In this document: in pieces, positions 1 through 64,000 of the stretch | How positions within the stretch are numbered: position 1 is the first letter of the stretch | How the letters are laid out: each line of letters opens with the position of its first letter | From: Oleiphilus messinensis | Lineage (GTDB): Bacteria; Pseudomonadota; Gammaproteobacteria; Pseudomonadales; Oleiphilaceae | NCBI RefSeq assembly: GCF_002162375.1 | Contig: NZ_CP021425.1 | Location: 5,382,501 to 5,446,500, forward strand | Reading direction: 5' to 3' | DNA: 64,000 nt | Notes under the pieces: model-generated | The model's database searches: none | Told to the model about the DNA's origin: nothing | Seen by the model: the letters and a program-made list of their open reading frames with translations, nothing else | Program-made: the position numbers and the translations under genes

Positions 1-10
1 AACTCTTTTT
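1..10 (-). rRNA. rrs: 16S rRNA gene, extreme 5' end (runs off left edge)
   Basis: Read on the minus strand, the last bases before the edge are AAAAAGAGTT, which matches the conserved start of bacterial 16S rRNA (GAAGAGTTTGATC) as far as it goes. Ten bases alone would mean nothing. The call rests on the strong rRNA-type promoter and boxB/boxA-like leader immediately upstream, and on the known position of an rRNA operon beside tyrZ in Pseudomonas. Confidence 0.55.
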
Positions 11-198
11 TTTCGTTTCGCTCAAGAGCGATTTGAAGAAAAGTGTTGGCCCGAAAGATCTTAGGAGCAATTTAAATCACGTTAAATTGCACTTAAAATC
101 AACCGGTTAAATCTTGCCAGACGCTGTCATTTCTGAGGTTGCCTTGGCTTCACTTCGTTCGTTTCGTGCCGCGTTTTGGGCCGTCCCGTCTGAAGGAG
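11..198 (-). promoter_or_regulatory. rRNA operon leader with boxB/boxA-like antitermination signals
   Basis: On the minus strand a 9-bp perfect stem (arms 67-75 and 82-90, loop 76-81) resembles the boxB hairpin of rRNA leaders. It is directly followed by TGCTCCTAAGATC (57-69), which resembles boxA (TGCTCTTTAACA) only in its first half. The order promoter, hairpin, boxA-like site, 16S start is that of a Nus-dependent antitermination leader. The boxA match is imperfect. Confidence 0.55.
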
Positions 199-204
199 AT
201 GCGC

Positions 205-232
205 ATTATAAGGATCCTCTCCTTCCCGTCAA
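205..232 (-). promoter_or_regulatory. rRNA operon P1-type sigma-70 promoter
   Basis: The minus strand carries TTGACG (227-232), a 16-bp spacer and a perfect TATAAT (205-210), followed by a G+C-rich GCGC discriminator of the kind seen at stringently controlled rRNA promoters. An A/T-rich stretch just upstream (about 236-265) could serve as an UP element. Transcription would start near 198 and run towards the left edge. Confidence 0.75.
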
Positions 233-239
233 CACCTTT

Positions 240-270
240 TTTTAAAAAAGATGAAAATAAATTTACATCT
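240..270 (-). terminator. Terminator of tyrS
   Basis: Just after the tyrS stop, the minus strand forms AGATG-T-AAAT / ATTT-T-CATCT (249-270), a nine-pair stem with one T-T mismatch, followed by a run of Ts. The same A/T-rich DNA lies where an UP element of the downstream rRNA promoter would sit. Confidence 0.5.
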
Positions 271-283
271 CCTTCGGTCGAAA

Positions 284-1483
284 TCAGCAAACGCTAACTT
301 TAGCGATTTTCTTCTTGCCCGCCTGAATAACTTTGACGTCGCCACGCTTCAACATCAGAAACCCTTCGAGCGGGGTTCCATCTATATAGACTGCACCTCG
401 AGATAATAAATCTTTCGCCGCTGCAGCATTCTTTACCAAGCCAGCCATTCTCATTACTGTTGCGATTGGTAGCTCATCAGCCCCCCCCAATTCGACCTCA
501 ACCTCTGGCACATTCTCGGGAATCTCACCTAATCCGATTTTGTTTCCGGCCTGCTTGTGGGCAGTCGCTGCAGCATCGGCATCATGGAACCGCTCAATAA
601 TTTCATGTGCAAACGCTTTTTTAGCATCTTGCGGGTTTCCGCCTTCATCAACAAAACGCTTCAGATCAGCAATTTCATCCAAAGATTTGAAACTTAACAA
701 CTCAAAATAACGCCATATTAATTCATCCGGCATTGAGAGTAGCTTCGTATACATTTCACCAGGCGCATCATTGACACCAATATAGTTGCCGAGTGATTTG
801 GACATCTTTTGCACACCATCCAACCCTTCCAGAATTGGCATCGTAATAATAGTTTGCGGCTCAAGATCGTAATGCTTCTGGAGCAGGCGTCCCATCAACA
901 AATTAAACTTTTGGTCTGTACCACCTAACTCAACATCCGCTTTTAATGCGACAGAATCATAGCCCTGCACCAAAGGATACAAAAACTCATGGATCGCGAT
1001 AGACTGCTCTGACTTGAAGCGTTTACTGAAATCATCACGCTCCAGCATCCTCGCCACCGTGTACTGACCCGCAAGCCGGATCATGTCTGCAGCGCCCATC
1101 TCACTCATCCACTCAGAATTGAAGCGCACGGTTGTCTTTTCAGCATCAAGTATTTTAAAAACCTGCTGTTTGTAAGTTTCCGCATTCTTCAGGACCTGCT
1201 CTTCCGTTAAGGGCGGCCGTGTCGCACTCTTTCCAGTAGGATCACCAATCATGCCAGTGAAATCACCGATCAGAAAAATGACCTCATGACCCAATTCCTG
1301 AAACTGACGTAATTTATTGATCAAAACGGTATGACCCAGATGCAAATCCGGAGCAGTGGGATCAAAGCCAGCTTTAATCCTGAGTGTTCTTCCTGTTTCC
1401 AGCTTTTTGACCAGATCCTCTTCTACGATGATCTCTTCTGTCCCTCTACCGATGATAGACATCGCCTCTTGCACTGACGTCAT
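284..1483 (-). CDS. tyrS: Tyrosyl-tRNA synthetase, TyrZ type
   Basis: Charges tRNA-Tyr with tyrosine in the cytoplasm. The class I signatures are visible: HLGH at residues 48-51 (HIGH motif) and KMSKS at 226-230, with an S4-like RNA-binding domain over roughly the last 60 residues. At 399 aa and with the [10 protein letters not shown] context it belongs to the TyrZ clade found in Pseudomonas. I chose the ATG at 1483 because AGAGG stands 8 nt upstream; the frame could extend to a TTG at 1504 but that has no good ribosome site. It is divergent from the M23 peptidase gene and lies just before an rRNA operon, an arrangement also seen in Pseudomonas. Confidence 0.95.
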
Positions 1484-1707
1484 AAATTCAACCTCTGATA
1501 CCAACCGCTACGTTTTTGGGCCTGATTGTCACCCACTTTTACGGAATACATTAAAAATTACTAATATTAAATCGAAAGAAGCGCGCCATTATAGCAGCTT
1601 TTGTTCAATTCAATTATGCTGTTTCTGATTTTCGATTTTGAAATAAGTCTAAGATATAACCTATACTTCAAGTAATTTACCAAGATGGATCAGTAATAGG
1701 CTTAATT

Positions 1708-3186
1708 GTGTTAAAGAAATTTCCAAAAACTCACTTGTTCGCAGTATCCGCCATCGCCGTTGCAGTAACCGCAGCCCTGACGCTGGGCAATGGCAAAGAT
1801 GCTGAGGCGAACCGCATCTCCGTGACGTTACCGGTCTCATCCGAAACGCCACTCACAACTCAAGACAAAGAAGGTCAGGATCTAGGCACTGTAAACACAA
1901 AACTGCCGCCTTCGTTACCAAAGCTGGGTGATGCTGTAGATTCAGCCACTCAAAACCTCACAGATACAGCTTCTTCCGTCGCCAATCCAGTCCAGCATTC
2001 TGAAACTGATGAGCTGACGCACGCTAAACAGGACAAGGGCAGCCCGACTCCGCCGGAAAAATGGGAAAGCTTTACTGTTCAGTCTGGAGATACACTATCT
2101 CGATTATTTGCCAAAGCAGGCTTGAGCGACAAACACATCTATAGCGTGTTTGCCGACAATAAGTCGAATAAGGACCTTGCTCAAATCCATCCGGGTCAAA
2201 CGCTTCGTTTTCTGAAAAACGATAGTGGCGAGTTACTGAAAATCGAGCTGGTGCAATCTCAACTCAACACTTTCCAGGTCTACCGGGGCGACGATCAGAA
2301 GTTTCACTCAGTAAAACTGACCAAAACGCCTGATGTTCACACAGCATTTGCCCAGGGATCTATTGACTCGTCACTCTTCCTCGCAGCAAAAAAGGCAGGC
2401 ATGAATGAGTCATTGACCATGGAGTTAGCCAATATTTTTGGCTGGGATATCGATTTCGTGCTCGATATTCGAGAAGGCGACACCTTTAATGTAGTGTATG
2501 AAGAGCTATTTCTGGATGGCAAAAAAATCGGGAACGGCAAAATTCTCGCTGCAGAATTCATGAATCAGGGAAATCAGTTTCAAGCAGTTCTTTACCGTGA
2601 CGACAAGGGTAATGGCAACTACTACACGCCAGCCGGAGATAGCATGCGCAAAGCATTCCTTCGAAGTCCGGTCGATTTCGCCCGCATATCATCACACTTC
2701 AATTTAAAACGAAAACACCCAATTCTTCACAAGATTCGAGCACACCGGGGCACTGACTATGCCGCAGGGCGCGGAACACCAATTCGTGCCACCGGTGACG
2801 GAAAAGTGCTTTTGGCCGGGCGAAAAGGCGGCTATGGTAAAACAGTTGTAATACAGCATGGCCAGAAGTTTACAACGCTTTATGCTCACATGCACCGGTA
2901 CGCCAAAGGCGTTCGCGGTGGATCTCGCGTCAAGCAAGGGCAGATTATTGGCTATGTCGGCAGTACAGGCCTCGCATCAGGCCCACACCTCCACTATGAA
3001 TTCAGGGTAAATGGTGTGCACAAAAACCCATTGACGGTTAAATTCCCGAAATCGGAACCGATTCCCAAGTCCGAAATGCAACGCTTCAAAGCTCAAACCG
3101 CAACGCATCTCGCGCAACTGGAAACCTATTCGGCAAGTTACCAGTTAGCTGCGAACAACCGGGAGCAGCACAACAACGCGAACTAA
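1708..3186 (+). CDS. M23 peptidoglycan endopeptidase, MepM-like
   Basis: Predicted periplasmic metallo-endopeptidase that cuts peptidoglycan cross-links during wall growth. The N-terminus has one hydrophobic segment (about residues 10-28) serving as signal or anchor. An OapA/LysM-like region follows (about 113-165), then a Csd3-type middle domain and the lysostaphin-type M23 domain (about 335-460). Zinc ligands are visible as H346xxxD350 and the HxH motif H427-L-H429. At 492 aa it is somewhat longer than E. coli MepM (440 aa). The start is GTG with only a weak ribosome site. It neighbours anmK, which recycles anhydro-MurNAc, so the two genes form a wall-turnover pair. Confidence 0.88.
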   Translation: MLKKFPKTHLFAVSAIAVAVTAALTLGNGKDAEANRISVTLPVSSETPLTTQDKEGQDLGTVNTKLPPSLPKLGDAVDSATQNLTDTASSVANPVQHSETDELTHAKQDKGSPTPPEKWESFTVQSGDTLSRLFAKAGLSDKHIYSVFADNKSNKDLAQIHPGQTLRFLKNDSGELLKIELVQSQLNTFQVYRGDDQKFHSVKLTKTPDVHTAFAQGSIDSSLFLAAKKAGMNESLTMELANIFGWDIDFVLDIREGDTFNVVYEELFLDGKKIGNGKILAAEFMNQGNQFQAVLYRDDKGNGNYYTPAGDSMRKAFLRSPVDFARISSHFNLKRKHPILHKIRAHRGTDYAAGRGTPIRATGDGKVLLAGRKGGYGKTVVIQHGQKFTTLYAHMHRYAKGVRGGSRVKQGQIIGYVGSTGLASGPHLHYEFRVNGVHKNPLTVKFPKSEPIPKSEMQRFKAQTATHLAQLETYSASYQLAANNREQHNNAN

Positions 3187-3206
3187 AATCAACCTCAGAT
3201 ATCACA

Positions 3207-3241
3207 GACCGAATCAGTATGAATACCATACTGATTCGGTC
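3207..3241 (+). repeat. Perfect 15-bp hairpin between the M23 peptidase gene and anmK
   Basis: Arms 3207-3221 and 3227-3241 are exact reverse complements around the loop AATAC. No T-tract follows, so this is not a textbook intrinsic terminator. It could protect the 3' end of the upstream mRNA or act with Rho. It lies 36 bp before the anmK start. Confidence 0.6.
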
Positions 3242-3277
3242 GAGCCTTCCCTCCCTTGAAGCTTTACCGAGACCCCT

Positions 3278-4426
3278 GTGCATCCAATATCTCCACACAC
3301 CGAGCATCAGAACTACTCTATACATGAAAACTATTATGTTGGCCTGATGTCCGGCACCAGTATCGACGGTATCGATGCAGCTCTAATTACCGTGAGAGGC
3401 GAAAAATTGCACCTCCAGGAAACCCTGAGTTACAACATTCCGGAAGACATAAAGTCTGAAATTCTTAGCCTGTGTAACACAGGAGACAACGAAATCCATC
3501 GCATGAAAACGATGGATCGAATGCTGGGAGAACTTTTCGCAAAAGCGACACTGAATCTACTTCAAAAGGCAAACATCAGGCCAAAACAAGTCACAGCTAT
3601 CGGCAGTCACGGACAAACCATTCGACACTACCCCAACGAAAAAGTGGGTTACACCCTCCAAATTGGCGACCCAAATACCATAAGCAATCTAACCGGCATT
3701 ACCACTGTGGCAGATTTTCGCCAGAAGGATGTTGCCGACGGCGGGCAAGGTGCACCACTCGTTCCACCTTTTCATGAAGCTGTATTTCTCAACCAAGAAC
3801 GCATATCGGCAGTGGCAAATATTGGTGGGATGGCCAACATTTCACTGCATCACAACAACCAGCTGATCGGTTTTGACACAGGACCAGGCAATGTATTGAT
3901 GGACTTATGGATCAATTGCCACAAAGGAGCCCATTTTGACTTTAACGGGGACTGGGCCAGCCAAGGCACCACAGATCAGCTATTGCTTGATCACATGTTA
4001 CAATCTGAACCCTATTTCGCACAGCCGGCCCCAAAAAGTACAGGAAGAGAAGTGTTTAACTCATCCTGGCTAGCCAAAATGCTTGGAACAGAGCAACGAT
4101 CGGCAGCAGATGTGCAGCGGACTTTGCTCGAACTCACAGCACGAACGGTATCGAACGCACTAAAAGAACTTAGCGTTTGCGGGGATGTCATAGTGTGTGG
4201 GGGGGGAGCCCATAACCTCTTACTCATGGCTCGGCTTCAGAGCCACCTTCAAAGTAAAGGGGTAAGGGTAAGGTCATCTGCTGAAACAGGTATCGATCCG
4301 GACTGGGTAGAAGCTTGCGCATTTGCCTGGCTGGCACACAGAACACTTAACCAAAGAACCGGAAGTCGCGCAACGGTAACAGGGGCGCACAAAGACAATA
4401 TTCTCGGAGCCGTATACTACGTTTAA
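3278..4426 (+). CDS. anmK: Anhydro-N-acetylmuramic acid kinase
   Basis: Phosphorylates and opens 1,6-anhydro-MurNAc released by lytic transglycosylases, giving MurNAc-6-phosphate for cell-wall recycling in the cytoplasm. The family signatures are present: GLMSGTSIDGID near residue 22, DFRQKDVADGGQGAPLVP, a FDTGPGN phosphate loop and CGGGAHN. Length 382 aa fits the family (E. coli about 369). No in-frame ATG precedes the first motif, so the GTG at 3278 is the best start. The stop codon sits inside a small hairpin (4423-4442) shared with the convergent neighbour. Confidence 0.95.
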   Translation: MHPISPHTEHQNYSIHENYYVGLMSGTSIDGIDAALITVRGEKLHLQETLSYNIPEDIKSEILSLCNTGDNEIHRMKTMDRMLGELFAKATLNLLQKANIRPKQVTAIGSHGQTIRHYPNEKVGYTLQIGDPNTISNLTGITTVADFRQKDVADGGQGAPLVPPFHEAVFLNQERISAVANIGGMANISLHHNNQLIGFDTGPGNVLMDLWINCHKGAHFDFNGDWASQGTTDQLLLDHMLQSEPYFAQPAPKSTGREVFNSSWLAKMLGTEQRSAADVQRTLLELTARTVSNALKELSVCGDVIVCGGGAHNLLLMARLQSHLQSKGVRVRSSAETGIDPDWVEACAFAWLAHRTLNQRTGSRATVTGAHKDNILGAVYYV

Positions 4427-4457
4427 GTATAATGCTACTTAAGTGCGCTACGTTTAA

Positions 4458-4958
4458 CTAGAAGTGAACATAACCCTGATTCAATAGGCGTTTTTTTTCA
4501 GTCGGACCAAAAGGAACCGTTTCTACAAATGGAGGTAAATCAGCAGGCGAAATATTCAATTTTTGCAGGTAATATTCACATACTTTCAAATCAATCACAT
4601 TGAACGCATCCAATTCTGCAGCCTGACGAACCAAGCTCCGGTATTTTTGGAAGTTCGACTTGGCAAAAATACCGATCTCCGGACCATGTAATATGAATGC
4701 AATGGGCTCACCGCCGGAATAATGCTCCCCGTCTTCAATTAACTGGCTAGCCTTACCGAACAGCGCTTCAATCTCCTCGGGTGTATGAAGCTCAATTCTT
4801 GCAACGTAACGTTTTCCTTCCGATCCTGAGTCGATTAATGGCACAACCTGGGATGGCGTTTCAGCACTGACAGACCGCGCCAGCAACACGCCCACCAGAA
4901 GAATGCAACCTATCACACCCCATCGGCCAATACGGGAAAGCAATAATCCTTTTGTCAT
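4458..4958 (-). CDS. Exported DsrE-like protein
   Basis: A 166-aa protein with a hydrophobic segment (about residues 13-32) that looks like a signal peptide, so the mature part is probably periplasmic. The remainder resembles the DsrE/DsrF sulfur-relay fold: a HGPEI strand-loop, a FNVIDLKVCEYYL stretch holding the single conserved cysteine and a C-terminal VPFGPTEKKRLLNQGY segment. Members can carry persulfides, but an exported one has no established role that I can name. It lies downstream of erpA on the same strand and converges on anmK. Confidence 0.6.
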   Translation of the reverse strand: MTKGLLLSRIGRWGVIGCILLVGVLLARSVSAETPSQVVPLIDSGSEGKRYVARIELHTPEEIEALFGKASQLIEDGEHYSGGEPIAFILHGPEIGIFAKSNFQKYRSLVRQAAELDAFNVIDLKVCEYYLQKLNISPADLPPFVETVPFGPTEKKRLLNQGYVHF

Positions 4959-5022
4959 GAGAACTCACAAACTAACAACAGATTCCTAAAGCGGGAACTA
5001 CTGGCAAGGGAATAACACTCAT

Positions 5023-5376
5023 TTAAATCGAGAATGAAGATCCACAACCACAAGTGGCTGTTGCATTTGGGTTTGTCACCACAAAACGGGAACCTTCCAA
5101 ACCTTCTTTGTAGTCCACCTCGGCCCCAACGAGATAGGGATAGCTCAATGGGTCGACCACCAACTTTACACCCTCTTTCTCTATTTGGGTATCATCTTCA
5201 GCGATTTCCTCATCAAATGAAAAGCCATACTGAAAACCTGAACACCCCCCTCCAGTGATAAATACACGAAGTGCAAGCTCATAATTCCCTTCTTCTTCGA
5301 TCAAGGTTTTGATTTTCGCGACCGCATTATCGCTCAAAACCATCGGTGCGGGTATATGGGATTGAACAGCAGACAT
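5023..5376 (-). CDS. erpA: A-type iron-sulfur carrier protein ErpA
   Basis: Delivers Fe-S clusters to apo-proteins, including those of isoprenoid synthesis. It has the HesB/IscA fold with the three conserved cysteines: one in GGGCSGFQY and two in the C-terminal CGCGSSF. Length 117 aa is typical. The acidic [10 protein letters not shown] segment is characteristic of ErpA rather than IscA. Its own promoter lies in the upstream gap. Confidence 0.93.
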
Positions 5377-5435
5377 AAATTGCAGAACTCCTCTCAGCCA
5401 CAGACGATCTGTGCAGATTAGTGAATAATGATGCC

Positions 5436-5465
5436 ATTATCTAATTAACCGAGAAATATAGTCAA
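5436..5465 (-). promoter_or_regulatory. Likely sigma-70 promoter of erpA
   Basis: On the minus strand TTGACT (5460-5465) is followed after 18 bp by GATAAT (5436-5441). This predicts a start near 5429 and a 5' leader of about 50 nt before the erpA ATG. I could not identify a convincing IscR box. Confidence 0.45.
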
Positions 5466-5551
5466 CTATTCGACGAGCATTGAGCTCCCCAGACACAAAT
5501 TAAGAGGGGAGTACAATGCCAAGACCACGACATCGGAAACCCCGATGAGTA

Positions 5552-6196
5552 TCAGTGTGATGCCAATTCAGACTTTTTTGGTGATGCCACACTTCCTTTT
5601 TCAAACGCAGCCTTGTCAGCCGTTTTATCTAACACCGATTTCTCGGTGCCCCCAGCTAACTTGCCCGACATGGCCTTCTCGCGGACAGCACTGGCCGGAA
5701 CATTACCATTATTTTTGCTCACATCTTCGCCTGATGACAATTTCTTGGAACTCTCTGAATGAGCCTTACCTGTAAACACTTGCGCAGTATCCTGCTTGGA
5801 CAAGACCTGTTCAGGGTCTTTCAAGTGGACCAGATTACCATTCACTTCAGCTCCCATGGCCATTTCAATCAAGTGGTAATACACATTGCCTTTGATTGAA
5901 GCCTTGGCCGCGAGCTCAATGTGTCGTGCCGCATAGACATCACCATGCACGGTACCATTGACAATAATATGGGGGGCAATGACATCACCATCCACTTCTC
6001 CGACATCACTGATTCGAACCACAGCATCTTCGAGATTCTCTGCCTTGATCGTGCCATTTACTTTCCCGTCAATATGTAATCCACCCGAGAAATTCATATT
6101 CCCCTTGATACTGGTTTGACTCGAAATCAACGTATCAAAGTGCGTATGAACTTTCTTTACATCCGTTTTCTTGCTATCCGCTTTTTTTCCCCACAT
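5552..6196 (-). CDS. Bactofilin
   Basis: Cytoskeletal polymer-forming protein that scaffolds localized wall synthesis or polar assemblies. The core (about residues 15-125) shows the right-handed beta-helix pattern of short repeats such as GNMNFSGGLHIDGKVNG and NGTVHGDVYAARHIEL. The C-terminal tail is long, polar and probably disordered. I chose the ATG at 6196, preceded by GGGGAG about 9 nt upstream, over an in-frame upstream start at 6319 that would lie deep inside the preceding gene. It overlaps the 3' end of the DUF6776 gene by 23 bp, suggesting translational coupling. Confidence 0.88.
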   Translation of the reverse strand: MWGKKADSKKTDVKKVHTHFDTLISSQTSIKGNMNFSGGLHIDGKVNGTIKAENLEDAVVRISDVGEVDGDVIAPHIIVNGTVHGDVYAARHIELAAKASIKGNVYYHLIEMAMGAEVNGNLVHLKDPEQVLSKQDTAQVFTGKAHSESSKKLSSGEDVSKNNGNVPASAVREKAMSGKLAGGTEKSVLDKTADKAAFEKGSVASPKKSELASH

Positions 6197-6929
6197 CCGA
6201 ACCGGTCTCCCCAACGCGCCAATCAAACGTATCTTCAACTCTGACGGCTTTTTTGCCTTTTGACTGTGCCACGATCTGAACCTTTTCAGGCACAAAAGCA
6301 TCTGGCAGCACAAGATCACCCTCTATACTTTGAAAATAGCGGAATCTAAATTTTATGCCAAGTTCCGTTTCCTCAGAGATATCCCGAAGTGGAAAAATTT
6401 CCTTTTTGCCGTGAATTTCTCCGATTAAATTGACGGCAACAACCCCGGAAATATAAGTGTTATTGTTTGAAACCTTTGCCAGCACAAATTTATATCCGAA
6501 GCGGCGTTCGTTATTGCTTGGGGATATTTCAACCTTGCGAATCTGAAGCAAGTTGTCGCCACTGGAGGGCGCCATGATATTTTTGTAAAACGTCACATCC
6601 CCTTTCAGCTGGGACACTTGGGACTCAAGCGATTGAATGGTCTGCAGTACATTTTTCCGGGCTTCTGTATCAATGGCTTGGCCCCGCTCAAAATTAGCAA
6701 GCTTTTGCCGCAATTCCATATCTGTTTTTTGATAAAGCTTGATACTGTTGAGCAACTGGGCACGTTGCTGTAGCGCTTCAGCATAGGCAAGCTCGACACG
6801 CCACTGCCCCATAAAAAAGCCCGCGCAGGATGCCATCACTGAAAAAACCAGCAGTATTGAAAAGCGCCGGAAACGGCGCCCTTTTTTGTACGGAACGAGA
6901 ATTAACTTCTCATCAGACAAATCTGACAT
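6174..6929 (-). CDS. DUF6776 membrane-anchored coiled-coil protein
   Basis: A 251-aa protein of the DUF6776 family. After a basic N-terminus (KKGRRFRRF) one transmembrane helix spans about residues 24-42. A predicted coiled coil follows (about 50-112), then a beta-rich C-terminal domain likely in the periplasm. The function is unknown. Its fixed place between argC and a bactofilin gene in Pseudomonas-like genomes, plus the overlap with the bactofilin reading frame, suggests it could anchor or position the bactofilin at the membrane; that is inference. Confidence 0.7.
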   Translation of the reverse strand: MSDLSDEKLILVPYKKGRRFRRFSILLVFSVMASCAGFFMGQWRVELAYAEALQQRAQLLNSIKLYQKTDMELRQKLANFERGQAIDTEARKNVLQTIQSLESQVSQLKGDVTFYKNIMAPSSGDNLLQIRKVEISPSNNERRFGYKFVLAKVSNNNTYISGVVAVNLIGEIHGKKEIFPLRDISEETELGIKFRFRYFQSIEGDLVLPDAFVPEKVQIVAQSKGKKAVRVEDTFDWRVGETGSDVGKKSG

Positions 6930-6957
6930 AAAATTGAGTTATCCGTAACCGATTGCG

Positions 6958-8001
6958 TTAAGGCAACACCGCTGGAAAATTCAATCCAGCCGTTTCAGCG
7001 TAGCCTAGCATGATATTCATGTTTTGGATCGCTTGACCTGCAGCACCTTTCACCAGATTATCAATTACGGACGTCACGATAACAACATTACTATCCGGCT
7101 GTCGATGCAATGCCAGCCGACACATGTTAGACCCTTTGACTGAGCGAGTTGCCGGGTGCTCTCCCGCCGGCAACACGTCAACAAAAGGCTCATTCTGATA
7201 CCGTTTTTCGAAAAGAGACTGTAAATCCTGATCATGAGAAACCAGATCAGCATACAGTGTTGCCTCGATACCTCGAACCATGGGCACCAGATGAGGCACG
7301 AAAGTCAGACCCACCGCCTCACCTGCAGCCTGAGTGAGGCCTTGTTTGATTTCCGGCAAATGTCGATGCCCGGATGCACCATACGCTTTAAAACTTTCTG
7401 CCGCTTCAGCGAACAATGAATCCACTTTCGCTTGTCGCCCGGCACCACTTACGCCGGACTTGGCATCGGCGATAATTCGTCGAGCATCAACCACACCCGC
7501 TTCCAACAGAGGCAACAAACCGATTTGTACCGCAGTGGGATAGCATCCCGGGTTCGCCACTAACGGACTACTTGCAATCAATTCCCGGTTTAATTCAGGC
7601 AAGCCATACACGGCACGATCCAATAACTCTGGGCAAGCGTGCTGTTGACCATACCAGGTTGACCATACCTTCTCATCCTTGATTCGAAAATCTGCCGCCA
7701 AATCAATCACGCGCACCCCGGCCGCCAGCAACTCGGGTACCGACTGCATGGCGACGCCATTCGGTGTAGCGAAAAATACAAGGTCACAATTTTTAAGTGC
7801 GCCATCGTCAGGATCGGAAAACTCCACATCCACATGACCACGAAGATTGGCGAATAGATCAGATACTTTTTTGCCTTTCTCCGACCGGGACGTCACCGCC
7901 ACTACTTCCGCATTGGGGTGAATCGCAAGCAGGCGCAATAGCTCAACACCGGTGTAACCAGTCCCGCCAACAACTCCTATACTTGCTTTCTTATCAGACA
8001 T
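6958..8001 (-). CDS. argC: N-acetyl-gamma-glutamyl-phosphate reductase
   Basis: NADPH-dependent reduction of N-acetylglutamyl phosphate to the semialdehyde in arginine synthesis. The N-terminal Rossmann motif [15 protein letters not shown] and the catalytic cysteine C153 in NPGCYPTA are visible, as is HRHLPEI further on. Length 347 aa matches the common type 1 family. It begins a same-strand series with the DUF6776 and bactofilin genes 28 bp downstream, and is divergent from the ClC gene. Confidence 0.96.
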
Positions 8002-8048
8002 AGTAAACGACTCACTTTGTTCAATTAATTAAACTACTCAAGAGCACA

Positions 8049-8115
8049 AATGATCCATAAAACAGGCTCCCAGCACAACTCTAAACCAATATAATTGATT
8101 AATTTATGGATCATT
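8049..8115. repeat. 13-bp inverted repeat in the argC/ClC divergent intergenic region
   Basis: AATGATCCATAAA (8049-8061) and its exact reverse complement (8103-8115) are separated by 41 bp of A/T-rich DNA. The 358-bp gap (8002-8359) separates two divergent genes. The arms could be paired operators for one regulator. Nothing else recognisable is in the gap apart from a repeated TACTTTTGC nearer the ClC gene. Confidence 0.5.
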
Positions 8116-8359
8116 GGCGCAGATTTGGCGAGGACAGCTCTACAATCGATTGCAAAATTGTGCGGGAAACCTCAAGCAACGTATATTCTAATGGCAATGC
8201 CTGTTAGCATGAGAGTACACCGTTTGCGGGCAACAAATACTTTTGCGGCTAAAACACAGTACTTTTGCATCTTAGACAGAGTATATTCGCCAGTAGCACA
8301 CTCGCGCATGTAAAGTTGTACTTCCGGTGCGGCATAAGCGCAGTGAGATTGGAGCTGAC

Positions 8360-10159
8360 ATGATTAGGGAAAAACTCCACGAAGCATATATCCAGCTGTT
8401 CAGGCGGCGGCTCGCCAGCATGGATGCGCTACCACAACTTACCGTATTGGGTTTGTTTTCGGGAGCCATTACCGCCAGCATTATTCTGCTCTTCCGCTAC
8501 ATGATCGAAGCACCTTTAACGATGCTCCTCCCGGATGGTGATCCAGAAGGCTTTGAGAGTCTCAGTACTGCAATGCACTTTATACTACCGGTGTCAGGGG
8601 GGCTGGTTGCCGCCATACTGCTTTATTTAATGGGCGTAAACGACCGAAAAGTCGGCGTTGCCTATGTAATGGAACGGCTCGCCAACCATCAGGGCTATAT
8701 CACGCTGAAAAGCGCTGCGGTGCAATTTGTCACGGGCATCCTGTCACTTGTGAGTGGACAGTCTGCCGGCCGCGAAGGCCCTGCAGTTCACTTGGGTTCC
8801 GCTTGCGGCAGCCTGCTGGGTCAATTCATGCGCTTACCCAATAACAGCATTCGAACACTGGTAGCATGCGGTACCGCCGCAGCGATTTCAGCATCCTTTA
8901 ATACCCCAATCGCCGGTGTTATTTTTGCGATGGAAGTTGTGATGATGGAGTTCACCATTGCGAGTTTCTCGCCGGTAATTATTGCCTCTGTTACGGCTGC
9001 GATCATCACCCAAACCGTGTATGGCAACACACCCGCTTTTGTGGTTCCACAACTTTCATTGGACTCATTGTCCGATATTCCTTTAATTCTATTATTAGCC
9101 TGTGTTATTGCCGTGGCATCGGCATTCTTCGTTAATACCCTGCAGTTTTTCATGCGTTTCAAACAGCATTCCATTCTACTCAGAGTCAGTGTGGCAGGGT
9201 TACTCACAGGGATGGCAGCCGTTATTTTTCCCGAAATCATGGGTATTGGCTACGACACTGTGAATCAAACCATATTGGGTGAAATTGCCATTGGCAGCTT
9301 GTTGATTATTGCCTTTGTTAAATTGCTGATCACCTCTATGGCAGTGGGACTGGGTATGCCCAGTGGATTGATCGGCCCCCTGTTATTCATCGGTGCAGGA
9401 ATTGGTGGCGCCTTCGGTCTCGTCGGACAGTACTTCTGGCCGGATACAACAACAAGTCCAGGCTTTTTCGCCATGCTGGGCATGGGCGCAATGATGGGCT
9501 GCGCACTTCAGGCCCCTCTTGCCGCGCTTCTGGCGCTACTGGAACTGACGTTGAATCCACATATTCTTCTACCGGGTATTCTGGTCATTGTCGTATCCAG
9601 TCTGATAGCCAGTGAGATCATGAATCAAAAGTCAGTCTTCCTTACGATCCTCCGTGAGCAAGGGTTGAACTACCAGACAGATCCGGTCATACAGGCTTTG
9701 CGACGAGTCAGTGTTGGGGCCATCATGGAGCGAAGTATAAAACGAGCGAACAAACTCATTACCTACACGGAAGCACAAGATTTACTCAAATCCGAACCAC
9801 GCTGGATCATCGTCGAGTCAGATCGAACCCCCTTATCCGCTCTGCCTGCGGCAGATCTAGTCCGATTTTTGGGCGATACCCAAAACCAGCCTGAACCGAA
9901 AACAGAAACTGCAGATAATACTACCGAAATCGATAAAAAACCTGACAAATCAATCGATTTGATGGCTATCCCGGCTCAACGAAAAGACTTACAATCACTC
10001 TATTTCCAAGCCACATTACAAGAAGCCCTGGACCGCTTCGACGATTCAGGCGCAGAATTACTCTACGTTGAGCGCGTTTCCGCACCAACGATCAAAACCA
10101 TACTCGGCGTTCTGAGTCGGCAGGATATCGAAAACTACTACCAGTACAAAAGGAGATAA
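8360..10159 (+). CDS. ClC-family chloride channel with C-terminal CBS domains
   Basis: Integral membrane anion channel or transporter with about ten hydrophobic helices (residues about 25-430) and a cytoplasmic CBS-domain pair (about 450-600). The gating glutamate E139 sits in GREGP. The helix-H motif reads FNTPIAGVIFAMEV: E192 aligns with E. coli ClC E202, but the proton-pathway glutamate E203 is replaced by V193, as in animal chloride channels. The usual GSGIP selectivity motif is not evident. This favours a passive channel over a proton antiporter (inference). Start ATG 8360 has GGAG upstream; a GTG at 8327 lacks one. Confidence 0.88.
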   Translation: MIREKLHEAYIQLFRRRLASMDALPQLTVLGLFSGAITASIILLFRYMIEAPLTMLLPDGDPEGFESLSTAMHFILPVSGGLVAAILLYLMGVNDRKVGVAYVMERLANHQGYITLKSAAVQFVTGILSLVSGQSAGREGPAVHLGSACGSLLGQFMRLPNNSIRTLVACGTAAAISASFNTPIAGVIFAMEVVMMEFTIASFSPVIIASVTAAIITQTVYGNTPAFVVPQLSLDSLSDIPLILLLACVIAVASAFFVNTLQFFMRFKQHSILLRVSVAGLLTGMAAVIFPEIMGIGYDTVNQTILGEIAIGSLLIIAFVKLLITSMAVGLGMPSGLIGPLLFIGAGIGGAFGLVGQYFWPDTTTSPGFFAMLGMGAMMGCALQAPLAALLALLELTLNPHILLPGILVIVVSSLIASEIMNQKSVFLTILREQGLNYQTDPVIQALRRVSVGAIMERSIKRANKLITYTEAQDLLKSEPRWIIVESDRTPLSALPAADLVRFLGDTQNQPEPKTETADNTTEIDKKPDKSIDLMAIPAQRKDLQSLYFQATLQEALDRFDDSGAELLYVERVSAPTIKTILGVLSRQDIENYYQYKRR

Positions 10160-10163
10160 GAAT

Positions 10164-10586
10164 TTGCTTTGGGTAAAAGCGCTACACATCATTTCAATGG
10201 TCTGTTGGTTTGCCGGGTTATTCTATTTGCCGAGATTATTTGTCTACCATGCCATGAGTGAAGATCAGATCAGCCAAGAGCGATTCAAAGTAATGGAGCG
10301 CAAGCTCTATCGGGGGATCACAACTCCAGCAATGATTGCGACCCTGGTGTTTGGCTTTTGGCTTCTCAGCTACAACGCTTCGGGTTACTTTTCCCAAGGC
10401 TGGCTGCATGCCAAACTTTTCCTCGTTGCGATACTGGTTGGATACCATTTCTACAGCGGCGTACTGGTAAAATCATTCGCCGCAAATAAAAATACCCGGA
10501 GCCATGTGTTCTACCGTTGGTTTAATGAGTTTCCTGTTCTCATTCTCGTGATTGTAATTATTCTTGTTGTGGTGAAACCATTCTGA
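10164..10586 (+). CDS. hemJ: Protoporphyrinogen IX oxidase HemJ
   Basis: Small membrane protein that oxidizes protoporphyrinogen IX to protoporphyrin IX in haem synthesis. The 140-aa sequence has about four hydrophobic helices and the family's N-terminal WVKALHIISMVCWFAGLFY segment with conserved histidine. The start is TTG, supported by AGGAGAT about 7 nt upstream and by the lack of any other early start. The stop overlaps the thiD start by one base (TGATG), so the two are translationally coupled. It fits with hemL downstream. Confidence 0.9.
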   Translation: MLWVKALHIISMVCWFAGLFYLPRLFVYHAMSEDQISQERFKVMERKLYRGITTPAMIATLVFGFWLLSYNASGYFSQGWLHAKLFLVAILVGYHFYSGVLVKSFAANKNTRSHVFYRWFNEFPVLILVIVIILVVVKPF

Positions 10587-11365
10587 TGCCCAGGTATACC
10601 TCCCCCCCAAATGTACTTATTTTATCCGGACTAGACCCCTCAGGTGGAGCGGGAATCCAGGCGGATATCCAAACCACCAGCCTGTTAGGTTGTCACCCTT
10701 TACCCATTGTGACGCTGAATACGGTGCAGACAACAGCCCGGGTGCTCCAATCCCAAGCAGTGTCGGCTCAATTTATCCGACAGCAAATCGAAGCACTGCA
10801 AACTGATGTCAGAATAAACGCGATCAAAGTCGGAGCCCTTGGAGACAGCCAGATTATTGAAGTTGTCAGGGCTGCAGCAGCGCAACTTTCAGTGCCGCTC
10901 ATCATCGATCCGGTGCTGCGGGCTGGCGGTGGTGGTAAGCTTTTCAATGGTCATCGCGCCCGAGCGGATTACGAGAAGCTTTATCCACTTTGCACCCTTA
11001 TCACACCGAATAGCGAAGAACTCCTGGAATTGACTGGCGCCAGCACAATTAATGACGCTGTCGTCTCTCTGACCGCATCAGGTTGCGAGCATATTTTGGT
11101 CACAGGTGGGCATGAGCCCGGTGCAGAACTGGAAAACCGGCTCTACGGTCAGGGAAAGTTGATTGCACGCTGGCAATGGACTCGTATAGAAGGCGAATTT
11201 CATGGCACCGGCTGCACATTGGCAGCCGCAATAAGCGCGGGCCTGGCCAAAGGATATAACCTGATCAAAAGCTGCAAAGAAGCCCAAACGTTTACCGATA
11301 AGGCAATCCGCAACGCCTACCGAATTGGGCAAGGACAGTCGATACCGTGTAGAATTGAGGATTGA
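10586..11365 (+). CDS. thiD: Hydroxymethylpyrimidine/phosphomethylpyrimidine kinase
   Basis: Phosphorylates HMP and HMP-P for thiamine synthesis. The ribokinase-like fold shows LSGLDPSGGAGIQAD at the N-terminus, DPVLRAGGG in the middle and the C-terminal anion-hole segment GEFHGTGCTLAAAISAGLA. Length 259 aa is usual. It begins inside the hemJ stop codon and is followed by thiE after 23 bp. I found no TPP riboswitch pattern upstream, so it may follow hemJ transcription. Confidence 0.93.
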   Translation: MPRYTSPPNVLILSGLDPSGGAGIQADIQTTSLLGCHPLPIVTLNTVQTTARVLQSQAVSAQFIRQQIEALQTDVRINAIKVGALGDSQIIEVVRAAAAQLSVPLIIDPVLRAGGGGKLFNGHRARADYEKLYPLCTLITPNSEELLELTGASTINDAVVSLTASGCEHILVTGGHEPGAELENRLYGQGKLIARWQWTRIEGEFHGTGCTLAAAISAGLAKGYNLIKSCKEAQTFTDKAIRNAYRIGQGQSIPCRIED

Positions 11366-11388
11366 ACAATAGATGATAGCCACAACCC

Positions 11389-12021
11389 ATGACAGAACAT
11401 AAACTCAAGGGGCTGTACGCCATAACCGATCCAGTCTTGATGCCCACGGAAGCCAAAATGATCACCGGGGTGCAGCAAGCCCTTGCGGGCGGAGCTCGTG
11501 TTATCCAATACCGGGATAAGCACCCCCAAACAGCAGAAAAACTAAAGATTGCGAAAAGCTTGAAGCAACTCTGCGAGTCATTTTCAGCCCTACTTCTAAT
11601 TAACGATGATGTAGAATTGGCTAACCTTTGCAATGCAGATGGCGTCCACCTGGGACAAGAGGACATGGCGATCAATAATGCCAGAGCCATACTCGGTCCC
11701 GATAAAATTATCGGAGCAACGTGCCATGACAGCCTGCAACTGGCGGAACAAGCCCAGTCCCAAGGTGCAGACTATCTTGCATTTGGCCGCTTTTTCCCAT
11801 CAGAAACAAAGCCTGGAGCGCCCGCTGCATCAATGGCAATTCTCAGCCAGGCCAAACGCGACTTCACGCTTCCAATTGTGGCGATTGGCGGCATCACTCT
11901 GGAGAATGCGTCAGCGCCCTTGAAAGAGGGCGCGGATATGCTGGCGGTGGTTCATGCTCTGTTTTCTGCAACAGACATCACTGCGCGAGCTAGCGCGTTT
12001 TCCGACCAGTTTAGATGCTAA
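11389..12021 (+). CDS. thiE: Thiamine-phosphate synthase
   Basis: Joins HMP-PP and thiazole phosphate to give thiamine phosphate. The TIM-barrel motifs are clear: LYAITDP at the start, QYRDK, GVHLGQEDM, ATCHDS, FGRFFPSETKPGAP and AIGGITLENA. Length 210 aa is standard. The ThiD-ThiE-HemL order is the one found in Pseudomonas. Confidence 0.95.
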   Translation: MTEHKLKGLYAITDPVLMPTEAKMITGVQQALAGGARVIQYRDKHPQTAEKLKIAKSLKQLCESFSALLLINDDVELANLCNADGVHLGQEDMAINNARAILGPDKIIGATCHDSLQLAEQAQSQGADYLAFGRFFPSETKPGAPAASMAILSQAKRDFTLPIVAIGGITLENASAPLKEGADMLAVVHALFSATDITARASAFSDQFRC

Positions 12022-12074
12022 AGCGGACCACAATCACAATACGCTAACCAGAATAGAACCCGAAAACGCACAGA

Positions 12075-12106
12075 TTTTAAAATGCATAGGTTTTAAAACA
12101 CATAGG
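12075..12106 (+). repeat. Tandem 16-bp duplication at the hemL ribosome-binding region
   Basis: TTTTAAAATGCATAGG (12075-12090) is directly followed by TTTTAAAACACATAGG (12091-12106), identical except for two bases. The AGG of the second copy lies 7 nt before the hemL ATG and serves as the weak Shine-Dalgarno. The first copy offers the same AGG 16 bp further up. Confidence 0.55.
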
Positions 12107-12113
12107 TTTAATC

Positions 12114-13397
12114 ATGACTAAATCCGAAGACTTGTTTCAACGCGCACAACGACATATTCCTGGCGGCGTAAACTCCCCCGTGAGAGCGTTCAAAGGTGTA
12201 GGCGGTACGCCTGTATTTTTCAAGCACGGAGAAGGCGCTTATCTCGTTGACGAGGATGACAATCGTTATATTGACTATGTCGGCTCATGGGGCCCAATGA
12301 TTTTGGGGCACGGACATCCCGCTGTATTGCATGCAGTTAAACAACAATTGGAACACGGTCTCGGATTTGGTGCCCCTACTGAAATCGAGATCGAGATGGC
12401 TGAAAAAGTATGTGAAATAATGCCATCGATCGAAATGGTCAGAATGGTAAGTTCAGGAACAGAAGCAACCATGAGTGCAATTCGCCTGGCTCGAGGGTAT
12501 ACGGGACGGGATAAAATTATCAAGTTTGAGGGTTGCTACCACGGACATTCAGATTCACTTCTGGTAAAAGCGGGTTCAGGCGCTCTGACCCTGGGCGTGC
12601 CAAACTCGCCAGGCGTTCCTGCCTCTTTAGCTGAACATACACTCACACTCCCCTTTAATGATATTGACGCCCTGAAACAAACTTTTTCTACACTCGGTGA
12701 TCAGGTGGCAACCGTCATTGTGGAACCCGTTGCGGGAAATATGAATTGTGTTCCCCCAGTACCGGGTTTTCTGGAAGCCCTTCGCGAGCAGTGTGACAAA
12801 TACGGAACCGTTCTGATCTTTGATGAAGTGATGACCGGATTCCGGGTCGCACTAGGCGGTGTGCAGAGCCTCTACAATATCAAGCCTGACCTGACAACAC
12901 TGGGCAAAATCATTGGCGCCGGTCTGCCGGTTGGTGCATTCGGCGGCAAGCGGGAGATTATGGAACACATTGCGCCTCTGGGGCCGGTATATCAGGCTGG
13001 CACATTGTCCGGCAATCCGCTGGCAATGCAGGCCGGACTCACCATGCTGCAGCAAATCAGTAAACCCGGGTTCTACGGCACCCTGGCACAACTCACCGAA
13101 CGATTAGTGCAAGGCTTGCGGGAAGCGGCCAAGGCCGCGAATATTTCCCTGACCACAAATCAGGTCGGCGCCATGTTCGGTTTCTTTTTTACGGAAGAAC
13201 AATCGATCAGCCACTTCTCCCAGGTCATGGACTGTAATCAGGAACGTTTCAAACAGTTTTACCATGGCATGTTGCAAGAAGGAGTCTATCTTGCTCCCTC
13301 GGCGTTTGAAGCAGGCTTTGTTTCTTCAGCACACACTGAAGCCGACATCGATACCACCCTGAAAGCGGCCAAGAAAGTATTTGCAACACTGTCCTGA
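12114..13397 (+). CDS. hemL: Glutamate-1-semialdehyde 2,1-aminomutase
   Basis: PLP enzyme making 5-aminolevulinate, the committed C5-pathway precursor of haem. The PLP-binding lysine lies in [18 protein letters not shown] and the cofactor-contact motif in [11 protein letters not shown]; the N-terminal [15 protein letters not shown] is diagnostic. Length 427 aa matches the family. Together with hemJ upstream it brings two haem steps beside the thiamine genes. Confidence 0.97.
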
Positions 13398-13430
13398 GTT
13401 AAATCCCGCTACAGTCGCCAACGCCCGAAA

Positions 13431-13469
13431 AACATGTGTTACCTTTCGATACACTCGGTAACACATGTT
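13431..13469. repeat. Nested palindrome upstream of the lipase gene
   Basis: AACATGTGTTACC (13431-13443) and its exact reverse complement (13457-13469) flank a 13-nt loop. The right arm extended by four bases is itself a near-perfect palindrome, GGTAACA-CA-TGTTACC (13457-13472). No T-run follows, so an operator is as likely as a hemL terminator. The rest of the 431-bp gap (13398-13828) shows no gene I can support. Confidence 0.55.
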
Positions 13470-13828
13470 ACCTTACTACCAAAAAAACTGCTTCAGAAGA
13501 CCTTTCCTGCATTAAACCCACATTTCGGAACTGTGAGTACGCCCACACTTTTCTGACACTTTCGTACCACTTACTCACTCTTATGGGCGATTGTTCCTCT
13601 CTCATTGCAGCAATTGGCCCACTGGTTGCGATATGACTCCCAGCAAAACCTCTGCAGAGACAGAAGACGCTAATACAACAGAAAACAATAACCCTAACGG
13701 GAAAAAGTAAGCAAGGTGCCCTGCCTGACGGGGCAAGATGCCAAATCAAAAACAACGAAAAGCATCGCATTCTTTCGTTTGCTAAAAGACAAACATAATA
13801 AATTGATTTTGCGAAAGGAAAAAATAAC

Positions 13829-14803
13829 ATGAAGCTTAGAAAAGCGCTGATTGCCGGAATACTACTTAACCTTTTCACACTTCCCGCTCATGCAGGCTGG
13901 TTCGACTGGTTGTTCCCGCCTTCAGACTACACAAAAACCAAATATCCCATCGTGATGATTGGCGGATTTATGGCATTTGATGACATTCTCGGCATCGAAT
14001 ATTTTTATCGAATCCCCGATGAATTGTCAGAAGATGGCGCTACCGTTATCCCCGTGAACTTGTCGGCCTTTAACGGCACTGAAAGTCGCGGAGAACAACT
14101 GATGTTCGAACTTGAGCGTCTTGCCGCAATATATAAAACCGAGAAGTTTAACATCGTCGCACACAGCGGTGGCGCCACAACAGCACGATGGGTAGCCGGG
14201 GTAGACCCGACTCACATTGCCTCAATCACATCGGTTCATGGTGGCCACAAGGGACTCGACTTCGCAGACTGGGTCTGGGATGTATCGAAACAGCTGGACA
14301 ATTCTGGCGATCTCGGCAGTGCAACCAAAGACACGTTGGCCACATTGTTTAACCTGTTTGGTGCCGCTGTTGAAGTTCTCTCCGGCAATTCAACTTCAGA
14401 CTTCCCTCAAGATGCGATGGCCATGCTGGAGGACTATACCACGGAAAAATCACTGCAATTCAATCAGGATTTTCCTGCCGGTGTCCCCGTCTCCGATTGC
14501 GGAGAAGGAGCCTATCAGGTTAATGGTATCCGCTACTACTCCTGGGGTGGAACATCAATATTTACCAATGCATTAGATCCGCTGGATTACTTTTTCATGG
14601 TGTCTGATCAATTCTATGACGGGGCCAGCGATGGACTTGTCGGGCGCTGCAGCAGCCATTTGGGTATGGTTATTCGCGACAACTACAGCATGAATCATGT
14701 CGATGCAATGAACCACATTTTTGGTATGCATGGCTTGTTTACAACTGACCCGATTACACTCTACCGGCAACATGCCAATCGTTTGAAAAAAGCAGGCTTG
14801 TAA
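13829..14803 (+). CDS. Secreted triacylglycerol lipase, family I-like, atypical active site
   Basis: Homologous along its length to Pseudomonas family I.1/I.2 lipases (alpha/beta hydrolases). A signal peptide ends at LPAHA (residues 1-22). By alignment to P. aeruginosa lipase the triad is S113, D268 and H290, with a disulfide pair C224-C274 and a calcium aspartate D292. Two changes stand out: the nucleophile elbow GHSHGG is A-H-S-G-G-A, and the oxyanion-hole HGMLGF is G-G-F-M-A-F. No lipase-specific foldase gene follows, although this family normally needs one. The gene is preceded by AAAGGAAA and ends at a clear terminator, so it looks monocistronic. Confidence 0.88.
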   Translation: MKLRKALIAGILLNLFTLPAHAGWFDWLFPPSDYTKTKYPIVMIGGFMAFDDILGIEYFYRIPDELSEDGATVIPVNLSAFNGTESRGEQLMFELERLAAIYKTEKFNIVAHSGGATTARWVAGVDPTHIASITSVHGGHKGLDFADWVWDVSKQLDNSGDLGSATKDTLATLFNLFGAAVEVLSGNSTSDFPQDAMAMLEDYTTEKSLQFNQDFPAGVPVSDCGEGAYQVNGIRYYSWGGTSIFTNALDPLDYFFMVSDQFYDGASDGLVGRCSSHLGMVIRDNYSMNHVDAMNHIFGMHGLFTTDPITLYRQHANRLKKAGL

Positions 14804-14823
14804 GCTTCAGCATCAGAACAGGA

Positions 14824-14853
14824 AATGAAGGTGAGCAACCACCTTCATTTTTT
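14824..14853 (+). terminator. Rho-independent terminator of the lipase gene
   Basis: A 10-bp perfect stem AATGAAGGTG / CACCTTCATT with loop AGCAAC is followed by a T-rich tract beginning inside the 3' arm. Confidence 0.85.
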
Positions 14854-14869
14854 CCTTCAGTTCGTCATC

Positions 14870-15445
14870 TCACCTCGCATTGGCCAGGGCCCGATCTGCC
14901 CCGGAGACGTCACCATTATCCCGACGAACCTGAGCGACTTTACGCCATATGGAGGCGCGTTTTTTGGCATCTTTCCCCGCCAGGCTCAACGCTTTTAAAT
15001 ACAGCTGTTCAGCTTGGGGATAATTTTGTTTGAATGCGCGAACAGCGGCCAGCGCTTCGTAGGGTTCTGGTGATTTTGAGCTTAAGCGCTGAGCTCGCTC
15101 TGCTTTGGATAATGCCGCCTGCCAACGCCCTTTCTGGAGCGCAGCGTAAGCCTCCCCAACCAGCTTTCGAGCAGGTGCTGACATCTGGACATAGTCATAC
15201 CGCACTTCAGGTGCTTTGCGGACAGGTGTTTTTTCAGGTATTTGCTTGGGTTGAGACACAGAGTCAGGCTCCGCCGGACTCGACTCAACAACCACCGGCT
15301 GACCAGTACGATAGGCCTGATGAGCGCACCCCTCCAGCAAAACCGCTGAAACAACCGCACTGCACAAGACTGCCCTGCGTACTAATGACAATCGCTGACG
15401 TTGACGAATATTTTTGACTTGCATCCCTGCCAATGCGGCAAACAT
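14870..15445 (-). CDS. TPR-containing lipoprotein
   Basis: A 191-aa predicted lipoprotein: basic N-terminus, hydrophobic stretch and lipobox VLLEGC with the acylated cysteine at residue 40. Two to three tetratricopeptide-like helices follow a proline-rich linker (for example AYAALQKGRWQAALSKAERA and PEPYEALAAVRAFKQNYPQ). The ATG at 15445 is chosen because GGAAGGAG lies 8 nt upstream; an earlier in-frame start would fall inside mrcB. It lies 46 bp downstream of mrcB on the same strand. It may be an outer-membrane cofactor of PBP1b in the manner of LpoB, but no sequence similarity supports that. Confidence 0.75.
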   Translation of the reverse strand: MFAALAGMQVKNIRQRQRLSLVRRAVLCSAVVSAVLLEGCAHQAYRTGQPVVVESSPAEPDSVSQPKQIPEKTPVRKAPEVRYDYVQMSAPARKLVGEAYAALQKGRWQAALSKAERAQRLSSKSPEPYEALAAVRAFKQNYPQAEQLYLKALSLAGKDAKKRASIWRKVAQVRRDNGDVSGADRALANAR

Positions 15446-15491
15446 AACACTGCTCCTTCCAAACTCGATAATGGCGTCCCAAATAGACCTG

Positions 15492-17987
15492 TCAATCAAA
15501 CAGATTTTTGATCCAGCCTTTAATCTGACCAAAACCTGACTGACAATTCTGATATTCTACCGGTTGAGTTCCCACAATAAAAGGAAGCTCTCGAGCCCCC
15601 TCACACCCTGAATCCGTTACCTTTTCAGATTCTTCCATAATCCAGTAATGATCAACGCCTTCAGGCAGTACCGGATTGAAAGAACGCTGTGGCATTCCCC
15701 GCATTATTTCGGACCAAATCCGGAGTGCACCGGTTGCTCCGGTCAGCGCTGTACGTTGATTATCATCTCGTCCGACCCAGACAACGCCTAAATAATCCCC
15801 CGTCATTCCAGCAAACCAACTGTCCCTTGAATCATTGGTCGTCCCGGTTTTACCAGCCAGATTAAGTTTTGGGCTCAGACGTTGGTATGCAGACCGACCG
15901 GTTCCCTCCTGCATCACTTCCTGCATCATTCGATGCAGCAGATATACAGTCTGAGGCTTGAACTGAGCCTGCAGCTCATATTCATACCGGGAAAGCGGTC
16001 CACCGTCTGCATCAACGACTTCGCGAATCGCCCGAACCGGCACATTGAACCCGGATGCCGAAATGGTTTGATACATTGTGGCAACCTGATAAGGCGAGAG
16101 TGATAGCGCCCCGAGAAAGAGAGAGTAAAACGGATCAATCTCCTCTTTAACACCCAGCTTGGCGAAAGTTTCAACCACATTATTTACCCCCAGGGACATT
16201 CCCAGGTGCACCGTAGACAGGTTGAGCGAGTGCGCCATCGCCATATGCAACGGAACGATACCATGCTCCTGGCCGTCGTAGTTCTTCGGCTCCCAGACGT
16301 TCCCGTTGGGTAACGGCACAGTAATCTGTTTGTCTTCAAGTAGCGTACTCAATGTGTATTGATCTGAACGCTCCAGAGCCGCAAGGTAGACCGCAGGTTT
16401 CGCCAGAGACCCAATGGGTCGCTTTGCATCAATTGCGCGATTAAAGCCCGCAAAGCGAGCATCGCGTCCGCCAACCAGTGCGATTAACTCACCACTCTCC
16501 GCTCCGGTTATGACCACGGCACCTTCGAGCGACTTGTTATGTTTTTGTTTTTCCAGTTGATTCAATACACTAGCAAGACGGGTTTCACTCTGATGCTGTA
16601 CCTGTGGATTCATGGTCGTAAATATTTTCAGTCCTTCAGATTCCAAATCCTCCTGCTGGTATTCTTTTTGTAATTGCCGCTTAACCAAATCCAGAAATGC
16701 CGGGTATCGATTTTCGGTATAGACCGGTTTACTGGTCACACCCAGAGGTTTTGCTTTTGCTGCATCCGCTTGTGCTGCTGAAATAATCTGTTCTCGCATC
16801 ATGATATCCAGTACCAGGTTACGCCGGGCGAGCGCACGTTCCGGGTGCTTACGAGGGTTGTAGTAGGATGGACCTTTCACTAATGCAACCAGCAGCGATA
16901 TTTGATGTAACTCCAAATACTCTAAAGACTGGGCAAAATAAAACTGGCTTGCGCTGCCAAAACCATGAATTGCACGATTACCACTCTGACCGAGATAGAT
17001 TTCATTTAAATAAGCTTCGAGAATTTCTTCTTTGCTGTAATGGAAGTCGAGTAACACAGCCATGGCCGCTTCGGTGGCCTTGCGTGTCAGGGTTCGCTCA
17101 TGGGAGAGAAAAAAGTTTTTTACTAACTGTTGGGTCAGGGTACTCGCCCCCTGGACGACCCGCCCCGACTGAGTATTAACCCACAATGCTCGCAATATGG
17201 CTGTTGGGGCGATTCCGTGATGGGACCAAAACTTTTTATCCTCAACCGCCAACAATGTTTTGATCACAACATCCGGTACAGCATCCAATTGGAGCAGTAT
17301 GCGTTCCTCCTGTTGATTCGGATAAATGCCACCGATTTGTAACGGTTCCAGACGGATCAGGTCATCACCAGTCCCCGCCTGCAAATTACTGAGCACATCC
17401 CGCGTGATTTCAAACGACGCCTTCTGTGCGTGTTCTTGCCCATCGGGAAACGCAAAGCCCCGAGTATAGAGACGAAACATCCGCCCCTGTCGGAAATAGC
17501 TTCCGGGCTTATTCAGCCCTGATGATTCGCGATAGCCAAGTTGCTGTAACTCCCATTCAAGGAGTTCTGCATTCAGCGCGACGCCTGAGTATATTTCCAA
17601 TGGACGGGCATACACTTTGGCAGGAATTTGCCATTTGTTTCCTTCAAAGCGGTCCCTCAAAGTGGCATCCAGATAGATCACCCAACCACTGCCGACCAAA
17701 AAGAAAACCGCAAAAAGTTTGAGCATGATTGGCAGGAAACGGAATCTGGCTGTTTTGCCGGAGCCATCACTGTTCTTTTTTTTCGCAGACTGGTTTTTCG
17801 CAGGCTGGCTTTTCACTGGCTGGGTGCGTGCGCCACTGCTCGCCTTCGTTTTCCGGGCACTGGATTTACCGCTTGCACGGGTCTTTTTACTTTTGTCCGT
17901 TGACACACCTGCCGGTTTCTTCACGGCACGGTTGCCAGTTTGATCAGTCTTCGCCTTGCTTGTCACTGCTTTTCCTTTATTTGTCAT
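15492..17987 (-). CDS. mrcB: Bifunctional penicillin-binding protein 1B
   Basis: Polymerizes glycan strands and cross-links them at the inner membrane. A long lysine-rich cytoplasmic tail (about residues 1-85) precedes one transmembrane helix (about 88-107) and a UvrB-like UB2H region. The GT51 domain shows EDKKFWSHHG and QGASTLTQQLVKN, and the transpeptidase domain shows SLAK (SxxK, nucleophile serine), SLN (SxN) and KTGTT. Length 831 aa fits PBP1b. It is the first gene of a two-gene unit with the TPR lipoprotein. Confidence 0.95.
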   Translation of the reverse strand: MTNKGKAVTSKAKTDQTGNRAVKKPAGVSTDKSKKTRASGKSSARKTKASSGARTQPVKSQPAKNQSAKKKNSDGSGKTARFRFLPIMLKLFAVFFLVGSGWVIYLDATLRDRFEGNKWQIPAKVYARPLEIYSGVALNAELLEWELQQLGYRESSGLNKPGSYFRQGRMFRLYTRGFAFPDGQEHAQKASFEITRDVLSNLQAGTGDDLIRLEPLQIGGIYPNQQEERILLQLDAVPDVVIKTLLAVEDKKFWSHHGIAPTAILRALWVNTQSGRVVQGASTLTQQLVKNFFLSHERTLTRKATEAAMAVLLDFHYSKEEILEAYLNEIYLGQSGNRAIHGFGSASQFYFAQSLEYLELHQISLLVALVKGPSYYNPRKHPERALARRNLVLDIMMREQIISAAQADAAKAKPLGVTSKPVYTENRYPAFLDLVKRQLQKEYQQEDLESEGLKIFTTMNPQVQHQSETRLASVLNQLEKQKHNKSLEGAVVITGAESGELIALVGGRDARFAGFNRAIDAKRPIGSLAKPAVYLAALERSDQYTLSTLLEDKQITVPLPNGNVWEPKNYDGQEHGIVPLHMAMAHSLNLSTVHLGMSLGVNNVVETFAKLGVKEEIDPFYSLFLGALSLSPYQVATMYQTISASGFNVPVRAIREVVDADGGPLSRYEYELQAQFKPQTVYLLHRMMQEVMQEGTGRSAYQRLSPKLNLAGKTGTTNDSRDSWFAGMTGDYLGVVWVGRDDNQRTALTGATGALRIWSEIMRGMPQRSFNPVLPEGVDHYWIMEESEKVTDSGCEGARELPFIVGTQPVEYQNCQSGFGQIKGWIKNLFD

Positions 17988-18110
17988 AATACCTCTGAAA
18001 GCTCATCCTGAGTCTTTACTTTACACAAGGGCGGACTTTCCGCGCTTAATTTCGCTATTCCCGTTTTTTACCGTTATGATGTCCTCATTGACAACAAAAA
18101 GGAGATTCTT

Positions 18111-19676
18111 GTGAGCACAGACCTGATAAAGGCTCTGCAAAACCCCGAGCTGTATGATCACCCCGTTGCAGAATTCAAGGTAATGGAAACCCATATTTCC
18201 TGGGTTATTTTAACCGGACCTTATGCCTATAAAATAAAAAAACCGGTCAATTTCGGCTTTTTAGATTTTTCTACCCTTGCTCAACGCGAGCATTTCTGCA
18301 AAGAAGAGCTTCGCCTGAATCGGCGTCTTGCGGAATCGCTCTATCTGGATGTCATTCCGATTACCGGTACACCCGATACCCCGGCGTTTAATGCTGGCGG
18401 TGAACCATTCGAGTACGCCATAAAGATGGAACAATTTGCGCAGGAAGGGTTACTTGATCGCCTTCAGGAAAACAGCGCACTGAAAGCAGAGCACATCGAT
18501 CAGCTGAGCGACATCATCGCGGAATTTCATCAAAAAATCGAGCCCGTTGCAAACACCACTCAACTCGGTACACCTGAAGCCATATTCGCTCCGGTAGCAC
18601 AAAACTTTGAGCAAATCCGCCCGCTATTGAATGATGACAAACAACTCAAACAACTTGAACAATTGGAAGGCTGGGCCAATTCGGCGTATGCACGCCTGAA
18701 AGACGAGTTTCAACGTCGCAAGGACGAGGGCCATATAAAAGAATGTCATGGTGACATTCACCTGGGCAATGTTACTTTGCAAGACAATCAGGTTATCTTA
18801 TTCGATTGTATTGAATTCAACGACGATTTCCGTTGTATCGATACCCTCTCTGACCTCGCATTTCTGCTCATGGATCTCGAAAACCGAGGCTTGGATCACT
18901 TTTCCAGACGCTTGTTCAACCGGTACCTGGAAAAGACCGGTGATTATCAGGCCTTACCATTGGTCTATTTTTATAAAGCCTATCGCGCCATGGTTCGCGC
19001 CAAGATTGCGCTGTTTACGATGGGGAACCCGTCCCTTGATGACACAGCCAGAGCAGAGCTATTGGACACATACCAACGTTACGCCGATCTGGCCGAGCGC
19101 TATTCTTTCGTCCCGAACCGCTATCTACTGCTAACACACGGGTTATCGGGGTCAGGTAAATCGACGGTTGCAAAAGCACTGGTAGAAAACCTGGGCGTGA
19201 TTCAGCTGCGTTCTGACGTAGAGCGGAAACGATTGTGCGCGCTTGCTGTCAACAGTGATGCAACCGCAGCGGTTGGAGAAGGAATTTACACCCAGGAAAT
19301 CACTCAAAAAACCTATGAGCGCCTAGCAACGCTATCTGAATTAGCGTTACATTCCGGCTTTGCAGTGTTAATTGACGCCACCAATCTGAAGCGCTGGCAA
19401 CGCACACTCTGCTCTGAAATTGCGGAAAAAGAAGGCGTCGCCTGCATCCTGATTGACTGCGATGCTGATCCTGAAACCATCAAGACCTGGATAACCCAGC
19501 GCGCTGAAACAGGGCAGGATGCATCCGATGCAACGTTAGAGGTGCTGGAAGCACAACAGCAAAGTCAAGAGCCACTGGACGAGGAAGAACTGGAGCATAC
19601 TCTGAGGGTCAGAACGGATGAAGAGGGTCAGGTCGAGGCATTGATTCACTCATTACGTAAAAAGTTATCGCTCTGA
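18111..19676 (+). CDS. APH-like phosphotransferase fused to a P-loop kinase
   Basis: Two-domain cytoplasmic protein. Residues about 1-330 have an aminoglycoside-phosphotransferase-like kinase fold with catalytic loop HGDIHLGN and metal-binding FDCIEFND. Residues about 340-515 form an AAA_33-type P-loop domain with Walker A THGLSGSGKST and a Walker B-like VLIDATN. The family is widespread in proteobacteria but its substrate is unknown; resistance should not be inferred. GTG start with AAGGAGA upstream. A 7-bp perfect hairpin (19675-19693) overlaps its stop and that of the convergent neighbour. Confidence 0.8.
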   Translation: MSTDLIKALQNPELYDHPVAEFKVMETHISWVILTGPYAYKIKKPVNFGFLDFSTLAQREHFCKEELRLNRRLAESLYLDVIPITGTPDTPAFNAGGEPFEYAIKMEQFAQEGLLDRLQENSALKAEHIDQLSDIIAEFHQKIEPVANTTQLGTPEAIFAPVAQNFEQIRPLLNDDKQLKQLEQLEGWANSAYARLKDEFQRRKDEGHIKECHGDIHLGNVTLQDNQVILFDCIEFNDDFRCIDTLSDLAFLLMDLENRGLDHFSRRLFNRYLEKTGDYQALPLVYFYKAYRAMVRAKIALFTMGNPSLDDTARAELLDTYQRYADLAERYSFVPNRYLLLTHGLSGSGKSTVAKALVENLGVIQLRSDVERKRLCALAVNSDATAAVGEGIYTQEITQKTYERLATLSELALHSGFAVLIDATNLKRWQRTLCSEIAEKEGVACILIDCDADPETIKTWITQRAETGQDASDATLEVLEAQQQSQEPLDEEELEHTLRVRTDEEGQVEALIHSLRKKLSL

Positions 19677-19691
19677 ACGGCATCAAGCCGT

Positions 19692-20060
19692 TCACCGTTC
19701 CAGAAAGTTCAATACTTTGTCTTCGGTGATCGGCTTGGGAATAAATACCAACCCCTGTGTTTCGGCTTTCGCACGAACTCGCTCTTGAAAATTCGCAGTG
19801 ATCAGCGCAATTTTTACACCCGGTGAATTTAATTTCAGCTCCGGCGCAACGGTAAGACCATCCAGGCCGGGCATATTCATATCCAGCGTAATAAAATCAA
19901 TATGATTTGTCTCGCTTAACCGCTTTGCCTCCTCACCATTGGCGGCTTCCAGAATATTCCAATGACTGAATTCACATTCAACAATCGCCCGTAACATCAT
20001 TCTGGAGATTCGGCTGTCGTCTACAATAAGTATGGTTTTAGGTTCCGATTTGTCCGCCAC
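19692..20060 (-). CDS. Single-domain response regulator
   Basis: A CheY-like receiver of about 122 aa with the acidic pair in LIVDDSR, the phosphoryl aspartate in DFITLDMNMPG and the conserved lysine in FIPKPI; no output domain is present. I chose the GTG at 20060, which has AGGAGA 6 nt upstream, over a start at 20126 with no site. No histidine kinase is adjacent. It is divergent from the pentapeptide gene. Confidence 0.82.
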   Translation of the reverse strand: MADKSEPKTILIVDDSRISRMMLRAIVECEFSHWNILEAANGEEAKRLSETNHIDFITLDMNMPGLDGLTVAPELKLNSPGVKIALITANFQERVRAKAETQGLVFIPKPITEDKVLNFLER

Positions 20061-20189
20061 GGGTTTCTCCTGATAGTCGTATTTTTTCCAGTATAGCCGC
20101 TTATTTCGACGAAAGTCCGGGATCATCTATACTGATAACAACAGCATGCAAGAATAACCTGTACGTGGGATTAATTACGGGAGCGTTTT

Positions 20190-20537
20190 ATGCCGGATCA
20201 AATAAAAATTATAGATGACCCCCTTTACCAACTACTCCGAGCGGAACGAATCGCTGATTTCAACACGCAAAAACAAAACACGGCTATCTTACCGGACTTA
20301 TCTTTTTGCGACTTTCGCGGTCTGGATCTCAGAGGCATGCATGCAGAAGGCTTGAATTTCAGTAACGCTTACTTCCGCGGAGCCGATCTGCGGGGTATCG
20401 ACTTCCGCCAATGCACCCTCGAAGGGGCCAGTATCGCGGGCACCAAAATATCAGGCTGCTACTTCCCTGAAGCACTGAGTGCAGACGAAATCGTGATGTC
20501 TTTAAACCATGGTACACGCATGCGGTATAAGGGTTAA
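20190..20537 (+). CDS. Pentapeptide-repeat protein
   Basis: A 115-aa protein with about eight pentapeptide units in the A(D/N)LxX pattern (CDFRGLDLRGMHAEGLNFSN and following), predicted to form a short right-handed quadrilateral helix (about residues 38-93). It is too short to resemble the gyrase-protecting Qnr family. The function is unknown. It is the first of three same-strand genes. Confidence 0.75.
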   Translation: MPDQIKIIDDPLYQLLRAERIADFNTQKQNTAILPDLSFCDFRGLDLRGMHAEGLNFSNAYFRGADLRGIDFRQCTLEGASIAGTKISGCYFPEALSADEIVMSLNHGTRMRYKG

Positions 20538-20577
20538 AAAATTCGGATTACACGATTAAAATACAGGTAAACGACTG

Positions 20578-21366
20578 ATGTACTTACCAGGTACACATCC
20601 AGAACTGGTGGACTTGCTCATCGAACAGTTCAATACAACCATAGAGCTGCTGGTGAAACACCTTCCACCAAACCACAGCAGCGTCGATCTGCTGCCCACC
20701 ACGGCCTATCACAACATCGTGGGGGCCGGCCAAGTCGGCGTTGTTATGAAAGGCTTCTTGCAGGCTTGCTGGGGCGAAAAAACCGTATTTATCCTGCAGC
20801 CGGGTGATTTAATATTGCAATCCCGAAGTCAGTCCGGTATTTGTTTACTGGCAGAAGACCCGGTAACCGTTCATATTTGGGAAAATAGAGCGTTTTACGA
20901 GCATATCGCAACCCACCCAGAAGCGCTAAACCTCTGGCAAAAAGCGATTTTATTACAAAATAGTGTTTTCGCCCATGCCTACGCAGCGGCAACCAAAAAA
21001 GGTCTGCGCCCTACTGCCGGCTTTACCCGCTATATTGAAGGCGATATTATCCTGCATCAGGGCGATCTCGCGGACAATGTATATACAATGCTGAAAGGCT
21101 CTGCGAAGGTACTGGTCAATAAAACTGAAGTCGGTGAGATTCATGAGGGTGAAATCTTTGGCGCTATTGCATGCTTAACTGCGGGAAGGCGCTCTGCAAC
21201 AGTCATGGCAACCAGTAGTTGCACGGTGATGGCGGTTCCAAAAGAAGAATTTGTCGAGCTACTCCACGCCCAACCTGAAACGTGCCTGAAACTTATCGAG
21301 ACAATGGCCAATCAAATTATTTCCATGAATGCCCGGCTGAGCAATTCTGAACAGGACTTCTACTAG
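20578..21366 (+). CDS. Cyclic-nucleotide-binding-domain protein without HTH
   Basis: 262 aa. The C-terminal half (about 145-255) is a cNMP-binding beta-roll: FTRYIEGDIILHQGDLADNVY, a GEIFGAIACLTAGRRSATV stretch in the position of the phosphate-binding cassette, and a C-terminal helix. The N-terminal half looks like a second, degenerate roll (for example VFILQPGDLILQ). No DNA-binding helix-turn-helix is present, so it is not a CRP-type regulator. It is followed by the DsbA-like gene after 3 nt. Confidence 0.7.
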   Translation: MYLPGTHPELVDLLIEQFNTTIELLVKHLPPNHSSVDLLPTTAYHNIVGAGQVGVVMKGFLQACWGEKTVFILQPGDLILQSRSQSGICLLAEDPVTVHIWENRAFYEHIATHPEALNLWQKAILLQNSVFAHAYAAATKKGLRPTAGFTRYIEGDIILHQGDLADNVYTMLKGSAKVLVNKTEVGEIHEGEIFGAIACLTAGRRSATVMATSSCTVMAVPKEEFVELLHAQPETCLKLIETMANQIISMNARLSNSEQDFY

Positions 21367-21369
21367 CCC

Positions 21370-22431
21370 ATGACCAAGAACACTTCAGATACTTTAAGAC
21401 AGCGATTACTCATCGCTTTTGGCGCCTTTGCTGTAGGCATGCTCGTAGCAACAACGCTGACATACCAACAATCAGAAAATTCAGGAACTACAGATTCACC
21501 AGCGGTACTACTCAACTACAAAGGCAAAGATTACCGCCTTGATGAACTGCCTGTATCCATTGCGCTGGCCTATTCAGACCTTGAGCATGAGACATATGAA
21601 AACAAGCAATTACTACTGATTGATGCTGGCCTGCAACTCCATGTCGCCCAGTTTGCGCGAGACAAGCAACTCTCTTTCGATGAGGCCCGGCAACAGCTCT
21701 TTTCAATTTCACCCATCACCGAACAGGCAATTGAACAGTTCTGGAAAGACAATCAGGAACAGATTGGTCAGCCTTTTTTTGCTGTGAAAGAGAATATAAG
21801 GCAATACCTGACACAAAAACAGGAACAAGAGAAGAAGAACCAAATCTATTCGGCGCTGACACAATTCGGAGATTTAACGGTATTGCTGCCCAAGCCCGTG
21901 CGCCAGAAAGTTGATATTGATACAGAAGATTACCCGACCAAGGGCCCCGAAAAAGCGCCACTACACATCGTCGAATTTGCAGATTATCAATGTCCGCATT
22001 GTAAAACAGCTTTTAACACACTGAATCAGCTTATCGAGCAATACCCTGAAGCGATCAAGCTAACCTTTATCGACTTTCCCATCAACAGTTCCGGGGTATC
22101 CAAAAAAGTTGCGGAAGCGGCATATTGTGCTGGTGAGCAGGGGCAATTCTGGCCCTATCATGCGCTCGCATTTCAGCAACAATCCGATCTGGATAAAGAC
22201 TGGCCACTTGAAACCGCTACGAACCTTAAACTCAATCTGGACAAGTTCAGATCTTGTCTCACATCGCTTCCCGCACGAGAACATGTGCAACGGGGACAAA
22301 AAGCAGGATGGGATCTGAATGTCAGGGGTACACCAACCCTGTTCATCAATGGCCGAAAATTCGATGGTCATGACCTGAAAGCAGAATTAACAGAATACAT
22401 TGCCGGAAAAGCGGCTGACTCGAATCATTAA
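21370..22431 (+). CDS. Membrane-anchored DsbA-like thiol oxidoreductase
   Basis: 353 aa with one N-terminal transmembrane helix (about 12-31). A helical region follows (about 50-180, somewhat like the SurA/PpiC chaperone part of other secreted folding factors), then a DsbA/thioredoxin_4 domain (about 190-350). The active site is CPHC in ADYQCPHCKTAF, and the cis-proline loop is GTPTLFING. The gene starts 3 nt after the cyclic-nucleotide gene, so the two are co-transcribed. Confidence 0.8.
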   Translation: MTKNTSDTLRQRLLIAFGAFAVGMLVATTLTYQQSENSGTTDSPAVLLNYKGKDYRLDELPVSIALAYSDLEHETYENKQLLLIDAGLQLHVAQFARDKQLSFDEARQQLFSISPITEQAIEQFWKDNQEQIGQPFFAVKENIRQYLTQKQEQEKKNQIYSALTQFGDLTVLLPKPVRQKVDIDTEDYPTKGPEKAPLHIVEFADYQCPHCKTAFNTLNQLIEQYPEAIKLTFIDFPINSSGVSKKVAEAAYCAGEQGQFWPYHALAFQQQSDLDKDWPLETATNLKLNLDKFRSCLTSLPAREHVQRGQKAGWDLNVRGTPTLFINGRKFDGHDLKAELTEYIAGKAADSNH

Positions 22432-22510
22432 TTGGTTCTACAACCGGCGGATTACACCTTAAGTGAGATAAAAACGGTGATTGAATGATCGTTATTTATT
22501 TCTGTTTGCA

Positions 22511-22564
22511 CTAGTAATATACTAGCGCGCCTGTTCAGGCTCACCCACGATAGATAAGGGTGAG
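22511..22564 (+). promoter_or_regulatory. Two palindromes in the leader of the panP-like gene
   Basis: CTAGTA-ATA-TACTAG (22511-22525) is a perfect 6-bp palindrome. CTCACCC (22540-22546) pairs with GGGTGAG (22558-22564) around an 11-nt loop. They lie 36-89 bp before the start codon. The first resembles an operator, the second a leader hairpin. Confidence 0.4.
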
Positions 22565-22599
22565 TTGCAATTCAATCCAGATGACCTTTTCGATTCGCC

Positions 22600-24258
22600 A
22601 TGGCCAGCAGAAAAAAAACGGCAAATGCCAATCTCGAAAGCATGTACAGGGTGTTTACCGCACCCGAGGCCCCGCAATCGACCTTAAGCCAGATTGAAGA
22701 CTATATTTCGAAAAATCTCGCAGGGTTCTTACAAGAGCACATTGTAGCGGTTGAGCGGGATCTTTCTGAAGTTGAAAAGGACTTTGCGGATTCCGGTATA
22801 CCAGATAAACCCATGTTCGTTTCTGAACAGGCTCAGTTCCTGCTCGATAAACTGGTCTCCAACTCAGTCCATACTGCCGCACCAAGCTTCATTGGCCACA
22901 TGACATCGGCCTTGCCCTATTTCATGCTGCCGCTGTCAAAAATCATGATTGCGCTGAATCAGAACCTGGTGAAAACCGAGACGTCCAAGGCTTTTACACC
23001 ATTGGAGCGTCAGGTTTTAGGGATGTTACACCGCCTGATTTATCAACATGATGACGCCTATTATGCGCAATGGATGCACGATCCTCTGCACGCACTAGGC
23101 AGTATGTGCTCCGGTGGAACGGTTGCAAATTTAACGGCACTTTGGGTGGCACGAAATCTGGCCTTTCCCGAAGAAGGTGGCTTTAAAGGTATTCGCCGGG
23201 AAGGATTGACCCGCGCGTTGTTATACTACGGTTATACCGGTGCAGCTGTTCTGGTTTCAGAACGGGGGCATTACTCACTGAAGAAAGCGGCCGACATTCT
23301 TGGCATTGGACATGATTACATCATCCCGATCCCGACCAATGACCAAAATAAAATGGACATTGATGCACTGCGCAACGAATGCATCCGTCTCAAAAAAGAT
23401 TCGATCCGAATCCTCTCTATCATTGGAATCGCGGGAACAACCGAGACAGGCAATGTCGATCCGCTGGAAGATATTGCCGACGTAGCCAAAGAGTTCAATG
23501 CCCACTTCCATGTCGATGCCGCTTGGGGTGGACCGACGCTCTTTTCACGAAAGTTTTCCCATTTACTAAAAGGCATTGAGAAAGCGGATTCCGTCACCAT
23601 TGATGCCCACAAACAATTATATGTGCCCATGGGCAGTGGTCTGGTACTTTATAAAAACCCAACCAGTGTCAACGCAATCGAACATCATGCCCAATACATT
23701 ATTCGTAAGGGCTCACGGGATCTGGGCAGCACAACACTGGAAGGCTCTCGACCCGGAATGGCACTCTTGATCCATTCCGGCCTAAAGGTTATTGGTAAAG
23801 ATGGCTATGAGCTTCTGATCAATCAGGGCATCGAAAAAGCCAATCTGTTCGCAAACTTGATCGAACAGCACCCTGACTTTGAATTAGTGACCCCGCCTGA
23901 ACTTAACATTCTGACCTACCGCTATTGTCCCGCAGAAGCCCAGGCAGCATTAAAGGTCGCCAGTCAGGAACAAACAAATAAAATCAATCAAATCCTGAGC
24001 CGGGTGACCAAAAGTATACAAAAAACACAGCGGGAGCGGGGTAAGGCTTTTGTGTCCCGAACTCGCCTGAATCCGGCAGTGTATGGACGATCGCCCTGTG
24101 TTGTCTTCAGGGTCGTACTGGCCAACCCGCTAACCACGCCTGACATCCTGACCAGCATTCTCGAGGAGCAACGGGAACTGTCCGCAGAACCGGGCATCGC
24201 TACTGAACTTCAACACCTGCAAACACTCGTATCTGAAGTACGCCAGGCAACCACCTAG
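22600..24258 (+). CDS. panP: PLP-dependent decarboxylase, PanP-type aspartate 1-decarboxylase
   Basis: Group II PLP decarboxylase, 552 aa. The PLP lysine is in VTIDAHKQLYVPMGSG, the aspartate that pairs with the cofactor in HVDAAWGGPTLF, and the substrate-side motif is SGGTVANLTALW. The N-terminal SIP-type region (FIGHMTSALPYFMLPLSK) and overall length match the PanP/TIGR03799 group proposed to make beta-alanine for coenzyme A where panD is missing. Glutamate decarboxylase is the main alternative. No convincing ribosome site precedes the ATG. Confidence 0.82.
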   Translation: MASRKKTANANLESMYRVFTAPEAPQSTLSQIEDYISKNLAGFLQEHIVAVERDLSEVEKDFADSGIPDKPMFVSEQAQFLLDKLVSNSVHTAAPSFIGHMTSALPYFMLPLSKIMIALNQNLVKTETSKAFTPLERQVLGMLHRLIYQHDDAYYAQWMHDPLHALGSMCSGGTVANLTALWVARNLAFPEEGGFKGIRREGLTRALLYYGYTGAAVLVSERGHYSLKKAADILGIGHDYIIPIPTNDQNKMDIDALRNECIRLKKDSIRILSIIGIAGTTETGNVDPLEDIADVAKEFNAHFHVDAAWGGPTLFSRKFSHLLKGIEKADSVTIDAHKQLYVPMGSGLVLYKNPTSVNAIEHHAQYIIRKGSRDLGSTTLEGSRPGMALLIHSGLKVIGKDGYELLINQGIEKANLFANLIEQHPDFELVTPPELNILTYRYCPAEAQAALKVASQEQTNKINQILSRVTKSIQKTQRERGKAFVSRTRLNPAVYGRSPCVVFRVVLANPLTTPDILTSILEEQRELSAEPGIATELQHLQTLVSEVRQATT

Positions 24259-24350
24259 TGTTGTAGGGTTCACCAGACTACAAATTCTTGCACACGGCAT
24301 AACCCAGCAGTTGGTAATTTTCGGTATCGGTGTTATGTTAGCTCTTTCAC

Positions 24351-24389
24351 GCACAGGATAGTCAGGAATTACACTTGGCCATCCTGTGC
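24351..24389 (+). repeat. 9-bp inverted repeat upstream of the aminotransferase gene
   Basis: GCACAGGAT (24351-24359) and its exact reverse complement ATCCTGTGC (24381-24389) flank a 21-nt loop. The second arm ends 34 bp before the start codon. There is no T-run. Confidence 0.4.
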
Positions 24390-24423
24390 CATCTAGAATA
24401 ATTAAGAAAGAGAATCTAATAGG

Positions 24424-25551
24424 ATGCCGTTTCAATCTTTCACCCCACCTAGACGTATTTTAATGGGACCCGGTCCAACGGATATCTCACCCAGAGTCCT
24501 GGCAGCCCTCTCACGCCCAACCATTGGCCATTTGGATCCGCTGTTTATCCAGATGATGGATGAGCTCAAATCATTGCTGAAGTATGCATTTCAAACCGAA
24601 AATGACTACACCATGGCAATCTCGGCGCCAGGCTCAGCAGGTATGGAAGCTTGTTTTGTAAACTTGGTCGAGCCGGGCGACAAAGTGATCGTTTGTCGCA
24701 ATGGTGTCTTCGGTGAACGCATGCGTGAGAACGTACTGCGCAGTAACGGCGAGCTAATTACCGTGGATGACCCCTGGGGGCGAGCCGTTACGCCGGAAAA
24801 ACTTGAAGCGGCCCTGAAAGAGCACCCTGATACCAAAATTGTCGCCTTTGTTCATGCTGAAACATCTACTGGAGCCATGTCCGATGCAGAGTCGCTTTGC
24901 CGCATTGCCAAACAATATGGCTGTCTGACAATCGTGGACACGGTAACTTCCCTCGGCGGGATTCCGGTCAAAGTGGATGAATGGCAGATGGACGCGGTCT
25001 ATTCCGGTAGCCAAAAATGCCTGGCCTCGGTTCCGGGGCTATCGCCAGTTACCTTCAGCGCAGCCGCCATCGAAAAAATAAAACAACGGGGCACCCCGGT
25101 ACAAAGCTGGTTCCTTGATCAGAGCCTGGTAATGAGTTACTGGGCTGGAAATGGAAAACGAGCATACCACCATACCGCTCCGGTCAACTCTCTCTATGCT
25201 CTGCATGAAGCATTGGTATTACTCCATGATGAGGGACTCGAAAATGCGTGGCAACGGCACCGTAAACAGCATGATCACCTCGCACAGGGCCTAAGGGCAC
25301 TGGAATTAGATTTTATTGTTCCGGAAGCCGAGCGCTTACCTCAGTTGAATACGATCCACATCCCGGATGGGGTAGATGACTTGACTGTACGTTCATTCCT
25401 CTTGAACGAGTACAATCTCGAAATCGGTGCAGGATTGGGTGACTTCGCCGGTCGGGCGTGGAGAATCGGGCTGCTCGGCTACGGCGCACGAAACGAGAAT
25501 GTATCTTTATGCCTTAAGGCTCTCGAAGAAGCATTACAGCAACTCGGGTAA
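24424..25551 (+). CDS. Class V aminotransferase, alanine-glyoxylate type
   Basis: A 375-aa PLP enzyme of the AGXT/serine-pyruvate family. It shows the [14 protein letters not shown] opening, the cofactor aspartate in [10 protein letters not shown] and the Schiff-base lysine in [14 protein letters not shown]-terminal IGLLGYGA loop is also typical. The likely reaction is alanine plus glyoxylate to pyruvate plus glycine; serine or other donors are possible. The spacing from the decarboxylase (165 bp with a hairpin) suggests an independent unit. Confidence 0.88.
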
Positions 25552-25666
25552 TCAACTGATTACGCTTTTGCTTCAAACTCAGCCTGGGGACGAGAATCTC
25601 CAGGCGGGTTGATGACCGCGTCCAAATCAACAATCTGAATGCAGCCTCGTGTTGAGGTTCAGAACT

Positions 25667-25933
25667 TTAATAAAGCGCAGACTCGTCCTCTAAAACATCA
25701 TGAATGATCTCGATAAACATTTTATCGGCTTCACTCATTACTTCCGGTATACGGACGACCGTTTGCGAGCTGATCGCTTCCGCAATTTTCCGCTGTGCAT
25801 CAGGCTCATCCTTTAACTCCCGAGCGATCTCCATACATTTTTGAGCTAATCCTGGATCTGAAAGTACTTTTTTGATGAATGTTTTCAGTTCATCAATCAC
25901 TTTCCCCTGGCGGCTCTCCTCTACACTACTCAT
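25667..25933 (-). CDS. Small helical acidic protein, unknown
   Basis: 88 aa, predicted nearly all helical (KVIDELKTFIKKVLSDPG onwards) with an acidic C-terminus. No family recognised. It starts 21 bp after the stop of the receiver-GGDEF gene on the same strand, preceded by AAGGAG in a good position, so it is probably translated and co-expressed with that regulator. Confidence 0.65.
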   Translation of the reverse strand: MSSVEESRQGKVIDELKTFIKKVLSDPGLAQKCMEIARELKDEPDAQRKIAEAISSQTVVRIPEVMSEADKMFIEIIHDVLEDESALY

Positions 25934-25954
25934 AAGTTAACTCCTTGATATTAA

Positions 25955-26875
25955 TCAGCTATGCTGGAAGTTTGCGACAACCCGGTTCCGGCCTTCCTGT
26001 TTCGCTTTCGACAAACACCCGTTGGCATCTTTAAAAAGCACCTCAGGGTCAGCAAGACCCTCAACTTGAGACGCAACCCCCAAACTCGCTGTCACGACTT
26101 CGGCAACAGGAGAGTAACGATGCTCCCGTGCCGCTTTCAGGATATTTTGTCGGATTCTTTCAGCTACATCAACTGCCCCGGCAAGCTCGGTATTCGGTAA
26201 CATAATAGCGAACTCTTCATCACCGATACGCCCCACGAGATCCGCCGGTCGAAGCACCGAGCGTTGAATACAATCGGTAATAAACTTGAGACACTTATCA
26301 CCGTTCGCCAAGCCATAGTTATCGTTATAACTTTTAAAGGCATCAACGGCTAATACGATCAATGACATCGGAAAACTTTCGCGCTTGCCACGACGCCACT
26401 CTCGCTCCAGCACAGACAAAAAGCCTCGACGATTCATCGTCCCCGTCAAGGTGTCATGGGTCGCAACCCGCTCCAGTTCCAACTTTGCTGCCTGCAGTTG
26501 CTCCTGGGCTTGTGCAATTCGCCCCATCGCGCGAACCATGGCCTGCAACACCGGCCCGTTTACCGGCTTCGCCAGATAGGCATCGCCCCCCGCATTCACA
26601 CCTTCAACAAAATCGGAGCTGGAATATTTGGAGCTGAGGAATACGATGGGAAACCAAATCTCTTTATTTCGACTCCGTATACGACGGGTCGTTTCATAAC
26701 CATCCAATCCTGGCATCTCGACATCCATGAGAATTAAATCAACGGGTTCGGATTCAATAAAAGCGAGCGCATCTGTGCCACTCCCACACGGAATAGCCTT
26801 ATGCCCCGCCTCTTCAACATAAGCAGCAATCAGAGATCTCACAGATTTACTGTCTTCAACGACCAAAACCTTCAT
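25955..26875 (-). CDS. Response regulator with degenerate GGDEF domain
   Basis: 306 aa. The receiver (1-120) has VVEDSKS, the phosphoryl aspartate in LILMDVEMPG and lysine in YLAKPV. The C-terminal diguanylate-cyclase domain (about 140-305) reads R-I-G-D-E-E-F at the active loop, so the second glycine of GG(D/E)EF is aspartate. An RxxD product-inhibition site (RPAD) is in the right place, five residues upstream. It may have reduced activity or act as a cyclic-di-GMP sensor. It is divergent from an intact cyclase gene. Confidence 0.85.
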   Translation of the reverse strand: MKVLVVEDSKSVRSLIAAYVEEAGHKAIPCGSGTDALAFIESEPVDLILMDVEMPGLDGYETTRRIRSRNKEIWFPIVFLSSKYSSSDFVEGVNAGGDAYLAKPVNGPVLQAMVRAMGRIAQAQEQLQAAKLELERVATHDTLTGTMNRRGFLSVLEREWRRGKRESFPMSLIVLAVDAFKSYNDNYGLANGDKCLKFITDCIQRSVLRPADLVGRIGDEEFAIMLPNTELAGAVDVAERIRQNILKAAREHRYSPVAEVVTASLGVASQVEGLADPEVLFKDANGCLSKAKQEGRNRVVANFQHS

Positions 26876-27108
26876 GGCTCAACGATCCATTATTTGACTG
26901 AGTCAAACTCCAGTATAGCCCCAGTCCAACATTATGGTTCAGATTTGCGCACAAGCGCATGGACTTCAAGTTTTCTTTTCCAGCAATCAATAAGGCTATT
27001 TTTGTACGGCTTCCCATTTCATAACTACACTTTATATTCTATAAAAATAATTTTTGAGTAAAGCGCCGCTATTCAAGAAGTGCTGATGCCAAGAGACGAG
27101 CAAACAGA

Positions 27109-28233
27109 TTGAACTCAACATCAGAGAAATCAGAACAGCCTGCACTACAAGCTCTCGACCCACAGAAAGAGGAGGAGCACTGGATTTTGCAGGTACTACA
27201 ATGGCTGACGTATGCTGGCGTATTTGTATTAATTGCCATTGGCATCAAATCCATTCTCTCCGAACATTTGCGCCACGGTTATATCCTTTTTGTTTTTGCC
27301 CTACTCATGATGTTAAACCTGGTTATTCTGCACCGGACAGGATCAGGTAACACTTTTTTGCGGATATTTATCGGGATCGTAGCCGCACTTTTTATCTATC
27401 TGGTTGCCACTGGAGGAGAAAGCAATACCGGCCCGCTCTGGTTCTATGTCTTCCCACCACTGATTTTTTATATGCTGGGTTTGCGCCAGGGTTTAGTCGT
27501 TATGACGTCTTGCCTGTTAGTGATCGCAGTGATCTTCAAGTTTCCCGAACTTCCGTTTGTTATTACTGAATACAACCCGGACTTCCAACTCCGCTTTCTA
27601 ACCTCGATGACCTTTGTGACGGTCTTTTCCTACATTCTGGATTTCTCCAGGCGTCGGGCCCGAAATGATCTGATCGACCTTGCCGAGCGTTACGATCTGG
27701 CATCCCGCACAGACGAGCTGACGCGGTTATCAAACCGAAGGGACATGCGTAATCGTCTCGATACCGAGTACTATCGTTTTAAACGACACGGTCACCATTT
27801 CTCTGTGGTGTTGATGGATATTGATCACTTCAAGCGCATCAATGACGGCTACGGTCATGACGCAGGAGACGAGGTTCTAAAAGACTTCGCCAAACTCCTC
27901 AAAGAACATAGCCGCCACCTCGACGTGATTTCGCGCTGGGGTGGTGAAGAATTCTTGATTCTGCTGCCTGAAACATCACTGGTACAGGCACTGGCGCTGG
28001 CAGAACGCTTACGTTTTGCTGTAGAAAGCGCAGAATTCAGTTATCAGTCAATGCTCATTCCTGTAACGATGAGTGCAGGCGTCTGCAGCATCAGTCAATT
28101 TGAAAGCATCGAAGGACTGCTGCGCCAAACCGATATTAATCTTTACGAAGCTAAAATGAAGGGGCGCAACCGAATAGTCCCCATGGTCAAGTCGACAAGC
28201 AGGCCGGAAGAGCATGATTCCGAGAGTGTTTAG
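27109..28233 (+). CDS. Membrane diguanylate cyclase
   Basis: 374 aa with five to six hydrophobic helices (about 30-180) and a GGDEF domain (about 205-365). The active loop is SRWGGEEF, with an intact RxxD inhibitory site (RHLD) five residues before it, and the substrate-binding DIDHFKRINDGYGHDAGD is complete, so it should make cyclic-di-GMP. TTG start with GAGACGAG upstream. Its last 20 bp overlap the start of the EAL-protein gene in another frame, coupling a synthase to a hydrolase. Confidence 0.88.
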   Translation: MNSTSEKSEQPALQALDPQKEEEHWILQVLQWLTYAGVFVLIAIGIKSILSEHLRHGYILFVFALLMMLNLVILHRTGSGNTFLRIFIGIVAALFIYLVATGGESNTGPLWFYVFPPLIFYMLGLRQGLVVMTSCLLVIAVIFKFPELPFVITEYNPDFQLRFLTSMTFVTVFSYILDFSRRRARNDLIDLAERYDLASRTDELTRLSNRRDMRNRLDTEYYRFKRHGHHFSVVLMDIDHFKRINDGYGHDAGDEVLKDFAKLLKEHSRHLDVISRWGGEEFLILLPETSLVQALALAERLRFAVESAEFSYQSMLIPVTMSAGVCSISQFESIEGLLRQTDINLYEAKMKGRNRIVPMVKSTSRPEEHDSESV

Positions 28234-30901
28234 TCTATTATCGGGCTGGTTTCACAGACCTTCTGGTGGAACAGATCTGCGGTGGCGACTTCGCGGGCTG
28301 CAGTTAATTCTTTTGTGCCTCGTACTTCCCGGAACGCTGACTGCCAATACGATCAGCGGCGAAGGCGAGCTCCCCTTTCGGCCCCAGCTTGATGTGCTTG
28401 TCGATTCCTCAAATCAGCTAGACATTAAAAATCTACTGGACGAGACAATACAACAAAACTGGCAGTTTTCCGGAAATAGCATACCCAACTTCGGCTATAC
28501 ACATGATGCCTATTGGTTTCGCTTCACACTGAAAAACTTTCAAACCCGCGAGCAACGGCTGATCATAGAAATTGCCTATCCACTGCTGGATGAAATTGAT
28601 GTTTTTTTAATTTCCGGTGAAAACGCCATTCAGCATTATCAGACGGGTGATACCCGCCCCTTTGAGCAGCGCCCAATTGACCATCCGCACTTCCTGATTC
28701 CCGAAGTACTGGATCCCCAGGAAAACCTGACAGTAATGCTTCGGGTTCGAACCAGCGGAACACTGCAAGTCCCCATCAAGGTGTGGCAAGAAGACCGCTT
28801 TTACCAAGCCAACAACAGCGTAGAACAAATTCATGCGCTTTACTATGGCACCATGATCGTCATCATCATCTTTAACATTTTTGTATTTCTGGCCTTAAAG
28901 GAAGCCACATACATCTACTATGCACTCTCAACATTAGGTTACCTCGCAATACTGGGCAGCTTGAGAGGTAAAATGTATCAGGTACTCTGGCCGGAATCCC
29001 CTCTCCTGCATGAGTACATCATGCTCCTGTCCGTGCCGTTTACCATGCTCTTTTCAACCTTGTTTGCTCGCGCCTTTCTGAGCCTAAAACAGACTCAATC
29101 CGTTTTTTACCCGCTCACATCTATCGTCATTGCACTTTCATTGTTCGGCCTAATCGGCACACTCCTGCTACCGTATCAATACTCCATTCAACTTTCAGTA
29201 TTCATCGCAATTCCAGGTTGCTTTATTTTACTCATCGTAGGCCCGATTCAATGGTTTAAGGGCAACAAAGCGGCCCGCTTTTATTCCATGGCCTGGGCAC
29301 TACTCTCCCTCGGCGGTGTCATTACCGCGATGAACAAAGCGGGGCTGTTGAACACCAACCTGATCACCGAATACAGTTTGCAAATCGGTTCTGCACTGGA
29401 AGCCATCCTGCTTTCAATGGCACTGGCAGAACGAATATACCGTGAGCGTGAGCAAAAACTACGCGCCCAGGCAGACACCATTCGCGAGCACCGGGAACGT
29501 CGAAACGCTGAAATGAGTCTGATTCACAAAGCCTTAACACATTCAGTGACTGGCCTGCCAAATTCCGCCCACTTTCAAATGTTCATAAACAATTTGGCGA
29601 CGAACGAATCCCCCACCTCCTTTGCGGTCGTATTAATACAGTTTGTTAACTTTCACGAAATTATAAAAACCCTTGGCCACTCAGAATCAGAAAACCTGCT
29701 GGCACAACTCGGCCGTAAAATAAATAGCCAGGCAGCCCTGGTTCCTGAAATCGCCAAACTGGAGGACAGACCAGATTTTCAACCACGCGTCTGTACTTTT
29801 GAGAACGCTACGTTTGGCATGGTTGTCAACCTGCAGGAGATCCCAAAGGACAATCGCGCAACCCAGGACTTTATCCAGTACATATCCACCCCGGTGGAAT
29901 TTCGGGGCATGCTCCTCGATTTTCGACCACATATTGGTACAGCCGGTTTTCCAAAGGATGGCAACGATGCAGACACCCTTATCCGTCACGGTTTTGTCGC
30001 ACTGGAATATGCCTATCAATACGATGATCAGCTAGCACACTACACCGCGAATAAAGACCCATACAATACCAAACGATTAACCTTGATTGCGGAACTTAGC
30101 CGAGCACTTCAAGACAATCTGTTAACGCTGGTATTCCACCCTAAAATCGACTTGAAACAAGGTCGTGTGACAGGGGTTGAAGCCCTGCTGCGCTGGCACC
30201 ACCCCCGATTTGGTCAAGTGCCTCCCGACGAATTTATCGCGGTGGCGGAACAAACCGGCATCATCAAACCTCTGACGCAGTGGGTGCTCAACCGCTCGCT
30301 GGAGGCTCGGCATCATCTGGCGACCCGAGGCTTTGATCTTTCTGTATCCATAAATATTTCAACCAACAACCTGCGTGAGTCAGATTTCACAGAAGAGATC
30401 TACAAAACCTTAGAACGAACCAATACGCCACCGGAAAAGGTCACACTGGAGCTCACCGAAACATCGATGATGCATGACCCGGTCAAGGCCTTGAATGCCT
30501 TGGAAAAGCTGCATCAAATCGGGGTGAGAGTTTCCATAGATGATTTTGGTACAGGCTACTCCTCTTTATCCTACATCAAGCGAGTACCGGCTCAGGAAAT
30601 CAAAATCGACAAATCCCTGATTTTGGATCTTGACCGGATCTCCGATGATGAAGTGATCGTAAGAACAACCGTCAACATGTGTCACAGCCTGGGATTCAGT
30701 GTTGTAGCAGAAGGAGTAGAATGTCTTGCGGTTGAGGCCACCCTGAAACAGATGGGCTGTGATCAAGTACAAGGTTTTCATTTTACTCAACCATTACCAC
30801 TGGAGGCTCTGATTCAGTGGCTGGAGAATTACAGCGCGACACAGCATTCGTTTGTGTTCGATTCCACGACTCAGCAGCCTTCAACCGACTCAGATCACTG
30901 A
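28214..30901 (+). CDS. 7TM-DISM sensor with degenerate GGDEF and active-looking EAL domain
   Basis: 895 aa. A signal segment (about 28-45) precedes a periplasmic 7TMR-DISM extracellular domain (about 55-205), seven transmembrane helices (about 210-400), a GGDEF-like domain with no recognisable active loop (about 445-620), and an EAL domain (about 630-880). The phosphodiesterase motifs are present: EALLRW, ELTET, DDFGTGYSSL, KIDKS and AEGVE. It is expected to hydrolyse cyclic-di-GMP in response to a periplasmic ligand. Start ATG 28214 lies inside the end of the preceding cyclase gene. Its 3' end overlaps the convergent metallo-hydrolase gene by 12 bp. Confidence 0.88.
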   Translation: MIPRVFSLLSGWFHRPSGGTDLRWRLRGLQLILLCLVLPGTLTANTISGEGELPFRPQLDVLVDSSNQLDIKNLLDETIQQNWQFSGNSIPNFGYTHDAYWFRFTLKNFQTREQRLIIEIAYPLLDEIDVFLISGENAIQHYQTGDTRPFEQRPIDHPHFLIPEVLDPQENLTVMLRVRTSGTLQVPIKVWQEDRFYQANNSVEQIHALYYGTMIVIIIFNIFVFLALKEATYIYYALSTLGYLAILGSLRGKMYQVLWPESPLLHEYIMLLSVPFTMLFSTLFARAFLSLKQTQSVFYPLTSIVIALSLFGLIGTLLLPYQYSIQLSVFIAIPGCFILLIVGPIQWFKGNKAARFYSMAWALLSLGGVITAMNKAGLLNTNLITEYSLQIGSALEAILLSMALAERIYREREQKLRAQADTIREHRERRNAEMSLIHKALTHSVTGLPNSAHFQMFINNLATNESPTSFAVVLIQFVNFHEIIKTLGHSESENLLAQLGRKINSQAALVPEIAKLEDRPDFQPRVCTFENATFGMVVNLQEIPKDNRATQDFIQYISTPVEFRGMLLDFRPHIGTAGFPKDGNDADTLIRHGFVALEYAYQYDDQLAHYTANKDPYNTKRLTLIAELSRALQDNLLTLVFHPKIDLKQGRVTGVEALLRWHHPRFGQVPPDEFIAVAEQTGIIKPLTQWVLNRSLEARHHLATRGFDLSVSINISTNNLRESDFTEEIYKTLERTNTPPEKVTLELTETSMMHDPVKALNALEKLHQIGVRVSIDDFGTGYSSLSYIKRVPAQEIKIDKSLILDLDRISDDEVIVRTTVNMCHSLGFSVVAEGVECLAVEATLKQMGCDQVQGFHFTQPLPLEALIQWLENYSATQHSFVFDSTTQQPSTDSDH

Positions 30902-31909
30902 GTGCAATACCTCAATCGTTCGCGTTTCTCCTACAGCAAACTGTTGTCCTGCTGCACCCAAATCCTGCAAGGCACGATGAAAGCGATACGACGGTTCCCA
31001 CATTGGCTCATTGGTCAAGCGAATCGTGCCCCAATGCATCGGCACGATGACCTTGGCCCCGATATCCTGACCTGCGAGTACCGCTTCTTCCGGATTCATA
31101 TGCACACGGGCCATCACATGACGCGGAGCATAAGCACCAATAGGCATCAAACCAACATCAAAAGGTCCCAGCAACTCACCGATACGCTTGAACTCGGAAC
31201 CATAACCACTATCCCCGGTGAAATACACCGACGCCTGAGATGTCTTGATTGCAAAACTCGACCACAAGGTTTTATTGCTGTCCCCAATCGACCGCCCGGA
31301 AAAATGGTAGGCTGGTAAACAGGTCAACACGCCACCATCGAGCGCGACCTCCTGATACCAATCCATCTCGATAACCTGACTGTAACCAATTTTTCGCAAT
31401 AATGACCCAACACCCAAAGGCACCACCACAGTAACAGCTTTATCAGGCCAGCGTTTTAGTGCCTGAAGATCCAAATGATCATAGTGATTATGGGACAGTA
31501 CAATAACATCCAGGCGAGGAAGATCATTCAGTCTTAACGGTGCTGGAACCAGCCTTTTTGGCCCACTGAATGAGAACGGTGAAGCCCGGTGGGACAAGAA
31601 GGGATCGGTGACAACGTTTAGCGAACCGAGTTGCAAATAAAAAGCGGCCTGCCCCAGCCAGGTAATTGCAGGCGTTGTCGATTGCAGTCCCGGAACAGCT
31701 GAATTACGCGCCAAGACATGGGTTTCAGGGTAATCAAATGGCCTGTTACCACCGATAGCCAATTCCGCTAACAGTGACAACATTTCCACCGAATAGCGTC
31801 CATCCCTTGGGTGGGCACTGCCAGGGGGATTACGGAATCCATCCCTCTGATGATGCTCACGCTTCAAGCAAGGACTGTTTACGATATCTACGGGCAGACC
31901 AATTGACAT
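30890..31909 (-). CDS. Metallo-beta-lactamase-fold hydrolase, NAPE-PLD/UlaG-like
   Basis: 339 aa with the metal-binding HxHxDH variant SHNHYDHLDL, a following LPAYHFSGR histidine, the bridging aspartate in YFTGDSGYG and a late MHWGT. This set is typical of the beta-lactamase_2 branch that includes N-acyl-phosphatidylethanolamine phospholipase D. The natural substrate is not evident. It lies 18 bp downstream of tesB on the same strand, hinting at lipid metabolism. Confidence 0.78.
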   Translation of the reverse strand: MSIGLPVDIVNSPCLKREHHQRDGFRNPPGSAHPRDGRYSVEMLSLLAELAIGGNRPFDYPETHVLARNSAVPGLQSTTPAITWLGQAAFYLQLGSLNVVTDPFLSHRASPFSFSGPKRLVPAPLRLNDLPRLDVIVLSHNHYDHLDLQALKRWPDKAVTVVVPLGVGSLLRKIGYSQVIEMDWYQEVALDGGVLTCLPAYHFSGRSIGDSNKTLWSSFAIKTSQASVYFTGDSGYGSEFKRIGELLGPFDVGLMPIGAYAPRHVMARVHMNPEEAVLAGQDIGAKVIVPMHWGTIRLTNEPMWEPSYRFHRALQDLGAAGQQFAVGETRTIEVLHSVI

Positions 31910-31927
31910 GATTGCACTCTGCTTAAA

Positions 31928-32785
31928 CTACGTTTTTTTACGGATCAACGCCTCTTGACAAACAGAAGCGACGAGCTCCCCTTTTACATTGTAAATGTTA
32001 CCGCGGTTAAAGCCCCGACCTTGGGAAGCACTAGGGCTATCCATATCATAGAGCAACCAATCATCAATGCGAAATGGACGATGGAACCAAATCGCATGAT
32101 CCAGAGAGGCCACTTGCATGCTTCGCGTATAGTAGGTGACCTGGTGAGGCAACATGCTTGTGCCTAGAAGACCAAAATCGGAGGCGTAAGCAAGCAATAC
32201 GCGATGCAAAACATCATCATCAGGCAAATCAGCAACGGCTCTGAACCAGGCTTGTTTGAACGGCTCTCGTCGCTCGGGTTTGAAGTAATTGAGCGGTGCA
32301 ACCGGCCGAATTTCAATAGGTCGATCACGGGTCGCCTGCTCACGCAGTTTTTCCGGAATAAAGTCCACCACTTTCCGACGCATTTCAAGCTCGGAAAGCA
32401 AACTATCAGGCTCAGAGGTCTGGGGCATTTCAAACTGATGGCTATAACCCTCTTCATCAACCTGAAATGAGGCATTTAATGTGAATATTTCTTTACCCGC
32501 CTGCAACGCCAACACACGACGAGTGGTAAAACTGCCACCATCACGGATTCGATCAACCTGGTATTCAATCGGCTCATTCGGATTTCCGGGCCGAAGAAAA
32601 TACCCATGTAATGAATGCACGGAACGCGCTTCAACCGTTTTGCATGCCGACATCAGGGCCTGTCCAAGGACTTGACCACCAAATACATTCTTGAATCCCA
32701 AATCTTCACTCTGCCCCTGGAATCGGTCTGGCCGAGTCTCTTCGAGATCTAAAAGCTGTATCAGTTTCTGGAGAACTTCTGTCAT
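31928..32785 (-). CDS. tesB: Acyl-CoA thioesterase II
   Basis: 285-aa double hot-dog thioesterase releasing fatty acids from acyl-CoA. Recognisable segments are FGGQVLGQALMSA, HSLHGYFLRPG, the DGGSFTTRRV strand and the C-terminal SLDHAIWFHRPFRIDDWLLY with its catalytic aspartate. AGGGG precedes the ATG. It is followed closely by the metallo-hydrolase gene. Confidence 0.93.
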   Translation of the reverse strand: MTEVLQKLIQLLDLEETRPDRFQGQSEDLGFKNVFGGQVLGQALMSACKTVEARSVHSLHGYFLRPGNPNEPIEYQVDRIRDGGSFTTRRVLALQAGKEIFTLNASFQVDEEGYSHQFEMPQTSEPDSLLSELEMRRKVVDFIPEKLREQATRDRPIEIRPVAPLNYFKPERREPFKQAWFRAVADLPDDDVLHRVLLAYASDFGLLGTSMLPHQVTYYTRSMQVASLDHAIWFHRPFRIDDWLLYDMDSPSASQGRGFNRGNIYNVKGELVASVCQEALIRKKT

Positions 32786-32902
32786 TGGTTACACCCCTTT
32801 CACACAACTTTACAGCCTGTAACAGTCATCAGGCTGCAATCACAATTTGTGACAATAAATTTTTATCGATTTCTCAATTTACAGCTTTTTGCATATTTAA
32901 CA

Positions 32903-32932
32903 ATTGCCAAAAGGGCTATACTCATTGGCAAT
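32903..32932 (+). promoter_or_regulatory. Possible operator around a -10 element
   Basis: ATTGCCAA (32903-32910) and TTGGCAAT (32925-32932) are exact reverse complements flanking 14 bp that contain TATACT (32917-32922), a plausible -10 box reading towards the downstream hypothetical gene. No good -35 is visible. The rest of 32786-33055 is A/T-rich with nothing else I recognise. Confidence 0.4.
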
Positions 32933-33073
32933 AAAGCTAAAACAATAATTAACGCGTTGCTTGAAAGTTACAAAAAACTCGATGTACTGCAATCAGTTTG
33001 GCACCGGTTTTTTGCACAATCCAGTTAACGTGGCTCAGCAAAATGGTAAGACACGGTGATTCGGGAAAAGAAC

Positions 33074-33706
33074 ATGATTCATCAAGACAGTACAAATCGT
33101 CAAGACTGCAGCATGCATCACAAACAACGGCCAGCGTCTGGAACGGTTAGCGATTCCCCCTCCCCCTTATTCAGTCTCCGTGGCTCTGAACAATGCCACA
33201 CACCAAGACGATATTTGACAATTCTGGCAGGAACAATACTAAGCAGCTTTATGTTAAGCCAGCCAGCTATCGCCATTGATTTCTCGTTTGATCCAGACAT
33301 TGACTTCAGCCAGCAGATACAGAAAACCGGACACACACTCGTTCATGCGGGCGAAACACTGGTTAAAGGCAGTCAGAATCTGTTTTTCAATGTCACGCAG
33401 AGTTACCCGACCAATTTCCTTTTTGGATCATCTGAATCCAGCCAGGACGTTTACAAAGAAACCAAATTGCACGATATCACCGCAATGATCTCGGACAATA
33501 CCAAAGCAGATGGCAGAGGCTGGTGTTTCCGGTCAGGGCTCTTGATTTCAGAGGATTATCGTTTCAGTGATTCCCGCATGGCAGTACAGGAAGCGGACAG
33601 ACGGAATCAAACTAACATGACTTCCGACACGCCACTGAACGAAACCTTGAACGCATTCGGCATCAGTGACTATCAAATTACGCTCGAAGCCGAGTTCCTG
33701 TTTTAA
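33074..33706 (+). CDS. Exported hypothetical protein
   Basis: About 210 aa of unrecognised family. A hydrophobic stretch near residues 47-65 (LTILAGTILSSFML) ending SQPAIA looks like a signal peptide preceded by an unusually long polar N-terminus, so the real start may lie further in. The mature part is polar and begins with IDFSFDPDIDFSQQIQ. The ATG at 33074 is a compromise; the frame also opens with GTG at 33056. The final residue is phenylalanine (EAEFLF), a feature common in outer-membrane beta-barrels, but too little strand pattern is visible to claim that. Confidence 0.5.
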   Translation: MIHQDSTNRQDCSMHHKQRPASGTVSDSPSPLFSLRGSEQCHTPRRYLTILAGTILSSFMLSQPAIAIDFSFDPDIDFSQQIQKTGHTLVHAGETLVKGSQNLFFNVTQSYPTNFLFGSSESSQDVYKETKLHDITAMISDNTKADGRGWCFRSGLLISEDYRFSDSRMAVQEADRRNQTNMTSDTPLNETLNAFGISDYQITLEAEFLF

Positions 33707-33741
33707 ATTCCAGGATTACGGAAAATATCTTCAGCAAAACC

Positions 33742-33939
33742 ATGCCCGCGCCCCTTCACGATAAGTCTAGCCGTTGCCCTGAATGCGGTACTGCTGTTAA
33801 GTGCGACATCGCAGCAGGAAAAAGTCAGTGCTGGTGCTTTGAGTTGCCAAGCATAGCACTTCCCTCCGACCAGAAAGCAGCTTGCTTATGTAAGCCATGC
33901 CTGGAAAAACGCATACAACGCGCCAAACCAACGATCTGA
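33742..33939 (+). CDS. Cysteine-rich CWC-family protein
   Basis: 65-aa protein with the CWC pattern: CPECGTAVKC, a central CWCFELPSI and a C-terminal CLCKPCL, giving about eight cysteines likely to bind zinc. Small proteins of this family occur in many proteobacteria without a known role. It lies 35 bp after the hypothetical exported protein gene and converges on the crotonase gene. Confidence 0.75.
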   Translation: MPAPLHDKSSRCPECGTAVKCDIAAGKSQCWCFELPSIALPSDQKAACLCKPCLEKRIQRAKPTI

Positions 33940-33963
33940 ATTAAACAAGACGTAAAATGCTCG

Positions 33964-34758
33964 TCATTTCTGAGCCGATTTTCCTCGCATTCGCTGCAAC
34001 GCCTGCTCGTGATCCTCTTCATGGTGGGCGATCGCCTGCATCAAAGCACACTTGTCCAGAAATGCGGGGAAATCGCTGTGCTGACCTTCCCGCAACAATC
34101 TTTTCGCCCACCGCAGCGGCTGTCGGCCATTTACGGCGATACGCTGAGCAAGCGCCGATGCATGCTGTAGTAACTGATCATTCGGAACAACTTCCATAAC
34201 CAGCCCCCAATCCAGCGCTGTACTGGAATCAATCGCATCCCCGGTCAGCGTCATCTGCATGGCTCTTTGCATACCAATCGCTTTAGGTAACAACCACGCA
34301 CCACCATCACCCGGAATAATACCCACCTTTACAAAATTTTCCGCAAATTCCCCGGCCTCCGCGCTGATCCGAATATCGCACATCAACGCCAAATCCAGAC
34401 CGGCGCCATAAGCAGGGCCATTAACTGCAGCGATTAATGGCAAATCCAGCGACATCAGCAAACGCGGTATTTGCTGAATACCATCGTGATAATTTTGATA
34501 CAGCTGCAGTGCATCACCTGAAAACATATCACTTCGATTGAGCATATGCTTAACATTACCACCAGAGCAGAATGCGGACCCCTTTCCGGTAACAATTGCA
34601 ACCTTGACTCGAGGGTCCTTGTCCAGTGCTGTCACTGCGGTGAGAAATCCCGCAAGCATCTCCCTGTCGGTAATTGCATTTCGAGTTTGTGGGTGGTTCA
34701 AATAAATCAATGCATAACCTGCACTCTCCACAACCTCCGTTATAATCCATTCGCTCAT
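33964..34758 (-). CDS. Enoyl-CoA hydratase/isomerase family protein
   Basis: 264-aa crotonase-fold enzyme. Oxyanion-hole segments FCSGGNVKHM and NGPAYGAGLDLALMCD are clear. At the two catalytic positions of hydratases it has EFAENFVKVGIIPGDGG, where one glutamate is replaced by glycine-aspartate, so hydratase activity is not assured and isomerase or other activities are possible. The start overlaps nothing, and it lies 6 bp downstream of the DksA-like gene. Confidence 0.85.
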   Translation of the reverse strand: MSEWIITEVVESAGYALIYLNHPQTRNAITDREMLAGFLTAVTALDKDPRVKVAIVTGKGSAFCSGGNVKHMLNRSDMFSGDALQLYQNYHDGIQQIPRLLMSLDLPLIAAVNGPAYGAGLDLALMCDIRISAEAGEFAENFVKVGIIPGDGGAWLLPKAIGMQRAMQMTLTGDAIDSSTALDWGLVMEVVPNDQLLQHASALAQRIAVNGRQPLRWAKRLLREGQHSDFPAFLDKCALMQAIAHHEEDHEQALQRMRGKSAQK

Positions 34759-34764
34759 ACCCTG

Positions 34765-35091
34765 CTACTCCTGAGTTTCCGCACACTTTACACAAAATGA
34801 AGTAAATGGTCTGACCTTCAGTCTCGCTTCGGCAATAGGCTCACCACAGGCCTGACATTCACCAAAAAGCCCCTCATCCATACGGATCAGCGCATGATTA
34901 ATCTGCTGTATCTCCGACTCTGCCTCAGCCCCCAGCACATCAAGCACCTCCCCATTCTCGAGCTCTACGGCCTGCTCCGCAAAATCATGATCCAGGGGTT
35001 TACCCAAATCCACTTTGATTGCTTCCAACCGTTTTTCCAGTTCTGTACGACGCTCGATAAGCTGCGTTCGAAGCTCTTTCTGAGAATTCAT
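34765..35091 (-). CDS. TraR/DksA-family zinc-finger protein
   Basis: About 108 aa: a helical hairpin (coiled coil about residues 5-75) with a C-terminal four-cysteine zinc finger, CQACGEPI and FCVKCAE. Such proteins can reach into the RNA polymerase secondary channel; this one is shorter than DksA and its tip residues are not obviously conserved. The ATG at 35091 has AGGAG about 9 nt upstream; an earlier in-frame start at 35202 has none. Confidence 0.82.
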   Translation of the reverse strand: MNSQKELRTQLIERRTELEKRLEAIKVDLGKPLDHDFAEQAVELENGEVLDVLGAEAESEIQQINHALIRMDEGLFGECQACGEPIAEARLKVRPFTSFCVKCAETQE

Positions 35092-35233
35092 CAATACCAA
35101 CTCCTGAATAAAAAACTGGACTTGTAAGAGCCCCAAACCTATAAATAGAAATAAATGCGGAGCTCGCTCGGCACCAAGCGTCAACAGACCCTGATAAGTC
35201 AAAGTATACTCATTACAATAAACGGGAATTGCA

Positions 35234-37687
35234 GTGCGCTTAAAGTTTCAAATCATGACACTTCTGCTACCAGCCGGTATCATTCCACTGATAGTCTTTG
35301 CGCTGTTTGCTTTTTTTTATATTCAAGGCAACACTCAGCGCTACACAATCAATACGCTTCAGGCATCCATTGAAGATGTCTCAGCCCGTATCGAAAAACA
35401 TATGTCTATAGCCAACACTTCATTAGAGTTATTGGCAAATGAACAATCTCTGACCTCTCTCCTGCGAGATGATCCACGCCCGGATAATCAACAACTCAGC
35501 ACAATAAAACGTGCTTTGGATAATTTTCAACGGAATAACCCGGCGTTTATCAGTATATCGCTACTTTCCGATAACGGCATAATTTTACAGTCTACAACCA
35601 CTTCAGTACCGCCCGAAATGTACCTGATGAATATCGATGATCGTTCTTTTGAAGATTCGTTGACGCTATCAGATTTTCAGAAACAAAGGCAGGAAGGCGG
35701 TTTACTCTACATGCAAACTCGCAAGCTCAAACACTATCCAGCCGGTCAGCCTTTTGACAGTAGCGAAGGCTATTTACAGCTGATATACCAAATCAACGGA
35801 GAGGAAATTCTTGCTGATGCAGCCAATACCACCGATACCGGTTATTTGGCGCTGACAGATAGCAATGGTAACGTTTTCTTTCATACGGCTCCTGACGGTG
35901 AATTAGCGTCAGAACTTGCCACAAAAGCAGTACAAGGCCGACACCGCACCATTAAAACCTACCAAATGAATGGCCAGGGCTACTTCGCCGGCTTTAATCG
36001 TTTACATCAGGGGCTGTACTTGATCGGCTTCACATCGGAAGCAGCTGCGAGCCAGCAAGCCCAAACACTGGCAACGTACTCCTTTTGGCTATTACTGGTC
36101 ATTATTCTGATCAGTATTGGTGTAGTGCACTTCCAATCACGAATGATGTTCATTGACCGGATTATCTCGCTGGCCGAACTGACCCGACGGATCCGCGATG
36201 GCAAACCGATACAAGACATTGATATCAGCGGCAAGGATGAGCTCAGTGACTTATCCAAAGCATTTCAGGAGATGGCGGAAAGCCTCAAGAAAAGCCAACA
36301 AGAAATTAATAAATTGGCTTACTATGACCATTTGACGGAACTTCCGAACAAACTAACGTTTGATGCAGCGCTAAACAAAGCCATCGAATACAGCGAGCGC
36401 AGTGGCCGGGCATTGGCCATTCTTGTGGTTGACCTGGATAACTTCAAACTGGCGAATGATGTTTACGGACATAGCGCGGGAGACGATATACTGCGCCAAG
36501 TCGCTCATCGCCTGAAAACCTGCCTGGGTCATGTCAACACTTCGGAGGTAACCCGCTCCTCACAGGGCTATTACGCGGAGGATATGATCATCCGCAACGG
36601 GGGGGACGAATTCTCCATACTGTTGACCGATCTTTTTCAGGCGTATCAAGCTTCGCTAATTGCCCAACGCATTATTGACGAGCTCTCTTTACCCTTTAAA
36701 GCCGGCGACAGTAACGTTAAATTGGGCGCGAGCATCGGGATTTCCATTTACCCTGTGGACGGCGTATCTTCGGAACAATTAATCAAGAATGCTGACCTGG
36801 CCATGTTTGAAGCGAAGAAGAATGGTAAAAATAACTTCCAATTCTTCACCCAGGCGCTCAACTCCTCCGCAGCCAAACGCCTGAATACCGAAGAAGAGCT
36901 GAATCAGGCCATCGAGCTTGATGAGTTTGTACTCCACTATCAACCCATTATTTACATGCCGACAGGGCGAATCAAAGTTCTGGAAGCATTGTTGCGCTGG
37001 CAGCACCCGGTAAAAGGCATTCAAACCCCCGTACAGTTTATGTCCGTCGCTGAAGAATCCGGTCAAATCGTGCCGATTGGAGATTTAGCCATTGCTAAAG
37101 CCTGCGAACAATTGGCAATTTGGCACAATGCCGGCTTCTCGGAAATAGTTGTCTCGATAAATTTATCCCCTAAACAATTGCTGCGGGGGGCTCCGGTGGA
37201 AACCATAAAATCAATGCTGGAGAAATATCAGATCAGAGCCAATAGCCTGCAAATTGAAGTCAAAGAGAATTTGCTGACACAGGATCAAGCAGCGAGCATT
37301 GAAGTCCTGAATTCACTAAAGGCAATCGGCGTTGGCATTGCCCTGGATGATTTTGGGAGCGGTTTTGCTTCTTTGTCGTTTTTGAAAAAATTCCCGATTG
37401 ATACCATTAAAATCGACAGAAGCTTTATTCGGGACCTGGAACAGGATGAACGCAACGCGCTCATACTGCAAGCAACCACTCGACTAGCCAGAGATATCTC
37501 CCTGTCAGTCGTCATTGAAGGCATCGAAACCGACAATCACATTCAACTTATTCGAACCTGTGAATGTGATTATCTGCAAGGGTATTACTTTGCCAAACCA
37601 AAAGCGGCGAAAGACCTGAACCTGAACCAACGTTGGTCAGCCCAGTTCAATAAAGCCCAGCAGCTACAGATCAGCAGCAACAGTTAA
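35234..37687 (+). CDS. Membrane GGDEF-EAL protein with periplasmic sensor and HAMP
   Basis: 817 aa. A transmembrane helix (about 7-29), a large periplasmic region (about 30-275, dCache-like), a second helix (about 283-302) and a HAMP linker lead to a GGDEF domain (about 365-545) and an EAL domain (about 560-800). Both catalytic domains look intact: RNGGDEF, and EALLRW, DDFGSGFASL, KIDRS and IEGIE. The usual ELTE is EVKE. It could make or break cyclic-di-GMP depending on signal. GTG start; no clear ribosome site. Confidence 0.88.
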   Translation: MRLKFQIMTLLLPAGIIPLIVFALFAFFYIQGNTQRYTINTLQASIEDVSARIEKHMSIANTSLELLANEQSLTSLLRDDPRPDNQQLSTIKRALDNFQRNNPAFISISLLSDNGIILQSTTTSVPPEMYLMNIDDRSFEDSLTLSDFQKQRQEGGLLYMQTRKLKHYPAGQPFDSSEGYLQLIYQINGEEILADAANTTDTGYLALTDSNGNVFFHTAPDGELASELATKAVQGRHRTIKTYQMNGQGYFAGFNRLHQGLYLIGFTSEAAASQQAQTLATYSFWLLLVIILISIGVVHFQSRMMFIDRIISLAELTRRIRDGKPIQDIDISGKDELSDLSKAFQEMAESLKKSQQEINKLAYYDHLTELPNKLTFDAALNKAIEYSERSGRALAILVVDLDNFKLANDVYGHSAGDDILRQVAHRLKTCLGHVNTSEVTRSSQGYYAEDMIIRNGGDEFSILLTDLFQAYQASLIAQRIIDELSLPFKAGDSNVKLGASIGISIYPVDGVSSEQLIKNADLAMFEAKKNGKNNFQFFTQALNSSAAKRLNTEEELNQAIELDEFVLHYQPIIYMPTGRIKVLEALLRWQHPVKGIQTPVQFMSVAEESGQIVPIGDLAIAKACEQLAIWHNAGFSEIVVSINLSPKQLLRGAPVETIKSMLEKYQIRANSLQIEVKENLLTQDQAASIEVLNSLKAIGVGIALDDFGSGFASLSFLKKFPIDTIKIDRSFIRDLEQDERNALILQATTRLARDISLSVVIEGIETDNHIQLIRTCECDYLQGYYFAKPKAAKDLNLNQRWSAQFNKAQQLQISSNS

Positions 37688-37726
37688 ACTGAATAACCGA
37701 TAAGCCATGTTTTGGCATTGCACGGT

Positions 37727-38926
37727 TTAACGGTGAATAGGCGGAACGGCTTTGGCCAGTGCCTGACGCTCGGAAACCAGTGCGCCCGTCAAAGCAAACC
37801 CTTTAACCAGCCCGCTCTCGTCTGTAAACAGCGCTTTCAAATCACGACCTTCACCACTGACAGACCACTCGCCTTCAGCACCAACGGGAGGCGGCAGTAC
37901 CGCAACAGGGCAGCAAGGTGTCTTGATTACAACAGGCATTACACCGTAGGTTACTTCTTTAGGGGTTCCCGTCAGGGTTTTCGCCAGGGAACGGGCACAT
38001 TCCATCAATGGCAGCACGTAAAGCATCACGTGACCATCAACCTCTGCACAATCCCCCATGGCATAAACATTAGGCGCGCTGGTTTCCAGCAGACGGTTTA
38101 CCACAATGCCCTTGGCAACCGTTAATCCCGCATCCTTGGCCAATTGCACACGAGGACGCAAGCCGACCGCAGACAAAACGGCATCAACGACCACCTGAGT
38201 GCCGTTGTCTAATGTACAACACACACCATCTTCTACTTTATCAATGCTCTCGACCACTTGACCAAGATGGAACGTCGTACCCGCTTCGGTAAGACCATCT
38301 TGCACAGCAGCTGCGGCCTGATCCGGAACCAACCCGGGTAATACGCCATCGCAAGGAGCGACAATATCAACCTTGAAACCACCGTTGATCAGGTCATTGG
38401 CGAACTCACACCCAATCAAGCCCGCGCCCATGATCAGTATCCGCTGTTTACCTTCTACGGCTTCCCGGAACCGGCGGTAGTCCAGTAGATCATTCACAGC
38501 ATAAACGGACTCCTGAGCGGTTCCCGCGATATTCAGCTGGATGACATCAGCCCCCCAGGCCAGTACCAATTTACTGTAGGTGATCGCTTCATCACCAACC
38601 AGTACACACTGTTTTTCTGCATCGATACCGGTAACAGTGGTAAAGGTTCTGACATCGACAGCCAACTGCTCTACCATTCGTCCAGGATCTGCCATGGACA
38701 ACTGCTCAGCAGTTTTATTCTTGGTGAAACCAGTGGACAACATTGGCTTGGAGTAAGAGTGTCCATCGTCCGCAGTCAACATCAGAATGGGTACATCTTT
38801 ATCCGTTTTACGCAATTCTTTTGCGAGTGTATAGCCTGCCAGGCCAGTACCGATGATCACAATCGGATCATTACCGGACGTCTGGCTTTCGCTGTTTGAA
38901 GTGATGTCAGTATTATCTGCATTCAT
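37727..38926 (-). CDS. Rubredoxin-NAD(+) reductase
   Basis: FAD-dependent pyridine nucleotide-disulfide oxidoreductase passing electrons from NADH to rubredoxin. It has the FAD-binding IVIIGTGLAGYTLAKEL, the NAD-binding ILIMGAGLIGCEFAND and the FAD-closing VYAMGDCAEVDG motifs. The ATG at 38926 gives 399 aa; an upstream TTG start at 38971 is less likely. The rubredoxin gene lies 87 bp upstream on the same strand. In hydrocarbon degraders the pair feeds AlkB, but no alkane hydroxylase is in this window. Confidence 0.92.
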   Translation of the reverse strand: MNADNTDITSNSESQTSGNDPIVIIGTGLAGYTLAKELRKTDKDVPILMLTADDGHSYSKPMLSTGFTKNKTAEQLSMADPGRMVEQLAVDVRTFTTVTGIDAEKQCVLVGDEAITYSKLVLAWGADVIQLNIAGTAQESVYAVNDLLDYRRFREAVEGKQRILIMGAGLIGCEFANDLINGGFKVDIVAPCDGVLPGLVPDQAAAAVQDGLTEAGTTFHLGQVVESIDKVEDGVCCTLDNGTQVVVDAVLSAVGLRPRVQLAKDAGLTVAKGIVVNRLLETSAPNVYAMGDCAEVDGHVMLYVLPLMECARSLAKTLTGTPKEVTYGVMPVVIKTPCCPVAVLPPPVGAEGEWSVSGEGRDLKALFTDESGLVKGFALTGALVSERQALAKAVPPIHR

Positions 38927-39013
38927 AAGTACATTACCAATGGAGCTGGGACAGGCACAAATGCCTGTCAAACTTCAGTTACGACTCGTTCAAGTCCTGA
39001 TGGGAGATCAATC

Positions 39014-39181
39014 TCAGCCAATCTCAACCATTTCAAAATCTTCTTTTCCGACCCCGCAATCCGGGCACAACCAGTCTTCGGGAACATCATCCCAAGCGGT
39101 TCCGGGCTCGATACCATCATCTGGCCAACCCTTTTCTTCATCATAAATCAAACCACAAACCACACACTGCCACTTTTTCAT
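39014..39181 (-). CDS. Rubredoxin
   Basis: 55-aa one-iron electron carrier. It has the two iron-binding cysteine pairs CVVCG and CPDCG and the conserved aromatic residues around them (W4, Y13, W30, W37). AGGAA lies 7 nt before the ATG. It precedes the rubredoxin reductase gene and would be its direct electron acceptor. Confidence 0.94.
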
Positions 39182-39576
39182 AACTCATTCCTGACTTTTC
39201 TTGCTATTTGCTTTCAGTGTCATCGGTCACATCGGCTGTCAAGCCTTTGCCCGCTAACACCGCCCCATAAGAATGGCGGGCACAAATCATAAACCAATTG
39301 GATAGTCCATGAGAATTCACAAAGGTGTTCGATTACGAAAAACAGGACTCCAGGCAAGCAATGACCCGTTTCCCGTACCGGATTTGCCCGTCTACACCTC
39401 ATTTTTTCTTATCAACACCCAGACACAGCCCGATCATCGAACCTGGTGTTATACGGGGTTACCATGGATTATGCAAGATCAAGGGTGCAGCTTGAACACC
39501 GACCTTACAATCAACAAGGCTTCTTGAACTGACTGGGACTCCCGAAGGCGCAGAATTATAGTACACTTAATAATGT

Positions 39577-39599
39577 TACATCAAATGATGTATTATAAT
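39577..39599 (+). promoter_or_regulatory. Promoter with an operator in its spacer, upstream of hpt
   Basis: A perfect TATAAT (39594-39599) is preceded by the palindrome TACATCA-AA-TGATGTA (39577-39592), which would fill the -35/-10 spacer. The -35 is poor (TAATGT). This would start transcription near 39606, about 118 nt before the hpt start. The remainder of the 542-bp gap 39182-39723 shows no gene I can support. Confidence 0.5.
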
Positions 39600-39723
39600 T
39601 CATCAATTCCAAGACTACCTTTTTGCCCTAAAACTCCTTACTATGCCTCCCTGAGCAACTTTAGCAGTCGCTTGGAGCTCCACCAAAGCTCAAAGTCTCA
39701 CAATACGTTAAGGGTTCCAACTA

Positions 39724-40281
39724 ATGGATTCAATTGTTCAATCAATGCAACAGGTTTTTGACGAAGCTGATTGCCTGTACACCAAATCTCAGGTCGAGCG
39801 AGCCATTGCACAACTGGCTGGGAACATTACGGAAACCCTTGCCGAGTCCAACCCACTGGTGATCAGTGTCATGAATGGCGGCTTGGTATTTGCCGGCCAG
39901 CTACTTCCTTTATTGCAGTTCCCGCTGCAGCAAGACTATATGCACGCGTCACGCTATGGGGAGGCCGTTCAAGGAGGAACTTTAGATTGGCGGGTTCGAC
40001 CGGAGTCGATGCTCACCGACAGAACCGTTTTGATCATCGACGACATTCTGGATCAAGGTGAAACCCTTGCCGCCATTATGGAAGATTGCAATAACGCCGG
40101 TGCCAAGGCGGTCTACACTGCGGTGCTGGTCGAGAAATTACATGACCGAAAAGCAAGGCCAGACATGCATGCAGATTACTGCGCACTCACTGTGGAAGAC
40201 CGGTTTATTTTCGGCTACGGTATGGACTACAAGGGGTATTGGCGAAATGCAGCAGGAATCTATGCAGTAAAGGGCTTGTAA
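39724..40281 (+). CDS. hpt: Hypoxanthine-guanine phosphoribosyltransferase
   Basis: Purine salvage enzyme adding ribose phosphate to hypoxanthine or guanine. The PRPP-binding loop VLIIDDILDQGETLAAI is intact, as are the pyrophosphate-loop region VMNGGLVFAGQLL and the C-terminal FIFGYGMDYKGYWRN. Length 185 aa is typical. The stop overlaps the ubiC start by one base (TAATG). Confidence 0.9.
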   Translation: MDSIVQSMQQVFDEADCLYTKSQVERAIAQLAGNITETLAESNPLVISVMNGGLVFAGQLLPLLQFPLQQDYMHASRYGEAVQGGTLDWRVRPESMLTDRTVLIIDDILDQGETLAAIMEDCNNAGAKAVYTAVLVEKLHDRKARPDMHADYCALTVEDRFIFGYGMDYKGYWRNAAGIYAVKGL

Positions 40282-40826
40282 TGCAGCGTACGGAAGTCCA
40301 CCCTGCACAAGGCCAGATTCAGTTACCGCCACAATGGCGGCCTTGGTTGTTGGACAGAGGATCACTCACGCAACGTTTGATCGAATTGAGCCAAGGACAC
40401 TTTTCCGTGCGCGTATTGAATTTCCAATTCGATTACCCCAGCCTCAATGAACGCAAACAGTTGAAACTCCCGGAACGGCGCGTGACGTTGATCCGCGAAG
40501 TCGAGTTGCTGTGCAGGAATATCCCGGCGGTTTATGCCCGAAGCATCATTCCACTGAATACGTTAACAGGGAAAGAAAAACAGCTTCGAAAACTGGGCAA
40601 GACACCATTGGGGGCGGTTTTGTTCAGAAGCAAGGCGATGCACCGCGGTCCTATTACCCTGTGTCACGAACGAGTAAAAGACATTCCTGGGTTACGTGCA
40701 AGACAAAACCGGCACATCGATGCAGAATTCAAAATTTGGGGGAGAAGTTCCCTGTTTTTTTTACACGAAAAACCCATACTGGTCGCAGAATACTTTTTAC
40801 CTGAGCTGCTAAGCTTAATCCGCTAA
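40281..40826 (+). CDS. ubiC: Chorismate pyruvate-lyase
   Basis: Makes 4-hydroxybenzoate from chorismate, the first ubiquinone step. Conserved parts are RVTLIREVELLC (with the active-site arginine), the PLGAVLF strand and the late VAEYFLPEL with its glutamate. Length is 181 aa. The ATG at 40281 overlaps the hpt stop; an in-frame ATG at 40239 lies inside hpt and is less likely. ubiA follows at 77 bp. Confidence 0.9.
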   Translation: MQRTEVHPAQGQIQLPPQWRPWLLDRGSLTQRLIELSQGHFSVRVLNFQFDYPSLNERKQLKLPERRVTLIREVELLCRNIPAVYARSIIPLNTLTGKEKQLRKLGKTPLGAVLFRSKAMHRGPITLCHERVKDIPGLRARQNRHIDAEFKIWGRSSLFFLHEKPILVAEYFLPELLSLIR

Positions 40827-40902
40827 TACGGACAGCTCAAACCGGTAATACGGAAAAGCACTGAATCAAAACCAGAAACCGAACCACAACTTTAGATTGC
40901 CC

Positions 40903-41781
40903 ATGACTCAAAGCGACCTGAAAATCAAACTCCCTTATTATATTCAGCTCACCCGACTCGACAAACCCATCGGCGTCGCACTCCTGATGTGGCCAACCCT
41001 GATGGGGCTGTGGGTTGCAGGGAACGGCAACCCGGATGAGTATCTCGTTCTGATCTTCATTCTCGGCGTGGTCATTATGCGCTCGGCTGGATGCGTCATT
41101 AACGATTATGCCGACCGACATATCGATCACAGCGTAGCGCGCACCCAGTTCCGCCCACTCACCAGTGGCAAAGTGCACGAAAAAGAAGCTTTGTCCCTGT
41201 TCGCACTGCTGTGCAGTTGCGCCTTCGTGCTCGTGCTATTTACCAATGGCCTCACGATACTGATGTCAATTGCGGCATTGGCTCTGGCCTCAACCTACCC
41301 CTTCATGAAACGGTATACCCATCTACCTCAGGTCGTACTGGGTGCTGCATTTGCCTGGGCCATACCGATGGCTTTTACCGCCCAAACAGAAACTGTGAGC
41401 TCGATCACCTGGATTCTCTACCTTGCCACGGTACTCTGGACCGTCGCCTATGATACTCAGTACGCAATGGTCGACCGGGATGACGATCTTAAAATCGGTG
41501 TTCGCTCAACAGCAATTTTGTTTGGCAGTGCAGACCGTCTGGTCATCGGTCTACTCCAGCTTGCAACACTGTTTTTGCTGAAATTGGCAGGTGATCAAGC
41601 AGGCTTGGGGGGATACTTTGACATAGCCCTGATATTGACCTTTGGTTTATTCGTTTACCAGCAGCATCTAATAAAAGACCGGGAACGGGATGGTTGTTTC
41701 AAAGCCTTCCTGAACAACCACTGGGCAGGCATGGTTCTGTTTTTTGGTATGGTATTGGAATATGGCCGCCAGGGACTATAA
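40903..41781 (+). CDS. ubiA: 4-hydroxybenzoate polyprenyltransferase
   Basis: Integral membrane prenyltransferase with about eight to nine helices. The two magnesium-pyrophosphate aspartate motifs are present: NDYADRHID and YDTQYAMVDRDDD. The opening YIQLTRLDKPIG is diagnostic. The ATG at 40903 follows a TTG-CCC; a TTG at 40897 is the only alternative nearby. Confidence 0.95.
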   Translation: MTQSDLKIKLPYYIQLTRLDKPIGVALLMWPTLMGLWVAGNGNPDEYLVLIFILGVVIMRSAGCVINDYADRHIDHSVARTQFRPLTSGKVHEKEALSLFALLCSCAFVLVLFTNGLTILMSIAALALASTYPFMKRYTHLPQVVLGAAFAWAIPMAFTAQTETVSSITWILYLATVLWTVAYDTQYAMVDRDDDLKIGVRSTAILFGSADRLVIGLLQLATLFLLKLAGDQAGLGGYFDIALILTFGLFVYQQHLIKDRERDGCFKAFLNNHWAGMVLFFGMVLEYGRQGL

Positions 41782-41852
41782 CCTGAACAGGGCTGTCTTC
41801 GACTAATTATCTAGACAAGTAATTGATATTAAATCATCATCAAACCTCCAAC

Positions 41853-41888
41853 CTGTCATATATTTGTCATATTATACAGTTGTAATAT
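41853..41888 (+). promoter_or_regulatory. Pho box and -10 element of phoB
   Basis: CTGTCAT-ATAT-TTGTCAT (41853-41870) is an almost exact Pho box (consensus CTGTCATAWAWCTGTCAY), with two 7-bp direct repeats 11 bp apart. A TAATAT -10 follows 12 bp downstream (41883-41888), the normal spacing for PhoB activation in place of a -35. It implies autoregulation of phoBR during phosphate starvation. Confidence 0.9.
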
Positions 41889-41924
41889 GTCAGCAATGAC
41901 TATAGTGTTGAGGAATTCCGGACC

Positions 41925-42617
41925 ATGTCTGATAAAACTGTGCTGATTGTTGATGATGAAGCTTCAATTCGTGAAATGATTGCCGTTGCTTTGGAAATGG
42001 CCGATTATAATTGCCTGGAAGCAGGAGATGCTCTGGAAGCGCATTCCATGATTGTGGATAAGAAGCCAGACCTGATCCTTCTGGATTGGATGCTGCCCGG
42101 CTCCAGTGGCATCGAACTGGCGCGACGCTTGAAAAGAGAAGAAAGTACCTCTGAAATTCCGGTCATCATGCTGACGGCCAAGGCTGAAGAAGATAATAAA
42201 GTCCAAGGCCTGGAAGTTGGTGCAGATGACTACATCACCAAACCTTTTTCACCACGGGAACTGGTTGCTCGCCTCAAAGCAGTACTTCGACGCACCACAC
42301 CGCAAGGCGTGGAAAGCGCGATAGAAATCGACGGTTTGAAACTGGACCCGGTTTGTCACCGTGTTACGGCCGATGGCGAGTCGTTGAACATGGGCCCAAC
42401 AGAGTATCGCTTATTGCAATTTTTCATGACACACCAGGATCGGGTCTATACTCGTAGTCAACTACTGGACCAGGTCTGGGGCGGAAACGTTTATGTTGAA
42501 GAGCGCACCGTTGATGTTCACATTCGTCGCTTGAGAAAAGCGCTGGGCTCTGATTACGAACAACTGATACAAACCGTCCGGGGTGCTGGCTATCGATTCT
42601 CTACTAAGGCGGCCTGA
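41925..42617 (+). CDS. phoB: Phosphate regulon response regulator
   Basis: OmpR/PhoB-class regulator, 230 aa. The receiver has VDDEAS, phosphoryl aspartate in [13 protein letters not shown] and lysine in [10 protein letters not shown]. The C-terminal winged helix ends in the recognition segment [23 protein letters not shown] precedes the ATG. phoR starts 9 nt after its stop. Confidence 0.97.
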
Positions 42618-42625
42618 TTGAACCC

Positions 42626-43966
42626 ATGGCAATAATGAGACGCGAGTGGTCCCACTATGTCCGGTTGTTGTTGTGGGGCCTGCTACTATGCCTCTCTCTG
42701 GGCATTGCAATTGACGAACCGGCCTGGGTGATAACTGCAGGACTCTCCGCCTATGTCGGCTGGACATTACGACAGACCTACCGCCTGCACCGATGGCTTT
42801 ACAAGTCTCCTGAAGCAGGCACCCCCCCACCTGAAAGTAAAGGCCTCTGGGGAGATCTGTTTGACGGCATTTACGAAACCCAACAACACCACGCCAAAGC
42901 ACAAAAGCGACTTCAGGATTTGGTGAATCGCATCCAGCAATCCAGCAACGCGCTTCATGACGGCGTAATACTGGTCAATGCCCGAGGCGAGATGGAATGG
43001 TGGAATAAAGCGGCCAGTCGCTTACTGGGATTTCATGAAAACCGGGATCGCGGACAAATCATCTACAATCTGGTTCGGCAACCCGAATTCAAACGCTACT
43101 TCGATAACAAAGTTTATGAAGACCCGATTGAGGTATTCTCCCCCGAACACCCTAATTTGCGCATTCAGTTCCATATTACCCTGTTCGGTGAAAATGAGCG
43201 GATCATACAGGTTCACGATGTAACACGCCTCTATCAACTGGAACAAATGCGAAAAGATTTTGTGAGCAATGTGTCTCACGAAATGCGCACACCGCTCACC
43301 GTTATTACGGGCTATCTGGAAACCATCGAGGATAACCTTGATACCTTTCCGAAGAAGTGGCACCGAAGTGTTCGCACCATGACTGCCCAATCGCAACGGA
43401 TGGAATCACTGATCACAGATTTGCTGCTCCTGGCGAAAGTTGAAACCAGCGAAAAAGCACAAACCAACCGAATTGCACAGATCAAACCACTACTCGAGAG
43501 CATTCAACAAGATGCAATTGCTCTGAGCGCGGATAAAGGTCACGACATTACCTTGAATATCGAATGCCAATCCGCATTCCTGGGTGATGAAAACCAATTG
43601 CGCAGTGCCTTCTCCAACCTGGTGTTCAATGCGGTTAAATACACGCAGGCATCCGGTCGAATCGGGTTACGTTGGTGGAGCGATGCCAAGGGCGTACACT
43701 TCAGAGTAAGTGACAACGGCCCGGGATTTGACCCGATTCACATTCCCCGTTTAACGGAACGTTTTTACCGAGTCGATGCTGGCCGCCAAAGCAGTGTTGG
43801 TGGCACCGGGTTAGGTCTCGCCATCGTTAAACATGTGGTGATTAACCATGATGGGGAGCTGGAAATTCATACCGCCCCTGGCCAGGGTTGTGAATTTACG
43901 TGTCACTTCCCGCTCTTTCGTAAAATCAACGATTTGAGCCTCGGCAGTAAACGTCAATCGGCCTAA
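42626..43966 (+). CDS. phoR: Phosphate regulon sensor kinase
   Basis: 446 aa. Two N-terminal hydrophobic segments (about 11-48), a linker, a PAS domain (about 100-200), a HisKA domain with phospho-histidine in VSNVSHEMRTPLTVI and an HATPase domain with DNGPGF and GGTGLGLAIVKH. It senses phosphate sufficiency through the Pst/PhoU complex, encoded at the right edge, and phosphorylates PhoB. Confidence 0.95.
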   Translation: MAIMRREWSHYVRLLLWGLLLCLSLGIAIDEPAWVITAGLSAYVGWTLRQTYRLHRWLYKSPEAGTPPPESKGLWGDLFDGIYETQQHHAKAQKRLQDLVNRIQQSSNALHDGVILVNARGEMEWWNKAASRLLGFHENRDRGQIIYNLVRQPEFKRYFDNKVYEDPIEVFSPEHPNLRIQFHITLFGENERIIQVHDVTRLYQLEQMRKDFVSNVSHEMRTPLTVITGYLETIEDNLDTFPKKWHRSVRTMTAQSQRMESLITDLLLLAKVETSEKAQTNRIAQIKPLLESIQQDAIALSADKGHDITLNIECQSAFLGDENQLRSAFSNLVFNAVKYTQASGRIGLRWWSDAKGVHFRVSDNGPGFDPIHIPRLTERFYRVDAGRQSSVGGTGLGLAIVKHVVINHDGELEIHTAPGQGCEFTCHFPLFRKINDLSLGSKRQSA

Positions 43967-43988
43967 TCAGCCTGAGTCATGCACTCCC

Positions 43989-44849
43989 TCAAGAGAAGCG
44001 GGCCATAAATTTCGAGAGGTGTTCAATTTTTTCCGGATCCTCATCCACAAATCGGATAATGATGCTGACGAAATCTGTATCCTGACGCTTCTCTACGGCC
44101 TGCAGCTGGTGCACATAACCGTTCAAGCGCGCGACATTACCCGGCTCGAATTCCATATCGACAACGGCGGCGTCCAAAATACCGGGAAACTCGGTTTCCC
44201 GTTTAGAGATCACCTTCACTTCAGTTAAAGAAACGCTCTTCACAACACATTTTAATGTCACATTAGCAAAGCGCACCTCGGCAAAATTTTGACCTTTGAG
44301 TTCAACACTTTTAGCAGACGCAGCACCACTGTTTGCAGTTTGCCCGCCAGAAACCTCTTCCGGCCCGAGCCCTGGTGCTACCGACTTTTTACCCGCTTGC
44401 GTCAAAATAGAGGCCGATTGCTTGAATGCATCCTGTAAGGGTGTTGATGTCGGCGGTGATACCCCTTTCAACTTCTTGCCCAATGCTTTGATAATTTTAT
44501 TGGACAATTGTTCAGCACTGAACGGCTTTCCCAAATAATCGGTTACGCCTTCCTGAATGGCTTCCACAACGTGAGACTTGTCACCACGGCTCGTGACCAT
44601 TACAAAAGGTACATCTTTGTAATTATCTTGCTGGCGAACCCAGCGCAGCAACTCGATACCAGACATTTCCGGCATTTCCCAGTCACACAAGATCAACTCG
44701 TACGATGTTCTACTCAACATCGCCTGCGCTTTCTTACCGTTAATTGCTTCATCCAGTGCAATTGTGGGAAAACCATTACGCACTGTTCTTTTTACCAGAT
44801 CGCGAACAAAGCTGGCGTCATCCACCACCAATGCTTTTATATTTGCCAT
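43989..44849 (-). CDS. Response regulator with a PilZ-like C-terminal domain
   Basis: 286 aa. The receiver (1-125) has VVDDASF, phosphoryl aspartate in LILCDWEMPEMSG and YLGKPFSAEQ. A low-complexity linker (about 130-185) follows, then a beta-rich domain (about 188-286) that I read as PilZ-like from its strand pattern. The arginine motif that normally binds cyclic-di-GMP is not evident, so ligand binding is doubtful. A comparable gene sits beside phoR in Pseudomonas. It converges on phoR. Confidence 0.75.
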   Translation of the reverse strand: MANIKALVVDDASFVRDLVKRTVRNGFPTIALDEAINGKKAQAMLSRTSYELILCDWEMPEMSGIELLRWVRQQDNYKDVPFVMVTSRGDKSHVVEAIQEGVTDYLGKPFSAEQLSNKIIKALGKKLKGVSPPTSTPLQDAFKQSASILTQAGKKSVAPGLGPEEVSGGQTANSGAASAKSVELKGQNFAEVRFANVTLKCVVKSVSLTEVKVISKRETEFPGILDAAVVDMEFEPGNVARLNGYVHQLQAVEKRQDTDFVSIIIRFVDEDPEKIEHLSKFMARFS

Positions 44850-44961
44850 AGAGGCTCACTTTATTCTTGTCTTCTGTTGATTCGATACTCCCTAAGCATA
44901 GATCAGCAAACACCTGAACAGCAATGAGAAATTCGCTGCTTTTAGTAACCGCCACCAAGCT

Positions 44962-45717
44962 TTAAAGCGATTGTGCTTGTGCCGTCAATTCTTGCTCTTC
45001 ACGAACCCAATAGGCTGTCGCCCCGCACACCGCGGCAGGAACCACAATCAAATTCAACACCGGTACCATCGCTGCAAAAAAAACAGGCAACCCGAAGCCA
45101 AGCGCAGTCAAACGCTTACGGGCCAGTTTTTGCTTCATTTGCGCAAATGTTTCCGCGTTATTATCAGAGGGGTAATCAACATACTGAACCGCCATCATCC
45201 ATCCCGAAAATAATAACCAAAGCAGTGCCGCCAGCAAGTTGATCACCGGAACAAACCCCAGAATGAGCAATAAAATCGCCCGGGGAAGATAATACAGAAT
45301 TTTATGAACCTCCCTGAGCAAGGATCTGGGAATAGACTTCAGAAAGGCTATCCAGCCACCTTCAACCTCAACCGGCTTTCCGGTCAGTTTCTTCTGCGTT
45401 AACTCAGACAAGTAACCATAAAATGGTGCCCCGACAAAATTCGCCAAGGCCACAAAACCATAGGCAAACAACAAGATGATAACCAGGCCATAAACAGCCC
45501 AAAGTAACCACTCTATAAAGGCCAGCCATTCTGGTAAACCTGACATGACCCAGGCTAACAAGTCAGAAAAAAAACTAGCCATTAAGGCGGAAAAGGCAAA
45601 AAATAAGAAAACGTTTAAGACAAGCGGAATAACAACAAACAATCGCAAACCGGGTTGACTGATAAGAGAAAACCCTTCGGAAAGATAACCCAATCCCTTA
45701 AAAACATTTCCAGACAC
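44962..45717 (-). CDS. cysZ: CysZ-like sulfate transporter/EI24 family
   Basis: 251 aa with four to five hydrophobic helices and the family's characteristic amphipathic stretches (FVGAPFYGYLSELTQKKLTG and YYLPRAILLLILGFVPVIN). CysZ proteins import sulfate for cysteine synthesis. It begins 3 nt after the DUF2971 gene stops, so the two are co-translated. Confidence 0.88.
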   Translation of the reverse strand: MSGNVFKGLGYLSEGFSLISQPGLRLFVVIPLVLNVFLFFAFSALMASFFSDLLAWVMSGLPEWLAFIEWLLWAVYGLVIILLFAYGFVALANFVGAPFYGYLSELTQKKLTGKPVEVEGGWIAFLKSIPRSLLREVHKILYYLPRAILLLILGFVPVINLLAALLWLLFSGWMMAVQYVDYPSDNNAETFAQMKQKLARKRLTALGFGLPVFFAAMVPVLNLIVVPAAVCGATAYWVREEQELTAQAQSL

Positions 45718-45720
45718 GTA

Positions 45721-46563
45721 TTAATCTCCTTGGAATAATGAAGGTGAAATGTCGCTGATACAGTACTCGTACCGACTTTCATCCAGCAAACATTGCTGAA
45801 TCAGCAAATGTTTATAACGCATATCATTTTTCAGAAACACCCCTAACTCCCGAACGTCGTTTGCAGATGTTGCCGGCCCTAAAATAACACGGACAATCAA
45901 ATTGACCGGAAACTTATGATAAAAACGCTCAATGTTATCTTTGCCGCGTTTTTGCCGAGCTTGCATTTTATCATTCACTGGCCTGAACAAACGCAACTCG
46001 CGTTCGTAGGCGAAACTTTCGGGACGACAGAGGGCCGGAATCAGAAAATTAGCACTATCCAGAGCAACAGGGCGATCTGCTCGGTAACTCACCTCGGTAA
46101 ACTTTTGAGGCACCCCTTGGAATGAAGCATTTTGAAAATAGTCATCCTTTCCATTGAGCTCGATCACAATACCGCACCCCCGATTACCATAATGTTGCCA
46201 AATCTGGAGATTAGTCACATCCTGAAAAAACTGGCAAACGCTGATCGTGGACAATTGCGCACGACTCAAGACTGCCGTCGGCTTGCTCTCTTTTGCAGCC
46301 AGTTTGGCAACCACCTGCTCCCGTTGTTGCATCGCCTGCTCAAGAAAATAATCGAATGAAGCCAACTCGGCGAGATGAGCAGGTAGAGACTGGTATTGTT
46401 TCCATATTTCCGCTTTGATTTCCTCTTCTGTAACCTTTCTGGACTGCGCTTGACGTACGTTTAGATTCTCGAGGAAAGGGTCATTCAGATCCTTCAAGCG
46501 AATGAAGGGTAATCTGGCATCACGAAACAGCGTCAGGAAATCCGAATTTAAATACAAAAACAC
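45721..46563 (-). CDS. DUF2971 protein
   Basis: 280 aa with the family's opening FIRLKDLNDPFLEN and a mid-region SVCQFFQDVTNLQIWQHYG, a form of the usual 'cFs...n..mW.hYg' pattern. DUF2971 proteins are common, often near defence or mobile genes, but have no proven function; nothing around this copy suggests defence. The GTG at 46563 has AAGGAGAG upstream; the TTG immediately before it is the alternative. Confidence 0.75.
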   Translation of the reverse strand: MFLYLNSDFLTLFRDARLPFIRLKDLNDPFLENLNVRQAQSRKVTEEEIKAEIWKQYQSLPAHLAELASFDYFLEQAMQQREQVVAKLAAKESKPTAVLSRAQLSTISVCQFFQDVTNLQIWQHYGNRGCGIVIELNGKDDYFQNASFQGVPQKFTEVSYRADRPVALDSANFLIPALCRPESFAYERELRLFRPVNDKMQARQKRGKDNIERFYHKFPVNLIVRVILGPATSANDVRELGVFLKNDMRYKHLLIQQCLLDESRYEYCISDISPSLFQGD

Positions 46564-46733
46564 CAACTCTCCTTACCCGTAACCGGGAAGTACGAAATAC
46601 ACGATTACTGCTGACAGAGCAGTTCACAAATCTGTGATTTATCCACGATAATAACTTAACTTTACCTGCAACGTAACTCTCGCAAAGCAACGGGCAGCGA
46701 CAACACAAAAGAACGATACTGAGCCACCAGAAA

Positions 46734-47375
46734 ATGAACATTCAAAGCCAAATAAAACCTGATATTCTGTATTTTGATGAAGATATCGTCGTCACCAATA
46801 AACCCGCCAATCGTTTATCTGTACCGGGCCGAGACCCGACACTACCGTCCAGTATGTATACGCTGACGTCCGATAGTTTCGGTGAGCTACATGTTGTCCA
46901 TCGTCTGGATTGCGAAACCTCAGGTATTATGGTGTTTGCCCGCAACAAAGAAGCGCTACGAAATCTGAGCAAACAGTTTCATGACCGGGTAACCCGAAAG
47001 CGCTATATCGCCGAAGTGTATGGAGACCCACTAAAAGCGGCGGGTACCATCGAAATCCCTTTGATTTGTGACTGGCCATTTCGCCCTCGGCAAAAAGTCG
47101 ACTATGTTTATGGTAAATATGCCTGTACTCTGTACCGCAAAATCAAACCGGGGTACGCAGGTGCACGACTGGAACTCACCCCTGTAACAGGCCGCTCCCA
47201 TCAACTAAGAGTACACATGCGAATGCTGGGGCACCCCATTCTGGGTGATGCGCTCTATGCTCATCCAGCAGCAAAGGTGCAGGCACCTCGTTTGTATTTA
47301 CATGCCAGCCAATTGGAATTCAAGCACCCAACAAATGGCACATTGCAGCGCTTTGAGTGCGCAGCACCGTTTTAA
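46734..47375 (+). CDS. RluA-family pseudouridine synthase
   Basis: 213 aa. The catalytic aspartate lies in HRLDCETSGIMVFARN, and the RSHQLRVHMRMLGHPILGD segment is conserved. No S4 domain precedes it, as in RluA and TruC themselves. The target could be 23S rRNA or tRNA. It is divergent from the DUF2971 gene and followed by the regulatory region of the large RNA. Confidence 0.9.
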   Translation: MNIQSQIKPDILYFDEDIVVTNKPANRLSVPGRDPTLPSSMYTLTSDSFGELHVVHRLDCETSGIMVFARNKEALRNLSKQFHDRVTRKRYIAEVYGDPLKAAGTIEIPLICDWPFRPRQKVDYVYGKYACTLYRKIKPGYAGARLELTPVTGRSHQLRVHMRMLGHPILGDALYAHPAAKVQAPRLYLHASQLEFKHPTNGTLQRFECAAPF

Positions 47376-47431
47376 TACCCAGCGCCATTCATGGCGAAGA
47401 CAGGACAATGTAAGACATTCGCCTTTTTTCT

Positions 47432-47449
47432 TGTGAGATATTTCCTACA
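47432..47449 (+). promoter_or_regulatory. Distal GacA/UvrY-type binding site
   Basis: TGTGAG-ATATTT-CCTACA matches the GacA/UvrY palindrome (TGTAAG-N6-CTTACA, or the E. coli form TGTGAG-N6-CTTACA) at 11 of 12 arm positions of the latter. It is centred about 200 bp before the predicted RNA start. The same 12-mer TGTGAGATATTT recurs on the minus strand at 47484-47495 with a poor second half. A GTAAGACATT direct repeat flanks the site (47410-47419 and 47455-47464). Confidence 0.65.
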
Positions 47450-47566
47450 TTTGCGTAAGACATTACCGCCACGTGCTATGCATAAATATCTCACACGAAA
47501 ACCAAGCACCCACTACCTAATTGATATTTATAGTTTTTTATTAGACATAACTGCCTAAAAAGCAAA

Positions 47567-47584
47567 TGTGCGAAATATCCCACG
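47567..47584 (+). promoter_or_regulatory. Proximal GacA/UvrY-type binding site
   Basis: TGTGCG-AAATAT-CCCACG is a looser match to the same 18-bp palindrome, centred about 64 bp before the predicted start, the distance at which GacA sites sit before rsmY/rsmZ. The likely -10 is TATATT (47628-47633), with no good -35, as expected for an activator-dependent promoter. Confidence 0.55.
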
Positions 47585-47639
47585 ATAGATGATGAATCCT
47601 GTCACAATTTCGACATGTATGAACTGCTATATTTAACTT

Positions 47640-48259
47640 CGTCAAGGATGACAGGGAAAAGGAAGCGGCACTAGGACTGTATCCTCACACGGATTAGAGG
47701 GGAAGCATGGAAAAAATGGATTTTTAGCTTAAGGGAACCCTTAACACCCCGTTAAGGCACCGCTCAAGATGAGCGAAAAGGAAATGGATTAGGAATTTCA
47801 GGGATCAGAAACTTCAGGATGATCGCGGTCAGGAAGGCTGCCAAGTCAGGACGACTACAAGGTCGGGAAGACTACAGGGTCAGGAAGACCAGCAGGGAAT
47901 TTGCGCACAAGGACGAACGGCGCACAGGGATGACAACACAAGGAAGACTGCTCAGGGATAGTGAGCATCGGGATACGGAACCTCCCCTGAAAGGATTCGG
48001 AAAAGGACTCGAGCACTGGATTGCTCGACATGACAGGGTAAAAGGAACTATACGGGCTACGGAACGGTCCAGGTAACTAACTCTCCCCCCACGATTGAGT
48101 TAATTTCAACGTCGACCATGGATTATATCGGGGTTGCGGAAAGCCTCGATGCCAGGAAGCGAACAAAGAAAACCGGACACGGGACGGATACCCGCTCAAG
48201 GATGATAAAGACCTATTCCAAATAAGGGTGGCCTACTATCGGGTTACCCTCTTATTTTT
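47640..48259 (+). ncRNA. CsrB/RsmZ-like RNA, unusually long
   Basis: About 620 nt with roughly 38 GGA triplets on the plus strand against about five on the minus strand (about nine expected by chance). Many are in the CsrA-binding form AGGA or GGGA. Several sit in hairpin loops: TCGAGCA-CTGGAT-TGCTCGA (48009-48028), GGTC-AGGAA-GACC and GCTCA-GGGATAG-TGAGC. An intrinsic terminator ends it and GacA-type sites precede it. No convincing reading frame exists inside. The RNA should titrate CsrA/RsmA. E. coli CsrB is 369 nt with about 22 sites, so this is notably larger. The exact 5' end is inferred. Confidence 0.8.
48221..48259 (+). terminator. Rho-independent terminator of the CsrB-like RNA
   Basis: AATAAGGGT (48221-48229) pairs with ACCCTCTTATT (48246-48256) with a two-base bulge, followed by a run of Ts (48255-48260). 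The 3' arm overlaps the stop codon of the convergent methyltransferase gene, so the structure may also end that transcript. Confidence 0.75.
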
Positions 48260-49025
48260 TCTCTCCAGCACAATAAATCCTGACCCGGTTAAACTCCTCA
48301 AACTCATTCAAGTCTGGCCAGGTTCGGCAGGTATATACCTCTTGCAATTCATAGCCCGGCGCACTTAAATTTTTGATTCGGGAGTCAGCTAATACAACCT
48401 GTTGCGCACGGGAACAAAATGCATCCAGAAATGTCAGATTTTCCCGGTCATACAACACATCTGCTGCCAAAATAACATCAATTTCCCCCTGCACTTTGAA
48501 AAAATCACATTCGGTTTTCAGTGATACGCCATTTAATGCCGCATTCACTTTCGCGGCCAATAATGCATCCTGATCCAAATCACATGCAATGACTTCAGCG
48601 GCCCCTGCCAGTGCAGCAGCGATACCCGCAACTCCGGATCCTGCACCAAAATCAAGACAACGGCGCCCCCTCACCCACTCTGGATGATCCATTATGTAGG
48701 ATGCCAAAGCTTGTCCACTGGCCCAACAGAACGACCAATAGGCGGGCTCGGCAACAACGGCCTGAGCCTCATCATGAGTGAGCGGGCCATGCATGACATC
48801 CGGATCAAACAAATAGAGACTCAATTGAGGACACCCTGGCAGGGAATACGGTTTCAAATCCGCTCTCGGCAGTGTAACGCGAATCGCATCCAACAAAAGC
48901 GACAGATCTGTTTTTGCTTCAGTTTGTCTGAATTCCCCAACCACGCCGTGACTACCCCTAAGAATTAATATTGCGCAACACAAGCCCGGCACCTTAACGT
49001 ATTCACGGTGGGAGCTCAACACCAC
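48252..49025 (-). CDS. Protein-lysine/small-molecule methyltransferase, ETFKMT-like
   Basis: SAM-dependent class I methyltransferase. Motif I is LDFGAGSGVAGIAAALAGA, followed by VIACDLDQDALLAAKVN and a post-motif DVILAADVLYD. The domain resembles the nicotinamide N-methyltransferase-like/METTL20 group, whose members modify proteins. The N-terminal 28 residues from the GTG at 49025 look unlike the family; a GTG about residue 28 is an equally good start. The stop lies inside the RNA terminator. Confidence 0.78.
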   Translation of the reverse strand: MVLSSHREYVKVPGLCCAILILRGSHGVVGEFRQTEAKTDLSLLLDAIRVTLPRADLKPYSLPGCPQLSLYLFDPDVMHGPLTHDEAQAVVAEPAYWSFCWASGQALASYIMDHPEWVRGRRCLDFGAGSGVAGIAAALAGAAEVIACDLDQDALLAAKVNAALNGVSLKTECDFFKVQGEIDVILAADVLYDRENLTFLDAFCSRAQQVVLADSRIKNLSAPGYELQEVYTCRTWPDLNEFEEFNRVRIYCAGEKK

Positions 49026-49354
49026 CGAGCACCTTACATCATTCGAGGGCTTCGCTTGGCAATCAGGAAAAACCGTGCTAAAAACACAGTACTCGCATAA
49101 ATCAGCTACTTAAAAAAAAATCAGCACAACGAAACGTCACTACAAATGCATTAACAAACGCTCTAACGAAACGCATTAAAAATTACTCGCCAGAAAAAAG
49201 GCGGACAAAAAAGCCCGAGTCACGGAAAATAACTGCCAATTTCCCAGCCCTCCTTGCAATTGCGCCGATGATGCAACACCGTAAGGCATTTGCAAAATTC
49301 TGGCGGGATAATTTCCCGTGACCACAATCATCTCCACAAAGACAAGGATACAAT

Positions 49355-50197
49355 ATGGATAATCTTCTTTCCGATGGCCAAAAACAAGTTGGTGAATTCA
49401 GTGACTGGATCACAGGAATGGTTATGGACTACGGTCCGGGCTTATTACTTGCGATCATTACACTCATTATCGGGCTTTGGCTAATCAATCGCCTCATCAA
49501 CCTGCTCGATAAGTCAATGACGGCTAAAGTTGAACCAACGTTGTTGAAATTCCTGCACAGCCTCTGCTCAATTGGCCTGAAAGTACTGTTGCTGATCTCT
49601 GTCGCGGCGATGGTCGGTATCGAAACCACATCATTCATCGCCGTACTCGGTGCAGCGGGTCTTGCAGTGGGCTTGGCGTTGCAGGGGAGCCTGGCAAACT
49701 TTGCCGGAGGCGCACTCATTCTTTTCTTCAAACCCTTCAAAGTAGGTGATTCAATCAAGGCTCAAGGTTTTGCCGGTGTAGTACGCGAAATCCAGATTTT
49801 CAATACAATTATCACCACTTTCGACAATCAACGTGTCATCATACCGAATGCGCTGCTGTCGAATGGCTGCCTGGTCAATGTCAATGTCGAAAGCACCCGG
49901 CGCGTCGATATGGTTTTTGGCATCAGTTACGACGATGACATCAAAAAAGCCAAAGAAATTTTGAACCGGCTTGTCGAGGCTGATGAGCGAATTCTGAAAG
50001 ATCCAGCACCGGTCATCGCACTTTCCGAACTGGCGGACAGCTCTGTAAACTTTGCGGTTCGCACTTGGGTTAAAACACCGGATTACTGGGCGGTTTATTT
50101 TGCGATGCATGAAAATGTCAAACTGACATTCGATGCTGAAGATATTAGCATCCCGTACCCGCAGCGGGATGTACACGTCTACAATGAACAAAAATAA
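49355..50197 (+). CDS. mscS: Small-conductance mechanosensitive channel
   Basis: 280 aa, three N-terminal transmembrane helices (about 24-115) with the glycine/alanine-rich pore helix GAAGLAVGLALQGSLANFAGG, then the cytoplasmic beta and alpha/beta vestibule domains (FKVGDSIKAQGFAGVVREI; VVIPNALLSNG-like). Relieves turgor on osmotic down-shock. AAGGAT precedes the ATG. The 329-bp gap upstream (49026-49354) is A/T-rich and shows nothing else I recognise. Confidence 0.95.
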   Translation: MDNLLSDGQKQVGEFSDWITGMVMDYGPGLLLAIITLIIGLWLINRLINLLDKSMTAKVEPTLLKFLHSLCSIGLKVLLLISVAAMVGIETTSFIAVLGAAGLAVGLALQGSLANFAGGALILFFKPFKVGDSIKAQGFAGVVREIQIFNTIITTFDNQRVIIPNALLSNGCLVNVNVESTRRVDMVFGISYDDDIKKAKEILNRLVEADERILKDPAPVIALSELADSSVNFAVRTWVKTPDYWAVYFAMHENVKLTFDAEDISIPYPQRDVHVYNEQK

Positions 50198-50262
50198 GCC
50201 AGGCCAATTTCAATATCGAAAGTCGTAATCGTACAATACGATGCTTGAAACCGGCCACCAAG

Positions 50263-50289
50263 CTGGAGCTTCGAAAACAGAAGCTCCAG
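50263..50289 (+). repeat. 10-bp hairpin downstream of mscS
   Basis: CTGGAGCTTC (50263-50272) and GAAGCTCCAG (50280-50289) are exact reverse complements around a 7-nt loop. No T-run follows, so it may be a Rho-linked or bidirectional terminator. A repeated AACCGGCCAC flanks the structure. The rest of 50198-50574 contains no gene I can support. Confidence 0.55.
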
Positions 50290-50574
50290 TCTAACATAAC
50301 AATTCTAAGAACCGGCCACTAGAATCGAACGCCTGGATGCGGCGATGCACACAGGGCTCGGCAGTTCAAATAAATCGCTCAATACCTTAAAATTCATACA
50401 TAATTCACATTATCGTTACAAATCCCTACTTCTTTAATTCGGCATGCTGTTCTAATCTTAACTTTAGAGCAACTGAAACTTCAGGAAAGTCCCACCGGGC
50501 CGATCACAAAGTAAAGTTGAAATGAAACGGCGCAAGGAACATCCTGAAATACTGTCTACATTGAGGAGTTGTCT

Positions 50575-51102
50575 ATGCCCGTACAACAGCTTAAAGAGTA
50601 CCTTGACGAGCAACAAATTCGTTATGTATCAGTGCAGCATTCTCCAGCTTTCACGGCACAGGAGATTGCACACAGCGCACATATTCGTGGTGACCGACTG
50701 GCAAAAACCGTTATCATTGATATCGATGGAAAAATGGCAATGGTGGTACTGCCAGCCTCTTATAGAATACGTTGGGACAAATTCATGAATGCCATGGGAA
50801 CGGACTTCATTGAACTTGCAGACGAAGATGAGTTTAAAGATGCATTCCCGGGCTGCGAAGTTGGCGCCATGCCACCCTTCGGTAATCTATATAGCATGAA
50901 TATATACCTATGCGACGCGCTTGCGCAGCACGAAGAAATTGCCTTCAGTGCAGGCACCCACAGCGAAACCATTAAAATGAGTTATCAGGACTACATATCA
51001 CTGGCCTGCCCTGTGATTTTAAGTGAAGGTTTCGCCAAACCTGAGTGTAAAAAGAAAACACCAAGCTGGCTGATGGCACAGCGAACAGCAAAAATCGCAT
51101 AA
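50575..51102 (+). CDS. YbaK/aminoacyl-tRNA deacylase-like protein
   Basis: 175 aa with a YbaK/ProX editing domain: KEYLDEQQIRYVSVQHSPAFTAQEIA, then the lysine of RLAKTVII and the GAMPPFG loop of the active pocket. Members hydrolyse mischarged aminoacyl-tRNA in trans. The extra C-terminal tail (KPECKKKTPSWLM) is unusual. ATG 50575 has GAGGAG 7 nt upstream. Confidence 0.85.
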   Translation: MPVQQLKEYLDEQQIRYVSVQHSPAFTAQEIAHSAHIRGDRLAKTVIIDIDGKMAMVVLPASYRIRWDKFMNAMGTDFIELADEDEFKDAFPGCEVGAMPPFGNLYSMNIYLCDALAQHEEIAFSAGTHSETIKMSYQDYISLACPVILSEGFAKPECKKKTPSWLMAQRTAKIA

Positions 51103-51192
51103 ACACGAGAAATTTGGAAGGAACGACTTGCCCCCAAAACGGAATCCAGTAAACGCGTTTTGGGGGTAGTTGCCAGATCTTGGCAACTGTCC

Positions 51193-52668
51193 CTATGGTA
51201 GCGTCAGATAGTAGCTACGACCATCACGCTCGATTCGCAATAATATCGCCTCAGCCCCCCGCACCGCACGCTTTAATTGCTCAACGTTTCGGACTCGAAC
51301 ACGGTTTGCTGCCACAATCAAATCCCCCTGTAGTAATCCTTGCTCCCGAGCGGGCCCAGTGTCCGAACTCGAAATTTCAACAGCAACAGATTCCGGCCCA
51401 TTTTTCAGGTGGTAGTCCCGCAACGCCAAACCGGTCAGCATAGCATGTACTTCTGCACCGTTCATCACGTTGGCCTGCGCAGACTTCAGCTCAGCCACAA
51501 TCGTCATTTCAACGCCATTACGGACAACTCGAAAATTAACCGGCCTGCCTACAGCCGCGAGGCCAATCCGGTTATTCAAATCCTGGGCAGATGACACGCT
51601 ACGACCATTCATTGCCAACACAACATCACCCGCCTGAAAACCAGCTTCCGCAGCAGGCATATCGGCAAGCACACGCGTCACCAAAACACCACGCACACTC
51701 GTCAGCTGGAACGCTTCTGCGAGCTTTGGTGTCACATCCTGGAACAACAGACCTAACTGTCCTCTGCGCACCTCACCATAGGCAATAAGCTGGTCGAGCA
51801 CATTCAATGCGATTTCTGTAGGTATCGCAAAGCCAATGCCCACATTCCCCCCTGCAGGCGCAATAATCGCAGAATTTATGCCAACAAGTTCTCCTCTCAA
51901 ATTAATCAGCGCCCCCCCTGAATTCCCCGGATTTATTGAAGCATCGGTTTGTATAAAATCCTCATAACCGTAGATGCCCAGCCCGCTTCGACCTAATGCG
52001 CTGACAATACCTGAGGTTACAGTCTGGCCAAGACCAAACGGGTTGCCAATGGCGACCACAAAATCCCCCACCTCCAGACTCGAAGAGGTTGTCGTCGGTA
52101 GCAGCGCGAGATGTTGCGCCTGAATTCGCAAAACTGCAATATCAACCGATTCATCTGACCCCAACAGGGTTGCGCTCAATTCCTGGCCGTCCTGCAAAGT
52201 CACCGTGATGTCGTCCGCTTGATCAATCACATGATGATTCGTTAACACATAACCTACAACACCACCGTTTTGCGACTCTGTGCGAACGATTACCCCTGAG
52301 CCCGCACTCTGCGGTCGTCGCTCCGGAGTTTGATTTCGTTGCTTGAATAACCGGTCGGGAACATTAAAAAAGCGTCGAAAGAATGGGTCGTCCAACAAAG
52401 GGTTAATCCGCCGGACCTGGGTAAAGGTCGCAATATTCACCACCGCAGGCGTAGCCTGTTTTAATATAGGTGCCAGTGAGGGCACCGGCTTACCTGCGAC
52501 TTGATCCGGTATCGCCGCCCAGCTTCGTGAAGGCATTATTAACCCAAATATCAATACTGTCAGACCAAGTAACACCACCATTACGGTGACACGACTTTCC
52601 CGATTCAGGTTTCCGGCGTAACATTTCACAACATAGGCCTCGTCAAAGTTATTTGTCTGTTTCCGCAT
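51193..52668 (-). CDS. HtrA/DegP-family serine protease with two PDZ domains
   Basis: About 491 aa. A hydrophobic signal segment ends in SWAA, followed by a trypsin-like domain with catalytic histidine in TNHHVID, aspartate in VDIAVLRI and serine in NPGNSGG. Two PDZ domains follow (GLLFQDVTPKLAEAF and the final GLLQGDLIVAANRVRV). It should degrade misfolded periplasmic proteins (DegP/DegQ type). The N-terminus is uncertain: ATG 52668 gives an unusually long pre-signal stretch, while ATG 52581 would give a normal 22-residue signal peptide but has a poor ribosome site. Confidence 0.88.
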   Translation of the reverse strand: MRKQTNNFDEAYVVKCYAGNLNRESRVTVMVVLLGLTVLIFGLIMPSRSWAAIPDQVAGKPVPSLAPILKQATPAVVNIATFTQVRRINPLLDDPFFRRFFNVPDRLFKQRNQTPERRPQSAGSGVIVRTESQNGGVVGYVLTNHHVIDQADDITVTLQDGQELSATLLGSDESVDIAVLRIQAQHLALLPTTTSSSLEVGDFVVAIGNPFGLGQTVTSGIVSALGRSGLGIYGYEDFIQTDASINPGNSGGALINLRGELVGINSAIIAPAGGNVGIGFAIPTEIALNVLDQLIAYGEVRRGQLGLLFQDVTPKLAEAFQLTSVRGVLVTRVLADMPAAEAGFQAGDVVLAMNGRSVSSAQDLNNRIGLAAVGRPVNFRVVRNGVEMTIVAELKSAQANVMNGAEVHAMLTGLALRDYHLKNGPESVAVEISSSDTGPAREQGLLQGDLIVAANRVRVRNVEQLKRAVRGAEAILLRIERDGRSYYLTLP

Positions 52669-52899
52669 CCAATTAAAGCCGGTGATCAGGCTCAATATCC
52701 CGCTACGAATGCTTAAGAAGAGTTATAAGGACATTGCAAATTTAAACAACTTACAGCAATTTAATCTTGATTCGCTTGATACTGACGTCATTCGTGATCG
52801 CTTCGGCAACAGTCAGGTGTTTTAGCGAATACTAAACGTCTATAATGCGCGAAGGCATGCCCATTTCACAAAGCTTAAAACGAGATTTTCAAACCCACT

Positions 52900-54261
52900 A
52901 TGAATAATCCTTCTCCTGCACCTTCGGTAAACAATTTCGATATTATCATTGTTGGCGCCGGGATGGTTGGTTCAGCACTGGCTTGCGGACTTGCAGACGC
53001 AGGTTATCAAGTTGCCTTGGTCGACCAACGTCCGGCCCCGGATTATGAACCCGATGCCCCTCCCCATATCCGCGTTTCTGCACTCAGTTACGCCAGCGAA
53101 TTATTTTTAAGAACATTGGGAGCATGGGACGAAATTGAAAAAATGCGGGCAGCGGAATACAAGCGCCTCGCGGTATGGGAAAAGCTCGATAACCTGGAGC
53201 TGAAATTTGGCCAGAAAAGGCTTAATAAAACCGAATTCAATGCCAGCGAGGTCAACAAGAGCCACCTGGGCTTTATTGTGGAAAATGACATCACTCAATT
53301 AGCCCTGCACAGAGCGTTCGCACAACGACCCGGGGTACAATTCATTTGCCCGTTTAAAATCCGCAGCATTACCCTCGCAGAAGATTTTGTGCGTGCCGAA
53401 AGCGAAGATGAGGTACTTCAGGCCAAGCTCATTATCGGCGCAGATGGAGCCCAGTCACTCGTACGCCAGAGTAGTCACATCCCGCTCAGTGCCAGCCAAT
53501 ATGATCAGCATGCCATGGTGATCACAATTCGCTATGAGGGCAAACAGCAAGACATTACCTGGCAAGCTTTTACGCCGACAGGTCCAGTGGCTTTTTTGCC
53601 GTTACCGGATATCGATGGCAGTCACTTCGCCTCATTGGTCTGGTATGACAGTCCAGAAACGATTTCTCAATTGATGAAGCTGTCCAGCGATGAGTTGGTA
53701 CAGCAGATTAATGCCAAGTATCCTGAAGAACTTCCGGAAATCCTGGACATTGTCGAACGAGGCCGCTTCCCCCTGACTCGGCAACATGCAAAGCGCTACG
53801 TCGCACCGAGGGTTGCGCTGGCGGGGGATTCAGCCCACACGATCAATCCACTGGCCGGCCAGGGGGTCAATCTCGGGTTTCAGGATGCGGAAGCTTTGAT
53901 TGGCGTACTGTCTCAGACGCATGCCCAGGGACAAGACCCCGGACTGATCAATATACTCAAGAATTATGAAGACCTACGCCGGAACCACAATGCCCTGATG
54001 ATGACCGCAATGGATGTTTTTTACCACAGTTTCAGCAACCAGATCCCGCCACTTAAACTGCTCAGAAACCTGGGGTTACATCTTGCCGACCGGGCTCCAT
54101 TTGCAAAAAAGGAAGTACTCAAGTTTGCCATGGGGCTTCAGACCCAGCAAAAAATACCGGGTGCCGACTTTAACTGGCGTGACCTTAAACTGCCCGCCCC
54201 ACCGTTACCCAAATCATTGCCCCGCTTGCCGTTGCCACCGTTTTTGCAACGAAAAAAATAA
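52900..54261 (+). CDS. Ubiquinone biosynthesis hydroxylase, UbiH/UbiF/VisC family
   Basis: FAD-dependent monooxygenase, 453 aa. Dinucleotide-binding [19 protein letters not shown], the RVSALSYAS segment of the UbiH/COQ6 family, IIGADGAQS and the FAD-contact [20 protein letters not shown] are all present. It hydroxylates the ubiquinone ring; which carbon cannot be told from sequence reading. The histidine-triad protein gene follows after 29 bp. Confidence 0.9.
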
Positions 54262-54290
54262 GTATTATCAATCACTATGGAGCTCACACA

Positions 54291-54641
54291 ATGGCCGATA
54301 CCATCTTCAAGAAAATAATTGATCGGGAGATACCTGCAGACATCGTTTACGAAGATCAACAATGCCTTGCATTCAAGGATATCAACCCCCAGGCCCCGAT
54401 TCACCTGTTGATTATCCCTAAAAAAGAAATTGCCACAGTAAACGATATAGAAGCCGCAGACGCCGCTGTGGTCGGCCACCTGTTTTACGTCGCGGCCAAG
54501 CTGGCAAAGGAGCTGGGTGTTGCCGATGATGGCTACCGCACGGTTATTAATTGCAACAAACACGGTGGCCAGGAGGTGTACCACCTTCACGTACACTTAC
54601 TAGCAGGCAAGCCACTGGGGTGGCCACCTTACGCCCCCTAA
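54291..54641 (+). CDS. hinT: HIT-family nucleotide hydrolase, HinT-like
   Basis: 116 aa with the histidine triad [11 protein letters not shown] and upstream [15 protein letters not shown]. It hydrolyses adenosine phosphoramidates. GGAG lies 9 nt before the ATG. The length and order fit the standard bacterial HinT. Confidence 0.92.
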
Positions 54642-54665
54642 GGAACAACCCGGGAACTGGCGATA

Positions 54666-55457
54666 TCAGGAACTAAAGCCCAGAATGGAGGGTCGAGTCA
54701 ACGCCAGTTCCGATTCGATTTCCTCCCAGAGCATTTGATACAGCTGGGTAATGTGGTGAGAGGGCGAGGTTTTCGGAAATGGCTCCAACGAAACGCCCAT
54801 TTTTTCCAGTTCACTGGAAATCGGAATCAGGGTGTGAAACGCAAAATCACTGTTTTTGAGAATAAATTTTTCGATAATTTCCTGATGCATTGCTCTGCGC
54901 TTTTCCACCTGACTGAAAAATATTCGGGTTTCCGGGCGCGTTTTCAGTGAGGTGTTCATAAATTTGAACAACTGCTCGACCGTTCGAAGTGAAAGAATTG
55001 TCGGAATAGCCGGTACCAGTAAAAAATCAGCACCACTGATAAGCCCAGCAACAGATTCACTTAGATTGGGTGGGCAATCCACCAAAATCACATCGTATTC
55101 ATCCTTCAGGGGTTTGAGTATATTTCGAACATCCCGGGCAGACTTACGACGTGCATTGCGAAGCTCCTGATCCATAAGGCGGTAGCTCTGATCTGCGGGT
55201 AAAATCTCCAAATTCCGATAATCCGTACCTTTAATGCGCTGGTACACTTCTTTTTTGGATTTTAACAATCCATTCAACCCACCCTTTACTTTATCTTTCA
55301 CCCGAAAATAAAACGATGCAGCCCCCTGAGGGTCCATATCCCAAATCAGGGTCTTGTAGCCGTAACTTGCTGCTAAATAGGCCAGGTTTACCGTGGTTGT
55401 CGTCTTGCCCACGCCACCTTTGATATTAAATACCGCAATCAGTTTGGCCAAAATCAT
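54666..55457 (-). CDS. Orphan ParA-family ATPase
   Basis: 263 aa. The deviant Walker A NIKGGVGKTTTTVNLA carries the signature lysine, and Walker B is VILVDCPPNLS. No parB or parS-like site is adjacent, so it is not the chromosome-partition ParA. A TTG at 55451 (start MAKLIAVFNIKGG) has a better-spaced GAGGAG than the ATG at 55457. The CHAD gene lies 118 bp upstream on the same strand. Confidence 0.88.
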   Translation of the reverse strand: MILAKLIAVFNIKGGVGKTTTTVNLAYLAASYGYKTLIWDMDPQGAASFYFRVKDKVKGGLNGLLKSKKEVYQRIKGTDYRNLEILPADQSYRLMDQELRNARRKSARDVRNILKPLKDEYDVILVDCPPNLSESVAGLISGADFLLVPAIPTILSLRTVEQLFKFMNTSLKTRPETRIFFSQVEKRRAMHQEIIEKFILKNSDFAFHTLIPISSELEKMGVSLEPFPKTSPSHHITQLYQMLWEEIESELALTRPSILGFSS

Positions 55458-55574
55458 CTCCTCACAACATCAAACGAGCAGACCGAGACCTATCGAGGTC
55501 GACCTGCCCAAGGGAACACTATCCAAAAACGCTCCAGCGCTTACACCATACTGAAATAATAAACTGACTGGGGA

Positions 55575-57173
55575 TCAGCGCGTCAATGCAGCCACAACAC
55601 GACGCGAAGCCTTACCATCAAACTCCTGAAACAACGTATAGAATGCGGCTTTGAGCTCATCATGTGAGCCGCACATATCCGCCTCGATTCGGTTCAGTAA
55701 ATCCAATGTGCCCTGGCCTGCCGTTTCGTCCAGCTCATCGCGCAAAAATGCTAATTTACCGGTTTGCACGGTAATATCCTGAAAATCCCCCAATACTGTT
55801 TGCAGGCGTTTTACATTTTTAACCAATCTCGTGTACCGACGGTCGGTAAACAACGGCGCAAAAAACTCAAGTAAATATCGCATACGCTTGAAGTCGAGCC
55901 GCAGCTCGTGGAATGCTTCATCAGGGGCATCAGCATCCAGTTTCCGGCCATCTGCGATCAGCGTTGTGTAACATTTCCGGATTTTCTTCTCGGCAAATTG
56001 TTGCAGCGTTGGATCGCCATCGCGGTTCACATGAGCCTGTAAAAATGCCATCCAGCCTGTCGCCCAATCCCGAAGCGCCTGAGATTTGAGAAATGCAAAC
56101 AGCTTCTTTTGGGCACCGATACGCTTCTCTGTCAGTTTTTCTGCCAAAGGTGTTAACAACGCCTCTTCCTCCGCGTATTGCTCACGCCAGCTGCGGATTT
56201 TCAATAGGAAAACATCGAGATCACGAACATCCGCGCTCAAGTCACCCAACTGTTTCAACACGGGCTTGAACTCCGCAACAGTTTGCCGATCATACAAGCT
56301 GGAGGCTTCTTTCAACAATGCGCGAGCCTTGCGCAGATTCACGCGATACTGATGCAAAAACTCGGTATCAATATCTTCAAGAACACCGTCATAATGCAAG
56401 ACCATACCGGCAAAGGCTTCGGCCAGCATCAACTTGATTCCCTGTGGAGCTGGCGTTTTTCCCTTCACACTAACGGAAGGGACTTTTTCCATTTCTTGTA
56501 ACGAACACAAGTGTTTCGAGATTTTTGCCGGGAAAGGGTTCGGTAATGCTACAGATTGATTCCACTTGCACAGCCCCTTTGCGGCTTTTTCTCGCCCTTT
56601 GATTGTTTGTATTCTAATCAGATTATAAGTTTCCAATTTGTCCGATAGCTGCTCAGTCTGCACCTGATCCAAATCGAGGAAGGCAAACACCTGATCCTGA
56701 TCGTCGAGCAATCGATATCGACGAGCGACGACCTGAAATTTTATGCGCTCCTGCAGAGCCCAGTAACCGCACTGCTTAGCGACCCCTGTGCTCAGTTCCC
56801 CCTCAGGAATATCCCAAGAGAACCGTGGCCAATGCACTTGTCGACGCTTTGGTACAGGATACCAGGGGACACATGCAATCTGATGAAACGCGTTCGCTTT
56901 CCCCCGCTCAACAACAAAAAGCGCTTGCTGACTTTTCTGCTGCTGAAGCCCCAGACAATACTGAGAACTGGAAAAAAATGGCAGCGCAAAACTGTCTAAA
57001 ACGGCTAGATCATAGCGACACACACCTTCTTCATCACACCTTACGGTATGCCCCAGGGCATTGCGTAACGTTTCAGTTAATGCTTCCGTGTTCTCAAGCC
57101 CGGAAGAGAGCTCATCTTTGGGCTCGATAATTCGGGCATCTCGGGAAAAGAGCGTTAATGAGGAAAAAGACAT
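55575..57173 (-). CDS. CHAD-domain protein
   Basis: 532 aa. The C-terminal half (about 255-530) is a CHAD domain: all-helical with many basic residues and conserved histidines (EFLHQYRVNLRKARALLKE and EAFHELRLDFKRMRYLLEFF). CHAD domains bind polyphosphate in several bacteria. The N-terminal half (about 1-240) looks like a degenerate adenylate-cyclase/CYTH-type barrel without the ExExK motif. Its place near the pst/phoU genes fits a phosphate-linked role (inference). Confidence 0.8.
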   Translation of the reverse strand: MSFSSLTLFSRDARIIEPKDELSSGLENTEALTETLRNALGHTVRCDEEGVCRYDLAVLDSFALPFFSSSQYCLGLQQQKSQQALFVVERGKANAFHQIACVPWYPVPKRRQVHWPRFSWDIPEGELSTGVAKQCGYWALQERIKFQVVARRYRLLDDQDQVFAFLDLDQVQTEQLSDKLETYNLIRIQTIKGREKAAKGLCKWNQSVALPNPFPAKISKHLCSLQEMEKVPSVSVKGKTPAPQGIKLMLAEAFAGMVLHYDGVLEDIDTEFLHQYRVNLRKARALLKEASSLYDRQTVAEFKPVLKQLGDLSADVRDLDVFLLKIRSWREQYAEEEALLTPLAEKLTEKRIGAQKKLFAFLKSQALRDWATGWMAFLQAHVNRDGDPTLQQFAEKKIRKCYTTLIADGRKLDADAPDEAFHELRLDFKRMRYLLEFFAPLFTDRRYTRLVKNVKRLQTVLGDFQDITVQTGKLAFLRDELDETAGQGTLDLLNRIEADMCGSHDELKAAFYTLFQEFDGKASRRVVAALTR

Positions 57174-57279
57174 AAGGTATGTGTAACTCCTAAAACTATG
57201 ACGGTTCCAATTTCGTGAACAATTTCAGTGCGTGAAACGAGCCTGATGAAAGCAAGAATCGTGAGTCGCAGTGAAAACC

Positions 57280-58173
57280 TCACTCAGCCGGCGGAACACT
57301 GATATCGCCCAGGGCTTCCTGCAGAATACTTCGGCCAATTTCTTTCGAAGGCGCAATAAGCGCGCTACGCAACGCTTCATTCAGTGCAGAAAAGTAGCGT
57401 AATCCAGCGGGAGATTCAGCAAATCGTATATAGCGTTTCAATTCATCATCATTCAGTGTTCTGTAAGTATAAAGGTAATTGGTAAACACTTGCTGACCGA
57501 TTAACCCCCGTGTCATGAACCGGTTCGCTTCGACCATTTCAGTCAACATCGCGTAGTCGGGCATTCCCGCTCCCTGCCCGGCATCAGCAAAAGCCCCAAC
57601 CAAAGCCAATTGAACTGCCATGGCTGTTTCCAATGCGGCCTCGGTGGTACGGGTCGCCCGGTCGAAGTTTTCGAAGAGTTTCTCTCTGGGCGTGCCTTTG
57701 TATTGTTTCTGCAAGGTAACGGTTTGAGCGCTCATTTCTTCAAATCCCGCCATCGTCGCCGCAGTGGTTTCGAGTTTCACCACTTTTTGGCCCAAAGGTG
57801 ACATTAACCACGCCAATATCGAATCCACATGCTCACTACTGAGCTTGCTATTAAGGTGTTGCTTCACCTGACTGCCCAGATCATCGACATCAATAGTGCG
57901 CTCAATAATCTCCGTTACCTGCTGAGTATAACGGGTGCTGTGTTCACTCTCCGCTGCACTGCTTGCTACGCCCTCCTTTAGAATGCTTGGAAACTGTGCA
58001 ATGGCATCTTGAATCCCTGATTGTAGATACAATTGCTCAATTTGCGCAGCTCGATCAATATTTGCGGCATATACTGCAAGGGGTGCATTAAGTAGTAATA
58101 ATAAAAATGCCAGCCAGCTAGCTGTGCCTTTTATCGGTAACGCCAATACCTGGTTCCTCAGTGTGTTCACCAT
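57280..58173 (-). CDS. DUF2059 exported protein
   Basis: 297 aa from the ATG at 58173 (GGAG 7 nt upstream), with a signal peptide (LAFLLLLLNAPLAVYA). The mature part is helical with the DUF2059 core: EHVDSILAWLMSPLGQKVVKLE, and a second similar segment near the C-terminus (DDELKRYIRFAESPAGLRYF), suggesting two related halves. Function unknown. A start at 58185 is also in frame. Confidence 0.75.
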   Translation of the reverse strand: MVNTLRNQVLALPIKGTASWLAFLLLLLNAPLAVYAANIDRAAQIEQLYLQSGIQDAIAQFPSILKEGVASSAAESEHSTRYTQQVTEIIERTIDVDDLGSQVKQHLNSKLSSEHVDSILAWLMSPLGQKVVKLETTAATMAGFEEMSAQTVTLQKQYKGTPREKLFENFDRATRTTEAALETAMAVQLALVGAFADAGQGAGMPDYAMLTEMVEANRFMTRGLIGQQVFTNYLYTYRTLNDDELKRYIRFAESPAGLRYFSALNEALRSALIAPSKEIGRSILQEALGDISVPPAE

Positions 58174-58237
58174 CAGTATCTCCATCCGTCTTTATTCATC
58201 ATCGGAGCACCTTCATCTATCATCTGTCGCCAGATAA

Positions 58238-58295
58238 AGCGCACAACGATAACCAAATATAGCGCACAACGATAACCAAATATAGCGCACAACGA
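58238..58295. repeat. 23-bp tandem repeat, 2.5 copies
   Basis: AGCGCACAACGATAACCAAATAT recurs exactly at 58238-58260 and 58261-58283, then a 12-bp third copy begins (58284-58295). It lies 65 bp upstream of the DUF2059 start. No spacers separate the copies, so it is not CRISPR. The rest of 58296-58715 holds nothing I can name. Confidence 0.9.
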
Positions 58296-58715
58296 CAGTA
58301 CTTAGTGTTAATCAGCAAAGCGCTTAATTCAAGCTCTCCGGCAACAAGACCTGTTTCCGGATTATGCAGACGATATGCCGAGTAGATCGAATTTTGCCTA
58401 ATTGCAAGTTTCGCCGCATTGATTTTAAATTTTTTTTCATTTAATCTCTGTCTTGGCGATGGCTACGACGGGTCAATACCCACCCTAAGTATCAGCAGGC
58501 GCTTCCAGTAACCGATCTAATCGCCTCAAAGCGAGCAGCACAGGTTACTCCGAAGTTTGGCAGTTCCCGCTATGTCCTTCCTTAGAGATCTCTGACTCGC
58601 GCCTATAGCCCATCGCACGTGACCTGTAATGCCGAGAAACCACTACTCAAGCTTTTGTCTGCAAGAGCATAAATCCACAAAATAATCTAACAATCAAAAA
58701 ATATAGGTAAATGGA

Positions 58716-58976
58716 ATGGAAGAGTTTGATTTCAGTGCCTGGAAAGTCAATCTTCAGGCCTCCACCGTTACCCATGAATCTGGCTTTTCAATTCAGTTCG
58801 AAGGCAAGCCAGGTCGCAATTTCAATGGTTCCCCCAGAAATTGGCCGGAAGGACTTGGCGCACTGGAAAAAGCTCGTCTACTACGATTCGGTTACGAAGC
58901 GTTCAGGCAAGCCGTACAATCCCTTGACGAGAAGCGCGCTAAACGCGCAAAGAGCATGGCTTTACAACGGGACTAG
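58716..58976 (+). CDS. Small hypothetical protein
   Basis: 86 aa, no family recognised. The first half looks like a beta-strand region (FDFSAWKVNLQASTVTHESG), the second is helical (EKARLLRFGYEAFRQAVQSL). An overlapping frame starting at 58711 gives a less plausible product. It ends just before a bidirectional terminator shared with phoU. Confidence 0.6.
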   Translation: MEEFDFSAWKVNLQASTVTHESGFSIQFEGKPGRNFNGSPRNWPEGLGALEKARLLRFGYEAFRQAVQSLDEKRAKRAKSMALQRD

Positions 58977-59005
58977 TGCGGTCAAAAAGCCGTTCTTCCT
59001 GTCAT

Positions 59006-59034
59006 AAAAAAACCCTGACAAACAGGGTTTTTTT
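59006..59034. terminator. Bidirectional terminator between the small gene and phoU
   Basis: AAAAACCCTG (59008-59017) pairs exactly with CAGGGTTTTT (59023-59032) around ACAAA, with a T-run on the plus strand and, because of the leading As, on the minus strand too. It ends both the 86-aa gene and the pst-phoU transcript. Confidence 0.9.
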
Positions 59035-59075
59035 ATTATTCAGCGCGTAAACTTGCAGTAGAATGTTGTTGCAGA

Positions 59076-59804
59076 TTAATCACCCGCAACAGTTGCTTCC
59101 ACTTTCTCCATGGGCGTATGACGCACGTCTTTACCTTTAACCATGTAAATAACGTGTTCGGCCAGATTACGAGCATGGTCCCCAATTCGCTCAAGCGCAC
59201 GCAATACCCACATGACACTCAGAATTCGGGAGATACTGCGCGGATCTTCCATCATAAATGTAACCAGTGAACGCATTGCGGATTTATATTCGCTGTCCAC
59301 GGAATAGTCTTCACGCATAATTTCGACTGCCATTTCTGCATCCAGACGGGCAAAACAGTTGAGAGCCTGATGCACCATCTGAGCGACATGATTGGCAATA
59401 TGACGCACTTCAACGTAACCACGGGGTGGTTGGCCTTCCTCAGCGAGGTTGATGGCGATTTTCGCAATCTTTTTCGCTTCATCGCCAATACGCTCAAGGT
59501 CATTTACCATTTTCGCAACAGAAACGACCAGACGCAGGTCTCGCGCCGCCGGTTGACGTCGAGCAATAACCTGAACGCACTCCTCATCGATGGTCATTTC
59601 AAGCTTGTCAACTTCACGATCACGGAGGCGTACTTCTTCTGCCACACCACTGTCACCGTTCATTAACGCACGAACAGCATCACTAACCTGCTGCTCGACC
59701 AGGCCACCCATTACCAAAAAGTGATTTTTCAACTCCAGCAATTCGGTATTGAATTGCTGGGATATATGCTTATGCTGTGTGAAATCCTCGTTTTTCAAAT
59801 CCAT
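59076..59804 (-). CDS. phoU: Phosphate signalling protein PhoU
   Basis: 242 aa, two PhoU three-helix domains with the metal-binding E/DxxxD repeats (LERIGDEAKKIAKI and LERIGDHARNLAEHV). It links the Pst transporter to PhoR and represses the regulon when phosphate is plentiful. ATG 59804 has GGAG 7 nt upstream; an in-frame start at 59825 is less likely. Last gene of pstC-pstA-pstB-phoU. Confidence 0.95.
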   Translation of the reverse strand: MDLKNEDFTQHKHISQQFNTELLELKNHFLVMGGLVEQQVSDAVRALMNGDSGVAEEVRLRDREVDKLEMTIDEECVQVIARRQPAARDLRLVVSVAKMVNDLERIGDEAKKIAKIAINLAEEGQPPRGYVEVRHIANHVAQMVHQALNCFARLDAEMAVEIMREDYSVDSEYKSAMRSLVTFMMEDPRSISRILSVMWVLRALERIGDHARNLAEHVIYMVKGKDVRHTPMEKVEATVAGD

Positions 59805-59863
59805 ATCACGCTCCGAAAAGGACAATATTTTTTATTAAATGTACATTCCAACTCGGAAAATCC

Positions 59864-60793
59864 CTAGCCGTATCGACCGGTGATGTAGTCTTCAGTCTGC
59901 TTTTTACCAGGATTGGTGAACAACTCATTTGTAGAGCCGAACTCCACCAGATCCCCCATATACATGAAAGCAGTATAGTCTGAAACACGAGCTGCCTGTT
60001 GCATGTTGTGAGTTACGATTACGATGGTGTAATCGTCTTTCAATTCATGAATCAGTTCTTCAACTTTCAACGTTGACAGTGGATCCAATGCAGATGCAGG
60101 TTCATCCAGCAGCAAGACTTCCGGCTTAACCGCAACCGTACGTGCGATAACCAGTCGCTGCTGCTGACCACCGGACAGCCCCAGTGCACTATCATCCAGA
60201 CGATCTTTTACTTCATCCCACAAGGCTGCAGACTTCAATGCCCATTCAACAGTTTCATCAATGAGACGCTTTTTATTGATGCCCTGAATACGCAGGCCAT
60301 AGGCTACGTTTTCATAGATACTTTTCGGGAACGGGTTAGGCTTCTGGAATACCATGCCGACTCGACGACGAAGATCTGCAACATCGACAGAACGTTGATA
60401 GATATTGTTCTGACCGATAAGCACCTCGCCTTCGATGCGACAGCCGTCCACCAGATCATTCATGCGGTTGAAGCAGCGCAACAGGGTCGATTTACCACAA
60501 CCAGACGGCCCGATAAAGGCGGTAACGCGCTTTTCGGGGATCTGCATATTAATACCATGCAGTGCCCGCTTCTCCCCGTAGTACAACTCCAGGTTCTTCA
60601 CTTCCAGAGCAATCTTCTCGTTCTCGAGCTTCAACTGTTCAGTGGATGAGTTAATTGCACTAATATCGATGGCGTGAGTGCGGGTCGCCTGCTCTTCATT
60701 CTGAGCACTTGTAGGGGTATCAATCGCGTTTTCTGTCACGTTCGTTTCCTGCATGGTTTTAGTGCTGTCATTGGGTTTCAATATATTACTCAT
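59864..60793 (-). CDS. pstB: Phosphate ABC transporter ATP-binding protein
   Basis: 309 aa. Walker [12 protein letters not shown], signature LSGGQQQRL, Walker [13 protein letters not shown] and the H-loop VTHNMQQ are present. The first about 60 residues precede the normal PstB start and are polar and acidic; GGGAG sits at the right distance before this ATG, so the extension is probably translated. Confidence 0.95.
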
Positions 60794-60840
60794 TATTGCT
60801 CTCCCGACTGCTCGGACACAGTGTTTAATTTTAATTCGGT

Positions 60841-62505
60841 TTACATTTCCAGCGCTTTATATTTTTCACGCAAATGGTTTCGTATTCCTACTGCACTTAA
60901 GTTCAACACTGCGATTACCAGCACCAACAGCAATGATGTGGCGTAGACCAATGGTCTTGCAGCTTCAACATTTGGACTTTGGAAACCAACATCATAGATA
61001 TGGAAACCAAGGTGCATAAATTTTTGATCCAGGTGGAGGTACGGATAGTTACCATCCAACGGCAGCGAAGGCGCTAACTTGACTACCCCAACCAGCATTA
61101 ACGGAGCAACTTCCCCCGCAGCCCGCGCTATCGCGAGAATCATTCCAGTCATCATTGCCGGACTTGCCATCGGCAAAACCACCCGCCACAGGGTTTCTGC
61201 TTTGGTTGCACCGAGTGCCAGACTGCCTTCCCGCATTGAACGGGGAATCCGTGACAGTCCTTCTTCCGTGGCAACAATAACCACAGGCAGTGTCAACAAT
61301 GCCAACGTAATAGACGCCCACATGAGTCCCGGCGTACCGAAAGTTGGTGAGGGTAACGCCTCAGGAAACATGGCCTGATCAATACCGGATCCCAAAAAGT
61401 AAATAAAGAAGCCCAGACCAAATACACCATAAACGATTGAAGGTACACCCGCCAGGTTATTTACGGCAATGCGGATAATCCGGGTGATCCCGCCCTGATG
61501 TGCATACTCGCGCAAATAGATCGCAGCGATAACCCCCATTGGTGTAACCATAATCGACATGATGATAACCATCAATACGGTACCGTAGATTGCAGGGAAA
61601 ATCCCACCCTCGGTATTGGCCTCACGTGGGTCGTCGGCCACGAACTCCCAGAGTTTGGAGCCGTAATGCGCCACTTTCTGCCCCAGTCCCATTGCATTAG
61701 GCTGGAAAACACGAACGATTTTCGCGAGATCAATCTCTACTTCATGGCCGTCAGCCGTGCGTGCGACAATACTGTCGCGATTGATCTGCTCATACAAATC
61801 AATCAGATTCGCTTGCAGCCCTTCATAACGGAGGTTCAATTCCGCCCGCTGGGCATCCAGGTCGGCAAGCCGTTCCGGTGTGTTCTTACCGTTCAGTTCC
61901 AAACTACGCTGTTTAAGACGTAAACGCTCCAGCTCGTAATTGATCGCGCCGATATCACCTTTTTCGATATCGTGAATATCAGCAAAGATTGTCAGTGCAC
62001 GCTCCAACCGGGTTTCCAGTTCCTCATGTGCAGAATCACCATTGGAAACAACCCGCCCGCTTTCTTTCACGCTGACCAGATAACCGTAAAAGTTACCCCA
62101 TTCACGACGCTCAATCGCAATCGCATCTTCTGGTTGATGAAGATCAACAAGTTGATCCCGTAAAACCCAGCGAAAATCAAAGCCGGAAACATCCCGGTTA
62201 CCAATTTTAAGCAGAACCCGCTCTTTAAATTCGACATCTTCCGGTATATCGAGTCCCGCCGTTCGAAGCTGGCTCGCGGAAACATCCTCGCGCTCCACCA
62301 ACTCACCCATAATCATGGCACGACTGCCATCTCTACCTACATATTCTGCCTCAAGAATATCGTGTGGCCAGAAATGAGCCAAACCTTTGCTGGCGATGAA
62401 CGCCAAGAGTCCAAACACCATCACCAGACTGATTGTTACGGCACCCGCATTCAACCAGACCCAGGGTTCACCTGACGATGTCCACTTTTTAAGGGGCATT
62501 CGCAT
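60841..62505 (-). CDS. pstA: Phosphate ABC transporter permease PstA, enlarged
   Basis: 554 aa against about 296 in E. coli. One transmembrane helix (about 20-42), then a large extracytoplasmic insertion (about 45-290) holding a coiled coil (about 150-245), then the usual permease core (about 305-545) with the EAA-type [21 protein letters not shown] loop. GAGG precedes the ATG. The Pseudomonas homologue is similarly long. Confidence 0.92.
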
Positions 62506-62580
62506 AATCTGTTACCTCAAAACCATTTAAACGTTGTCTCATCAGGTGGCACCATTGCCACCTGTGCTTTGCAATGATCT

Positions 62581-64000
62581 TTAAATCACACTGTATTTGG
62601 AACGGAGCCGCTGTCTGACAAACTCAGCTGCGGTGTTCACAAAAAATGTGAAGATAAACAGCACGAATGCTGCCAGGAACAAGATTCTGAAATGAGAGCT
62701 CCCCACTTCAGATTCCGGCATTTCGACTGCGATATTTGCAGATAACGTCCGCATTCCCTCAAATATGTTGATATCCATTATCGGCGTGTTACCAGTCGCC
62801 ATTAATACGATCATCGTTTCACCAACTGCGCGGCCCATACCGATCATCAGGGCGGAAAATATTCCGGGGCTGGCGGTTGGTAGAATAACTCTGACCATGG
62901 TTTGCCACTGAGTAGCGCCTAAAGCGAGCGAACCATAGCTCAAATGTTTCGGCACACTGAAGATTGCATCTTCAGTGATCGAGAAAATGGTCGGGATAAC
63001 GGCAAAGCCCATTGCAGCGCCGACCACCAACGCATTACGCTGGTCAAAGTCAATTCCTACTTCATTGGTCAACCAGTTACGCATATCGCCGGCAAACAAC
63101 AATTGCTCAACAAATGGGCTAATTTCAAAGCTAAACCAGCCTATAAACAACACAAGCGGGATGAGCAATAACGGGTCCCAGCCTTCCGGTATCATGTGTC
63201 GAATTTTCTGTGGCAGATTGACCCAGACAAAGCCAAATATAAGGATCGCTATCGGCATCAACATAAGAACCACAAAAACACCGGGCAAATTCGACTCCAT
63301 GAATGGCGCAAAGAACAACCCGGCCAAAAAGCCCAAAATAACCGTAGGCAAAGCCTCCATCAGCTCGATTGCCGGTTTAACTTTACGACGGAGTGACGGT
63401 GCCATGAAGTAAGCGGTGTACAAGGCACCACAAATGGCGAGAGGTGTTGCAATCAACATGGCATAAAACGCCGCTTTCAACGTTCCAAATGCCAGAGGCG
63501 AGAGGCTGTATTTCGGTTCAAAATCATTGGTCGCAGCGGAAGATTGCCATACATAATCAGGCTCTTCGTAGCCTTCGTACCAAATTTCCTGCCACAATGC
63601 AGACCAGGAAATTTCCGGGTGCTCATTATCCACGTTCCAGAAACTGACCTTGCCATTCTCCATCTCGAACAGGATACGATTGGCTCTTGGGGCAATGGCC
63701 ATCATGCTCACCGGGGTCGATGCCATGGATTCGCTCAGCACCATACGATTGGCTGTGGAGTAGTAGATGGACAGTTTTCCGGCGGCATCAACAACCATAA
63801 AACCTTTGCGACGCTCTTCTGGTTCGATTACCAGGGTTGCCGCAGACACTGGCTGGAAATCACGTACTTTTTCAACCCGATATTTGTTTTCGTTGTCTCG
63901 CACCATAAACCACTGGCTGACCTGGCCCGCGGAATCACCCACCAGAAGGGAAGCCCCACCTAACAGGAACTGGATGTCAGTTACACTGTTTTTATCCGAG
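62581..64000 (-). CDS. pstC: Phosphate ABC transporter permease PstC, enlarged (5' end off the window)
   Basis: The reading frame stays open to the right edge, so this is the C-terminal 473 or so residues. The permease core (about the last 320) has the EAA-type GATQWQTMVRVILPTASPGIF loop. Before it lies an extracytoplasmic region with WD40-like strand units (GDSAGQVSQWF, GFMVVDAAGKLSIYY, RILFEMENGKVSFWNVD), consistent with the long PstC of Pseudomonas. Its start and Pho box are beyond the window. Confidence 0.9.
   Translation of the reverse strand, partial: SDKNSVTDIQFLLGGASLLVGDSAGQVSQWFMVRDNENKYRVEKVRDFQPVSAATLVIEPEERRKGFMVVDAAGKLSIYYSTANRMVLSESMASTPVSMMAIAPRANRILFEMENGKVSFWNVDNEHPEISWSALWQEIWYEGYEEPDYVWQSSAATNDFEPKYSLSPLAFGTLKAAFYAMLIATPLAICGALYTAYFMAPSLRRKVKPAIELMEALPTVILGFLAGLFFAPFMESNLPGVFVVLMLMPIAILIFGFVWVNLPQKIRHMIPEGWDPLLLIPLVLFIGWFSFEISPFVEQLLFAGDMRNWLTNEVGIDFDQRNALVVGAAMGFAVIPTIFSITEDAIFSVPKHLSYGSLALGATQWQTMVRVILPTASPGIFSALMIGMGRAVGETMIVLMATGNTPIMDINIFEGMRTLSANIAVEMPESEVGSSHFRILFLAAFVLFIFTFFVNTAAEFVRQRLRSKYSVI

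Follow-up and report, generated by a model that had tools for sequence, protein, structure and literature searches.

Introduction

The RNAs of the Csr/Rsm class that have been described differ in size, in the number of their GGA motifs and in their genomic setting. E. coli CsrB, with 369 nt, is an array of GGA hairpins that ends in a terminator and is presumed to be under UvrY/GacA control, and Pectobacterium RsmB has a length of 479 nt. The number of GGA motifs has been given as 22 for CsrB, 14 for CsrC and 25 for Pf1, one of the three CsrB-like RNAs (Pf1-Pf3) of the marine bacterium Pseudoalteromonas fuliginea (PMC11882849). CsrA is reported to work best with sites placed 18 nt apart and to tolerate distances of 10-63 nt (PMC3856055). 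In Pseudomonas, RsmX, RsmY and RsmZ have GGA in loops and an 18-bp GacA palindrome upstream; the site is TGTAAG-N6-CTTACA, placed at -75 for rsmY and at -196 for rsmZ (PMC4950607). Furthermore, two RNAs of the marine alkane degrader Alcanivorax dieselolei, CsrR1 and CsrR2, with nine and six GGA, have been predicted to sequester CsrA; they lie at the hfq 5'UTR and beside a ferredoxin gene, respectively, and links between CsrA and alkane genes have been predicted in Alcanivorax (PMC9788540).

The candidate RNA described here lies in Oleiphilus messinensis, whose genome is a single contig of 6,379,281 bases, within a stretch of 64,000 nt (G000:C1:5382501-5446500) that was analysed as a whole and is called the window below. 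The main text of the O. messinensis ME102 genome paper (PMC5847120) has no mention of CsrA, csrB, GacA, a small RNA or an ncRNA. Similarly, in the Csr/Rsm literature on Marinobacter, Hahella and the Oceanospirillales, the RNA is undescribed in the titles and abstract openings of the matches listed, a set in which subscription papers are mostly not included.

Compared with E. coli CsrB, the predicted RNA has the same kind of GGA-hairpin array, the same median GGA spacing (14 nt in both), a terminator and presumed UvrY/GacA control, but it is longer and carries more sites (~620 nt and 38 GGA), as the preliminary description of the locus had stated, and it has its own gene neighbours and a conserved 5' domain. 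A pseudouridine synthase gene lies near both, upstream here and, as truC, downstream of E. coli csrB, which is probably coincidence. With the Pseudomonas RNAs it shares the upstream palindrome and GGA in loops, but the Rfam models of RsmY (RF00195) and RsmZ (RF00166), of 121 and 133 positions, are unmatched here. Pf1-Pf3 are likewise CsrB-like and marine but, compared by their description only, they are three separate RNAs with fewer GGA; CsrR1 and CsrR2 resemble it in host lifestyle and predicted role, and differ in GGA number and genomic position.

The locus and its GGA content

The predicted RNA lies between a pseudouridine synthase gene and a convergent methyltransferase gene (Table 1). 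Over 47640-48259 (620 nt), 38 GGA were counted on the plus strand and five on the minus strand, exactly the approximate figures of the preliminary description, and this is the maximum of the window. Elsewhere in the 64 kb, the richest 620-nt stretch holds 16 (plus) or 21 (minus) GGA, and the mean over both strands is 8.3 per 620 nt (sd 3.4). Single-letter shuffles of the region contain 16.2 ± 3.3 GGA and reached 38 in none of 5000 trials. When a first-order chain was used, which keeps the GG and GA content, the expectation rose to 25.7 ± 4.5 and 38 was reached in 37 of 5000 trials; a large share of the excess is therefore GG/GA richness itself, and the strand bias and arrangement are more telling than the total alone.

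Table 1. Features of the locus on the window (position 1 is its first base)
Feature	Position	Strand	Remarks
RluA-type pseudouridine synthase gene	46734-47375	+	upstream neighbour of the RNA
GacA/UvrY-type palindrome TGTGAGATATTTCCTACA	47432-47449	+	all 8 key bases; centre ~-200 from inferred start
Second palindrome, degenerate	47567-47584	+	7/8 key bases; weak; not general in relatives
-10-like element, TATATT	47628-47633	+	read from sequence and alignment of relatives
Predicted non-coding RNA	47640-48260	+	~620 nt, 38 GGA; ends inferred
Hairpin 1, GUCA-AGGA-UGAC	47641-47652	+	GGA in loop; 91.3% of cells paired, little covariation
Hairpin 2	47683-47700	+	GGA in loop; the family's covarying helix; both-side changes in 5/6 pairs
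Helix 3, AAGC/GCUU	47703-47730	+	encloses GGA motifs; 100% paired, one-sided changes only
Expanded GGA array	47740-48205	+	lineage-specific; not alignable with long RNAs of genus g8
Tandem 17-nt hairpin units	47827-47894	+	a single GGA per unit, at exact 17-nt intervals
3' tail element GACCTATTCC	48210-48219	+	similar in most aligned relatives; profile search weak (E 0.006)
Intrinsic terminator	48225-48260	+	hairpin and T-run
Methyltransferase gene (PrmA/lysine-methyltransferase type)	48252-49025	-	convergent; usual neighbour of the RNA

Upstream palindrome and the host regulators

The sequence motif that would tie the locus to GacA/UvrY is the upstream palindrome, read on the eight key positions of TGTNNG-N6-CNNACA. 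It was counted in 77 distinct loci of 85, after the window's second copy (L001) and loci that duplicated another over the first 200 nt had been dropped. It is present in 76 of the 77, with all eight key bases in 70 and with seven in 6; many of these loci are close Marinobacter relatives, so they are not independent. The single locus in which it is missing, L039, is cut short upstream. In the flanks of the same loci (354,117 bases), no site combines all eight key bases with a score of at least 10. In 75 of the 76 loci, the distance from the start of the box to the model start, itself ~15 nt before the inferred +1, is 164-175 bases. In the window this distance is 193 bases, longer by about two helical turns. 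A consensus scan of 47380-48320 for a sigma-70-type promoter found none.

Genome-wide, TGTNNGANATNTCNNACA occurs five times, one occurrence being the box of the window, and its reversed-pattern control not at all; the loose core TGTNNG-N6-CNNACA shows no enrichment (70 occurrences vs 78 for the reversed control). Other perfect GacA-type palindromes lie at G000:C1:500204, 1296962 and 2725744 (L098, L099 and L101) and are possible further GacA targets, judging by the motif. No GGA-rich RNA was found beside these three sites or beside L102; at all four, at most 5-7 GGA per 200 nt were counted. In addition, a possible second, small Rsm-type RNA with 6 GGA in 128 nt lies on the minus strand at L100:565-692 (G000:C1:2191764-2191891), with a palindrome TGTGCGATATATCCCACA at L100:750-767, upstream of a comEA-like frame. 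This small candidate had no Rfam match and no match in 76 other genomes, and its stability is ordinary.

The host genome encodes one CsrA (Pfam, 92.6 bits) and a single response regulator that passes the UvrY/GacA cut-off (320 vs 280 bits). UvrC follows the predicted GacA gene, and gacA-uvrC is the usual gene order. A single CsrA is present in six of the seven genomes with long RNAs.

Rfam families and the conserved 5' domain

The preliminary description had named the CsrB and RsmZ covariance models as a check on the locus. CsrB (RF00018) is indeed the best family there, at 47702-47988, but with 23.9 bits (E 1.7e-4) it falls short of the gathering score of 71 that sets membership, and at E up to 10 this model also has matches in 8 of 14 control genomes. 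PrrB_RsmZ (RF00166) and RsmY (RF00195) have no match at the locus, and the weak matches of the genome to them lie elsewhere. A scan of 13 related loci gave two matches at E <=0.1, both sub-threshold: CsrB in L016 (27.5 bits) and RsmZ in L050 (25.1 bits). On the features that can be tested in sequence, the predicted RNA is a member of the functional Csr/Rsm class, and by cut-offs it stands outside RF00018, RF00166 and RF00195.

The RNA begins with a conserved 5' domain; the GGA array that comes next is variable, and a 3' tail leads into the terminator. The three 5'-domain helices were named by eye and then counted in 40 distinct sequences, the structure being chosen with the sequences in view, and 94.5% of their cells are paired, vs 88.2 ± 0.6 in shuffles (0/500). 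Changes on both sides of a pair were found in 45 cells vs 14.8 ± 4.2 (0/500), all in helix 2; counted by pairs (5 vs 3.6; 49/500 shuffles) or by pair types (14 vs 12.3; 56/500 shuffles), the covariation is not extreme. Little variation is present in helices 1 and 3, and they prove little. When hairpin 2 was tested separately in 56 sequences, 311 of 336 cells were paired vs 276.0 ± 4.2 with the strands shuffled. In the window RNA, four of the six family pairs form. RNAalifold on the first alignment returned a poor consensus. In the array of the window RNA, TRF called a repeat at 47827-47889 with 3.7 copies of a 17-nt unit. The 3' tail element of the window RNA has the form GACCTGTTCC in many relatives.

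Predicted fold and display of GGA

In shuffles that held GGA in place and permuted the remaining letters (200 shuffles), the number of GGA in apical loops was compared with that in the predicted fold. With stems of at least 4 bp, 19 of the 38 GGA are in such loops vs 8.6 ± 2.7, a number that no shuffle reached, and with stems of at least 5 bp the count is 9 vs 2.8 ± 1.6 (0/200); with stems of at least 3 bp it is 28 vs 22.1 ± 3.5 (16/200). The placing of GGA in hairpin loops in the preliminary description is thus upheld in silico. In the same 4+ bp test, E. coli csrB gave 10 vs 6.3 ± 2.4 (19/200). Among 12 family RNAs tested, this enrichment is clear in the window RNA and L003 only; the other long RNAs lack it, for example L020 (13 vs 11.3) and L006 (8 vs 10.8).

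The predicted unpaired probability is 0.59 for the G's of GGA vs 0.24 for other G's in the window RNA, 0.81 vs 0.28 in csrB and 0.23 vs 0.21 in the yqcC mRNA used as a control. GGA exposure is lower in the window RNA than in csrB (mean 0.65 vs 0.80), and in its MFE fold many GGA have some of their bases paired, with 16 of 38 wholly unpaired vs 16 of 22 in csrB. The whole molecule is of ordinary stability (z -0.78; 4/20 shuffles as stable). The terminator that had been noted was located, and the region around it (48210-48262) folds at -15.7 kcal/mol (0/200 shuffles). The terminator tail (48252-48260) takes in the stop codon of the methyltransferase gene, and the terminator may serve both genes.

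Distribution in relatives

A BLAST search with the RNA as query gave matches in 26 of 77 related genomes, its own included, and beyond the self match the similarity is confined to about the first 125 nt; a search against plasmids gave no match. An iterated profile of the first part of the RNA was present in 85 of 97 loci, two of them the window itself, with 70 of the 97 having been recruited through the neighbouring gene. Of the loci from other genomes, 25 (L003-L027) were recovered through the RNA alone; a convergent methyltransferase gene lies 262-729 nt past the model start in 20 of them, and the remaining five have none within the ~1.5 kb examined. Among the other loci, L041, L065 and L077 have the methyltransferase at a distance of 0.9-2 kb.

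A covariance model of the first ~115 nt, built on 40 rows, matched 66 of 117 related genomes, some matches being its own training sequences. All 66 are among the 73 genomes seen as the same family; there were no matches in 28 genomes of the order's other families and none in 16 further genomes. The seven same-family genomes without a match belong to genera g3 (G002, G016) and g4 (G003, G017, G023, G029, G035). These g3 and g4 genomes carry 1-5 CsrA-family matches each, with five in G017. Extra copies of the 5' domain were seen at G010:C1:4015497 and 1681161, at G040:C1:1285496 and 1285797 (a close pair) and at G043:C1:3464863. The GacA-type palindrome is absent from the extra copies L148 (G010) and L150 (G040), and the third G010 copy, L149, is a covariance-model match that the profile search did not find again. 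The RNA family spans Marinobacter, Hahella and relatives of Oleiphilus, usually in a form of ~190-270 nt.

Length series and growth of the array

In some loci, e.g. L005, L006 and L012, the terminator picked automatically was an early T-run, and the ends of L006 and L005 were set by hand for the length and GGA counts. Most relatives are short, at ~190-270 nt with 12-18 GGA: Marinobacter RNAs are mostly ~220-270 nt with 14-16 GGA, two Hahella loci have ~195 nt with 12 GGA, and individual values (nt/GGA) are 190/16 in G005, 195/13 in G013, 217/15 in G018 and 232/15 in G015. Intermediate RNAs were found in G010 (~356 nt, 20 GGA) and G044 (337 nt, 21 GGA). The long RNAs are that of the window (620/38), L020 (646/44), L006 (633/35), L004 (523/24), L011 (513/24), L016 (512/31) and L013 (442/25). 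No such forms (~440-650 nt, 24-44 GGA) were seen outside the window RNA, one sister genome and one related genus (g8).

The architecture of the long forms differs. The window RNA has one copy of the 5' domain followed by tandem 17-nt hairpin units. In L006 of the sister genome (G006:C7, ~6722-7370), four tandem 5'-domain copies are present in one RNA of ~633 nt with 35 GGA. Past the first ~170 nt, the interiors of the window and g8 RNAs have no similarity except a weak match in the 3' tail (E 0.006; best shuffle 0.44), which gives a shared origin of these expanded interiors no support. The long interiors may represent one old expansion with divergence or separate expansions.

A tree of the methyltransferase, a single gene, was built from 31 of 90 loci with a methyltransferase match, and L013, which has no match, is absent from it. 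All six of the seven long RNAs that could be placed fall in one clade together with L028 and L029, with support of 92/90, which is below the star threshold of the tree tool. No RNA was found at the L028 and L029 loci. Since the RNAs measured in other genera are shorter and the long ones sit in one clade of this single-gene tree, the long form looks derived.

Alternative explanations

The best explanation of the locus is, very probably, an RNA of the Csr/Rsm class of ~620 nt that is driven by GacA and sequesters CsrA, and whose middle has grown into a hairpin array. The proposal of a CsrB/RsmZ-type high-capacity CsrA sponge in the preliminary description is in this sense supported in silico, by the GGA hairpins, the GacA-type palindrome, the terminator, the conservation in the family and the presence of CsrA and GacA. 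Its further suggestion of a fused ancestor, from which shorter rsm RNAs would derive, fared differently. Concatenation does occur, in the fourfold 5' domain of L006, but the window RNA has a single copy of this domain, the RNAs measured in other genera are shorter, and the placeable long RNAs share one clade; with distribution and the single-gene tree (clade support below the star threshold) against it, this ancestry was rejected as highly improbable.

Among the competing accounts, it is unlikely that the RNA is a sponge whose useful CsrA binding is confined to the 5' domain, with a middle that expanded by neutral drift of repeats and contributes little capacity. Drift is common in tandem repeats, the window and g8 interiors cannot be aligned and the other long RNAs have no GGA-hairpin enrichment, but the interior of the window RNA holds GGA in loops far above shuffles, and the GGA density of the long forms (4.5-6.7 per 100 nt) is near that of the short forms (~5.2-6.9, with ends at the full terminator). 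A protein-coding or leader region with GGA from codon use is barely credible. It could appeal to the longest frame on the strand of the RNA, an 85-aa ORF at 47819-48076, and to a 112-aa open frame in L006 (as long in 8/300 shuffles), which is presumed to be a by-product of the tandem repeats of L006. The 85-aa frame, however, has no match in a Pfam search and is equalled in length in 32 of 300 shuffles, the longest ORFs of five long g8 relatives have 19-59 aa, and conservation falls on the RNA helices, the upstream palindrome and the terminator. A coding gene was accordingly rejected, in line with the earlier remark that the interior has no credible gene, and the many GGA on one strand belong to a region with no conserved frame.

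Proposed mechanism and significance

In the sponge mechanism proposed here, active GacS/GacA would switch the RNA on through the 18-bp palindrome ~200 bp upstream. The RNA is predicted to show GGA in small hairpin loops and single-stranded linkers and would sequester dimers of the single CsrA, and mRNAs repressed by CsrA would be freed, as expected from the known class. The 5' domain and 3' tail correspond to those of the family-wide RNA of ~190-270 nt, with a middle that was probably expanded, partly by tandem duplication of 17 nt. Capacity per transcript could reach 38 sites, or nominally up to 19 bridged dimers at two sites per dimer.

A more tentative suggestion, possible but short of probable, is that evolution can tune Csr capacity in this family through the length of one sponge RNA, with modules added in Oleiphilus and its neighbours within one transcript rather than only as new csr RNA genes. 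There might be two or more routes to such growth, including duplication of 17-nt hairpins in the window RNA and, in G006, the repetition of a ~125-nt domain to four copies. If true, the smallest members of the family, at ~190 nt, would offer 12-16 sites and the largest, at ~645 nt, 44 sites, a stepwise series set against one CsrA (in six of seven long-RNA genomes).

To summarize, Csr RNAs are difficult to recognize from sequence, and here a GacA-type box anchors a family that extends across the Oleiphilaceae. The family is not called by Rfam cut-offs in the window and the 13 related loci scanned, its marine hosts include hydrocarbon degraders, and some of its RNAs carry almost double the GGA of E. 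coli CsrB. With members of graded length, the family lends itself to testing whether the response of a global regulator is set by the valency of its sponge.
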